A stretch of DNA of 44,787 bases from Alphaproteobacteria bacterium (lineage in GTDB: Bacteria; Pseudomonadota; Alphaproteobacteria; Micavibrionales; Micavibrionaceae), in contig JAIXWE010000091.1 in the NCBI GenBank assembly GCA_027482195.1, forward strand, positions 1 to 44,787. The letters run 5' to 3'. This document shows, piece after piece, positions 1 to 44,787 of this stretch. The notes below the pieces were generated by a model that was given only the letters and a program-made list of their open reading frames with translations, had not been told where the DNA came from and did no database searches. A program made the translations under genes and the position numbers. Numbering within the stretch: position 1 is the first letter of the stretch; the number at the start of each line of letters is the position of its first letter.

Positions 1-2284
1 CCGATCCGCCAAACACGTCGGCACCCATATCAGCAACCGTCAAATTTCCGTTTTTCAAAACGAAATTCAAATTTGCATTCTGAAAGCGCCATAAATTTTT
101 GGTGATGCTCTCCGCCGTGATTTTCAAATCCGCCTCGAATGCACGCATCCAGGCTGTATTAATCGCTTCACGTGACCACCGCGCGCCGCCCGCATTTGAT
201 TTCGCACCACCCCCAGACGCCGCCGCAGGCGCAGATCCAGACGTTTCGGTGAAATTCAAACTTCCGAAATTTAATTGCCCCGCAACTTGCGGAATTTTGC
301 CTTGGGTAATAGCCACATCACCCGCGACATCGCCGCGCCCAAGATTTCCCTTGATCGCCTTAAGATTAATCACCTGATCCGCCCACGACACGGTTGAAGA
401 CACATTCAACGATCCATTTAAACCACTAATCGCCACATATTGCGGGTTAAAGGTGCGGATCGCTTTGGTGATATCGGGGTGCGACACCGATAATTTCACA
501 GCATTCATTTGCGGTGACTCTGTCACATTTTTTACAAACCCATCGGCCGCCACGTTAAAATCAAGCGCGGATGTCGTGACCGCAAACCCCATATCTTCCA
601 GATCGCCCGTGATTTTTCCACGCGCTTCAAACGCGCCAATTGTTTGCTTTAACGGCAATGGTTTTTGATTATAAAGCTTTAACAAATCTTCGATACTTGC
701 CGTTGAAAAAGAAAAATTCACATCAAGACCAGAAAATTTTGCCGTATTTGCAATATCACCATTCAACGTTATTTTGCTGCTAATCGGCAACTCCGCGACA
801 ATATTCCCCAATGAAATGCCTGCATCTTTGGCCGCAATGCGCCCACCCACATTGCGGTATGTTTTTTGATCAAAAATCAATTCATTGATTTTAAACGCCA
901 ACGCGCCCGTAAACGGTAACGCAACCCCTTGTTCATTTTGAGAAGATTTTGAAGATGATGATTTTGAATCACTTGCGCCCGCACCTTCCGTAATTTGCGG
1001 GAAGTTTTGCCGCAATTGGTCCAAATCAAGTTGGTTTGAGGTAAAGGTTAAATCAAGCGCAGGTTTCGCCGCATTTGTTTTGATCATCCCGTCCAATAAA
1101 ATATCATTTCCCGCAAATTGAATTTTCATTTGCGACAAAGACGCCCCGCCTTCCGCCAAAACTTTCCCGCGACCTTGCACCGACAAAGAGCGCAAAAGTT
1201 GCAACAACGGATCTTTGCCGCCCGCTTCAGATTTTTGCGGTATTAAATTGATGACCACCGAAGAATTTGCCGGATCCCGCAAGCCATCAAACGCAATATC
1301 ACCCAACCACGCAGCATCACCCACATTCAAAGCCAATGTGTTGAGAGCAACTTTATTCGGGCCGTAATCCAGTGTTGCTTTTAGATTCATGTCATCGTGA
1401 AAGGCCTTTGGCACACGCGCATTCGGCGCAAAAGTTGCAATTGTTTTTTCAAGATGTTTCGAGCCAATCTCAATGTCCCCTTTGACCGACATATCATCTT
1501 GTTGCGCAACGACACCGTTGAAAACAACATTTAAAAAATTATCGGGAAGGTGAATGGTGGCTTGCAGCGGGTAAGATTTATCTTCACCCGACAAAGACCC
1601 GCTTTGCACATCAAGTGTGATTTTTTTATCATTATAAAGAAGATCACCATCAATATCGAAAGGCCCAGTCAGGCTTTGTAAAGCTACATCAAGATCAGCT
1701 TTTTGAATTGTATGCGTGGTGTCTTTTGATTCATCCTTATAGGTCAATGTGCCATTGCGCACCGCGACACGATTGATCATGAAATTTTGTGTTGCTTGGT
1801 CGGTTTGGTTTTTTGGATCCGTTTCGGGTTCTACTCCCGGCACGTTTACGGGCGGTTGTTTTAATGTTTGCCAATTCAATGCACCGTTGCGAATTTTTCT
1901 TACATTCACAACCGGGTCAACCAAGCTTACGTCCGCCACTTCAACCTTTCCGGTCAGAAGCGGAAGAAGAGCCAAGCTGATGGATGTTTTCTTGACGGTG
2001 AGTAATAATTCATCATTGCTGTTTTTCAGCACAACATCATTTAACGTCGCACCCGGCATGGGCAAAAGGCGCAAGCCAATATCACCCGTCCACGCAAGGT
2101 CATATCCGGTTGCTTGTTTCACTTTTTCAACGACCAAAGCGCGATATTTTTCTTGATCCAAAAAGTTGGATGCGGTGAGGCTTAAGACAACCAAGATAAC
2201 CGCGAAAGCGGCGGTAATTTTACCCCATAACGGTATGCGAAAATTTGGGCGCGGATCATCAAAAGAATCGTGATTTTGTGTCAT
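1..2284 (-). CDS. AsmA family protein (C-terminus outside window)
   Basis: This leftward frame is open from an ATG at 2284 to the window edge, giving about 761 codons without a stop, so the C-terminus is missing. An N-terminal membrane anchor is visible at about residues 20-42, after a polar, Asp/Pro-rich cytoplasmic head. It is followed by the AsmA-type opening: a short segment with YRALVVEKVKQATGYD, then W.GDI.L...P.....DV.L.N, and long alternating beta-type repeats. AsmA-like proteins span the periplasm from the inner membrane and belong to the repeating beta-groove group linked to outer-membrane lipid traffic and outer-membrane biogenesis. A low-complexity Ser/Asp/Glu stretch lies near the middle (around 930-990). 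The next gene upstream, in the other direction of reading, is phaB, whose stop is 71 bases away; nothing suggests a functional link. Family is confident, exact subfamily is not. Confidence 0.85.
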   Translation of the reverse strand, partial: MTQNHDSFDDPRPNFRIPLWGKITAAFAVILVVLSLTASNFLDQEKYRALVVEKVKQATGYDLAWTGDIGLRLLPMPGATLNDVVLKNSNDELLLTVKKTSISLALLPLLTGKVEVADVSLVDPVVNVRKIRNGALNWQTLKQPPVNVPGVEPETDPKNQTDQATQNFMINRVAVRNGTLTYKDESKDTTHTIQKADLDVALQSLTGPFDIDGDLLYNDKKITLDVQSGSLSGEDKSYPLQATIHLPDNFLNVVFNGVVAQQDDMSVKGDIEIGSKHLEKTIATFAPNARVPKAFHDDMNLKATLDYGPNKVALNTLALNVGDAAWLGDIAFDGLRDPANSSVVINLIPQKSEAGGKDPLLQLLRSLSVQGRGKVLAEGGASLSQMKIQFAGNDILLDGMIKTNAAKPALDLTFTSNQLDLDQLRQNFPQITEGAGASDSKSSSSKSSQNEQGVALPFTGALAFKINELIFDQKTYRNVGGRIAAKDAGISLGNIVAELPISSKITLNGDIANTAKFSGLDVNFSFSTASIEDLLKLYNQKPLPLKQTIGAFEARGKITGDLEDMGFAVTTSALDFNVAADGFVKNVTESPQMNAVKLSVSHPDITKAIRTFNPQYVAISGLNGSLNVSSTVSWADQVINLKAIKGNLGRGDVAGDVAITQGKIPQVAGQLNFGSLNFTETSGSAPAAASGGGAKSNAGGARWSREAINTAWMRAFEADLKITAESITKNLWRFQNANLNFVLKNGNLTVADMGADVFGGS

Positions 2285-2355
2285 CGGTTACTCCGAAAAA
2301 GGATGGATGACACCAATATAAACCGAATTAAATCAGATGCAAGTCGCGGATCTTT

Positions 2356-3081
2356 TTAAGCCGCGATATATTGGCCGCCATTGATGGTCATGGTCGCCCC
2401 GGTGATAAAGGCTGCGCGATCAGATGCCAAAAACACCACTAAATCCGCAATCTCTTCGGGTTTGCCCATACGCGCCGCAGGGATAGAACGAATGATCGAC
2501 GCCAAAACTTCTTGCGGCATTGACCCCGTCATATCGGTTGCGATATAGCCCGGGCAAATCGCATTCACGGTAATTCCCTTGGCCGCCGATTCTTGTGCCA
2601 AAGCACGGGTGAAACCCAACATGCCCGCTTTGGCCGCCGAATAATTTGTTTGTCCCAATTGGCCTTTTTGTCCATTGATCGAGCTGATGTTAATAATGCG
2701 TCCGAAACTGCGTTCCCGCATGCCGGTGATCACCGCACGTGTCATGTTAAAACAGGATGTAAGATTTGTTTCCATGACCGCATGCCACGCATCCTCATTC
2801 ATCTTGTGCAGCATCCCGTCTTTGGTAATTCCGGCATTATTCACAAGCACGGAAATGGCACCCATTTCTTTTTCAATTTGCGCACAAACATCATGGCAGG
2901 ATGCAAAATTTGCAACATCCGCTTTGTAAACTTTTGCGCCCGTTTCATTTGCACATTTTTGTGCCGCCTCGTCATTACCATGATAAATGGCCGCAACGTC
3001 AAACCCGTCCGCGCGCAACGCCTTGGTGATCGCCAGACCAATGCCGCGCGTTCCGCCTGTGACGATTGCTGTTTTTTTCAT
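2356..3081 (-). CDS. phaB: Acetoacetyl-CoA reductase (NADPH)
   Basis: A 241-residue short-chain dehydrogenase/reductase that reduces acetoacetyl-CoA to (R)-3-hydroxybutyryl-CoA, the second step of PHB synthesis. The start used is the second ATG of an ATGATG pair, because GGAGG ends five bases before it; a longer reading from 3111 would run into phaA and is unnecessary. Visible family marks are the nucleotide-binding TGGTRGIG near the N-terminus, NNAG in the middle, and the catalytic Ser followed by YxxxK (NYSAAK) near residue 150, then CPGYI. Length matches PhaB (about 240-246). It starts 13 bases after the phaA stop, so phaA-phaB are probably one transcript. FabG has the same fold, but the phaA neighbour favours PhaB. 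Confidence 0.93.
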   Translation of the reverse strand: MKKTAIVTGGTRGIGLAITKALRADGFDVAAIYHGNDEAAQKCANETGAKVYKADVANFASCHDVCAQIEKEMGAISVLVNNAGITKDGMLHKMNEDAWHAVMETNLTSCFNMTRAVITGMRERSFGRIINISSINGQKGQLGQTNYSAAKAGMLGFTRALAQESAAKGITVNAICPGYIATDMTGSMPQEVLASIIRSIPAARMGKPEEIADLVVFLASDRAAFITGATMTINGGQYIAA

Positions 3082-3094
3082 CATCTCCTCCATC

Positions 3095-4276
3095 TCAAAA
3101 ATCACGCGCAAGCGTCATGGCAATACCCATCCCGCCGCCAATGCACAATGTTGCAAGACCTTTTTGCGCATCACGTTTAGCCATTTCATGGACAAGTGTG
3201 ACCAACACCCGCGCACCGGAAGCCCCAATCGGATGACCCAAGGCAATCGCCCCGCCATTCACATTTGTTTTTGCCGCATCAAAACCAAGTGTGCGCGACA
3301 CCGCACAGGCTTGCGCCGCGAAAGCCTCATTCGATTCCACCACATCAAGATCGGTCACCGACCATCCCGCTTTTTGCAACGCCGCTTGCGACGCAGGAAT
3401 TGGCCCCGTGCCCATGATGCTGGGATCCACACCGGCCGCAGCCCATGACGCAACACGCGCAAGTGGTTTTAAGCCCCGCGCCTTTGCCTCGCTTAAGCTC
3501 ATGACAAGCAAAGCGGCCGCGCCGTCATTAATGCCCGACGCATTGCCGGCCGTGACCGTTCCATCCGGTTTGAACGCAGGTTTTAAACCGCCAAGTGTTT
3601 CAACACTTGTGCCCGCGCGCGGAAATTCATCCGTATCAAACACCACATCTTGCTTTTTTTGCTTAATGACCAAGGGTGCGATTTCATCTTTAAATCTGCC
3701 CGCTTTGATCGCGGCTTCGGCGCGTTGTTGTGATTGCGCAGCAAACTGATCTTGATCCGCACGGGTGACATTAAATTGCGTCGCGACATTTTCCGCCGTC
3801 ACACCCATGTGATAACCATTGAAAATATCCCACAAGCCATCTTTGATCATGGTATCGACAAAATCGGCATTGCCCATTTTGACACCCGCACGCAAATAAG
3901 CCACGTGAGGCGACAAACTCATATTCTCTTGCCCACCGGCAATAACAATTTTTGAATCCCCGCAACGAATAGATTGATACGCCATCGCCACCGCGCGCAA
4001 ACCCGAACCGCAAACTTGGTTGATTGTGATCGCCGTGCGATCAACCGGAATGCCCGCCTTGATTGCCGCCTGGCGCGCCGGGTTTTGACCAGCACCAGAT
4101 GTTAAAACCTGGCCCATCACCACATCATCAATATCAGTCGGGGAAAGTTGTGCATCGGCAAGAACGGCCGTTATCACATGCGCACCCAAATCATGCGCGG
4201 GGAGTGTCGCCAAACTTCCCATGAAAGAACCAATCGCCGTGCGTTTTGCAGCAACAATCACAACCGTATCCGACAT
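3095..4276 (-). CDS. phaA: Acetyl-CoA acetyltransferase (beta-ketothiolase)
   Basis: A 393-residue thiolase that condenses two acetyl-CoA into acetoacetyl-CoA, the first step of PHB synthesis. All catalytic residues are in the positions known from biosynthetic thiolases: nucleophile Cys89 in [10 protein letters not shown], His348 in LGHPIGASG and Cys378 in TLCIGGGMG. The full-length N-terminus ([13 protein letters not shown]) is typical. It lies just ahead of phaB and about 50 bases after phaC, all leftward, so it is part of the PHB block. Degradative FadA is an alternative for the family, but length, motifs and neighbours fit PhaA. Confidence 0.96.
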
Positions 4277-4328
4277 GGAACATCCTTTCGTTTGATGAAA
4301 GGCTTTGTTGCATATTTCACATTATTTT

Positions 4329-5552
4329 TCAAGACGTGGTTGTATTTTGTGTGTTGCATTGCCGCATGATCCAGTCCTGCAAAGGTTGCCACACATCGTG
4401 TTTGGCTTTGCGCCCGATCATCATGCTGATATGACCGCAATCGGGCTCAAGAATTTCGGCATTTTTGAGATTCTCATAAAGCGCGCGCGCCGAAAATGAC
4501 GGCACAATTTTATCACGTTGCGGCACAATCACAAAAGACGGTGTTGTGAAATTTTTCAGCTGAACTTTTTGTTTTCCCAAAAACCATTTTCCTTGCGCGG
4601 GGTTATTCTCGACATACCAATTTTTAATGGCTTGGAATAAAAGAGGTGCGGGAAGATCTTGCCCGCCATTCACCCAATCTTCCACCGCCACAAATAAACG
4701 CGCCTCTGCGCTTTGGGGATCCATCGCCGCAAAGGCGGCATATTTACGCGCAATCAAATCAGGATCAACGGCCGCAAACATCATTTGAAGCCATTCCATC
4801 GGCATGTAATCAAGACACGCAAGTTTCGCCAGCCCCTCACGCGCCCAATTATGAATGATTACGCCAAAATCATCCGGATTTTTTTGAGAAAAATCCCATG
4901 GTGTTGCCACATAAATGTGGCCGCGAAATTGGTTGGGGTGCAACGCTTCATACCCCGCAAGCAAAAGCCCACCCATGCAATACCCCATTGCAAAAAGGGG
5001 TTTGTGGTGATCATGGGAAATTTTCATCACCGCGCGGTGAAGCTTTTCTCCCAAAAATTTTTGAAAGGAGCTGTAATCGGAGTCTGTGCGCAGATTGCCC
5101 CAATCAATCATGAAAACATCACATTCATGATGGCATAAAAATTCAACCAATGATCGTTCGGGAAGAAGATCAAGAATTTCGTTACCATTGATCAAAGACG
5201 GAATGATGATGATGCCCGCTTTTGCTTTTCCTTTAGCCGCGTGATGTGTCACGCGCAAAGACCCATCGGTGAACACAACCGGTGCGGATGTTGCGGGCCT
5301 TTCCCACGCAAATTTTTGATAGGCCGCCAAACCTTCGATCACTTTTTTCATGTCGGATTTCAGATGGGACGATTCCTCGCCGCTCCAAAAATCATTGCCG
5401 AATTGCGCCCCGTGATTCAGGTGCGGGCGCGCCAAACTTCCCGCCGCCACCGACACATGAAGCATCAAAGGTTTGCGCCGGATTGCAATTGTATGTTCTG
5501 TCAGAGGCGGGTTTGTCAGAGTCACAAAAAAGCCTTTTTCGCGTGTTTTCAT
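4329..5552 (-). CDS. phaC: Poly(3-hydroxyalkanoate) synthase, short form
   Basis: An alpha/beta-hydrolase-fold polymerase that joins (R)-3-hydroxyacyl-CoA units into PHB. The PhaC lipase-like box is present as GYCMGG with Cys192; the general acid/base pair appears as Asp347 in PQRDKIVP and His374 in DCGHISMM, the usual PhaC spacing. At 407 residues it is much shorter than class I synthases (about 590) and nearer class III PhaC (about 355), yet no PhaE or PhaR(Bacillus)-type partner is adjacent. The ATG at 5552 is preferred; a TTG two codons upstream is also possible, and neither has a strong ribosome binding site. It leads the phaC-phaA-phaB group and diverges from phaR. A PHA depolymerase would carry Ser in place of the Cys, so synthase is favoured. 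Confidence 0.85.
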   Translation of the reverse strand: MKTREKGFFVTLTNPPLTEHTIAIRRKPLMLHVSVAAGSLARPHLNHGAQFGNDFWSGEESSHLKSDMKKVIEGLAAYQKFAWERPATSAPVVFTDGSLRVTHHAAKGKAKAGIIIIPSLINGNEILDLLPERSLVEFLCHHECDVFMIDWGNLRTDSDYSSFQKFLGEKLHRAVMKISHDHHKPLFAMGYCMGGLLLAGYEALHPNQFRGHIYVATPWDFSQKNPDDFGVIIHNWAREGLAKLACLDYMPMEWLQMMFAAVDPDLIARKYAAFAAMDPQSAEARLFVAVEDWVNGGQDLPAPLLFQAIKNWYVENNPAQGKWFLGKQKVQLKNFTTPSFVIVPQRDKIVPSFSARALYENLKNAEILEPDCGHISMMIGRKAKHDVWQPLQDWIMRQCNTQNTTTS

Positions 5553-5655
5553 CCACAAGCATTATCAAGCGTTGCGGCCAATGTCTTCCCAGACTGGCAA
5601 ATTTGTGCATAATTACAATAGTTTTCGTTCAAACCCCAATCAAAAAGGTTGTGCT

Positions 5656-6195
5656 ATGCCCCCGAAAAAAGGCAGTGATAAACCCGTTGTTATCAAAAAA
5701 TATGCAAACCGCCGTTTGTATGACACGGGGCGCAGTTCTTACGTCACGTTGGATGATCTGTGCGAGATGATCAAAGATGGGTATGAGTTTGTTGTTTACG
5801 ATGCCAAAACCGGCGAAGATCTGACCCGCTCGGTTCTCACGCAAATTATTGTTGAACAAGAAACCAAAGGCGAAAATTTATTGCCGATTAATTTCTTGCG
5901 CCAATTGATCGGATTTTACGGTGATAATATGAGCCCGTTGATCCCCAATTATTTGGAACAAACATTGAATATGTTCACCCAAAACCAAGATAAGTTCAAA
6001 GAGCAGATGAGCAAATCTTTCGGCAATATGGGGAATATGGGCGGTATGAATGGCATCAAAGGTATGAACAATATGTTCCCGATGCCGAATTTCGAAGAAT
6101 TGGCCAAACAAAATATGGCGATGTTTGAAAATGCGATGAAGGCGTTTGCCGCGTTTCAAATGACCGGCACTCCCAAGAAACCTGATCAGAAGTAA
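5656..6195 (+). CDS. phaR: Polyhydroxyalkanoate synthesis repressor PhaR
   Basis: A 179-residue PHB-responsive DNA-binding regulator. The N-terminal PhaR domain is clear: VVIKKYANRRLYDTG, SSYVTLDDLCEMIKDG and VVYDAKTGEDLTRSVLTQII, followed by a second conserved block LPINFLRQLIGFYGDNM. The C-terminal third is Met/Asn/Gly-rich (NMGNMGGMNGIKGMNNM) and probably binds polymer or mediates contacts. The start at 5656 has AAGG about eight bases upstream and begins MPPKKG; an upstream in-frame extension to 5473 runs through phaC and is rejected. In other alphaproteobacteria PhaR represses phasin genes and itself and is released by PHB granules. It diverges from phaC with about 100 bases between them. 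Confidence 0.95.
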   Translation: MPPKKGSDKPVVIKKYANRRLYDTGRSSYVTLDDLCEMIKDGYEFVVYDAKTGEDLTRSVLTQIIVEQETKGENLLPINFLRQLIGFYGDNMSPLIPNYLEQTLNMFTQNQDKFKEQMSKSFGNMGNMGGMNGIKGMNNMFPMPNFEELAKQNMAMFENAMKAFAAFQMTGTPKKPDQK

Positions 6196-6203
6196 GTTTC
6201 GTT

Positions 6204-7925
6204 TTATAATTTACGCGCCATATGATTTTGCGGGAGCCACAAACGCTCTAATGACGGCATGCCATACGCATATCCTTGGATATGATTGATTCCGCCATCG
6301 GCCAGAATGCGGGCTTCGGCCAATGTTTCCGCTCCCTCACCGACCGTTTCCAAATTCATCCCCTCGGCAATCGATTGCAACGCGCGGATGAACAACATGT
6401 TATCGTCTTTGTGAATATTGCGCACAAAAGATTTATCAATTTTGACAATATTCAAACTTAAATCCCGCAATTGGGTAAAGGCCGTTTGCCCCGCGCCAAA
6501 ATCATCAAGCGCAATTTGACATCCCATTTCTTGAAGCGTTTTGATCACCTTCATGGTTTGATTGATATCAAACATGGCGGCACTTTCAGTGATTTCAACA
6601 ATCAAACGCCGCGCCACATCACTGCGCCCACCCAATTGTTCGGAGATATCTTTCAACCATTGCGGATCTGTCAATGTGTGGTTAGAGACATTAATCGACA
6701 AGCGCAAATCATCATAATTTTTAAGTTCCGTAATGGCTTCCCGCGTGCAATAACCATCGGCCAAACGCGTGAGGCCCATACGTTCAATGGCCGGAATAAA
6801 CATGCCAGCCGGCACCACCTTGCCATCTTCGTCAATCATGCGAATAAGGCATTCGTAAAAAGTCACGTCCTGGGTTTTCGCATTGATAATTGGTTGGAAC
6901 GCCATTTTGATCCGGCGATCGCGAAAACTTTTTAAGAATTTATCACCAATCGCCAAAACATCGGCGAAATCATGCGTGCGCGACGAAATTGTTTCATCAT
7001 GTGCCACAAAACATCCGCGCCCGCGATTTTTCGCCTCACGCAATGCAAGCTCCGCTTGCGCCAACGCAGTGGAGGCTTTGAGATCTGGGTTTGATAATTC
7101 AACCCCGCCGATTGACACCATGACCGGAATAATTTGACCATCGAAATCAAAGGGCTGGTGATAAAAGACCCGTAAAATACTGTTGGCGATGCCATTCATT
7201 TCATGGGTGGCCCCATCTTTGATCAAGACCCCGAACAAATCCCCGCTGATACGCGTGACAATGGCGCGCGTGCCCGCCAACGCTTCCAACCTTTTTCCGG
7301 TGCGAATAATCACCTCATCCGCAATGTGAGACCCATAAGTGTGATTTATCAAAGATAATTGATCCACACCGATGGCAAGAAGAAACCCACCCGCATTCGA
7401 CGGATTCATGGTTGCAAAAACTTTTTCAAGTTCCGTTTCCAAACCTTGCCGCCCCAAATTCGCCATCAAACCAAACGACACATTTTTAGCGGTATGTTTT
7501 GTGGATTCAAAAAGGCTGATATCTTGGGCAACCGCCGACGCGTCAATGCGCAATAGACTGTGCACCGTTTGCTCCCCCGTTAGATCATCGGTCACAGCCG
7601 TGCCCGTTTCAATGAGGGGAATAAAATTTCCATCCGAATTTTTTATGCGGTAGTTCAAGGTGAAATTTTTCACAAGCCCGCCGCGGCTTTCTTCCAGCAC
7701 ACTTGCCAACGCAATTTGCCGCGCCGGAATATCTTGCGGATTCATCAACATCACAAAATCATCCGCGCGTTTCGGGATCTCAGATTCCCCGCGGCCCAGC
7801 ACGCGCGCACTGTCGCCCAAAAATTCAATCTCACCTTTGGTGACGTGCCACAAGCACGCAAGTTGGTTTGCCGCCTTTAATGTCGACGACAAATGTGCAA
7901 GCCATAATGGTGCGGAATCAGCCAT
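6204..7925 (-). CDS. PAS / degenerate GGDEF / EAL cyclic-di-GMP protein
   Basis: A 573-residue soluble signalling protein. Residues about 20-130 look like a PAS-type sensor. Residues about 160-310 form a GGDEF fold, but the signature is SGDLF (227-231) and not GGDEF, so cyclase activity is unlikely. Residues about 330-570 are an EAL domain whose signature reads ECL (358-360). The other key EAL residues are there: Asn in INVSN, EITE (444-447), DDFGAG (474-479), KID (495-497), GEGAET and QGYAYG. It therefore looks like a c-di-GMP phosphodiesterase with a regulatory or dead GGDEF half. It converges on phaR with 8 bases between the stops. Family assignment is certain; catalytic activity is inferred from residues. 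Confidence 0.9.
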   Translation of the reverse strand: MADSAPLWLAHLSSTLKAANQLACLWHVTKGEIEFLGDSARVLGRGESEIPKRADDFVMLMNPQDIPARQIALASVLEESRGGLVKNFTLNYRIKNSDGNFIPLIETGTAVTDDLTGEQTVHSLLRIDASAVAQDISLFESTKHTAKNVSFGLMANLGRQGLETELEKVFATMNPSNAGGFLLAIGVDQLSLINHTYGSHIADEVIIRTGKRLEALAGTRAIVTRISGDLFGVLIKDGATHEMNGIANSILRVFYHQPFDFDGQIIPVMVSIGGVELSNPDLKASTALAQAELALREAKNRGRGCFVAHDETISSRTHDFADVLAIGDKFLKSFRDRRIKMAFQPIINAKTQDVTFYECLIRMIDEDGKVVPAGMFIPAIERMGLTRLADGYCTREAITELKNYDDLRLSINVSNHTLTDPQWLKDISEQLGGRSDVARRLIVEITESAAMFDINQTMKVIKTLQEMGCQIALDDFGAGQTAFTQLRDLSLNIVKIDKSFVRNIHKDDNMLFIRALQSIAEGMNLETVGEGAETLAEARILADGGINHIQGYAYGMPSLERLWLPQNHMARKL

Positions 7926-7999
7926 AAAAACCCCTGAAAGACCATTCCAAGAGTGCCAGAAAGAAATAAATGAAAGCTTAAGTTTTAAAGCAAAAAACC

Positions 8000-10270
8000 T
8001 TAACGTGAGGCTGTTTTCAGGCTTCCAAACTGACCCGCGACGCGGTCACGGGCCTCAATCGCCTGATCCATCGAATCTTGGTTGCCTTCAAAAGCGATCG
8101 TGGTCATCACCCCATCCCCATAGGAGAAGAGAACCGACGCAGACGAATTAGATTTTCCGCCCACGCATGCGATTTCATAGGCCGATGATTGCGCGGAATC
8201 TCCACTTGATGATGTGGGCGACGGCACAGCGGCGAATTCACCCTTACAGCGTGTGCGCGCACGATCAAGATATTGTTCAACACCCGCTTGGAATTCAGAC
8301 GCGGTTGTAAGTGTGCGTTGCTCCGCACTTCCTTGAAGCGCGTTGCTGCGCCAACGAAACGCTTGATAGCTTGGGTTATTCGCACCTTGCACCGGACGCA
8401 CGCCATCTTTTGTCGTGACACCCGCATCTTTTAAAAGCCGTGTGAAATCTTGTTGTGTTTGAAATTTCAACGCGGCCTGTGCCTGAGCCGGTGTTGCGGG
8501 CGGGTTCAGCGGTGCGAGAGATGGTTTTGGTGCAACAGGTTGCAAAGCCTGTTGTGCTTTTGGCATGGGTGCGGGAATTGGTGCGGGCGAAGGTGGCGGC
8601 AGATCTTGCGCGGTAACAGGCGCAACCGCACCGGCCATTTTACCCGTTGGCACAGGCATATCTTGTGTCACAGACATTTGCGCCAAGGCATTATTATTTT
8701 GCGTGACCCCAGAAATATTTCCGGCCGCCGGCTCAACACCGGTTGCGCGCAATTGCCCTTCCAACATCTCAATGCGATCTTGCATTTCCGTGAATTTCAC
8801 CACTTGCGCCTGATCAGCCACAGCCGGATCAAAAAGAAGTGATTCAATTTCTTTTTTCTCACCGATACAGGCGGTTTTTTGTTGTTGAATCAACGCACCC
8901 AAACGGCGAATTTCACGTTGTGATTCTTGGTAACGGCGCGTGGCTTGTTCCAAGTCCCAATTATTGCCCGTTGATTTAATCTGGCTTTGTTCTTGTTGGG
9001 TTTGCAATGTTTCAAGTTGCGTTTGCAAAAGATTTTTTTGATCTTGCGCCGCCGCCAATTGCGCGCGCAATTGCGCAACCGCGCCATCATCTTGGGGGGC
9101 GGCTGGCGCTTGCGCATTATTTACTTTTTCTTTCAATTGCGCATTTTCGCTTTCAAGCATTGCGATTTTTTGTGTTTGCTCTTGCGCAATTTCGGGAGAG
9201 ATGATCGAAGCCGGTTGCACTTTTTTCTCAAGCTCGGATTGGAGTTTTGAGATCTCAGCCGTCAAGGATTGATTTTGTTTTTCCAAACTTGCAAGTTTTT
9301 GTGTGTCGGCCGTTGCCTGTGAGGCCGCCGCGGACGCGGATGTGCTTTGCGTTTTCAACGCATCGCGTTCTTTGCTCAGCGCATCAATTTGTGATTTTAA
9401 TTTCGCATTTTCGGATTGCAAATTTGTGATCTGTTCAACCGTCTTTGTATCAACGGGCGGGGCTGCGGGTGCCGCAGGAGCTTGCGTTTTTGCCGCGAGT
9501 TGTTCTTTGAGCTTTGCAAGTTCCACTTCGTTTGCGCGCAATTTTTCCTGAAGCTCATTTGTTGCGGCCACATTCGCCGCCGCCGGTGCTTGGTAACGCG
9601 TGCGCGCTTCTTGCAAAGCTTGCTTTAAACGGGCGTTTTCAGCCGCCAAATTATCGGCTTGCGTGGGTTGATTGGGTGATACTTCCGCCTTTAAAGGAGA
9701 TGATACCATTTCCGTTTTTGCGGATTGTTTTTCAGGCGCGGTGGGGGCAGCGGCCGCCGCAACCGTTGGTGAAGGCGCGTTTATCGAAGCCACACATTTT
9801 GCCAATTGATCCGATGCCGTATCCATTTTCGCCGGAGCAAAATCAAAATTCTTTCCGGCCACATTGACGTTTAATTTTCCAACCGCACTTAACGCATTGA
9901 TAAACGCGGGATCAGAACCAACACTGACCACAATCACGTTTTCAGATTGCGGACGCGCCGCCGATGTGACCACTTGATCGCCTGCGCGCAAGGTTACTTG
10001 CGTTCCTTTTGACGGATCAAATATTTTTGATGGCATATCAAACGCCACAGAAAATTGCCCATTCGGATTTTTTGCAATCGTCATCACCGTATCATCGGCA
10101 TATTTTTGCGCCATGGTGCAGTAACTTCCAGCGGCCGCACTTGAAACACGGTTCACTGACCAACCGGTTTTTGCCGACGTCGCCGCCAAAGCCGTTGAGG
10201 CCATGAGGCCGACAATGCCAAAAGCCAAAATTTTTCCCGAAGTGCTTGTAAATGAAAATTGATCACGCAT
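8000..10270 (-). CDS. Exported coiled-coil protein of unknown function
   Basis: A 756-residue protein. The N-terminus has a hydrophobic segment (about residues 14-30) ending in TALA, which fits a signal peptide or anchor. Residues about 36-170 make a globular domain starting GWSVNRV with two cysteines (in YCTMAQ and LAKCVASI). Then comes a long Gln/Glu/Lys-rich coiled coil (about 205-500), a Pro/Ala-rich linker (about 545-600) and a C-terminal region of about 130 residues with RTRCKGEF and YEIACVGG, probably another disulphide pair. No enzyme motif is visible. It follows the TcpQ-module gene by about 100 bases on the same strand, so both may belong to one envelope or secretion assembly. Function not recognised. 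Confidence 0.8.
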   Translation of the reverse strand: MRDQFSFTSTSGKILAFGIVGLMASTALAATSAKTGWSVNRVSSAAAGSYCTMAQKYADDTVMTIAKNPNGQFSVAFDMPSKIFDPSKGTQVTLRAGDQVVTSAARPQSENVIVVSVGSDPAFINALSAVGKLNVNVAGKNFDFAPAKMDTASDQLAKCVASINAPSPTVAAAAAPTAPEKQSAKTEMVSSPLKAEVSPNQPTQADNLAAENARLKQALQEARTRYQAPAAANVAATNELQEKLRANEVELAKLKEQLAAKTQAPAAPAAPPVDTKTVEQITNLQSENAKLKSQIDALSKERDALKTQSTSASAAASQATADTQKLASLEKQNQSLTAEISKLQSELEKKVQPASIISPEIAQEQTQKIAMLESENAQLKEKVNNAQAPAAPQDDGAVAQLRAQLAAAQDQKNLLQTQLETLQTQQEQSQIKSTGNNWDLEQATRRYQESQREIRRLGALIQQQKTACIGEKKEIESLLFDPAVADQAQVVKFTEMQDRIEMLEGQLRATGVEPAAGNISGVTQNNNALAQMSVTQDMPVPTGKMAGAVAPVTAQDLPPPSPAPIPAPMPKAQQALQPVAPKPSLAPLNPPATPAQAQAALKFQTQQDFTRLLKDAGVTTKDGVRPVQGANNPSYQAFRWRSNALQGSAEQRTLTTASEFQAGVEQYLDRARTRCKGEFAAVPSPTSSSGDSAQSSAYEIACVGGKSNSSASVLFSYGDGVMTTIAFEGNQDSMDQAIEARDRVAGQFGSLKTASR

Positions 10271-10367
10271 GGTGAATCCCCTGTTTTAACGAATCTCGAT
10301 AGCTTGCAAATCAATACTTTATGTATAAAATTGACCGCGCGTTGGCAAGAAAAAACGCCAAAACCCC

Positions 10368-11522
10368 TCAGCTTTGTGGGGGTGTTCCAAGCTTTTCTTC
10401 GCGAATAACCAAAACCCGCTTCCCATCGACCGGATTACGGTAAAGCTGGCCGCGCGGACGCGAGAGGTCTTGATCATATTGCCCCAAAAGCTGGGCAACC
10501 GCGTCTTCGAAACTGCTGGTTTGGCTGAGGGTTGATTTCACCGCCAAAGACGGGCTGGCTTGCCAAACAATGGCGACACCCGCCTGATCCGCCCAGGATT
10601 TCAAAACCTCGTTTAACGGCGCGCCATTCATGGCAAACCACCGCGCACCCGGCGTTGTCAATTGCACGGGTGGAACTTTGTCAACTTGTGGGAAATCCGC
10701 AACATTTGCCACAGATGTCGGCGCAGCAGGTTGCGCTTGTGGGGCTTGTGGTGTTTGTGGCGCTTGCGCGCGCATCTCAAATAATTTTTCAACCGCGCGG
10801 TCATAGCTCCCGAAGAATGAGAAATCTTGAGACAAAACAAAATTGCCTTGCGGAATATTTGTTGGCTTTGTTTCCAAACGCTCCGCCCAGCGCGCAACAA
10901 CAGCGTTAAATTCTTCGCCCTGACGTGCGCGCCAGCCTTGAGTCGTTCCAGACGGTGCCGCCGGTGCAAAAGAAGATGCAGGATTGTCACGCATCATCAC
11001 ACCCGCATCACCCGGTTGTGTCATGGTCACATCAAGCGGCATTTCGGTGACAGGTTGTGGTTGCAAAACCATCGGAGATTGCGTGCGTGTTGGTGCGGCG
11101 GCCGGTTCAATGCGTGACGGCGTTTGCGCCTCTGGCACAGGCAAAGATTGCATGCCCATTTCTTGAGGAATTTCTTGAGGTGGCGCAGAAACTTGAGCCT
11201 GAACTTGCGCTTGAGTTTGAGTTTGTGCCTGAAGGCTTTGCGGAATGTAACGCTCGTTGATAATGCTCAACGCTGGCGTGACATTTGAAAATTCTTGCGC
11301 GTTTGAGTTTGAAACGGGTTCAGCACGCATAACCGATTGGCGCGCACGCAAATGATCTTTTCCCAATAAATTGACCGTCCCGGAACGTGTTTGCACCTCA
11401 TAAACCGGTGGACGATAATTACCCCCCACACCCGGTTGCATTTGATCTTGCGCCAGCGCAGGAAAAGCAACACCGCACATCACACCCAACATCAAAAATG
11501 TTTTCATGGTTTGTTTTTTCAT
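10368..11522 (-). CDS. Exported protein with two TcpQ-like modules
   Basis: A 384-residue protein. The start at 11522 has GGAGC about seven bases upstream; the longer frame to 11651 would overlap prfB. A signal peptide (MKKQTMKTFLMLG... ending PALA at about residue 24) leads into a Gln/Pro/Thr-rich low-complexity region (about 95-190). Residues 295-376 resemble the C-terminal domain of toxin co-regulated pilus protein Q (W.....PL..VL..WA...G..I.W......V.S.......F..A...LL......). Residues 203-252 look like a shortened copy of the same module (FNAVVARWAERL ... FGSYDRAVEKLF). TcpQ-like domains occur in pilus, secretion and DotD/secretin-associated proteins. The partner machine is not in the window. 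Domain call is moderate, role is inference. Confidence 0.75.
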   Translation of the reverse strand: MKKQTMKTFLMLGVMCGVAFPALAQDQMQPGVGGNYRPPVYEVQTRSGTVNLLGKDHLRARQSVMRAEPVSNSNAQEFSNVTPALSIINERYIPQSLQAQTQTQAQVQAQVSAPPQEIPQEMGMQSLPVPEAQTPSRIEPAAAPTRTQSPMVLQPQPVTEMPLDVTMTQPGDAGVMMRDNPASSFAPAAPSGTTQGWRARQGEEFNAVVARWAERLETKPTNIPQGNFVLSQDFSFFGSYDRAVEKLFEMRAQAPQTPQAPQAQPAAPTSVANVADFPQVDKVPPVQLTTPGARWFAMNGAPLNEVLKSWADQAGVAIVWQASPSLAVKSTLSQTSSFEDAVAQLLGQYDQDLSRPRGQLYRNPVDGKRVLVIREEKLGTPPQS

Positions 11523-11556
11523 CGTCTTGCTCCGAAAAATAAATTTATCTTTGTTG

Positions 11557-12688
11557 TTAATCCACGTCATCAATAACGACAGATGATTCACCTTTAATTT
11601 TTTGCGCCAACGCCGCATGCAGATAATCGTCAATATCACCATCAAGGACATTTGCCGAGTCTGTTCTTTCCACCCCTGTGCGGAGATCTTTTACCATTTG
11701 ATAGGGTTGAAGCACATAGGAGCGAATTTGATGTCCCCAGCCAATATCGGTTTTATTGTCATACTGGGCCCCGGCTTTATCCTCGCGCTTTTTCAATTCC
11801 CGCTCATAAAGGCGGGCGCGCAACATCGCCATCGCTTGGGCGCGGTTTTTATGTTGGGAACGGTCATTTTGGCACGCCACAACAATTCCGGTTGGGATGT
11901 GCGTGATGCGCACCGCGCTGTCTGTTCTGTTGACGTGTTGTCCGCCCGTGCCGGAGGCGCGATAGGTATCGACTTTTAAATCTTTATCCAAAATTTCAAT
12001 GGTAATGGTTTCATCAATGACCGGTGAAATCGACACCGACGCAAACGACGTGTGACGACGTGCATTGGAATCAAAAGGTGAAATACGCACCAAGCGGTGA
12101 ACACCGGTTTCGGTTTTCAACCATCCGTAAGCCTGATCACCTTCGATTTGAATGGTGGCGGATTTGATCCCCGCTTCATCGCCTTCGGTGCGATCAAGAA
12201 CTGTCACCTTATAACCGCGCTGTTCCGCCCAACGCACATACATGCGCAACAAGATTGACGCCCAATCACATGACTCAGTACCGCCCGCGCCGGAGTTAAT
12301 TTCTAAGAACGCATCATTGCCATCAACTTCGCCTGATAATAAGCTTAATAGCTGAAGTTTTTCGGCCTCTTTCTCAAGCGCAAACAAGGCGGCTTCGGCT
12401 TCTTTGACAATGCCTGTGTCATTCTCCGCCTCACCCATCTCAATCAATTCAAGATTGTCGCGCAGCGCGTTTTCAACCGTGCGCACTTTTTGAACATTTT
12501 GTTCAAGACGCGTTTTTTCACGCATCAAGCCTTGTGCTTTTTCAGGATTGTTCCAAAGGTTGGGGTCACCCGCGAGAGCGTTTAATTCTTCGAGACGTAA
12601 AAGCGCATTATCCCAGTCAAAGATGCCTCCGCAAAAGCGAGAGGGAATAAGTAATTGTTTCTTTGATGTTCAAAATTTCTGCGCGCAT
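11557..12688 (-). CDS. prfB: Peptide chain release factor 2, with programmed +1 frameshift
   Basis: RF2 recognises UGA and UAA stops and releases the finished protein. The gene is in two frames: 23 codons from ATG 12688 ([19 protein letters not shown]...) end at an in-frame TGA at 12617-12619, and the main frame resumes one base further on (GAC TGG GAT...) to the stop at 11557, giving 376 residues. The junction carries the classic RF2 elements: GGAGG, then CAT CTT TGA C. The main part has the stop-recognition SPF (RISPFDSN) and the peptidyl-hydrolysis GGQ (GTGGQHVN). The start has AGGA four bases upstream. Annotation that uses only one frame would begin wrongly at 12528. Autoregulation follows from the mechanism: low RF2 lets the ribosome slip at UGA. 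Confidence 0.96.
12617..12635 (-). promoter_or_regulatory. prfB programmed +1 frameshift site
   Basis: Read leftward, the sequence is TTGCGGAGGCATCTTTGAC: a Shine-Dalgarno-like GGAGG three bases before the slip codon CTT, which is followed by the in-frame UGA and then C. This is the same arrangement as in the known bacterial RF2 autoregulatory sites (AGGGGG-TAT-CTT-TGA-C). The SD-like element pairs with 16S rRNA and pushes the peptidyl-tRNA one base forward when UGA decoding is slow. The sequence itself shows the elements; use in this organism is inferred from the restored reading frame. Confidence 0.93.
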
Positions 12689-12712
12689 CATGTCCTCATG
12701 TGATTGTCAAAA

Positions 12713-13288
12713 TTATGCCGCGATTTGCTCGGCTTCATTCTTTTTCTCATCAATCACAAAATTGATCAATGTCTCAACCAAAAGCGGCAAATTGTCATTA
12801 TCCGCCTGAGCAGAAATCACGTTGTAATGAAGTGTTGGGCTGTCGACTGAAAACACGCCGCCCGCATTATTAATCTCGTCCGCAAATTTTTCAGGGGCAT
12901 TCAGCATCAAGCCATTCACTTGATTGGTCGCCACCAACAAATGCGCCGCATCAGACAAAATCACCGTTGGCTTATGCGCCGCCAAAAACCCACCAATGAA
13001 ACGACGCGTATGTGCGGTAAGTTTCAATTTATCATGGCTGCGGCTTCCGCCCGGGATCACCAAAATATCAAAATCGGCGGCCAAAGCATCCGCTAATGGA
13101 CATTCCACCGCGAAGTAATGTCCCCAATTTGTCCCCTGCCATCCATTGGTCAGGCCATTTTCAATACTGACAATTTTGGGAATTCCACCTGCTTCTAACA
13201 CACCGCGCTGAAAAGTCGTCATCTCGTTTTCGTTAAATCCATTCGCAATCAAAATCGCAACTTTTTTTCCAGCCAATGGCTTTTGCAT
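12713..13288 (-). CDS. DJ-1/PfpI-like protein lacking the nucleophile cysteine
   Basis: A 191-residue protein of the DJ-1/PfpI/class I amidotransferase-like fold. It opens KKVAILIANGFNENEM, where the family has the conserved Glu (here Glu in NENEM), and has the strand DILVIPGG. Where PfpI and DJ-1 have the elbow AICHG with nucleophilic Cys, this protein reads ILSDAAHLLV, so the Cys is replaced by Ala while the His is kept. The classical peptidase/deglycase reaction is thus unlikely. The ATG at 13288 has AGGAG about eight bases upstream; a GTG one codon earlier is possible. Its stop is 24 bases before the prfB start, on the same strand, so co-transcription is likely. A binding, chaperone or different chemistry role is open. 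Confidence 0.85.
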   Translation of the reverse strand: MQKPLAGKKVAILIANGFNENEMTTFQRGVLEAGGIPKIVSIENGLTNGWQGTNWGHYFAVECPLADALAADFDILVIPGGSRSHDKLKLTAHTRRFIGGFLAAHKPTVILSDAAHLLVATNQVNGLMLNAPEKFADEINNAGGVFSVDSPTLHYNVISAQADNDNLPLLVETLINFVIDEKKNEAEQIAA

Positions 13289-13465
13289 CACTCAACTCCT
13301 CTAATGACGGTCTTTTTGAAGGGCGAACCAAGATTTTATATGTTTCTTCGTCCGTAAACTGATTCGGTTATGTCAACCTTTTCTCAGGGTGTCGGAGTAT
13401 TATGCAACGCAGCATACGATGTCAAGTTTTAATTTTGTAAGCAAGTTCCACACGATAAAGTTTTT

Positions 13466-13520
13466 TCAGCTTTACAAAGCTTTTACAGACCCGTTAAAAC
13501 AATGCATCAGCTTTACAAAG
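13466..13520. repeat. 14-bp direct repeat upstream of the Pal-like gene
   Basis: TCAGCTTTACAAAG occurs at 13466-13479 and again exactly at 13507-13520, 41 bases from start to start, about four helical turns. The second copy lies just before the ribosome binding site (AAGGGG) of the lipoprotein gene at 13536. Such spacing on one face of the helix would suit a regulator binding twice, but it could equally be chance duplication. No identified regulator fits. Confidence 0.6.
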
Positions 13521-13535
13521 TAAAAAGGGGTTCTT

Positions 13536-14453
13536 ATGACGTCATTCAAAAAAATTGCCATGGCTTTTGTCTTGGTCGCCGCCATCGGGCTTTCGGGTTG
13601 CAGCAAGTTCAAGAGCAAATCCGAAGTGGAAGCCTTGAACGAAGTGCAAGCGGTGGGAAGCCCCTTTACCCAATCTTTGGCGACGGAATATCGTTCCTTG
13701 GCAAACATCTTGCAAAATAACGTCATGGATTATCCGGACTCACTTCATTTTGCGCGCAAAGGTCTGGCGGCGGCTTCGGGTGAAGTTGTTCTTCCCGAGC
13801 CGATTTCGGATTGGAATTTACAACCCCCGCACATCGAAGAATTGGCCCCTGCCCGCGCGGCTTTGGTCGCAGCGTTAGATCGCGGTGGGCGTGAGCAAAT
13901 GCCGCAAGTGGCGGCCGTCGCACAATCACGTTTTGATTGTTGGATTGAAGCGCAAGAACGCCGTTGGGACAAAGAAGTCACCACATGTAAGAACCAGTTT
14001 ATGGATGCACTGAATCAACTTGGCGCCGTTGTCGCGGCCGCACCACCCGTTGCACCGCCATCCGATGTCATGGCCCCCGTTACTGCGGGTGAAGCACCAT
14101 CAGGCCCCATGGCGGTTGAAGATGCCAAATATTTGGTGTTCTTTGATTTTGACTCATCCCGTGTTGATCAAGGCGGACAAAGCGTTGTCGACAGTGTGGT
14201 GGCCGAAATTCGTCGCCAAAATATCTCAAGCGTGAACGTGGTTGGTCACACCGATACATCCGGTGCGAATGATTACAATGAGCGTTTGGGAATGCGCCGT
14301 GCCAATGCCGTCAAAAAGGCTTTGGAAGAGCGTGGCATTCAAGCAAACATTATCAACAGCGAGACACGCGGCGAAAGCCAGTTGATGGTGCCAACACCGG
14401 AAGGTGTGCGTGAGCCCGCCAACCGTCGCGCCGAGATTACATTTGTGAAGTAA
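13536..14453 (+). CDS. Pal/OmpA-family peptidoglycan-binding lipoprotein
   Basis: A 305-residue outer-membrane lipoprotein. A short signal peptide ends in the lipobox LSGC (Cys at about residue 22), so it should be lipidated, with Ser at the next position favouring the outer membrane. The middle (about 30-190) is a helical, unrecognised region that starts KSEVEALNEVQAVGS. The C-terminal ~110 residues are an OmpA-type domain: YLVFFDFDSS, VNVVGHTDTSGANDYNERLGMRRANAVKKAL, and ETRGESQL...NRRAEITF, which bind meso-diaminopimelate in peptidoglycan. At 305 residues it is longer than typical Pal (about 160-180), so it may not be the tol-pal Pal; no tol genes are near. AAGGGG precedes the ATG by eight bases. 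Confidence 0.9.
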   Translation: MTSFKKIAMAFVLVAAIGLSGCSKFKSKSEVEALNEVQAVGSPFTQSLATEYRSLANILQNNVMDYPDSLHFARKGLAAASGEVVLPEPISDWNLQPPHIEELAPARAALVAALDRGGREQMPQVAAVAQSRFDCWIEAQERRWDKEVTTCKNQFMDALNQLGAVVAAAPPVAPPSDVMAPVTAGEAPSGPMAVEDAKYLVFFDFDSSRVDQGGQSVVDSVVAEIRRQNISSVNVVGHTDTSGANDYNERLGMRRANAVKKALEERGIQANIINSETRGESQLMVPTPEGVREPANRRAEITFVK

Positions 14454-14456
14454 TCT

Positions 14457-15035
14457 TCACAAACACATTTTGTGTGCTGTTAAATCTTCTAAAAAAGCAC
14501 TGCGATCACCGTAGTGCTTTTTTATTTTCAGTTGTGATGGGGGAATGATGCCGAATGTAATGACCTCAGGTAACTCATAACGATCTTCTTGCTGGAGATA
14601 GTGCGCGTAGGGCACACGTTTTTCCCAATAAGCGATACGCGCTTTTATCAGAAAATTATCTCGCTCCTCTTGTGATTTATGGCACACACTTATGCGTTCT
14701 TCGCCGAAAAACACGGCTCTTTCGGTGACAAAAACATGATCATCCGGCGCATGGCATTCCAAACATACCAGACCTTGCCGGGGTAATCTCACAGACTCCT
14801 CAAGATGCGATTTGCCAGACAAAAATGGATCTTCCGCAATCCATGTCTTTGGAAAAGGTTCAAGAACGCCGAATATTGCGTTTGCGTGCGCTTGATCAGG
14901 AAGATTGGTGGCGGATGCAAAATGAAGACTTAAAAAACGCCTCAAGGGCCTCAGCCCCGGCTCACGCCAATCTTCGCCCCCTTTGAAAATGGAACGCAGA
15001 TTTGAAAACGCCGTGTAATGATAAAAAATAGCCAT
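14457..15035 (-). CDS. Hypothetical protein, possible ART/DarT-like N-terminal motif
   Basis: A 192-residue soluble protein with no signal peptide. It begins MAIFYHYTAFSNLRSIFKGG...GLRPLRR, which recalls the opening H-x-T/S...NL.SI...G(L) of DUF4433/DarT-like and other ADP-ribosyl-transferase-fold proteins; this is only a short resemblance. Later conserved-looking stretches are LVCLECHAPDDHVFVTERAVFFGEERI and YAHYLQQEDRYELPEVITFGIIPPSQLK; the latter looks like the late strand seen in such proteins that report a position for the protein's residues. No antitoxin-like partner is next to it. The start lacks a strong ribosome binding site. It ends 3 bases after the stop of the convergent lipoprotein gene and contains that gene's terminator. 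Function not assigned. Confidence 0.7.
   Translation of the reverse strand: MAIFYHYTAFSNLRSIFKGGEDWREPGLRPLRRFLSLHFASATNLPDQAHANAIFGVLEPFPKTWIAEDPFLSGKSHLEESVRLPRQGLVCLECHAPDDHVFVTERAVFFGEERISVCHKSQEERDNFLIKARIAYWEKRVPYAHYLQQEDRYELPEVITFGIIPPSQLKIKKHYGDRSAFLEDLTAHKMCL
14491..14523. terminator. Bidirectional terminator-like hairpin
   Basis: An 11-bp perfect stem pairs AAAAAAGCACT (14491-14501) with AGTGCTTTTTT (14513-14523) around an 11-base loop. It lies 37 bases after the stop of the Pal-like gene and should end that transcript. It falls inside the 3' coding end of the leftward gene at 14457-15035, which reads through it. Confidence 0.8.
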
Positions 15036-15076
15036 GTGTGATGACTACATGAAGGTTTCCAAAAAATGCAAACTTT

Positions 15077-15991
15077 TTATGCGCCAAGATCAGCGGGATC
15101 AAAGTCAAAATCTTTGTTACAAAACTCACAATTCATGGTGATTTTACCGTCAACTGTGGCCTCAACGCGATCTTCGACTGAGAGCATATTTAACACACGG
15201 GTTAATTTTTCAGGCGTACAGCGACAGCCCTTGCGCAAAGGCTGTGGGTCATAAACGCGCACACCTTCTTCGTGAAAAAGACGATAAAGCAAGGTGTCAT
15301 CATGCAACCTTGGATCAAGCAATTCCTCATCCTTACACGTCATCAACAAAATTTGCGTGCGATTCCAATGATCATTGATGGGTTTATCATCTTGCGGAAT
15401 TTTTTCATGATCCGGCATATGTTGAAGCATAACAGCGCCCGCGCGCCACCGCCCATCATCCCCACACGTCACGGCCGTGCGCACCGCGGTGCGAATTTGT
15501 TCCGATTGCATGAAGTAATGATGAATGGAATCTTCAAGGCGCTTTCCTTGAAGCTCAACAATCCCTTGATACCGCTCCATATGATCGCCTTGATCCACGG
15601 TAAACGCCAAATATCCTTTACCGAAAAGGTCAATCACGGTCGGGCTTTCATCAAGAACATTCAGTTTTTCTTTATCATAGCCGGCGGTGGCGCGCACATC
15701 ACCCGATGATGTCACATCGGACACAAGACGTGTTACCGCACCATCACCTTGCGCTTGAAGAATAAAAATTCCTTCATATTTCAACATGGACGATAAAAGA
15801 ACCGACAACACCACACTTTCCGCCACCAATTGTGCAACCGGTTGCGGGTAAGCGTGAGGAAGCAAAATATCATCAAGTAATTTTCCAAGGCGCACGATGC
15901 GCCCACGAATGTTCGCACGCTCCAGATGGAAAGTTTGCACATGGCTATCATCCGGCAACGGAAAATTGACAAGGCCGCCCGTGTCACTCAT
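15077..15991 (-). CDS. hslO: Hsp33 redox-regulated molecular chaperone
   Basis: A 304-residue cytoplasmic holdase that is switched on by oxidative unfolding. The Hsp33 N-domain is plain (RANIRGRIVRLGKLLDDIL, then HAYPQPVAQLVAESVVLSVLLSSMLKYEGIF.LQAQGDGAVTRLVSDV). The C-terminal zinc site has the family's four cysteines, CxC in RKGCRC and CxxC in NCEFCNK; oxidation of these releases zinc and activates the protein. Its ATG overlaps the stop of the ABC-2 permease gene by four bases (ATGA), so the two are translationally coupled on the leftward strand. Confidence 0.96.
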   Translation of the reverse strand: MSDTGGLVNFPLPDDSHVQTFHLERANIRGRIVRLGKLLDDILLPHAYPQPVAQLVAESVVLSVLLSSMLKYEGIFILQAQGDGAVTRLVSDVTSSGDVRATAGYDKEKLNVLDESPTVIDLFGKGYLAFTVDQGDHMERYQGIVELQGKRLEDSIHHYFMQSEQIRTAVRTAVTCGDDGRWRAGAVMLQHMPDHEKIPQDDKPINDHWNRTQILLMTCKDEELLDPRLHDDTLLYRLFHEEGVRVYDPQPLRKGCRCTPEKLTRVLNMLSVEDRVEATVDGKITMNCEFCNKDFDFDPADLGA

Positions 15992-16788
15992 GACTTAATC
16001 TTATACCCCGTTTTCAAAAGCCACCAACATATCAAACCCAAAAGGCCGCTGACACTTGCAAGAACAACCATACCCGTGACGGGGGATGCTTCGGGAATCC
16101 CTATAAAACCAGCACGAAAACCATCAATCATATAAAAGAAAGGGTTTAACAACGCCACTTGTTGCCACATAAAAGGTAATGCATCAAGCGCGTAAAACGT
16201 TCCCGACAAAAAGGTCAAAGGTGTGACAATAAAATTTGTCACCGCAGCCATATGATCAAATTTTTCAGACCATAAACCTGCCAAAACTCCCAAAAGTCCC
16301 ATCAATAAATTTCCAAGAATGGCAAAGATGATAATCAAGAACGGCTGATGAATGGGCAAATTCAAAAATACTTCCAAGACAATCAAGCCCGCAACACCAA
16401 TCATTAACCCGCGCACCAACGCCCCAATCACATATCCGCACAAAAGTTCGAACGGCGAAAGTGGCGGCATCAAAACATCGACAATGGTGCCTTGAACTTT
16501 TGCAATGATCAAAGACGATGACGAATTCGCAAACGCATTTTGTGCCATCGCCATCATCAAAAGCCCGGGGGCGAGAAAATGAAGATAAGGCATTCCAAGA
16601 ATCACGCGCCCTTCCCCGCCCAAAGCCAACATGAAAACTACAAGAAACAAGAACAGCGTCACCAACGGCGCCAACACCGTTTGCATATAGACATTCAAAA
16701 ATCGCCCTGTTTCTTTCTGGACAAGGGTGAGAAGACCTATAAAATTAAATCCGCGCAAGAGTCGCGGCGTAAGACCCGAATTTTCCAT
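15988..16788 (-). CDS. ABC-2 type transporter permease
   Basis: A 266-residue integral membrane protein with about six hydrophobic segments and the ABC-2 permease pattern: QTVLAPLVTLFLFLVVF, then GLLMMAMAQNAFANSSSSLIIAK, LSPFELLCGYVIGALVRGLMIG and late FLSGTFYALDALP...LNPFFYMIDGFRAGFIG. The last block (LNP..Y.ID..R...) is typical of YadH/DrrB-like exporters of lipids, glycans or drugs. No ATP-binding subunit is beside it, so its ATPase must be encoded elsewhere. It overlaps hslO by four bases and diverges from recX with only 14 bases between. Substrate unknown. Confidence 0.88.
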   Translation of the reverse strand: MENSGLTPRLLRGFNFIGLLTLVQKETGRFLNVYMQTVLAPLVTLFLFLVVFMLALGGEGRVILGMPYLHFLAPGLLMMAMAQNAFANSSSSLIIAKVQGTIVDVLMPPLSPFELLCGYVIGALVRGLMIGVAGLIVLEVFLNLPIHQPFLIIIFAILGNLLMGLLGVLAGLWSEKFDHMAAVTNFIVTPLTFLSGTFYALDALPFMWQQVALLNPFFYMIDGFRAGFIGIPEASPVTGMVVLASVSGLLGLICWWLLKTGYKIKS

Positions 16789-16802
16789 CTGGTTTAGGTA
16801 GC

Positions 16803-17351
16803 ATGACTGAAAAACAAAGCAAGCCCCAAAAAAAGCAAAAGCGCATCACCCCCGATTATTTGCGCAATGCGGGGCTTTATTATTTGCAACGTTTTGCCGC
16901 ATCCGAAGCCAATTTTCGCCGGGTGATGGAGCGCAAAATTTTAAAATCCGCCCATGATCATCCGGACCAAGACCTTAGCGAATGCCGCGCCTGGCTTGAG
17001 GATGTTGTGGTGGCCTTTCGCCGCCTTGGCTATCTTCAAGATCACGCCTATGCGCTTGGGTTCACGCGATCTTTGCGTCAAAAAGGATGGCCGCGCGCAC
17101 GCATTATAAACCGGTTGCGCCAACAAGGACTGGATGATGAAGCGATTACCAAAGCCTTCGAGGATCCGGAGAATGATGTGCGTGATTGCGACCAAGCCCT
17201 TGCCTATGCACGGCGAAAAAAAATCGGCCCTTATAGGGCCGCACACCCTGCTGATTTTTATCAAAAAGATTTAGCGGCATTAGCGCGCGCAGGCTTTAGT
17301 TATGAGATTGCGCAATATGTTTTAAACCACGACATCACGCATGATTTATAA
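16803..17351 (+). CDS. recX: RecX family regulator of RecA
   Basis: A 182-residue helical protein that binds inside the RecA filament groove and modulates recombination and the SOS response. RecX repeats are visible: YYLQRFAASEANFRRVMERKI, YLQDHAYALGFTRSLRQKGWPRARIINRLRQQGLDDEAI and DCDQALAYARRKKIGPYR. Length fits alphaproteobacterial RecX. recA is not in the window. Its last 6 bases overlap the 3' end of the convergent sensor kinase gene. Confidence 0.93.
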   Translation: MTEKQSKPQKKQKRITPDYLRNAGLYYLQRFAASEANFRRVMERKILKSAHDHPDQDLSECRAWLEDVVVAFRRLGYLQDHAYALGFTRSLRQKGWPRARIINRLRQQGLDDEAITKAFEDPENDVRDCDQALAYARRKKIGPYRAAHPADFYQKDLAALARAGFSYEIAQYVLNHDITHDL

Positions 17352-19865
17352 ATTCTCGGCTTGATCCACACGTTCTTTTGGCAAAATAATTGTTGCGGTT
17401 GTGCCAATTCCTTTTTGTGAAAAAAGTTCAATGCGCCCGTCATGCAATTTCAAAAGCGCATTCACCAAAGCAAGCCCGATACCAATTCCCGATGATTCTT
17501 TGCCGTGCCGCCCATCAATTAAACCAAAGGGTGATAATGCGCGCGCCATTTCATCATCATCCAACCCCTTGCCCGTATCGGTCACAGAAATTCTGATATT
17601 ACCTTGACGGTCTTGTTCCGCATCCAAGGTAATGCGCCCACCTTGCGGTGTAAATTTAATCGCGTTCGAAAGCAAATTCATGACCATTTGTTTGATGGCC
17701 GTTTCTTCGGCAATTACCTTTGGCAATGTTTGCGGCACATTATTGAGAATGACTTGTTGCGCCGAGCGCGCCTTTCCTTCCAACAAACCAAGACAGGTAT
17801 GAATTGTTTTCGGAATATCAACAAGACTTTCATTTAATTCGCGTTCGCCCGCATCAATGCGCGAGATATCAAGAATTTGATTAATCACACTCAAAAGATG
17901 CTTGCCACTGTCATGAATATCACGGGCATATTCTTGATAGGCTTTTGGTTCAATCGGGCCAAAAACTTCGTTGCGAATAATTTCTGAAAAACCAATGATC
18001 GAATTAAGAGGCGTGCGCAATTCATGCGACATGTTTGCAAGAAATTCGGATTTCGCCCGGCTTGCAACATCGGATTGGAGCTTGGCTTCTTTCAATTGAA
18101 TTTCCGTCTCCTTGCGCGATGTAATATCTTCCATACTGCCTTCGTAATATTTGACTCCGCCGCGGTCATCATCAACCCGGCGCACTGTTTCCTGAACCCA
18201 TATTTTTTCGCCATTTTTTCGATAAACTTGATGTTCAAGAATAACCGCATCATTCTCGATTGCACGCAACGCCTGAAGACGCTCTTGTGGCTTCACAAAT
18301 AACTCCATATGCGCATTGCGAATTAATGTAACCACATCTTCCTCGACATCATAACCCAATAATTTTGCAAAAGAAGGATTACACGAAATAATTTTTCCAT
18401 CATCGGTCATTTGATAAATACCGTTCATGGCATTCTCCCAAATGATTTTATATTTCCGCTCCGCCTCCAATAAGGCTTGGGCGGTTCGCTCCGCCAACTC
18501 AATATCAATAAAGCTTCCGACAACGCGTGTGTTGTTATTATCATCTTTGCGCAACATGGAAATCACCATATCAACAATGCGATGCGCCCCGTCATGCGTG
18601 CGCAGTGATGTGCGCACCCGGTAAGTTTGTTTTTGTCCCTTGACCAAAAGCGCGATGTCACGGCGTTGTTCTTCTTGATGCGCCGGATCCAAAAGATCGA
18701 TTAAATTTCGCCCGCGCAAGGTTTCTTGTGGCAAGCCGGCAAGCTTCGCAAAAGCCGTATTGACGAAAAGAAGTGTGCCTTGTGAATCAATTTCAAAAAC
18801 TGCATCGGAGATCGCATTGATAATCGCGCTGTTCTCGCGCTCCGCCTTGCGCAAAGCTTGGTTGAGGCGTTCGCGCTCCTGCATCTCGAAACTTAATGCC
18901 GCATTTTGCTTTTCCAACTCCTCATTCGCCGTTTTAAGATAACGCGTGTGGCGTAAATTGGTGTTGAAATAAAGCCAGCCCACCAAAGTGATACACAAAC
19001 CCGCAAATAAAATTCCCCACGGAACCAACTCAACAACAACCATCCACCCGGTTGCATCAAAGCGCATACGCAGATCAAGATTAGCATTCGCAAATTTTGC
19101 CGTATCTTGTGCAATGACCAACCCGCTCGCCGAATCCGCAGACCCCATGTAAGAAAGATGGTATAATTCATGCTTGCCGAGATTTATTTTAAGATCATAA
19201 AAGCCTTGATGACGTTGCAGCCATTGCGGCCGTATCACTTGAGCAAGACTTGTAAACGCAACAACATAGCCAATATTTTTTTCTTGAGCCGAAATTTTTT
19301 TGATGAGCGCAAAGCCTTGAACAACAATATTTGGATTTGTGGAAACTTGCTGCAAACGACTAATTTGCGGAGATAAAATCAAAACCGGATCGCCGTTCGC
19401 AACCGGAAACGAGGTGATTAATTCTTGAATGCGACCATCATTAATAAGTTGATCATCAAAGATCATTGTTGATGATTTTTTTAGATAAACAGGCTTCGAA
19501 TTATTTTCATTCCGCACCCACACCACATAATCGTAATCCGATAAATCAATATCTGTATCTTGAACCAAGGTTAAAAGACGTGCATCTGGCACATCAATGG
19601 CCACTTTTAAAAAGCCGCCAAGGTTATTCAACGTTGATTGCAGATCTTCAATTTTTTCGACAATCACGCTTTTTGAAAATTCTGTCGCACCGGAATAATC
19701 GCTGCGCAAAATTTGTCCAACAATCGCATAGCTTGAAAAAAACAAAATCATCGTTAACGCCAAGCCGTTGAATAAAAGCATAAAGCTTGAAACATGATCG
19801 CGCATGCGCAAGGGAACACGCACGGATGATGAAGACAAGAAAGAGGGCAAAGCGCGACGATTCAT
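17346..19865 (-). CDS. PAS-domain sensor histidine kinase
   Basis: An 839-residue membrane kinase. Two transmembrane segments (about 27-52 and 275-300) enclose a periplasmic sensor of about 220 residues with no recognised fold. A short coiled coil (about 310-345) leads to two PAS domains (about 345-460 and 468-585, the second with the PAC-like KYYEGSMEDITSRK). The phosphoacceptor is His614 in MSHELRTPLNSIIGFSEI, and the ATPase has N (NLLSNAIKFTP), DTGKGLDDDE and GIGIGLALV boxes. It resembles the PleC/DivJ-like alphaproteobacterial kinases in layout, but no response regulator adjoins it and the PHB phasin gene lies just upstream in the opposite direction. Signal and partner unknown. Confidence 0.93.
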   Translation of the reverse strand: MNRRALPSFLSSSSVRVPLRMRDHVSSFMLLFNGLALTMILFFSSYAIVGQILRSDYSGATEFSKSVIVEKIEDLQSTLNNLGGFLKVAIDVPDARLLTLVQDTDIDLSDYDYVVWVRNENNSKPVYLKKSSTMIFDDQLINDGRIQELITSFPVANGDPVLILSPQISRLQQVSTNPNIVVQGFALIKKISAQEKNIGYVVAFTSLAQVIRPQWLQRHQGFYDLKINLGKHELYHLSYMGSADSASGLVIAQDTAKFANANLDLRMRFDATGWMVVVELVPWGILFAGLCITLVGWLYFNTNLRHTRYLKTANEELEKQNAALSFEMQERERLNQALRKAERENSAIINAISDAVFEIDSQGTLLFVNTAFAKLAGLPQETLRGRNLIDLLDPAHQEEQRRDIALLVKGQKQTYRVRTSLRTHDGAHRIVDMVISMLRKDDNNNTRVVGSFIDIELAERTAQALLEAERKYKIIWENAMNGIYQMTDDGKIISCNPSFAKLLGYDVEEDVVTLIRNAHMELFVKPQERLQALRAIENDAVILEHQVYRKNGEKIWVQETVRRVDDDRGGVKYYEGSMEDITSRKETEIQLKEAKLQSDVASRAKSEFLANMSHELRTPLNSIIGFSEIIRNEVFGPIEPKAYQEYARDIHDSGKHLLSVINQILDISRIDAGERELNESLVDIPKTIHTCLGLLEGKARSAQQVILNNVPQTLPKVIAEETAIKQMVMNLLSNAIKFTPQGGRITLDAEQDRQGNIRISVTDTGKGLDDDEMARALSPFGLIDGRHGKESSGIGIGLALVNALLKLHDGRIELFSQKGIGTTATIILPKERVDQAENL

Positions 19866-20038
19866 AACAATTTCAAGGGCCTATCAGAGTAAAGCTGAGT
19901 TCATTGTGCGAGGAACGGGTTAAGTAAGCCCTAATATATTTTTCGTAATGCATGAATATTATTAACTTTTCTTGTTTTTTAATCAAAAACCCTCGATATT
20001 ATCGCGCATACGCCACTTTTAACCAAGGATTTAACCCG

Positions 20039-20500
20039 ATGTCACAAAACCCTTTTTTCAATTCCTGGATGAAAATGGATCTGGGAAAAATGCCGGCCAA
20101 TGCACCGCTTGATATGCGCGGCTTTATGGAGTTGGGTCGTAAAAATTTCCAAGCCCTTACCGAGGCACAGCAAGTTGCGGTCGAAAGCATGCAAAGCATT
20201 GCACAGCGTCAAGCCGAAATTTTGTCACAGATTGTGCAAGATCAATCATCAATGGTGCGCGAAATTATCACCGAAGGGACACCTGAGGAAAAAGTCGCAC
20301 GCAGCGCAGATTTGATCCGCAAGGCGTATGAAAAAGGTATTCACGGCGCACGTGAAGTGTCGGACATGTTGAACAAGTCAGGCCGCGAAGCATCAGACAT
20401 TATCAACAAGCGCGTTGCGTCCGCTTTGAACGAGATGAAAACAACCGCAACCGAAAGCAAAGAGCAACGCAAAGCTTCGAAAGATAAATCTGCGGCTTAA
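20039..20500 (+). CDS. Phasin family protein
   Basis: A 153-residue PHB granule-associated protein. It starts at MSQNPFFNSW (AAGGA nine bases upstream); the in-frame extension to 19952 has no ribosome binding site and is hydrophobic-then-basic, unlike a phasin. The phasin_2 pattern is clear: MRGFMELGRKNFQALTEAQQVAVESMQSIAQRQAEILSQI is one long amphipathic helix, then EKVARSADLIRKAYEKGIHGAREVSDMLNKS, and a Lys/Ala-rich tail. Phasins coat PHB granules and control their number; PhaR usually represses them. The gene stands alone, 14 kb from phaCAB, with its own terminator. Confidence 0.9.
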   Translation: MSQNPFFNSWMKMDLGKMPANAPLDMRGFMELGRKNFQALTEAQQVAVESMQSIAQRQAEILSQIVQDQSSMVREIITEGTPEEKVARSADLIRKAYEKGIHGAREVSDMLNKSGREASDIINKRVASALNEMKTTATESKEQRKASKDKSAA

Positions 20501-20526
20501 TATTTTTCTGGATTGTTCCTGAATTT

Positions 20527-20554
20527 AAAACCTCCCCTTGTGGGAGGTTTTTTT
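20527..20554 (+). terminator. Rho-independent terminator after the phasin gene
   Basis: CCTCCC (20531-20536) pairs with GGGAGG (20542-20547) around a five-base loop, extended by AAAA/TTTT and followed by a run of seven T. It starts 26 bases after the phasin stop. Confidence 0.92.
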
Positions 20555-20564
20555 ATACCAATAT

Positions 20565-21911
20565 TCATACCGGCAATTGAATACACACGCGCAATCCGCC
20601 CATAGGGGATTGATCAAGCCAAATGCGCCCGCCATGCGCATAAATAATATCTTGCGCAATGGGAAGGCCCAAGCCGACGCTTCCCGCCTCAAGTGAACGC
20701 GCGGAATCGACGCGAAAGAAAGGCTTAAATACGTCTTCATAATATTTTTCATCAAGCCCCGGGCCATCATCATCAATGATAATATCCATGACATCATCAC
20801 GGCGATGAAACATCACATCAATCACACTTGCGTATTTTTCGGCATTGGAAATAATATTTTGCAATGCACGTTCAAACGCGACAGGACGCACAAGCAATGT
20901 GGAATCCCCTTCATGACGGATTGTCATTTTTTTGCCACTGCGCCCAGCCGCATGCCGAAACTTCTCAAAAATAGTCACAAGATCAATACGCATTTCGGCT
21001 TCTTTTTCATCACCGCGCACAAAATCAAGATAACTATTCACCATGCGTTCCATATCATGAACATCATTCTTTAAGGCTTGTGTATCCGCATTATCTGGCC
21101 CCAACGCCAACGCCAATTTCATGCGGGTAAGAGGCGTGCGCAAATCATGCGATACGCCTGCGAGCATTGCTGTGCGTTGTTCTATTTGACGTTTAATGCG
21201 CGCATGCATATCCAAGAAGGCGCGCGCCGCCGTGCGAACTTCGCGCGCACCTTCCGGTTTGAAATTCGCAATATCACGCCCAACGCCAAAACGTTCCGCC
21301 GCCACCGCCAAACGCAAGATAGGACGAATTTGATTGCGCATAAAAATCACCGCAATTGCAAAAAGAACAATGGAGCTTCCCACCAACCACATCAGGAAGA
21401 TGTAAGCAGAGGAAGAAAAAATACGCCGCTCTAGCGCAAAGATGCGCAAAATTCCGCCCTCCATCTGAATGCCAATATTGACCCATTCATCATCAAGATC
21501 GAGCGCAATGCTATAAGGTTTGCGCACTTGCTGTTGCAAAGCCACCGATAAAGCTTCGGCCGTGAAAGGCTCCCACGTTCCAGACGTTTCAATTCCCGGC
21601 TCCAAAGAACGGCCCGGTTCAAACGTGACAAGTAAATCTAAACTTTGGGAAGCGTAGCGTTTGAGATCTTCAAAACGTTGCGGATCACGCCCATCTTCTT
21701 TTTCTTGCACAAGAACAGAAATTTCACCCGCCAAAGCAAAAGCAAGACGCGCAGAAACCTTGCGCCAATGGTTATCAACGAAGACAACAGTTGTCACCGC
21801 CTGAACCAAAATGGCGGGCACAACAATAATTAATAATGACCGCGCAAAAAGCGTGCGCGGCAAAATCTTTCGCATCCAAAACCACGGGTTAAGGTAACGC
21901 AGGCGAAACAT
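20565..21911 (-). CDS. EnvZ-like osmosensor histidine kinase
   Basis: A 448-residue inner-membrane kinase partner of the adjacent response regulator. Two transmembrane segments (about 22-46 and 170-192) flank a periplasmic part of about 120 residues, followed by HAMP (RPILRLAVAAERFG). The dimerisation box is AGVSHDLRTPLTRMKLALA with the phospho-His, and the ATPase carries NIISNAEKYA, DDDGPGLDEKYYE and GSVGLGLPIAQDII. The sequence order and the HDLRTPLTR form are those of EnvZ. Start at 21911 lies 3 bases after the regulator's stop, so they are co-translated. In related bacteria such pairs control porins and envelope stress. Confidence 0.92.
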   Translation of the reverse strand: MFRLRYLNPWFWMRKILPRTLFARSLLIIVVPAILVQAVTTVVFVDNHWRKVSARLAFALAGEISVLVQEKEDGRDPQRFEDLKRYASQSLDLLVTFEPGRSLEPGIETSGTWEPFTAEALSVALQQQVRKPYSIALDLDDEWVNIGIQMEGGILRIFALERRIFSSSAYIFLMWLVGSSIVLFAIAVIFMRNQIRPILRLAVAAERFGVGRDIANFKPEGAREVRTAARAFLDMHARIKRQIEQRTAMLAGVSHDLRTPLTRMKLALALGPDNADTQALKNDVHDMERMVNSYLDFVRGDEKEAEMRIDLVTIFEKFRHAAGRSGKKMTIRHEGDSTLLVRPVAFERALQNIISNAEKYASVIDVMFHRRDDVMDIIIDDDGPGLDEKYYEDVFKPFFRVDSARSLEAGSVGLGLPIAQDIIYAHGGRIWLDQSPMGGLRVCIQLPV

Positions 21912-21914
21912 GTC

Positions 21915-22631
21915 CTACCCCTCCTCTTTTATAAGTCTTAGCCGGTAACCCTGGCCACGAATTGTTTGCAAATAAAGCGGTGCTTTGCTGTCGTCATTCA
22001 TTTTGCGGCGAAGGCGCGTCACCTGCACATCAATTGTGCGGTCGTTCCCCTCCAAGCCACACAAACGCGCCAGATCTTCGCGGCTTAAAATGCGTCCCGC
22101 ATGTTTCAACAAAACGTCAAGCAAGGTTGCCTCAGATTGCGTGAGGCGCACCGTATCATGCGCACCACGCAACTCACCGACCTCGCGGTTATAAACCCAT
22201 GGCCCAATGGACGGCGCATCATCACGCACAACCGGATCACTGCGGCGGCGCAAAATTGATTTCAACCGCAACAATAATTCTTTCGGTTCAAAAGGTTTTG
22301 CCAAGTAATCATCCGCACCTGACTCCAAACCCTCGATGCGGTTTTGTGTTTCACCCAAAGCCGTCAAAAGCAAAACCGGAATGTCGGAAACGCGCCGCAA
22401 GCCTTGGGTAAATTCAACACCTGTTTGCCCCGGCATCATCACATCAACAATCAACGCATCGAATAATGTTTTTTCTAAAATCTCCAATGCGGCGGCCGCA
22501 TGGGGTGCGGTTGTGACAATCATGCCTTGTTCGCGCAAAAAACGTGACAATAAATCACGAATGCGGTCATCGTCATCGACGACCAAAATATGTGGTTTCT
22601 CAGAGTTGCTAAATAATTTTACTTCGGCCAT
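21915..22631 (-). CDS. OmpR-family response regulator
   Basis: A 238-residue two-component regulator. The receiver has the acidic pair VVDDDD, phosphorylated Asp63 in DALIVDVMMPG and Lys in YLAKPFEPKELLLRL. The C-terminal winged helix has VRLTQSEATLLDVLLKHAGRILSREDLA and the recognition block RTIDVQVTRLRRKM followed by IRGQGYRL. It precedes the EnvZ-like kinase and diverges from ilvE across a 75-base gap (22632-22706) that must hold both promoters. OmpR is the nearest well-known relative; PhoB-type alternatives are less likely given the kinase. Confidence 0.92.
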   Translation of the reverse strand: MAEVKLFSNSEKPHILVVDDDDRIRDLLSRFLREQGMIVTTAPHAAAALEILEKTLFDALIVDVMMPGQTGVEFTQGLRRVSDIPVLLLTALGETQNRIEGLESGADDYLAKPFEPKELLLRLKSILRRRSDPVVRDDAPSIGPWVYNREVGELRGAHDTVRLTQSEATLLDVLLKHAGRILSREDLARLCGLEGNDRTIDVQVTRLRRKMNDDSKAPLYLQTIRGQGYRLRLIKEEG

Positions 22632-22706
22632 GCATCATATCTTATGCTTGATTTTTTTGTTCTTTTCACCATATTGGAATTTCTTATAAACGAAAATGGA
22701 AATCTC

Positions 22707-23579
22707 ATGCTAACCCCAAATTTTGATGATCGCGATGGCTTTATTTGGATGAATGGCGCGTTTGTTGCGTGGCGTGACGCCAAGATTCATGTCATGACTC
22801 ACGCTTTGCATTACGCAAGCGCGGTGTTTGAAGGTGAACGCGCTTATGGTGATAAAATTTTCCGCTCTCATGATCATTCGCAACGTTTTCATGATTCCGC
22901 GCGCATGATCAATATGACCATCCCCTATGATATTGCCACATTGGAAAACGCAAAATATGAACTCCTTCAAAAATCAAATTTAGGTGATGCGTATATTCGC
23001 ATGTTGGCCTGGCGCGGGTCGGAGCAAATGGGAATTGGTGCACGTCATACCAAAATCCATGTGATGATTGCGGCATGGGTGTGGCCAAGTTATTTTTCAC
23101 CTGAGCTTTTGGAAAAGGGTATTAGCCTGATGACATCATCATGGCGAAAACCATCCCCCGACACAGCCCCCGTGCGCAGCAAAGCGGCCGGACTTTACAT
23201 GACCAACACTTTGGCCAAACATGCGGCGGAAGAAGCCGGGTTTCATGATGCGCTTATGTGTGATTGGCGCGGTTATGCGGTTGAAGCAACGGGTGCAAAT
23301 TTATTCCGTGTGAAAAATGGTGTGCTTCGCACCCCAAAAGCGGATTGTTTTTTAAACGGCATCACCCGCCTGACCGTTATTGATCTCGCGCATGATTTAA
23401 ATATCGCAGTTGAAGAAGATCACATCACCATGGATGATCTTATGCAGGCGGATGAAGTCTTTTTAACCGGCACAGCCGCGGAAATTACACCCGTTGGGCG
23501 CATTGACACACAACATTTTAATGTTGGGCCCATCACAAAAAAATTGCGCGACGCTTATAGCGAATATGTTAGACGTTAA
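22707..23579 (+). CDS. ilvE: Branched-chain amino acid aminotransferase
   Basis: A 290-residue fold-type IV PLP enzyme that interconverts Leu, Ile and Val with their 2-oxo acids. The start MLTPNFDDRDGFIWMNG at 22707 has GGA six bases upstream; the longer frame from 22644 overlaps the promoter region. Family marks: HALHYASAVFEGERAY, the PLP-lysine region VRSKAAGLYMTNTLAKHAAEEAGFHDALM, the Glu in AVEATGANLF, and the late FLTGTAAEITPV. D-amino acid transaminase and aminodeoxychorismate lyase share the fold, but the F-E-G-E-R and T-G-T-A-A-E blocks fit IlvE. Its last 11 bases overlap the 3' end of convergent ychF. Confidence 0.92.
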   Translation: MLTPNFDDRDGFIWMNGAFVAWRDAKIHVMTHALHYASAVFEGERAYGDKIFRSHDHSQRFHDSARMINMTIPYDIATLENAKYELLQKSNLGDAYIRMLAWRGSEQMGIGARHTKIHVMIAAWVWPSYFSPELLEKGISLMTSSWRKPSPDTAPVRSKAAGLYMTNTLAKHAAEEAGFHDALMCDWRGYAVEATGANLFRVKNGVLRTPKADCFLNGITRLTVIDLAHDLNIAVEEDHITMDDLMQADEVFLTGTAAEITPVGRIDTQHFNVGPITKKLRDAYSEYVRR

Positions 23580-24669
23580 AGCGGAATAACATCACGTCAC
23601 CATCGGCAACGACATATTCCTTGCCTTCCTGGCGCATTTTGCCCGATTCTTTTGCGCCCACTTCGCCTTTATTTTCAATGTAATCATGAAAGGCAATTAC
23701 TTCGGCACGAATGAAACCTTTTTCAAAATCGGTGTGAATTTTTCCTGCGGCTTCTGGTGCTTTTGCCCCTTTGCGGATCGTCCATGCGCGCGCTTCTTTT
23801 GGTCCGGCGGTGAAGTAAGTTTGCAAGCCCAAAATGCGATACCCCGCTTTGATGATACGGTTTAACCCTGGCTCAGTGAGACCGATGGATTCAAGAAATT
23901 CTTTTTTATCGTCTTGCGAGGTTAATTGCGCAATTTGCGATTCAATTTCCGCGCAAATTACAACCGCTTCCGTTCCACGCGCTTGCGCCATTTGAGACAC
24001 TTTTTCAGTCAATGCATTGCCTTTTTCGGCCTCTTTTTCACTGACATTGCACACATATAAAATGGGCTTTGACGTCATTAATCCCAATGTTTTAAAGAAT
24101 GTTTTCAAATCATCCGGTATTGTCACAGAAGATGCCAAATCCCCTTTATCCAACGCGCCGCGCACAAGCTGCATAAATTCAATTTGTGTTTTGATATCTT
24201 TATCACCCGATTTTGCTTTTTTAGATAAATTTTCAATTTGGCGATCAAGACTTTCAAGATCCGCCAACATTAATTCTGTCTCGATAATCTGCGCATCGCG
24301 CAACGGGTCAACGGAACCTTCAACATGGATGATATTTTCATCATCAAAGCAACGTAAGACATGAATAATCGCATCTGTCTCACGGATATTCGCCAAAAAC
24401 TTATTGCCCAAACCTTCACCTTGCGCCGCCCCCTTCACAAGACCGGCAATATCCACAAATTCCAATTGCGCAGGAATAACGGACACCGATTTTGCAATGG
24501 CAGCCAATTGATCCAAGCGCAGATCGGGAACCGCAACACGCCCGACATTTGGTTCAATCGTGCAAAAAGGAAAGTTCGCCGCCTGAGCCGCGGCCGTTGC
24601 CGTCAAGGCATTAAAAAGTGTTGATTTACCGACATTGGGCAAGCCCACGATTCCACAATTAAAGCCCAT
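23569..24669 (-). CDS. ychF: Redox-regulated ATPase/GTPase YchF (OLA1 family)
   Basis: A 366-residue ribosome-associated P-loop protein of the Obg-related TRAFAC class, conserved in nearly all bacteria. The P-loop is GLPNVGKST, G3 is DIAGLVKGAAQGEGLGNKFL, and the base-recognition motif is NVSE and not NKxD, which is why YchF prefers ATP. The C-terminal TGS domain is seen as LQTYFTAGPKEARAWTIRKGAKAPEAAGKIHTDFEKGFIRAEV. It follows pth by 3 bases on the same strand, a common pairing in proteobacteria. Confidence 0.96.
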   Translation of the reverse strand: MGFNCGIVGLPNVGKSTLFNALTATAAAQAANFPFCTIEPNVGRVAVPDLRLDQLAAIAKSVSVIPAQLEFVDIAGLVKGAAQGEGLGNKFLANIRETDAIIHVLRCFDDENIIHVEGSVDPLRDAQIIETELMLADLESLDRQIENLSKKAKSGDKDIKTQIEFMQLVRGALDKGDLASSVTIPDDLKTFFKTLGLMTSKPILYVCNVSEKEAEKGNALTEKVSQMAQARGTEAVVICAEIESQIAQLTSQDDKKEFLESIGLTEPGLNRIIKAGYRILGLQTYFTAGPKEARAWTIRKGAKAPEAAGKIHTDFEKGFIRAEVIAFHDYIENKGEVGAKESGKMRQEGKEYVVADGDVMLFRFNV

Positions 24670-24672
24670 TTC

Positions 24673-25275
24673 TTACTCCTCTTTCATTTCAGTTTTAATT
24701 TTTGGTGGCGCCAAAACCCGCGCCACATCCGTCATATAATTTTCAAATTTATGGGTGATCATCTGCGCGCTGTGATCCGCCAATGCTTCAATCATTTTTT
24801 CCGCGCCCTCAGATTCCGATTTTGCAAAATCAGAAAGCACATAATTGCTTACAAGATCGCGATCACCCGGATGACCAATTCCAATCCGAACACGCGTATA
24901 ATTTTGTGAACCAAGATGTTCATCAATGGATTTCAATCCATTATGACCGGCCGCACCGCCGCCCGTTTTGACGCGCATTTTCATCAACGGCAAATCTAAT
25001 TCATCATGAAAAACAAACAGACTCTCAACTGGGATCTTATAAAACCGCATGGCGGCTTGAACCGATTGGCCGGATAAATTCATGAAGGTTTGCGGCTTTA
25101 AAAGCCCACATTTCACCCCGTCGATTATACATTCCGCATACTCCCCCAAAAATTTTTTGCGAAAGCTGGGCGCACGAAATTTTTCGGCCATCCTGTCAAT
25201 GACACGAAAACCAATGTTATGGCGGTTATTCTCATACTCTGGCCCCGGATTCCCAAGACCAACAAAAAGAAACAT
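24673..25275 (-). CDS. pth: Peptidyl-tRNA hydrolase
   Basis: A 200-residue esterase that recycles tRNA from dropped-off peptidyl-tRNA. The signature FVGLGNPGPEYENNRHNIGF carries the catalytic His; Asn in PQTFMNLSGQSV, Asp in FHDELDLP and Asn in GGAAGHNGLKSI complete the active site. A short Lys/Glu-rich tail (APPKIKTEMKEE) extends beyond the usual 190 residues. It lies between rplY and ychF, the standard rplY-pth-ychF order. A strong terminator sits between rplY and pth. Confidence 0.96.
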   Translation of the reverse strand: MFLFVGLGNPGPEYENNRHNIGFRVIDRMAEKFRAPSFRKKFLGEYAECIIDGVKCGLLKPQTFMNLSGQSVQAAMRFYKIPVESLFVFHDELDLPLMKMRVKTGGGAAGHNGLKSIDEHLGSQNYTRVRIGIGHPGDRDLVSNYVLSDFAKSESEGAEKMIEALADHSAQMITHKFENYMTDVARVLAPPKIKTEMKEE

Positions 25276-25290
25276 GATTCACCTTTCAAC

Positions 25291-25324
25291 AAAAAACCCC
25301 TGACATTGTCCTCAGGGGTTTTTT
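25291..25324 (-). terminator. Rho-independent terminator downstream of rplY
   Basis: A perfect 13-bp stem (25291-25303 with 25312-25324) around the loop CATTGTCC; read leftward it ends in a T-run. It stands 22 bases after the rplY stop and 15 bases before the pth start, so pth and ychF would need read-through or their own promoter. The A-run on the other arm makes it potentially bidirectional. Confidence 0.88.
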
Positions 25325-25346
25325 AACATGATCCTCAAGATTTATA

Positions 25347-26003
25347 TTATTTCTTTGCGTCTTTTGGAGCCGCTTTCGCAGGCGCAGCCGCCGCAACTTC
25401 CGCATCCGAAACTGGCTTGACGATCTCAAGCTCGACATATTCTTCCGGCTGGACGATTGACGCAATCGCGAAATCATCTTCCGCAACCAACTCTGCACCT
25501 TTCGGCAATTTGATTTCGGAGATGAGAACAGAATCGCCAATATCCAAATTGGTCAAATCGACCTCAATCGAATCCGGAATATCCGTGACCAAACATTCCA
25601 ATTCGACTTCGTGCGAAGCCACGTTCAAAACGCCTTTGTTCTTGATACCAACGCATTTATCTTCGTTGATAAATTCAAACGAAACCGAAACGGTAATGCG
25701 TGTTTTTGGATTTACGCGCAAGAAATCCGCCGACTCGATTTTGTCCGTCACGGGATGAACTTGCACATCGCGTGCGATGGTCATCATTTTCTCACCCGCC
25801 ACATCCAAATTGCAAATATGTGTGAGCATATAACCCTTGTGATATTCCAAGGTAATTTCTTTTTGCGGCAAGGCAATCAGAACGGGGGCTTTGTTATCAC
25901 CATAGATAACAGCGGGAACTTTATTTTCGCGGCGTAACGCACGAGCAATCCCCTTACCGGCCCGATCACGTTTTTCTGCCGTCAAACTATATTGTTTTGA
26001 CAT
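25347..26003 (-). CDS. rplY: Ribosomal protein L25 (CTC form)
   Basis: A 218-residue two-domain L25/TL5/CTC protein that binds 5S rRNA. The N-terminal domain begins with YSLTAEKRDRAGKGIARALRRENKVPAVIYG, and the C-terminal beta domain has VLNVASHEVELECLVTDIPDSIEVDLTNLDIGDSVLISEIKLPKG. The tail is Ala/Lys/Pro-rich, as in many alphaproteobacteria. Start ATG has AAAGGAAAA upstream. A 7-bp hairpin precedes it in the leader. Confidence 0.95.
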   Translation of the reverse strand: MSKQYSLTAEKRDRAGKGIARALRRENKVPAVIYGDNKAPVLIALPQKEITLEYHKGYMLTHICNLDVAGEKMMTIARDVQVHPVTDKIESADFLRVNPKTRITVSVSFEFINEDKCVGIKNKGVLNVASHEVELECLVTDIPDSIEVDLTNLDIGDSVLISEIKLPKGAELVAEDDFAIASIVQPEEYVELEIVKPVSDAEVAAAAPAKAAPKDAKK

Positions 26004-26028
26004 GACATTTTCCTTTTTTAAATGTTAA

Positions 26029-26052
26029 GACCCGCCTCCAGGGGTGCGGGTC
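26029..26052 (-). promoter_or_regulatory. Hairpin in the rplY leader
   Basis: GACCCGC (26029-26035) pairs with GCGGGTC (26046-26052) around a ten-base loop, 25 bases upstream of the rplY start. There is no T-run after it in the leftward direction, so it does not look like a terminator. It may be part of the rplY 5' leader, for example an RNA structure for autoregulation, but that is inference. Confidence 0.45.
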
Positions 26053-26187
26053 GGATGAAGGTTTATAGCGGGATTACGCCAATGATTGCAAGTGTTGTGT
26101 TTTATTTCACCCGCGAAAACATGCTTTGGATTATGACAACATTTATTTGATATTGAAGTGGCCGCATTAGCCTATATCTTGGTTTTT

Positions 26188-27198
26188 ATGATCAAAATCT
26201 CCCCCACCCCCCTTCTTGTCACGGGCTCGGCCGGATTTATCGGCTTTCACGTCATCAAAAGCTTGCTCACCGCCGGGCAATCAGTCGTCGGGGTTGATAA
26301 CCTGAATGATTATTATGATGTGAGTTTAAAGCACGCGCGGTTGGAAATTTTAAAATCGTCCCCCCTTTTCACATTTGCCCACGCCAACATCGCCGACAAA
26401 AATGCCATGGAACATTTATGGGCGCAGCATTCTTTTACTCGCGTTATTCATTTAGCGGCACAGGCGGGCGTGCGTTACTCCCTCGAAAATCCATATGCCT
26501 ATATCGAAAGCAATTGTTTGGGTCATCTCACAATTTTGGAGCAATGCCGTCATGCGAAAAATTTTGAACATTTGATTTACGCAAGCTCTTCTTCTGTTTA
26601 CGGCGCGAATGACAGCGTGCCATTTCGCACATCGGATCGCACCGATCACCCCGTGTCGCTTTATGCCGCAACAAAAAAATCATGTGAGATGATCAGCCAA
26701 TCTTACGCCCATCTTTACGGCGTGCCGCAAACAGGATTGCGATTTTTCACCGTGTACGGCCCGTGGGGGCGACCCGATATGTCGTATTTTTTATTCACCA
26801 AAGCAATTTTGGAGGGCAAGCCCATCCCCATTTTCAACAACGGGGATATGAAGCGCGATTTCACGTACATTGATGATATTGTGGCGGGGTTATTGCCGTT
26901 AATCGATAAACCGCCCATTGGCGAAAAAAATTCCGGCGCACAAAGCCCGCACCGTGTTCTCAATATCGGCAACACGAAATCCGAAAACTTGATGGATTTT
27001 GTCAAAGTGTTGGAACACGCCCTTGGCCGCACCGCCGTCATTGATTATAAACCTATGCAGATGGGCGATGTATATCAAACATTTGCCGATGTCACGGATT
27101 TGACCAGTCTCACGGGCTTTCACCCCACCACATCTATCCAAGACGGCATACCCAAATTTGTTGAGTGGTATCAGAGTTACTCTAAGAGCTCCCCATGA
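26188..27198 (+). CDS. NAD-dependent nucleotide-sugar epimerase (UDP-glucuronate 4-epimerase-like)
   Basis: A 336-residue extended short-chain dehydrogenase. The NAD site is VTGSAGFIGFHV; the sugar-loop VDNLNDYYDVSLKHARL is characteristic of UDP-glucuronate 4-epimerases, as are HLAAQAGVRYSLENPYAYIESN, the catalytic Ser/Thr and YxxxK (ASSSSVYGAN, SLYAATKKSCE), and FFTVYGPWGRPDM. It would supply UDP-galacturonate for surface polysaccharide or LPS. ATG 26188 is chosen; GTG 26158 in the same frame is possible, and neither has a strong ribosome binding site. Its stop overlaps the next gene by four bases (ATGA). Confidence 0.9.
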   Translation: MIKISPTPLLVTGSAGFIGFHVIKSLLTAGQSVVGVDNLNDYYDVSLKHARLEILKSSPLFTFAHANIADKNAMEHLWAQHSFTRVIHLAAQAGVRYSLENPYAYIESNCLGHLTILEQCRHAKNFEHLIYASSSSVYGANDSVPFRTSDRTDHPVSLYAATKKSCEMISQSYAHLYGVPQTGLRFFTVYGPWGRPDMSYFLFTKAILEGKPIPIFNNGDMKRDFTYIDDIVAGLLPLIDKPPIGEKNSGAQSPHRVLNIGNTKSENLMDFVKVLEHALGRTAVIDYKPMQMGDVYQTFADVTDLTSLTGFHPTTSIQDGIPKFVEWYQSYSKSSP

Positions 27199-27644
27199 AC
27201 AAAAAAAACGACTCGAGCCAGACTAAAGATGAAACACCCAAAGGTATATTTAACTATGCGATATCTTATCGTAATGCCGCTCAAATTTTAACTTCTCAAT
27301 GGAACATAAAAATTAATGGTCACCATGCTCCAATATATTTCCTTTATACACACTCAATAGAACTTCTTTTAAAATCCTTCTTTAGAAAGAATGGATCAAG
27401 CATGGATGATCTAAAAAAAATGAGCCATGATTTTGGAAAAATGACTGAGAAAGCCAAGTCACAAGGGCTTGATTTACATGATGAAGATGAAGATGTCTTA
27501 AATGTTTTAGCCACAAGAAATACGAACGGATTTGATTTTAGGTATATAAAAACTGGCCCTTTTACAAGACCCACCCTAGAAGCCTTGGAAAGAACTTATA
27601 AAAACCTAGAAGAGCAAATAGGAAACTTTTTAGAAATCAAATAA
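27195..27644 (+). CDS. HEPN-like small protein, AT-rich
   Basis: A 149-residue protein that starts within the epimerase stop (ATGA overlap). It is richer in AAA, ATA and TTA codons than its neighbours, which suggests recent acquisition. Helical blocks resemble HEPN-type proteins: YFLYTHSIELLLKSFFRKNG, then HDFGKMTEKAKSQGL, then a late GPFTRPTLEALERTYKNLEEQIGNFL. The catalytic R-x(4-6)-H of RNase HEPN toxins is not evident, so no RNase role is claimed. Immediately downstream are duplicated fragments of tRNA-Pro. No partner nucleotidyltransferase is beside it. Function not assigned. Confidence 0.72.
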   Translation: MNKKNDSSQTKDETPKGIFNYAISYRNAAQILTSQWNIKINGHHAPIYFLYTHSIELLLKSFFRKNGSSMDDLKKMSHDFGKMTEKAKSQGLDLHDEDEDVLNVLATRNTNGFDFRYIKTGPFTRPTLEALERTYKNLEEQIGNFLEIK

Positions 27645-27653
27645 AATCTACAA

Positions 27654-27829
27654 GGAGTGACAAGAATTGGGCGGTTTAAAAACCGCCCGCCACGGCGGCC
27701 CAAGATGCGCCTTGTGGTGAACTTGAATCTTTCATTGTCGCAAGCTCAAATGATAATAACGCACCAATTAAAAAGAGGCCACAAGGCCTCTTTTTAATTG
27801 GTCGGAGTGACAAGATTTGAACTTGCGAC
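27654..27829. repeat. Duplicated tRNA-Pro 3' fragments (direct and inverted)
   Basis: GGAGTGACAAGA at 27654-27665 is an exact direct copy of 27804-27815, the T-arm/acceptor end of tRNA-Pro. In the opposite orientation GTCGCAAGCTCAAAT at 27737-27751 matches the tRNA-Pro T-arm (27815-27829) at 14 of 15 bases and runs towards the same ACCAATTAAAAAGAGGCC end. The space also holds an 8-bp hairpin GGGCGGTT/AACCGCCC (27669-27676 with 27681-27688). Together they look like remnants of duplication or insertion at a tRNA end. Nothing coding is seen here. Confidence 0.65.
27764..27801 (-). terminator. Terminator of tRNA-Pro, 17-bp perfect palindrome
   Basis: CCAATTAAAAAGAGGCC (27764-27780) pairs without mismatch with GGCCTCTTTTTAATTGG (27785-27801) around the loop ACAA. 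Read leftward it follows directly on the tRNA: the encoded CCA (27799-27801) forms the base of the stem. The second arm provides the T-run. Confidence 0.8.
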
Positions 27830-27875
27830 CCCTTGCACCCCATGCAAGTGCGCTACCAGGCTGCGCCACACTCCG
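27799..27875 (-). tRNA. tRNA-Pro(GGG)
   Basis: Leftward 77-base cloverleaf: acceptor CGGAGTG with CACTCCG, anticodon stem CTTGC/GCAAG around loop ATGGGGT (anticodon GGG), T-stem GCAAG/CTTGT around TTCAAAT, discriminator A and encoded CCA. It stands after the MerR gene, its usual place in alphaproteobacterial plsX-fabH-ihfA-MerR clusters. Confidence 0.95.
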
Positions 27876-27950
27876 AAACCAAACGATATGTGAGGAATGT
27901 TTTAGAAGAAGGTCATGGGAAAAGCAAGCGTTATGACGATGGATAATCGT

Positions 27951-28433
27951 TTAAGCCGCTTCGGTTTTCATGTTTTCTTGTGCCAAGCGGATGATGGCGC
28001 GCATATCTTCCAAATCCGCCAAGGCCTCTTGCAACATTTTAACTTGATCATGCGTGAGCGTCACGGTTGAAGATTCCGCAACCACTTTCTCAACAACGGG
28101 GCCTTGTACCTGCGGCAAATTTTCGCCGTAGGATTTCACTGCCTGTTCTTTTTTCTGATCGAGCTTTTGTTCGGCCAGCACGGCATTCTTGCTGACACCC
28201 TTCAACAATTTTTGCACACCCTTGATGGTGTAACCTTCGGTGTAAAGAAGATGATGAATTTTGCGCAATACCGCCACATCTTCGGGGCGGTAATAACGCC
28301 GCCCGCCGCCACGCTTCATCGGCTTGATGGTTGAAAATTTGGTTTCCCAAAAACGCAACACATGTTGCGGCACGTTCAATTCATCCGCCACTTCGGAAAT
28401 GGTGCGAAACGCATCGGGGGATTTTTGATTCAT
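27951..28433 (-). CDS. MerR-family transcriptional regulator
   Basis: A 160-residue regulator with an N-terminal MerR helix-turn-helix: [69 protein letters not shown]. The C-terminal half is a short coiled coil without metal-binding cysteines, so it is a general MerR-like factor and not a metal sensor. The start MNQKSPDAF at 28433 avoids overlap with ihfA (stop at 28444); a start at 28457 would overlap it. It is the standard neighbour of alphaproteobacterial ihfA. Confidence 0.9.
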
Positions 28434-28443
28434 GTTCACCATC

Positions 28444-28770
28444 TCAATCAAACTCATTTTCATCAACTTGGCGTGGCGCAATTCCGTTCATACGGTCTTT
28501 CAAAACATGGGATGCGCGAAACACCAAAACCTTGCGCGGGGTAATTGTCACCTCAACACCGGTTTTGGGATTGCGCCCAACGCGTTCGCCTTTTGCGCGC
28601 AAACTGAAACTTCCGAAGGAGGAGATTTTAACCGAACGTCCCGCGATCAACGCATTGGCCATTTCATCCAAAATTGTTTCCACCAACGCCGCCGATTCAT
28701 TTCGCGACAGCCCGACCTGTTTATAGATCGACTCCGCCAAATCCGCGCGGGTGAGTGTGCGTTGTGCCAT
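28444..28770 (-). CDS. ihfA: Integration host factor subunit alpha
   Basis: A 108-residue DNA-bending protein that pairs with IhfB in recombination, replication and transcription. The DNA-binding HU/IHF signature is present ([39 protein letters not shown]), with the intercalating Pro in GRNPKTG. It follows fabH in the usual plsX-fabH-ihfA order, 108 bases downstream, so it may have its own promoter in 28771-28878. Confidence 0.96.
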
Positions 28771-28878
28771 GGGAAAAGCCTATGCGAAAAAGTGCGGCTT
28801 GGTCAAATTATCTTGAAAGGAATTCCCCAAAAAAGTGATGATGTTCAAAGGATTACGGCTATTTTTTGAACTATATTT

Positions 28879-29835
28879 TCAATAACGCACCAAAAGAGCA
28901 CCCCAACTCAAGCCCGCCCCCAAGGCCTCGAACAAAATCAATTGCCCCGGTTTTAACTTTCCCGCCCGTGCCGCATGATCAAGAGCAAGAGGAATCGACG
29001 CGGCCGACGTGTTGGCATGATCGGCAACGGTCATCACCACACGTTCCATACTCATGTTTAATTTCTCGGCCGTGGCTTGGATGATCCGGCTGTTCGCTTG
29101 GTGCGGGATCAGCCAATCAATTTGATCAGATGTGATGTTATTTTTTTGCAAAACTTCGTCAACAATTGCGGCCATGTGATTAACCGCATATTTGAAAACA
29201 TCTTTGCCTTGCATTTCAATTTTATCATGTGCGTTGGTTTGAAGGATCGATGCGAAATTTCCATCCGCATAAAGATGTGTTGAAAGAATACCGCGATCAT
29301 TTATATCGCCGTTCCCGTCCGCTGCTTCCAAAACAACCGCACCCGCACCATCACCGAACAACACACATGTGGTGCGGTCATTCCAATCAAGAAGGGATGA
29401 CATGGATTCCGCCCCGATGACCAAAATGCGTTTCGCTTGTGAGGCCGCGATGAAATGAGAAGCGGTGGAAAGCGCATAGACAAACCCCGCGCACACGGCT
29501 TGAATATCAAAAGCCATTTTAGGTGGACAGCCCAACGCCGCCTGCACCTTCACCGCAACAGATGGAAACACTTGATCGGGTGTGGTGGTGGCAACAATAA
29601 TGCCGTCAATGGTTGCGGGATCAATCGCCCCTGAGGCTAAAGCCGCACGCGCCGCATGAATTGCAAGATCGGTTGTTGTTTCCCCCTCGCCCACCATGTG
29701 ACGTTTTCTTATGCCGGAGCGTTGCGTGATCCATTCATCGGACGTGTCAACACGCAGTGCAAGATCATCATTCGTGACAATTTTTTGAGGAAGGTAAGAA
29801 CCCGTTGCGCAAATGACGCTGCGTATCACTTTCAT
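28879..29835 (-). CDS. fabH: 3-oxoacyl-ACP synthase III
   Basis: A 318-residue condensing enzyme that starts fatty acid synthesis from acetyl-CoA and malonyl-ACP. The triad is visible: Cys115 in IQAVCAGFVYAL, His in WLIPHQANSRI and Asn in VADHANTSAAS. N-terminal SYLPQKIVTNDDLALRVDTSDEWITQRSGIRKR is typical. Its ATG overlaps the plsX stop by four bases, so the two are translationally coupled. Confidence 0.97.
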   Translation of the reverse strand: MKVIRSVICATGSYLPQKIVTNDDLALRVDTSDEWITQRSGIRKRHMVGEGETTTDLAIHAARAALASGAIDPATIDGIIVATTTPDQVFPSVAVKVQAALGCPPKMAFDIQAVCAGFVYALSTASHFIAASQAKRILVIGAESMSSLLDWNDRTTCVLFGDGAGAVVLEAADGNGDINDRGILSTHLYADGNFASILQTNAHDKIEMQGKDVFKYAVNHMAAIVDEVLQKNNITSDQIDWLIPHQANSRIIQATAEKLNMSMERVVMTVADHANTSAASIPLALDHAARAGKLKPGQLILFEALGAGLSWGALLVRY

Positions 29836-30890
29836 GAGGTTTTTGTTTCCGTGATGCGCGCGACAAAAGATTCTTGTGACATGACGGCCGCAATTTCTTC
29901 CGCAACGCGCTTGTTAAATCCGTTTGCCGCCAAATCAGCCGCTACAAAAATCGCATTGCAAAAACCAAGCGCGTCCATACTGCCGTGGCTTTTCACACAA
30001 ATACCATCAAGCCCCAAAAACATTCCGCCATTATAAAGCCGCGGATCGAGGCGTTTTTTCACTTTTTGCAACGCCCCCATCGCCAACATTCCCCCAATCA
30101 TTGAAAGAAAGGATGATTTCAGCGAGTCTTTCAAAATATGTGAGGTCAGCTTGCCAACACCTTCCGCAACCTTCAGCGCGATGTTGCCCGTAAACCCATC
30201 GGTGACAACCACATCAACCGTACCGGCGGTGATATCGTTCCCCTCAACAAAGCCGTGATATTTTCCGTGAAATTTCACTTGTTGTAAGATCGCGGCGGCC
30301 GCACGCAAATTTTCATGCCCCTTCATATCTTCGGAGCCCACATTCAATAACCCCACCGTTGGGTTTTGGATATTGCGCACCACCCGCGCATAAACCGATC
30401 CCATCAACGCGAATTGCACCAAAATTTCTTCATCACATTCCAAATTTGCACCCAAATCCAACATCACCACTTCGCCCTTTTCCGTGGGCAAAACCGAGGC
30501 AATGGCCGGGCGATGAATATCTGGCAAGGTGCGCATGGCAAGCTTTGCCATCGCCATCAACGCCCCCGTATTGCCGCCCGAGACAACCGCTTCCGCACGC
30601 CCTTCGACAACGGAATTAATCGCCAAACGCATGCTCGAATCCCGCCCTGCGCGCAGTGCCACACCGGGCTTTTCATGCGCGCCCACGACTTTGTCCGTGT
30701 GATGAATGATGCACGCCGCACTTAACGCCGCATGGCTTTTTAGCTGAGTTTGAATCTGGTGTTCATCACCGTATAAAAGAAATTTGAGATTGGGGCGCGC
30801 TTTCAACGCCATGGCGGCACCCGGAATCGTCACCGCGGGGCCAATATCACCGCCCATAACATCAATGGCAATTGTAACGGATGCTGGCAC
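29832..30890 (-). CDS. plsX: Phosphate acyltransferase PlsX
   Basis: A 352-residue enzyme that makes acyl-phosphate from acyl-ACP for phospholipid synthesis. Typical blocks: IAIDVMGGDIGPAVTIPGAAMAL, SGGNTGALMAMAKL, DLGANLECDEEILVQFALMGSVYAR, GFVEGNDITAGTVDVVVTDGFTGNIALKVAEG and GLDGICVKSHGSMDALGF. It lies between rpmF (70 bases upstream) and fabH in the common rpmF-plsX-fabH cluster. Confidence 0.97.
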   Translation of the reverse strand: MPASVTIAIDVMGGDIGPAVTIPGAAMALKARPNLKFLLYGDEHQIQTQLKSHAALSAACIIHHTDKVVGAHEKPGVALRAGRDSSMRLAINSVVEGRAEAVVSGGNTGALMAMAKLAMRTLPDIHRPAIASVLPTEKGEVVMLDLGANLECDEEILVQFALMGSVYARVVRNIQNPTVGLLNVGSEDMKGHENLRAAAAILQQVKFHGKYHGFVEGNDITAGTVDVVVTDGFTGNIALKVAEGVGKLTSHILKDSLKSSFLSMIGGMLAMGALQKVKKRLDPRLYNGGMFLGLDGICVKSHGSMDALGFCNAIFVAADLAANGFNKRVAEEIAAVMSQESFVARITETKTS

Positions 30891-30907
30891 GAAACTTGTC
30901 CCTCAAT

Positions 30908-30941
30908 AAAAAAGGCCGCCGGATTTTAGCGACCCCTTTTT
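30908..30941 (-). terminator. Weak terminator-like hairpin between rpmF and plsX
   Basis: AAAAAGG/CCTTTTT arms with an inner CGC/GCG pairing separated by an asymmetric internal loop, 18 bases after the rpmF stop read leftward and followed by T-rich sequence. It could attenuate or end the rpmF transcript ahead of plsX; the imperfect stem makes this uncertain. Confidence 0.4.
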
Positions 30942-30959
30942 CTCACATGCGTGAAAAAG

Positions 30960-31139
30960 TTAGCCTTGCGTATCAAGGACCTGGCGGCCGCGATACATTC
31001 CGGTTTTCAAATCAACATGGTGACGGCGCACGGCTTCACCCGTGGTTTTATCTTCCGCCCAGTTTGTCGCCGTTAAGGCATGGTGTGAACGGCGCATATC
31101 GCGCTTGGATTTCGAGGTTTTCTTCTTTGGAACGGGCAT
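30960..31139 (-). CDS. rpmF: Ribosomal protein L32
   Basis: A 59-residue basic protein of the large ribosomal subunit, starting [22 protein letters not shown] and ending VLDTQG. GGAAG lies seven bases before the ATG. The alphaproteobacterial form lacks the zinc cysteines, as here. It precedes plsX, a widespread linkage of ribosome and lipid synthesis. Confidence 0.96.
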
Positions 31140-31204
31140 GGCGTTCTTCCTTAAAAATGCAGTTAATGGTGGTGCGTTTTAACCAAATCACCCCCAAAAG
31201 GCAA

Positions 31205-31224
31205 GTCATTTTCGCAAAAATGAC
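31205..31224 (-). terminator. Possible terminator after the DUF177 gene
   Basis: A perfect 8-bp stem GTCATTTT/AAAATGAC (31205-31212 with 31217-31224) and four-base loop CGCA, 15 bases after the DUF177 stop. Leftward it is followed by TTGCCTTTT and not a clean T-run, so only a weak terminator or processing site is suggested. Confidence 0.4.
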
Positions 31225-31238
31225 ATAAAATAAGAATT

Positions 31239-31847
31239 TTAGTCCTTCGGCCGCCAGTTTTTCAACGCCGCAAACGGGTTCGCCCGCCCGGAGACGGACT
31301 TTTCCGCCCCCTCTTTTTCCGCAACTTGGATCACAGATTCGGGCAAGCGCGCCCCTTGCTTTTGCGGGTAAGGGTCAATCGCCAAAGACAAAAATTGTGT
31401 TACCACCTCACCAATATCAATTTGGCCATTGATCACGGGTTCCGGATCATCTTTTTCTTCCAAGATGGGCAGATCAATATTCTCTTTTTTCACGCGCGCA
31501 TCTTGCTGTAATTTTTTGAAATGCATGAGCTTTTCTTGCTCGGAAAACCATGCCTCAAAATTATCCGCCACGTCATTCTCGACAGGCTCTAACGTGATCA
31601 CACATTCTTGGATCACTTTTGCCGCAAAATTTCCATGCACATAAAATAAATGTGGGCCATCAAGTTCGACCGTCACATCTGCCGACAAAGATTCCAGTTT
31701 TAAAACATCCAAACGCGTTGCCAAGCCCGCACGTTGTTTTTCGTTTGGAGAAATTTTCCATGAATTTGCGTTTGGTTTACGCGCATCATCAACGGAAACG
31801 CAAAATGACCATTCTGGTTCAGGCAACGTCACGGTGTGTGCTTTCAT
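31239..31847 (-). CDS. DUF177 (YceD-like) protein
   Basis: A 202-residue protein of the YceD/DUF177 family, normally encoded beside rpmF and thought to affect 23S rRNA or L32. The start at 31847 (MKAHTVTLPEPEW) has GGAG seven bases upstream; a TTG at 31865 is less likely. The middle has ATRLDVLKLESLSADVTVELDGPHLFYVHGNFAAKVIQECVITLEPVENDVADNFEAWF, the usual DUF177 core, with its conserved Cys. It overlaps the upstream chaperone gene by 29 bases. Confidence 0.88.
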   Translation of the reverse strand: MKAHTVTLPEPEWSFCVSVDDARKPNANSWKISPNEKQRAGLATRLDVLKLESLSADVTVELDGPHLFYVHGNFAAKVIQECVITLEPVENDVADNFEAWFSEQEKLMHFKKLQQDARVKKENIDLPILEEKDDPEPVINGQIDIGEVVTQFLSLAIDPYPQKQGARLPESVIQVAEKEGAEKSVSGRANPFAALKNWRPKD

Positions 31848-32394
31848 GGGAAAACTCCGGTTCAAAGGGAAAGGATAAATGACCCGTCATCAACTCCTCA
31901 TAAGTTTGATGCGAAAGATAAGTATGAAGGGTGCGAATATAAACACAAAACTCACTTAAAATCTTTTCAGAGGGCGGGGGATTACCCGCATAAATATTGC
32001 GGATAATGGTTTCTTTCAACACATCATCTGTTCGCTTTAAAGCCTCATCAAATGCAAGTGCGCGGCCTTTAAACGCATTCATCATCCGTTTAATGTGACG
32101 CGGCACGCTTAAATCTCCGATACCAATTTCGCGGCATGTTTGATCCAAATTCACAAACATCGCATCGAAAATCGTTTGAGATAATTTTTCGCCCAAGATG
32201 CCTTGGTTTTGACATTGTGTCACCACAAGCCCGACATGAAGGGCGATCATGTCAAAGCGCCCAGTTAATGTATCGGGCACGCCCGCATCGCGGTAAAATT
32301 CTACGCGGCGTGCTTGATCCACACAAGCTTTGTAAATGAGTTGTGCGGCTTTGAGGCGCGCACGCCCCGATCGTGTTAACGGAAAGAAAAACAT
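31819..32394 (-). CDS. Ubiquinol-cytochrome c chaperone (CBP3 family)
   Basis: A 191-residue assembly factor for the cytochrome bc1 complex. The start MFFFPLTRSGRARLK at 32394 is preceded by a strong AGAGGTGA; the longer frame to 32454 would overlap the regulator. Family blocks: AAQLIYKACVDQARRVEFYRDAGVPDTLTGRFDMIALHVGLV, then LFVNLDQTCREIGIGDLSVPRHIKRMMNAFKGRALAFDEAL-like (here FVNLDQTCREIGIGDLSV). Implies an aerobic bc1 respiratory chain. Same strand as DUF177 and the Fur-family gene. Confidence 0.93.
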   Translation of the reverse strand: MFFFPLTRSGRARLKAAQLIYKACVDQARRVEFYRDAGVPDTLTGRFDMIALHVGLVVTQCQNQGILGEKLSQTIFDAMFVNLDQTCREIGIGDLSVPRHIKRMMNAFKGRALAFDEALKRTDDVLKETIIRNIYAGNPPPSEKILSEFCVYIRTLHTYLSHQTYEELMTGHLSFPFEPEFSHESTHRDVA

Positions 32395-32419
32395 TTTATC
32401 ACCTCTTACGACCTCATAT

Positions 32420-32845
32420 CTAAAAACAATTTTCGCACGCCCCATGAATTTCAAAAATCCGCCGCTTAGGCTTAAAATTCCGCGCCTTTAAAACCGATGT
32501 TAAATTGGTTTTCAAATCATGGTCAATCTCATCCACCTGCCCGCATTGATCGCAAATGGTGAAGAAAATTTCGTGATCATGGCCATGGGCGTGATCATGC
32601 CCCGGATGAAGGCAAAACATATACGCATTCAAACTTTCGATTCGGTGCAAAATTCCGGCCTCGGTCAGCGAGGTTAACGCCCGATATACCGTTGGCGGGT
32701 TAACGGTTAAGCCGTGAATAATGTCATAGGCTTTGATGGGCCCCGTTTGCGTGCCCATAAATTCCAAAACAGCCAAACGCGGTTCCGTCACCTTGACATG
32801 GTGGGTTTCGAGAATAGTTTGACATTGTGCACGTGACAATTTCAT
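32420..32845 (-). CDS. Fur-family regulator, Zur-like
   Basis: A 141-residue metal-sensing repressor. The DNA-binding half has VTEPRLAVLEFM and PPTVYRALTSLTEAGILHRIES. A His-rich loop HPGHDHAHGHDHE (about residues 80-92) and the structural-zinc pairs CDQCG and CENC at the end are visible, a pattern closer to Zur than to iron-sensing Fur. Zur represses zinc uptake genes when zinc is plentiful. It diverges from bamE across 54 bases. Which metal it senses is inferred. Confidence 0.88.
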   Translation of the reverse strand: MKLSRAQCQTILETHHVKVTEPRLAVLEFMGTQTGPIKAYDIIHGLTVNPPTVYRALTSLTEAGILHRIESLNAYMFCLHPGHDHAHGHDHEIFFTICDQCGQVDEIDHDLKTNLTSVLKARNFKPKRRIFEIHGACENCF

Positions 32846-32899
32846 AGCAATCTTGTATCAAAATCATATTGGTTTGGCCAGAATTTCGAGATGATGATC

Positions 32900-33364
32900 A
32901 TGAAACACTTATTTTCTATCTGTTTATTGCTGATAACCCTGACGGCGTGTGCGCCGGTTCAAGAAACGCGCGGAAATTTGTTGGATAATTACCAGATGGA
33001 ACAAATTGTCGCCGGGCAAGATTTGAAAGATGATGTCGTGCGCAAAATTGGCTCCCCCACCACGATTTCCACCTTTAATCCGAATATTTGGTATTACATC
33101 GGCCAGCGCACCGAAAAACACGGCATCCTTGACCCTGAATTGAAAAAAGAGCGGATTGTCGTTGTCACGTTTGGTGAGGATGGCCGCGTAAGCAGTGTGG
33201 TGGAACGCCGCGAAGGCCGCCAAGATGTACCAGTTGTTCAACGCGAAACACCCACATCGGGGAATGACTTTACCTTTACCCAACAGCTTTTGGGGAATTT
33301 AGGAAAGTTCAACACACCTGAGGGAAGTGCGGCCGAAACCGCCGGCGGGCGCGTTAACCGATAA
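32900..33364 (+). CDS. bamE: Outer-membrane assembly lipoprotein BamE (SmpA/OmlA)
   Basis: A 154-residue lipoprotein of the BAM complex that folds outer-membrane barrels. The signal peptide MKHLFSICLLLITLTAC ends in lipobox LTAC (Cys17). The BamE core is visible in GNLLDNYQMEQIVAGQDLKDDVVRKIGSPTTISTF and WYYIGQRTEKHGILDPELKKERIVVVTFGEDGRVSSV. The start at 32900 is preferred for the signal peptide; ATGs at 32891 and 32894 are in frame. The tail is Gly/Ala-rich and extends past the usual ~110 residues. Confidence 0.92.
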   Translation: MKHLFSICLLLITLTACAPVQETRGNLLDNYQMEQIVAGQDLKDDVVRKIGSPTTISTFNPNIWYYIGQRTEKHGILDPELKKERIVVVTFGEDGRVSSVVERREGRQDVPVVQRETPTSGNDFTFTQQLLGNLGKFNTPEGSAAETAGGRVNR

Positions 33365-33377
33365 ATTGGTGATGAGA

Positions 33378-34481
33378 TTATTTTTGGAATCGCGCCACCA
33401 ATTCCACATGGGATGACCAGATAAATTGGTCGATGATTTTGACATCCGTCAATTTATAGCCCCCGCGTATCAGGCTTTGTGCATCGCGCGCAAAGCTTTG
33501 CGGATTGCACGAAACACCAATCACCACAGGCACAATTGATTGCGCAAGACGTTGTGCCAACGCCTTGGCCCCCGCACGCGGTGGATCAAACACAACCACG
33601 TCCAAGTTTTTCAGCTCCCGCAATGTTAAAGGCTCTTTTTCCAAATCACGTTGTTCGACCTTAATATGGGCGAAAGATTTTGTTGCCACACGCAACGCAT
33701 TCACGGCATGCACATCGCTTTCCGCCGCATAAAGGTAAGATACGCGCGGCAAAAGATGAGCCGTGAAGGTTCCGCACCCACAAAATAAATCAGCCGCACG
33801 CAATTTTTTAGTTTTTGGTAAGAATGATAACACCGTATCAACCAAAAAATTTTCGCCCTCACTGCTAGGTTGTAAAAAAGATTGAAAAGGAAGATCAACA
33901 TCAAGTGCCGCAAACCGCGCATGGAAATTCTTTAAAACCGTCACGGGTTGAACGGGGTGCGTATCGCGCGCGCGCCAGCCAATGCGCGCAATGTCTAATT
34001 CGTGGGCCATTTTGGCAACGTAAGTGATAAAAGCCGTATCGGGCGCGCCGTCACTGGAACGCACCGTACCCGTGATCACCATCTCAACACACTCATGCGC
34101 TTCTTGAAGGAAAATATCGCACGGGTGATGATCGGTGAGAATGCGCGGCAAATAATCCCGCAAAGAGGCACGTAATTTTTCAAGCCGTGGTGTCAGAAGC
34201 AAACACGTGGTGACATCAACAATCATATGTGATTTTTTTTGATGAAAGCCGAACGACACGTGATCCTTCTCAAGGCGTGCCACGAAACTGACACGGCGGC
34301 GCGTTGCTTGTGGAATAAACACAGGATCATGCATCGTCACAGAATCGGTAACCAGCGCGCCCAAGGCTTGAGTCACGGAATTGATTTTCGTGTGTTGATA
34401 AAAGCTGGGGGGGATGTCTTGGAATTGACATCCACCACAGAGTTCAAAATGGGGGCAAGGCGCAGGCACAGAAGGAATCAT
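33378..34481 (-). CDS. Class I SAM-dependent RNA (uracil-5-)methyltransferase
   Basis: A 367-residue TrmA/RlmC/RlmD-family enzyme that methylates U in tRNA or 23S rRNA. Iron-sulphur cysteines appear as CPHFELCGGC near the N-terminus with a later Cys in TTCLLL. The SAM fold shows AADLFCGCGTFTAHLLP, then VVFDPPRAGAKALAQ, and the catalytic Cys in VIGVSCNPQSFARD. Length fits RlmD/RumA-like proteins lacking a long TRAM domain. The target uridine cannot be told from sequence. It faces the converging bamE gene. Confidence 0.9.
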   Translation of the reverse strand: MIPSVPAPCPHFELCGGCQFQDIPPSFYQHTKINSVTQALGALVTDSVTMHDPVFIPQATRRRVSFVARLEKDHVSFGFHQKKSHMIVDVTTCLLLTPRLEKLRASLRDYLPRILTDHHPCDIFLQEAHECVEMVITGTVRSSDGAPDTAFITYVAKMAHELDIARIGWRARDTHPVQPVTVLKNFHARFAALDVDLPFQSFLQPSSEGENFLVDTVLSFLPKTKKLRAADLFCGCGTFTAHLLPRVSYLYAAESDVHAVNALRVATKSFAHIKVEQRDLEKEPLTLRELKNLDVVVFDPPRAGAKALAQRLAQSIVPVVIGVSCNPQSFARDAQSLIRGGYKLTDVKIIDQFIWSSHVELVARFQK

Positions 34482-34496
34482 AAATTCACTCTAACA

Positions 34497-34526
34497 AAAA
34501 ACCCCGCCTGTGTCGGGCGGGGTTTT
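34497..34526 (-). terminator. Terminator downstream of hppA
   Basis: CCCCGCC (34502-34508) pairs with GGCGGGG (34516-34522) around seven bases, with AAAA/TTTT extension. It begins 20 bases after the hppA stop read leftward and ends that transcript before the methyltransferase start at 34481; it could act in both directions. Confidence 0.9.
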
Positions 34527-34545
34527 GAGATTTTGAAAAATTATC

Positions 34546-36651
34546 TTACGAGGCAACCGTAAATTTCGCCACAATCGCCACCAAGATAATCGCCACGATA
34601 TTGGCAATTTTGATGAGCGGGTTCACAGCCGGGCCCGCCGTATCTTTGTACGGGTCACCAACCGTATCACCGGTTACGGCCGCCTTATGGGCATCCGAAC
34701 CTTTGCCGCCATGATGGCCTTCTTCGATGTATTTCTTGGCGTTATCCCACGCACCGCCACCCGATGTCATGGAAATGGCCACGAAAATACCGGTGACGAT
34801 TGTCCCCATGAGCAAGCCGCCCAAAGATTGCAACGCCGCCATCATGCCCCCAAGTTTATAGACAATGAGGAACAAAACGATGGGTGTCGCCACAGGAAGA
34901 AGTGACGGAACAATCATCTCGCGAATAGCCGCCTTAGTCAAAAGATCAACAGCGGTGCCATATTCCGGCTTTGCTGTGCCTTCCATGATGCCTTTGATTT
35001 CGCGGAATTGACGACGCACTTCGATCACGACACTGGATGCCGCACGACCAACGGCGGTCATCGACATTGCGCTGAACAAGAACGGCAACAATCCACCCAC
35101 GAACAAACCAATCACCACATAAGGATCTTGGAGCGGGAAAGTCATGTTCGCCATATCGGGAAGATAGTGTTTAATTTCTTCCGTGTAGGCTGCGAACAAA
35201 ACGAGTGCCGCCAAACCAGCAGACCCAATCGCATAACCTTTGGTAACCGCCTTTGTCGTGTTGCCAACCGCATCAAGTGTATCAGTTGTCACACGGACAT
35301 CTTTTGGCAAGTTTGCCATTTCGGCAATACCACCCGCGTTATCGGTGACGGGGCCGAACGCATCAAGCGCCACAACCATTCCGGCCAATGACAACATGGT
35401 GGTCGCCGCAATCGCAATCCCGTATAACCCCGCAAAATGGAAGGACACAAAAATCCCTACACAAATCACAAGCACCGGCAATGCGGTTGATTCAAGCGAT
35501 ACCGCCAAACCTTGGATCACGTTTGTGCCGTGACCGGTTTCAGAGGCTTTCGCAATTTCACGCACTGGGCGATAAGCGGTTGAGGTGTAATATTCGGTGA
35601 TGATGACAAGTAACGCCGTCACACCTAAGCCCACAGCCGATGCAATCACAAGATCAAGCCCCGTGACAAAACCACCCGCCTTTAAAGCAAGTTGCGTATC
35701 AAGCCCGATGAATTTCACCAGCGGCAACATAATCAACACCGATGAGAACACAGCGGACGCGATAAAGCCGCGGTAAAGCGCACCCATAACAGTTGATTTT
35801 GCAGATGTTAAACGCACAAAGAATGTGCCCGCAACCGAACCGACGATGCACAATGCACCGATGATAAGAGGCAAGAGCATCATGATCTGTTGCGCGCTGT
35901 CTGCGAAGACGGAGTATGCAATCAACATCGCCGCCACAACCGTGACCGCATAGGTTTCAAACAAATCGGCCGCCATACCTGCGCAATCGCCGACGTTATC
36001 ACCAACGTTATCGGCAATCACAGCCGGATTGCGTGGGTCATCTTCCGGAATCCCCGCTTCGACCTTGCCCACCAAATCCGCACCAACGTCCGCACCTTTT
36101 GTAAAGATACCGCCGCCCAAACGCGCGAAGATGGAGATGAGTGATGCACCAAAACCTAAACCAACAAGACCTTCAAGAACTTGGCGGCTTGTTAATGTGG
36201 AATGTTCCTCAAGCTGGTAATAATAACCCGCAACAGAGAGTAACCCCAAACCAACCACCAACATTCCGGTGATTGCCCCCGCTTTGAATGAGACATCCAA
36301 AGCTTGTGCCAAACCTTCGGTTGCGGCTTGAGTCACGCGCACGTTTGCACGCACGGATACGTTCATACCAATGTAACCCGCAAGACCTGAGGCCACCGCA
36401 CCAATAATAAAGCCAACAGCAACATGCCAACCAAGCAGCAACCACAAAATGAGTGTCACCACAAAACCCACCATGGCAATGGTGGAATATTGACGATTAA
36501 GGTAAGCCTTTGCGCCCTCTTGAATGGCACCCGCAATTTCTTGCATGCGCGCATTGCCCGCGCTTTTGTTCATCACCTGACGGTAAGCCACTTGCCCATA
36601 AATAAGAGCCAGCAAGCCACAGCATGCGATCATTAAATAAAGTCCAGTCAT
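34546..36651 (-). CDS. hppA: K+-independent membrane-bound H+-translocating pyrophosphatase
   Basis: A 701-residue protein with about 16 membrane segments that uses pyrophosphate to pump protons. The PPi-binding motif [11 protein letters not shown] begins at Asp188, followed by [30 protein letters not shown]. The K+-dependence site reads GNTTKAVT with Lys467 and Thr470, which marks the potassium-independent H+-pumping class. The start [14 protein letters not shown] at 36651 has AAGGGG nine bases upstream; the longer frame is not needed. Common in alphaproteobacteria with high PPi turnover. It has its own terminator. Confidence 0.96.
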
Positions 36652-36755
36652 GTAATATTCCCCTTGAAACAAAGTCGGTTGGGTTTTGAAAAATAAAATA
36701 AAGTCTGGCAAAGATGCCGAAAACTCTTGGCCGTGACAAGACTTGAAATCAAATA

Positions 36756-38255
36756 TTATGGAATTCTGTTGAAATATCCGGCTCCGCCCAGCTGACGATC
36801 CGGAATAATGCTGCCGCTCTCATTCAACATCCCCGATACGGCTTCATAAGTAAGGGCGGCCCCCGGCGCACCATTGCCCACCAAACTTCCCGCAATCTGA
36901 CCAAAACAGGCGCGCCCTTCCCCTTGGCACGCATCGCCCGTCACATTCGCACCGAACATGAACTGACCGTAAGACGGCCCTGAGGTTAAAATCACATCCG
37001 AAGGTTCGGAGTTTGCGTCTTTAAAGATACGCCATGTTGCATCGGGCATCGCCGCAATCAGATTTATTCCAATGGTTGGAATGAATCCCGAAAAATTGAC
37101 GGTGAGATTGCCACTTAAATTTCCTGGCGCTGTTGATCCATCCACATAAGTGGGGCGCGTTGCGGCGGCCAGCTCATAAACCGCCACACCTTCTGTTGGA
37201 ATGTTTTCAGGAATATCACCCAGCGCATAATGCAATCCTTGATTGCGGCTTAATGTCCGCTCCTTCAAAGCCTCAGACGCAAATGTGTCGGCCACAATGA
37301 CGGTTCCATCCGTGATCCGACCAATTTGCCAGCTTTCATTTCCTTGTGCCTCGGCGATACGTGCCGTGACACGCTCCACATAATCATTCCAAAACCACAC
37401 GGATGAATCTTCGGTAATGCGTTTTGGCATTCCTTCCTCATCAAACTCAATATTCTTACGCGAAATTGCAAACGTATCCGATTGCGCATTTTCAAATGTG
37501 CGGTGATTGCTTCCTGCTTTCAAAGCGCCTTGAAGCGCAATCGCTGTTGGTGGGTAAAGTGGCCGCGCGCCCGCATCATCATCACCATCATCCTCATCTG
37601 GAATAATCGGATCATTGCCACTTCGGTTAAGAAAATCTTGCTGTGCGGAGAGAAGTGCGAGATCGGCCGCAACCTGGTTATTAATTTGATTATTTGTCGG
37701 TTGATTATTGAGGGGTGCGGAATCCGCTGAACCCGTTGAATTTGCATCGGGTGCGTCACCTTCCCCACCCGCGGCCGGCGCAATCGCCCCCAAAGATTCA
37801 AGTTCGGCTTGAGCCGTTTGTTGTGTGATTGAAAATTTTTGACCGGTTGAAAAATCACGCTTATCGCCCGGCGTTGTGATCGTCATTTGCCCTTGATACA
37901 CCTGACCCGATACATTATCCCCCGCCACAAATTGCAATTTCGTACCTGCATCAAGAAACATTTCTTTCTCATCATAAATGAGTGTGAGGGGCGTTTTATT
38001 ATCAAGAAAGACTTGAACATCACCACTGATAATTTCAATTTTTACCGGATTATCGCTTAAAATCCGAAAAATGCTTTTTTGTTGAAATTGAATCGCACCA
38101 TTCCCGATTTTCAGTTGCAAAACCGGTTCCTTCACCGTGATGAGTTCATAAACTGGTAAATTCTTATTCAAAGAAAAATCTTGAGAAAACAAAACCGGCA
38201 CAGCCAGCGCGGGAAAAGAAAAAATGAAAATAAGAAAAGCGAGAATGAGCGGCAT
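36756..38255 (-). CDS. FecR-domain exported protein with TbpB-like C-terminal barrel
   Basis: A 499-residue protein. Signal peptide [18 protein letters not shown]. Residues about 25-150 look like a FecR beta domain ([26 protein letters not shown]..., [21 protein letters not shown]). A linker rich in Asn/Gln/Asp follows (about 165-235). The last ~150 residues have the pattern [23 protein letters not shown]..-like (here [11 protein letters not shown]), [29 protein letters not shown], seen in exported proteins with small beta barrels related to transferrin-binding-protein B domains. Two Cys (ACQGE, ACFGQ) may form a disulphide. Its start overlaps by one base (TAATG) the stop of the TPR-barrel gene. 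Function inferred only: surface-exported protein. Confidence 0.7.
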
Positions 38256-39538
38256 TAAAATCTCCAGCGTGTTTGAATCTGTGTGACGGTGCGATCATAA
38301 GTAAAAAGGGAAACATCAGATTTCGCATGTGTGTAACGCACACTTGGCTCAATGCTCCATTGCTCCGAAATTTTGTATGTCATACGCGCACTGACATCAA
38401 ATTCACGGTCATCGCGCGGAGTTAAAAATAACGGATAATCTTTTTTAAAATCACGCACTTCATATCCGGTTGAAAGATTGAGGAAAAGATCAGGGCGGAA
38501 TGTTGCATTCATACCAAGGTTAAGACCGCGAAAATTATAATCTTGGTAATCAAATTCTTGTTGGCTCGCGGTCTCGCGACCACCATAACCCGCAACCGTC
38601 AAACGCGGCATGAATATAAAATCAAATTGATGTTGCAATTGCCCGCCAACAGTTAAACGCCCCATATCGCGATTTTCAGATGTGAAAGACGAAAGACCAT
38701 AAGATGTGTTGAGGGCGAAGACCGTGCGTGGTGCAATTTCTTTTTGCCATTGCCCAGCCAATGTCGCGGCGCGGCGATATCCGGAACGACCCAGTAAATT
38801 TTGCTGACCCTGTGCGATCAAGGCGAACACGCCATTCTCGGCGGTGCGATATTGCACACCGTAATCAACAGCAATGACATTCAAAGCCGAAACACTTTGA
38901 TTGTTATTGCGGCGCACGCCGATTTGAGCCGATGACAATGTTCCAAACGCCGCTGAATAAGGTTTAAAACGGCGTATGCCGACATCGATATTTTGAAAGA
39001 CGGACGATTGCGCTTGTGCCTCGTTTGATAAATTCGCGGGGCCAAGTGCCGCCAGTGCGGGAATAAGAATTTGATCATCGCTTTGCGCGGCGTTTGCGTT
39101 GCTGTCATATCCCACCCCCACCGCCACATCATATTGGGTGACGTCTGGCCCACCTTTTAACAGTGTTTCCAAACTGGTGGCCGCTTGTGAAAATGACGGC
39201 CGCAACGTGGGCGGTGTTTCCTGCGCTTGCGCAACTTGATCATAAAGACGGGCGGCAGCCGCGTGATCGCCCAAATTCACATACGCTTCGGCAAGGGCTG
39301 CGCGCGCGGCACCCAAGTTTGGATTGAGCGCCAAAGCACGTTGTAACGCCAAAACCGCCTCGCCATAGGCTCCGGACTCTAACGCCGCAACGCCTTCAAG
39401 ATAATGATCTTTCGCGGAAAGCCTTACAGAAGATGCAAAAGAATGTGTTGTAAGAAAAAAGAGACAGAATATAAAAATAACAAGACGCACAAAGATTTGC
39501 GCGCCTTTAAATCGCTTGATACCGAAATCCCCTACCAT
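38255..39538 (-). CDS. TPR and outer-membrane beta-barrel protein, SLAM/DUF560-like
   Basis: A 427-residue protein. The signal peptide (FVRLVIFIFCLFFLTTHSFA) is followed by about three TPR repeats (HYLEGVAALESGAYGEAVLALQRALALNPNLGAARAALAEAYVNLGDHAAAARLYDQV). The rest alternates aromatic/polar beta strands (GVGYDSNANAAQSDD, then barrel strands) and ends in TRWRF with terminal Phe, the BAM recognition signature of outer-membrane barrels. The layout equals surface lipoprotein assembly modulator (SLAM) proteins, which have N-terminal TPRs and a DUF560 barrel and move TbpB-type proteins to the surface. ATG 39538 has AGGGGC about ten bases upstream; 39586 in frame is less likely. Its stop is coupled to the FecR-domain gene. 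Confidence 0.78.
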   Translation of the reverse strand: MVGDFGIKRFKGAQIFVRLVIFIFCLFFLTTHSFASSVRLSAKDHYLEGVAALESGAYGEAVLALQRALALNPNLGAARAALAEAYVNLGDHAAAARLYDQVAQAQETPPTLRPSFSQAATSLETLLKGGPDVTQYDVAVGVGYDSNANAAQSDDQILIPALAALGPANLSNEAQAQSSVFQNIDVGIRRFKPYSAAFGTLSSAQIGVRRNNNQSVSALNVIAVDYGVQYRTAENGVFALIAQGQQNLLGRSGYRRAATLAGQWQKEIAPRTVFALNTSYGLSSFTSENRDMGRLTVGGQLQHQFDFIFMPRLTVAGYGGRETASQQEFDYQDYNFRGLNLGMNATFRPDLFLNLSTGYEVRDFKKDYPLFLTPRDDREFDVSARMTYKISEQWSIEPSVRYTHAKSDVSLFTYDRTVTQIQTRWRF

Positions 39539-39601
39539 TGTATGTATGCCCCTAAAAAAGTGACCTACAACAACCTTAAGATGCATACAATAAAAAATAC
39601 G

Positions 39602-39607
39602 TTGACA
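39602..39607 (+). promoter_or_regulatory. Possible -35 element upstream of the first TIKI-like gene
   Basis: A perfect TTGACA lies 46 bases before the ATG at 39654. The matching -10 is weak (TAGTTT at 39625-39630, 17-base spacer), so a promoter is plausible but not certain. The gap (39539-39653) must also serve the divergent TPR-barrel gene. Confidence 0.35.
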
Positions 39608-39653
39608 TAACGCATGAATTTGATTAGTTTTTCGCTGAGTTTTGGGAGTTTTT

Positions 39654-40760
39654 ATGCGTAACTTGGATCCTGTTCTTCACCCCGCCCAGCCTTTGACCGT
39701 GGATTGCTCCGCCAATCCTTACGATTTGCGCCCCGCAGTTGCGGGGATCGTTGCACGAGTTGAGCAAGTTTCCAATCATCTGCGCTCCATCGGATCACAT
39801 CAAAAAATTGTTGTCATCATGGGGGAAGCTCACCCTATGCCAAGCCATATTCTTCTTCAGGCGGCTGTTTTAAAAGCGCTTCAAGAAAAACATCGGCTTG
39901 TTTTTGGATATGAGGAGCAGCATGATTTTTTAGGTCGCGCCGTAGAAATTTTTCTTGATGAAGATCTCAGCTACGCAGAAAAAGCGGCGCTTCGTGATCT
40001 GGATCATGATGGCAAAAAAAGCATCATGGGTTTTTTGAGTTTTTTTAAAGCTCCCCTTTCTCCGGTTGCAACCAATCTCATAAAATCTTTTATGCTAAAT
40101 TCCACCATCCCTTATGTCGCAACCGATGCGGCTGGTGTAAGAGGTAAAGCATATATTCTTGATCGCAATGATCCTTTGACAAAGTCTTTTATACCAAAAC
40201 AGGCTTGGTATTCTCCTCTTTTGGGTCGTGACATTTCAATGATTCTTCAAAGAGGGCTCGCAATTCGTAATAAAATGATGGCTCATCTCACCGCCGATTT
40301 TATGAAAGCGCATGACGCAGATATTGGCGTTCAGCATTGTGGCAAAGTTCATGTCTTGGGAAGAGATTATCCGTTTCCTTTTAATTTTTTAAGTGACAAG
40401 TATGAAAACAGCTTACACGCCGTTTTTTCGCAAGCGGGTCTTTTGCCGATTCCTGTTTTTTTAGAATGCAAAGCTTTTAGATCATCAAAATTATCACGTG
40501 AGGGGCTAAACGCTCTCAACGACGGTATTCCAATCATAGGCCTTGCAGAAGATAAATTTAAGCTAAGAAGAAAAGTCTCTCTAAAACAAGCTTTAGATGA
40601 ATGTGATGAACGGACTTTTATCAAAAAAATGCTGATAGAGTCGAAACTGGACTTAGAACTCTTTTCTCCCACACAACAGCTAAACGTGTGGAAGCTTTTT
40701 GGTAAAGGGGCGCCTTTATGGCTTGCCAAAGCGCGCGCTTGTAGCCCCACGGAAATGTAA
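39654..40760 (+). CDS. TIKI/TraB-like protein, paralogue 1
   Basis: A 368-residue soluble protein with no signal peptide or membrane segment. Motifs of the TIKI/TraB/EreA/ChaN-type fold are seen in order: IMGEAH (Glu58, His60), GYEEQH (85-90), IRNKMMAHL (204-212) and QHCGKVHVLG (227-236, His233). In that superfamily the GE-x-H and late H sit in the active site or bind metal or haem, but the specific reaction is not known for this branch. GGGAG precedes the ATG. It shares a nearly identical 58-residue head with paralogue 2 (start 40789). The C-terminal ~120 residues are unrecognised. The start at 39642 in the same frame is rejected for lack of a ribosome binding site. Confidence 0.78.
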   Translation: MRNLDPVLHPAQPLTVDCSANPYDLRPAVAGIVARVEQVSNHLRSIGSHQKIVVIMGEAHPMPSHILLQAAVLKALQEKHRLVFGYEEQHDFLGRAVEIFLDEDLSYAEKAALRDLDHDGKKSIMGFLSFFKAPLSPVATNLIKSFMLNSTIPYVATDAAGVRGKAYILDRNDPLTKSFIPKQAWYSPLLGRDISMILQRGLAIRNKMMAHLTADFMKAHDADIGVQHCGKVHVLGRDYPFPFNFLSDKYENSLHAVFSQAGLLPIPVFLECKAFRSSKLSREGLNALNDGIPIIGLAEDKFKLRRKVSLKQALDECDERTFIKKMLIESKLDLELFSPTQQLNVWKLFGKGAPLWLAKARACSPTEM

Positions 40761-40788
40761 CAAACTAAAACTCTCAAAGGTTTTTTTA

Positions 40789-41883
40789 ATGCGTAACTTA
40801 GATCCTGTTCTTCACCCCGCCCAGCCTTTGACCGTGGATTGCTCCGCCAATCCTTACGATCTGCGCCCCGCAGTTGCGGGGATCGTTGCACGAGTTGAGC
40901 AAGTTTCCAATCACCTGAGCAATATCGGGTCACATCAAAAAATTGTTGTCATCATGGGGGAAGATCATGAGCGCCCCTCGAATATACTTTTACAAGCGAG
41001 CCTTCTCAAATCCCTTCAAGAAAAACACCAACTTGTTTTCGGATATGAAGCCGAACATAGTTTTTTGGGAACCTTCTTAACAGATTATTTGGAAGGCGAT
41101 GAATATGATTTAAACACGCAAGAAATACTGATGCTGAGTAAGCTTGATGTAACGGGCGCTCAAGCAATTAAAACTCACCTGGCTTTGTCCGAGGATGAGT
41201 ATTCCCAGCACACAATCAAAAGTTTATTTTACTCTGTTCTTCAAATGCAAATTCCATGTGTTTTCTCGGATGCAGCAACATGCAGCTTTCATCTGGATAA
41301 AAAAGATCCCATCACACGCGCCTTCATGGGAGGAATCACCGGACACACACATCGCATTGCGTCAACTATTCACACAACCTCCCCAAAAGGGGTTGATATA
41401 CGCAACCGGGTGATGACACATCTTACATCACAATTTATGGAGCAACATGACGTGAGCTTAGCTGTTCAGCAATGTGGGGTTGCGCATCTTCTTGGTTGGA
41501 GCCCCGATTATAAATTTAACAACAGCCTCACTCACCACTTCACAAAAGCCGGGCATTTCGTCATTCCTGTTTTCCTTCAACAAAATGATGTTACTCTTGA
41601 TGATATTCCGGAAGAATCCTTTGAAGCTTTATCACAAGGCGTTTTTATTGAAGGCCTTGCTGATGATATCTTTAATGATGAATCTTCGTCCAAAAAGGAA
41701 AAGGCCTTTATTCGCAAGATGGGGGCTCAGTCTGAAACAAAGTTTCATGTCCTTACAGAGAACGAAAAGACAGATATCTGCTTGGAAATTGAAAGTTCAG
41801 CTCTTAATTGGATTACAATGGCCCGGCGATCCGTCATTCTTGAAAAGAAAAACTCATCAAGCCCTTGTTTCCAAGCCGCTTGA
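40789..41883 (+). CDS. TIKI/TraB-like protein, paralogue 2
   Basis: A 364-residue protein, 28 bases after paralogue 1 on the same strand, with CAAAGG before the ATG. Residues 1-58 differ from paralogue 1 at only two positions (44-45), while the rest is diverged. The same motif ladder is kept at the same residue numbers: IMGEDH (Glu58, His60), GYEAEH (85-90), IRNRVMTHL (204-212) and QQCGVAHLLG (227-236, His233). No signal peptide. The family call is by these motifs; function unknown. It is followed by tRNA-Cys. The frame open from 40699 overlaps paralogue 1 and is not used. Confidence 0.78.
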   Translation: MRNLDPVLHPAQPLTVDCSANPYDLRPAVAGIVARVEQVSNHLSNIGSHQKIVVIMGEDHERPSNILLQASLLKSLQEKHQLVFGYEAEHSFLGTFLTDYLEGDEYDLNTQEILMLSKLDVTGAQAIKTHLALSEDEYSQHTIKSLFYSVLQMQIPCVFSDAATCSFHLDKKDPITRAFMGGITGHTHRIASTIHTTSPKGVDIRNRVMTHLTSQFMEQHDVSLAVQQCGVAHLLGWSPDYKFNNSLTHHFTKAGHFVIPVFLQQNDVTLDDIPEESFEALSQGVFIEGLADDIFNDESSSKKEKAFIRKMGAQSETKFHVLTENEKTDICLEIESSALNWITMARRSVILEKKNSSSPCFQAA

Positions 41884-41919
41884 GTTTTTTAATCAAACCT
41901 GCTAGATCAATGCTTCAGT

Positions 41920-41993
41920 GGCGCGATGGCCGAGCGGTCAGGCAGAGCTCTGCAAAAGCTTGTAGGCCGGTTCGACTCCGGCTCGTGCCTCCA
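41920..41993 (+). tRNA. tRNA-Cys(GCA)
   Basis: 74-base cloverleaf: acceptor GGCGCGA with TCGTGCC, anticodon stem GAGCT/AGCTT around loop CTGCAAA (anticodon GCA), T-stem around TTCGACT, discriminator T and encoded CCA. Confidence 0.95.
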
Positions 41994-42010
41994 CTTTTAA
42001 GATATTCACG

Positions 42011-42814
42011 ATGACATTCTCGACTTATATCATAAGCCTTAACACCGCATCCGAACGCCGCCGCACCATGACGGAGAAACTCAATGCGCTTGGAATTGAT
42101 TTTCAATTTTTTGACGCCGTCGATGGACGCAAATTTGATGTTACCTCACACCCAAACTATGATCGCAAAAAACGTCTTTTGTTTTTTGGCCGTGATTTAA
42201 AGGGCGGAGAAATTGGCTGTCTTGTTTCTCACAAATTACTTTTGGAGAAAGTTGCGCAATTCCCTGATGATGAAGTTGCTTTTATCTTGGAAGATGACGC
42301 AATTTTAAATCCGAACATTACACGCATCATTGAAAAACTTATCACAAGCCCCTATCCGTGGGAGCTTGTACGTTTTTTAGGAAGCCCAAAAATTGCCACA
42401 CTTCGCCAACGCACTGTTTATCAATTAGATGACACTTATCGTTTGAACAGACTTGCGACATCGCCAGGTGAAGCTCATGCTTATCTTATTCGGCCATCGG
42501 GTGCGCGCAAGTTAATTCCACATTTGCAACATTGTGCCTTTCCGATTGATGCGTTGATGGGACAACCTTGGCAAACCGGCGTTGATGTTTTAACCGTTCA
42601 ACCCAGCTTAGCTGTTCAAGATCTGGCCATAGAATCCTCGATTGGAGATGCGCGTTTTAACAAAACAATAGAAATCTCGGGCTTAGCACGTGCGGCATAC
42701 CCTTTCACACGCGGAATTTACAAATTTTCTGATAGTTTGATGAAACGTGTCATGTACTGGGGCAGCTGGCCGAAGGACCAAGCCTTTCTCAAGAAAAATT
42801 TTGTAAAAAGGTGA
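42011..42814 (+). CDS. Glycosyltransferase family 25 (LPS biosynthesis)
   Basis: A 267-residue GT-A glycosyltransferase. Opening STYIISLNTASERRRTMTEKLNALGIDFQFFDAVDGRK, GGEIGCLVSHKLLLEKV, and the metal site FILEDDAIL (Glu94, Asp95, Asp96) define GT25, which adds galactose-type residues to LPS/LOS. The start is 17 bases after the tRNA-Cys and has no clear ribosome binding site. Acceptor and sugar are unknown. It is bracketed by tRNA-Cys and tRNA-Asn. Confidence 0.9.
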   Translation: MTFSTYIISLNTASERRRTMTEKLNALGIDFQFFDAVDGRKFDVTSHPNYDRKKRLLFFGRDLKGGEIGCLVSHKLLLEKVAQFPDDEVAFILEDDAILNPNITRIIEKLITSPYPWELVRFLGSPKIATLRQRTVYQLDDTYRLNRLATSPGEAHAYLIRPSGARKLIPHLQHCAFPIDALMGQPWQTGVDVLTVQPSLAVQDLAIESSIGDARFNKTIEISGLARAAYPFTRGIYKFSDSLMKRVMYWGSWPKDQAFLKKNFVKR

Positions 42815-42863
42815 ATTGACAGACGCGTTGATTCTGATTATTGGTAACCCCTTATTGCCGCAT

Positions 42864-42938
42864 TCCCTGATAGCTCAGCGGTAGAGCTAGCGACTGTTAA
42901 TCGCTCGGTCGTAGGTTCGAATCCTACTCAGGGAGCCA
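42864..42938 (+). tRNA. tRNA-Asn(GTT)
   Basis: 75-base cloverleaf: acceptor TCCCTGA with TCAGGGA, anticodon stem AGCGA/TCGCT around loop CTGTTAA (anticodon GTT), T-stem GTAGG/CCTAC around TTCGAAT, discriminator G and encoded CCA followed at once by six T. Confidence 0.95.
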
Positions 42939-43332
42939 TTTTTTGAAGGCGTGCGCACGAGCCTCAACACAGTTTTTCTCGATTTAAACCGCAAAGATAA
43001 TGTGCGCTGTTTATAAGCGAATTTTCGCATTTTAACCTGTAATCCCAGGTCATTTTACAGTTCTTATTGTCGAATTATGTCGAGATTGTGACAAAACGTC
43101 TGAATTACCAACATCCGATTTCGTAACGACTTTACAATTACTCAAATAAACAGAATAATTTTTAGAGTATATTTCAGAAATTATTAATTTTTTTAAGTAT
43201 CTGTCTAAATATAGTTTAAATTTTATTTTATTTATTTAGGTTAATCTTTTATTAATACTGTATTTATTTTTTTTGCAGTGCCGTTCGTTGCGAAATTGGT
43301 TCTTTTTTTTTAAAAACTACTCTATTTTTCCC

Positions 43333-43361
43333 TTGCGCAGAATCTTTGTCTCGCGTATAAA
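43333..43361 (+). promoter_or_regulatory. Sigma-70-like promoter of candidate small RNA
   Basis: -35 TTGCGC (43333-43338), 17-base spacer and -10 TATAAA (43356-43361), with a predicted start near 43368. It lies at the downstream end of the AT-rich stretch, which could act as an UP element. Confidence 0.55.
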
Positions 43362-43367
43362 AGACTT

Positions 43368-43427
43368 ACACACCCTCTATTACCGCCGTTTGTCCGGAGT
43401 ACCCAAAAGGTCTCCGGACCTTTTTTT
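43368..43427 (+). ncRNA. Candidate small RNA of about 60 nt
   Basis: Between the predicted start and a terminator there is a short non-coding unit. It contains two competing hairpins: GTCCGGAG (43392-43399) with CTCCGGAC (43412-43419), and AAAAGGTC (43405-43412) with GACCTTTT (43417-43424). The upstream part has a CACCCTCT stretch that could pair with ribosome binding sites. No known RNA family was recognised. Confidence 0.45.
43405..43427 (+). terminator. Terminator of the candidate small RNA
   Basis: AAAAGGTC (43405-43412) pairs with GACCTTTT (43417-43424) around a TCCG (UNCG-type) tetraloop, followed by further T. The A-run makes it likely to stop leftward tRNA-Arg transcripts as well. 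Confidence 0.8.
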
Positions 43428-43521
43428 GTGCTGGTTTTGAACCTTTTTATACGCGTATGAATTTGGCCGCCACGCCAACTCTAAACACACACGAAGTAAG
43501 TTGCTTTCGCGAAGAATAAGA

Positions 43522-43598
43522 TGGCGATCCCGGCAGGGCTCGAACCTGCAACCCTCTGCTTAGAAGGCAGATGCTCTATCCAGTTGAGCTACGGGACC
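43522..43598 (-). tRNA. tRNA-Arg(TCT)
   Basis: 77-base leftward cloverleaf: acceptor GGTCCCG with CGGGATC, anticodon stem TCTGC/GCAGA around loop CTTCTAA (anticodon TCT), T-stem GCAGG/CCTGC around TTCGAGC, discriminator G and encoded CCA. Confidence 0.95.
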
Positions 43599-43612
43599 AT
43601 AAAAGATCAATG

Positions 43613-43924
43613 TTACGAGGCTGTTTGCGTGTCCTCAGGCGGAATATATTTGAAATTATCACCATAATTGCGGGGGCGCACAACCCGTTCTTGAGCGGGC
43701 AAAACCACGTAATTCCACCCCTTGGATTGCGCAAACTCCACCGCCTGTTGCGAGGTGTCAAAATAAAGCTTTACTTGATTAAGCGTGTCCGACGACGCAG
43801 TCCAGCCCATTAAAGCTTCAGGCCCGCGCGGGGTTTGCAATTCATATTCCAACACCCATGCTTTTGATTTGCCACGACCCGATTGCATGGTGGATTTCGC
43901 AGGGCGGTAAATTTTGACGTTCAT
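43613..43924 (-). CDS. Complex I NDUFS4/NDUFA-like accessory subunit (ETC complex I subunit)
   Basis: A 103-residue protein of the NADH dehydrogenase Fe-S protein 4 family, an alphaproteobacterial accessory subunit shared with mitochondria. It starts MNVKIYRPAKSTMQSGRGKSKAWVLEYE and carries MGWTASSDTLNQVKLYFDTSQQAVEFAQSKGWNYVV and RPRNYGDNFKY, the family's typical blocks. The ATG at 43924 has AAGGA about eight bases upstream; a GTG one codon earlier is less likely. It lies alone just downstream of tRNA-Arg. Implies a mitochondrial-type complex I. Confidence 0.93.
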   Translation of the reverse strand: MNVKIYRPAKSTMQSGRGKSKAWVLEYELQTPRGPEALMGWTASSDTLNQVKLYFDTSQQAVEFAQSKGWNYVVLPAQERVVRPRNYGDNFKYIPPEDTQTAS

Positions 43925-43994
43925 CACGTGATCCTTTTGTGAAAGAATATCTTATCCAAGTTACTCAAAGATGAAAAGATCCGTAACAAACACT

Positions 43995-44648
43995 TTACCA
44001 ACGGAAAATGCGCCGCGCCAAAAGCCCAAAGGCAAACCCGACCACAATGTAAGGCAAGTAATTGATCAAATAGGCCTTACCCACCGTGTCATGCATGCAA
44101 GTTAAACGCACACCAATCCACCCAAAACTTGACATCGCCAGCACCGCGTTGAATGCAAGGAAAACGGGGCGTACCGTTGCCCCACGTCTGACAAGCACCA
44201 CCGCCAAGATTGCGGGAATTCCAGCCATCAACGCCGCATCCATCCAACAATAACTGAATGCCAAACTTGGCATCGGCCCCATACCTTCGGCATTCATGCG
44301 CACAAACATCCATAACAAATGCACAGCAAATAATGTGGCCGGAATGGGCAACACCCATTTTTTTCCGCGCGCATCGGGCACGCTTAATAAAAAGGTTGCA
44401 AAAGTTGCCGCAAGCCCCGTGAGCAAAGCCAATAAAATTTCAAATGTAAAAATAGGATCCGCCATGCGCGCGGATAAATTGCTGCGCAATCCCACCATAC
44501 TCGCAACCGCCATGACATAGGTCAGGGCAATGGCACCCCACAAAAGGCTGACCCCCAATGGATTACGACATTGCGTCACAGGTTTTAAATCCTGTGCTAA
44601 ATTCTCGATTGTCGCCTGGATGGGACAAGGGGATTTTTGATCATTCAT
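43995..44648 (-). CDS. NrsF-like (DUF1109) membrane anti-sigma factor
   Basis: A 217-residue protein with about six membrane segments and a short cytoplasmic N-terminus (MNDQKSPCPIQATIENLAQDLKPV). The family's marks are the Cys/His stretch RLTCMHDTVGKAYLINYLPY and an internal R-W-rich end (ARRIFRW). NrsF-type proteins hold an ECF sigma factor (SigF) at the membrane and release it under oxidative or metal stress. Its ATG overlaps by four bases the stop of the sigma gene, so the two are coupled. Confidence 0.9.
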   Translation of the reverse strand: MNDQKSPCPIQATIENLAQDLKPVTQCRNPLGVSLLWGAIALTYVMAVASMVGLRSNLSARMADPIFTFEILLALLTGLAATFATFLLSVPDARGKKWVLPIPATLFAVHLLWMFVRMNAEGMGPMPSLAFSYCWMDAALMAGIPAILAVVLVRRGATVRPVFLAFNAVLAMSSFGWIGVRLTCMHDTVGKAYLINYLPYIVVGFAFGLLARRIFRW

Positions 44649-44787
44649 CCTAATTTCTCACGTAGTTTTTGAATCGTGCGGTGTACCGAAACTTTCACAG
44701 CACCGGCAGTCATACCGGTTTTCTTGGCCGTTTCTTCCATCGAGTAACCATCGATCTTCACCAATTGAAATATATTTTTTTGCTTGA
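44645..44787 (-). CDS. ECF sigma factor, C-terminal end only (SigF-like)
   Basis: The last 47 residues are visible; the 5' end lies beyond the window. It is sigma region 4, the -35-binding helix-turn-helix: NIFQLVKIDGYSMEETAKKTGMTAGAVKVSVHRTIQKLREKLG. Paired with the NrsF-like gene (ATGA overlap), it is most likely a SigF-type stress sigma factor. Confidence 0.9.
   Translation of the reverse strand, partial: KQKNIFQLVKIDGYSMEETAKKTGMTAGAVKVSVHRTIQKLREKLG

What the first reader, a model, noticed from the sequence alone, without database searches (positions are those of the whole stretch)
39654..41883. Tandem TIKI/TraB-like paralogues with an almost identical head and diverged body
Seen: the first 58 codons of the two genes are nearly identical (two amino-acid changes, few silent changes), then the proteins diverge sharply, yet both keep GE-x-H, GYE..H, IRN..M.HL and Q.CG..H.LG at the same residue numbers. 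Known: TIKI/TraB/EreA-type enzymes use such Glu/His sites. Inference: a shared, recently homogenised N-terminal module (gene conversion or targeting function) joined to variable effector bodies. The two are not exported by any visible signal.
Basis: partly seen in the sequence, partly recalled or inferred. Interest (0 to 1): 0.75.

Follow-up and report, generated by a model that had tools for sequence, protein, structure and literature searches.

The report
Tandem TIKI-fold hydrolases with gene-converted heads
Two neighbouring genes, from a bacterium in the family of the predator Micavibrio, encode fast-diverging water-activating hydrolases of the Tiki/erythromycin-esterase fold; their almost identical starts come from one gene copying that stretch from the other, not from a shared delivery module.

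Summary
Genes 39654-40760 and 40789-41883 share a 184-bp, 95%-identical head and then drop to about 45-60% DNA identity. dS is 0.13 in the head and saturated (about 2.3) in the body, so a gene-conversion tract is well supported. It runs from the start codon to the catalytic GE-x-H and is found in no other genome of the order searched. AlphaFold models of both proteins (pLDDT 91-92) match only TIKI-superfamily structures at the top: BcR135/EreC, HopBA1, ChaN, RRSP. Glu58, His60, Glu87, Arg205 and His233 sit at the spacings of the EreC/RRSP catalytic residues and are 97-99% conserved in 94 otherwise very divergent relatives. The head belongs to the fold (first beta-alpha unit), so "common head plus variable effector bodies" is not supported. 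Full-length members were found only in this order (49 of 142 genomes, 1-7 copies, often tandem), which includes Micavibrio aeruginosavorus EPB and ARL-13. Between those two, dN of family orthologues is 0.08-0.31 against mostly 0.01-0.05 for neighbours. No export signal, secretion cluster or virus link was found. Most likely these are cytosolic metal-independent hydrolases with quickly shifting substrates: a new, lineage-specific family of a known superfamily. The substrate is unknown.

The parts
39654..40760 (+). Gene A, 368-aa TIKI-fold hydrolase (P0001)
40789..41883 (+). Gene B, 364-aa TIKI-fold hydrolase, tandem paralogue (P0002)
39649..39832 (+). Gene-conversion tract, copy in gene A (start codon to the His60 codon)
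40784..40967 (+). Gene-conversion tract, copy in gene B (95% identical)
39825..39833 (+). Gene A Glu58-x-His60 (GE-x-H, end of strand 1)
39912..39914 (+). Gene A Glu87 (end of strand 2)
40266..40268 (+). Gene A Arg205 (RN motif)
40350..40352 (+). Gene A His233 (GxxH)
40960..40968 (+). Gene B Glu58-x-His60
41047..41049 (+). Gene B Glu87
41401..41403 (+). Gene B Arg205
41485..41487 (+). Gene B His233

Best explanation
Genes A and B are tandem paralogues of a lineage-specific family of TIKI-superfamily hydrolases. They are predicted cytosolic, metal-independent enzymes in which His60, Glu87 and His233 hold a catalytic water, Glu58 tunes His60 and Arg205 stabilises the oxyanion, so that an ester, amide or peptide bond of a still unknown substrate is cut (mechanism inferred from EreC and RRSP). 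The family is duplicated and diversified quickly around a fixed active site. The near-identical head is a 184-bp gene-conversion tract between the two neighbours. It covers the first beta-alpha unit up to the GExH motif and is not a targeting module.
For: Fold: AF2 models with pLDDT 91.4 and 92.1, pTM 0.91. Top structural matches are all TIKI superfamily: gene A vs BcR135 2qgm Z 13.3 (227 aligned, 3.9 A), HopBA1 5t09 Z 12.6, EreC 6xcs Z 11.8, ChaN 2g5g Z 11.7, RRSP 6a7h Z 9.4; gene B gives the same set. Profile search of the PDB gives only ChaN 2g5g, aligned at GExH and the second Glu (E 0.035). 15 of 26 members hit Pfam PF04187 (best 2.7e-7), and one relative passes the Pfam cut-off over profile positions 9-204 of 213. 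Active site: E58, H60, E87, R205, H233 are 97-99% conserved in 94 members. Spacings H60-E87 = 27 and R205-H233 = 28 match EreC H50-E78 = 28 and R261-H289 = 28 and RRSP H3902-E3930 = 28 and R4001-H4030 = 29. Conversion: dS 0.13 vs about 2.3, p = 2e-9. Diversification: the four paralogues of this genome form one clade (SH-aLRT 98); dN between EPB and ARL-13 orthologues is 0.081 and 0.309 vs 0.009-0.051 for 10 of 11 neighbouring reading frames.
Against: No activity has been shown and no substrate is known. Spatial clustering of the residues was not measured. Structural Z of 11-13 is clear but not high, and unrelated P-loop folds reach Z 9. The ChaN branch of the superfamily binds haem, so the fold alone does not prove hydrolysis. 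Faster dN could partly be relaxed constraint.
Confidence: 0.72

Rival explanations
1. Prey-directed effectors: the proteins are delivered into prey by the predator and cleave a prey protein, like the injected TIKI enzymes HopBA1 and RRSP; the fast divergence is a predator-prey arms race.
For: HopBA1 is a top structural match for both models; RRSP shares all five active-site residues; the family lies in an order containing obligate epibiotic predators, is tandemly expanded and diverges quickly.
Against: No export signal is visible. M. aeruginosavorus ARL-13 is reported to lack type III and IV secretion systems (PMC3189940). No secretion genes recur next to family members; outside close relatives their neighbours are not conserved. 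Only about a third of the order's genomes carry the family.
Confidence: 0.15
2. Ere-like detoxification: cytosolic esterases that open macrolactones or other antibiotic or prey metabolites; copies diverge to match different compounds. (A special case of the best explanation, with the substrate named.)
For: The longest structural alignments are with BcR135 and EreC (227-236 residues); same catalytic residue set and spacing as EreC; Eres are soluble enzymes without export.
Against: The Pfam erythromycin esterase model has no match in the genome; there is no resistance-island context; sequence identity to EreC is about 11%.
Confidence: 0.2
3. ChaN-like haem or cofactor binding proteins rather than enzymes.
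For: PF04187 (ChaN) is the best sequence model; ChaN 2g5g is the only PDB sequence hit.
Against: No lipoprotein signal. The full hydrolase set Glu/His/Glu/Arg/His is kept in 97-99% of members.
Confidence: 0.06
4. The reader's module model: a conserved targeting head fused to unrelated effector bodies.
For: Sharp DNA boundary at codon 59.
Against: Bodies are homologous throughout; the head carries strand 1 and catalytic Glu58; the head is not shared at DNA level by any other gene of the genome or in relatives.
Confidence: 0.03

Closest known systems
Erythromycin esterase family (EreC; BcR135)
   Same: Fold over about 230 residues, GE(x)xH + Glu + Arg + His active site with nearly the same spacings, soluble
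   Different: About 8-11% identity, no Pfam PF05139 match in the genome, substrate unknown
ChaN / PF04187 Cofac_haem_bdg
   Same: Weak but real sequence similarity at GExH and the second Glu; same fold
   Different: No lipobox, extra C-terminal helices, most members below the Pfam cut-off; haem binding untested
HopBA1 and RRSP (TIKI-fold effector domains)
   Same: Fold; for RRSP also the 2His/2Glu/Arg set
   Different: No membrane-localisation lobe, no secretion system link, different lineage
TraB/PrgY and animal Tiki
   Same: Superfamily motifs (from general knowledge)
   Different: These are membrane proteins; A and B have no visible membrane segment; not compared directly here

Membership tests
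TIKI superfamily | Central parallel beta-sheet core flanked by helices, as in Ere/ChaN/RRSP | tested here: met
   top matches for both models are TIKI members, Z 8.4-13.3, though unrelated P-loop folds reach Z 9
TIKI superfamily | GE-x-H / Glu / Arg / GxxH active-site residues in order | tested here: met
   E58, H60, E87, R205, H233; 97-99% conserved in 94 members
TIKI superfamily | Active-site residues cluster in space | not testable with these tools
   model coordinates not exposed; strand/helix positions and spacings are compatible
Erythromycin esterase (PF05139) | Match to the family profile | tested here: not met
   no match in the genome, while 3 control genomes ring
Erythromycin esterase (PF05139) | Hydrolysis of macrolactones | not testable with these tools
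   needs an assay
ChaN (PF04187) | Score over the Pfam gathering cut-off | tested here: not met
   19.4 and 19.7 bits vs 27.7 for A and B; some relatives pass
ChaN (PF04187) | Cofacial haem binding, lipoprotein | not testable with these tools
   binding needs an assay; no lipobox seen in the sequence
Secreted TIKI effector (HopBA1/RRSP type) | Delivery by a secretion system or toxin scaffold | tested here: inconclusive
   no linked secretion genes near members, no T3SS/T4SS reported in ARL-13; delivery itself not testable

The most novel reading that the evidence does not exclude
A previously undescribed, predator-lineage-restricted arsenal of TIKI-fold hydrolases that duplicate in tandem, exchange sequence by gene conversion and diversify around a fixed active site in order to attack, or resist, molecules of bacterial prey.
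Probability: 0.2. Interest if true: 0.7.

Novelty: new member of a known kind. Interest (0 to 1): 0.4.

Why it matters
Gene families specific to Micavibrio-type epibiotic predators are hardly characterised. This one has a predicted catalytic mechanism, occurs in two cultured complete strains (EPB and ARL-13), and evolves faster in protein sequence than its neighbours, so it is a concrete, testable candidate for a predator-specific function. The clean conversion tract also warns against reading shared heads of tandem paralogues as targeting modules.

Tried and rejected
Searches that found nothing: Pfam PF05139 in the genome; NCBIfam (only chance-level hits); phage and plasmid records; viral contigs; PHROGs (1 of 26 members, weak); PADLOC (no meaningful hit); BFVD structures (nothing at E <= 0.001). 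A genome-contig scan with the whole-family alignment had no pattern conserved enough; with the narrow alignment it gave a single locus, from an unnamed alphaproteobacterial MAG. Hits elsewhere in the class and phylum cover only about 30-75 profile positions around GExH and were taken as generic superfamily similarity. Conserved neighbours were looked for in 20 loci; only close relatives share context. Gene conversion in other tandem pairs was tested and not seen. An assembly artefact was considered: the two heads differ at 9 scattered positions, so a simple collapsed repeat is unlikely, but raw reads were not available. The order name is inferred: two same-family genomes are single contigs of 2,481,983 and 2,458,610 bp; the first equals the ARL-13 length in PMC3189940, the second equals EPB from memory. 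The expression data for ARL-13 lie in supplementary files that could not be read.

Full report
What is there. The two ORFs are real and correctly placed: gene A 39654-40760 and gene B 40789-41883, same strand, 28 bp apart. They are followed by tRNA-Cys at 41920-41993. The proteins are 45% identical end to end. DNA identity is 95% over 184 bp starting 5 bp before each start codon and ending inside the codon of His60, then falls abruptly. Among same-residue degenerate codons 50/54 are identical in the head and 44/97 in the body (p = 2e-9); dS is 0.13 against about 2.3. Protein constraint does not hold silent sites, so a recent gene conversion (or an equivalent ectopic exchange) is the best reading. 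The upstream limit of the tract is the start codon, where homology between the two genes ends.

Is the head a module? No. In both models residues 26-45 form a helix, 52-58 the first core strand, and the GExH motif lies at the end of that strand. The structural alignments to BcR135 and EreC run from about residue 11 to 316 of gene A. The head is therefore part of the catalytic fold. Head DNA has only the two copies in this genome, and other genomes of the order match in fragments of at most 45 bp. Tandem pairs of relatives show ordinary, diverged heads. At protein level the head is moderately conserved family-wide (NPYDLRP and GExH), which fits its place in the core.

What the proteins are. Profile search of PDB sequences with the family alignment returns only ChaN 2g5g, with GExH and the second Glu in register. 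Pfam PF04187 (ChaN, Tiki superfamily) matches 15 of 26 members, best E 2.7e-7, and one relative exceeds the curated cut-off over profile positions 9-204 of 213. AlphaFold models are confident (pLDDT 91.4 and 92.1), and VIA-align puts TIKI members first for both: BcR135, HopBA1, EreC and ChaN at Z 11-13, RRSP at 8.4-9.4; unrelated P-loop proteins follow from Z 9 downward. In 94 distinct members almost nothing is conserved except E58, H60, E87, D158, R205, N206, G230 and H233. Spacings agree with the experimentally tested residues of EreC (E47, H50, E78, R261, H289; PMC7979712) and RRSP (E3900, H3902, E3930, R4001, H4030; PMC6254334). By those papers the chemistry is metal-independent activation of water by His/Glu, with an Arg near the active site. 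That A and B do this is inferred; the residues and the fold are shown by prediction and comparison.

Where the family lives. Full-length matches occur in 49 of 142 genomes of the order and in none of the sampled rest of the class or phylum. Two same-family genomes are single contigs of exactly the lengths of M. aeruginosavorus ARL-13 (2,481,983 bp; PMC3189940) and EPB (2,458,610 bp, from memory), so this is the Micavibrio lineage of epibiotic predators. Predation by the window's own organism is not shown. Copy number is 1-7, with tandem clusters in several genera. The four copies of this genome form one clade, which means lineage-specific expansion.

Tempo. Around the EPB/ARL-13 copies, 10 of 11 neighbouring reading frames have dN 0.009-0.051, while the two family orthologues have 0.081 and 0.309. 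The exception is the reading frame directly beside the pair (dN 0.18 with dS only 0.14), which may be a wrong-strand ORF call. Amino-acid identities are 85% and 59% against 91-99% for the others. dN/dS stays below 1 (0.08, 0.14), so positive selection is not demonstrated; the data show faster protein change around a fixed active site.

How it most likely works. Cytosolic hydrolases with fixed catalytic residues and a changing binding surface, acting on esters, amides or peptides met by the cell. Detoxification (Ere-like) is somewhat more likely than prey-directed effectors, because no export signal or recurring secretion neighbour was seen and ARL-13 is reported to lack type III and IV secretion. 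The effector reading is not excluded.

Verdict. Observation confirmed; superfamily assignment and gene conversion supported; module interpretation not supported. This is a new lineage-specific family inside a known superfamily.

Noticed in passing
L003:2554-3312 (-) (own genome C39, beside the third paralogue): A 252-aa protein without Pfam match carries GD..H, E, D, R and G..H motifs that look TIKI-like. It has relatives in 32 of 135 genomes of the order and a second copy in C122, but profile comparison with the A/B family gave no full match.
   Followed up: partly
L060:7019-7870 (-) and L061:6962-7831 (-): An ORF next to the EPB/ARL-13 tandem pair has more nonsynonymous than synonymous change (dN 0.18, dS 0.14); possibly a wrong-strand ORF or unusual selection.
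   Followed up: no
window 36756-39586 (-): Two adjacent minus-strand ORFs upstream of gene A: a TPR-containing protein with a probable outer-membrane beta-barrel part, and a signal-bearing protein with a FecR-like start (read by eye).
   Followed up: no
G116:C10:297440-298345, G115:C67:20293-21207, G059:C91:5872-6801: Family members with one in-frame stop, suggesting gene decay as well as birth.
   Followed up: no
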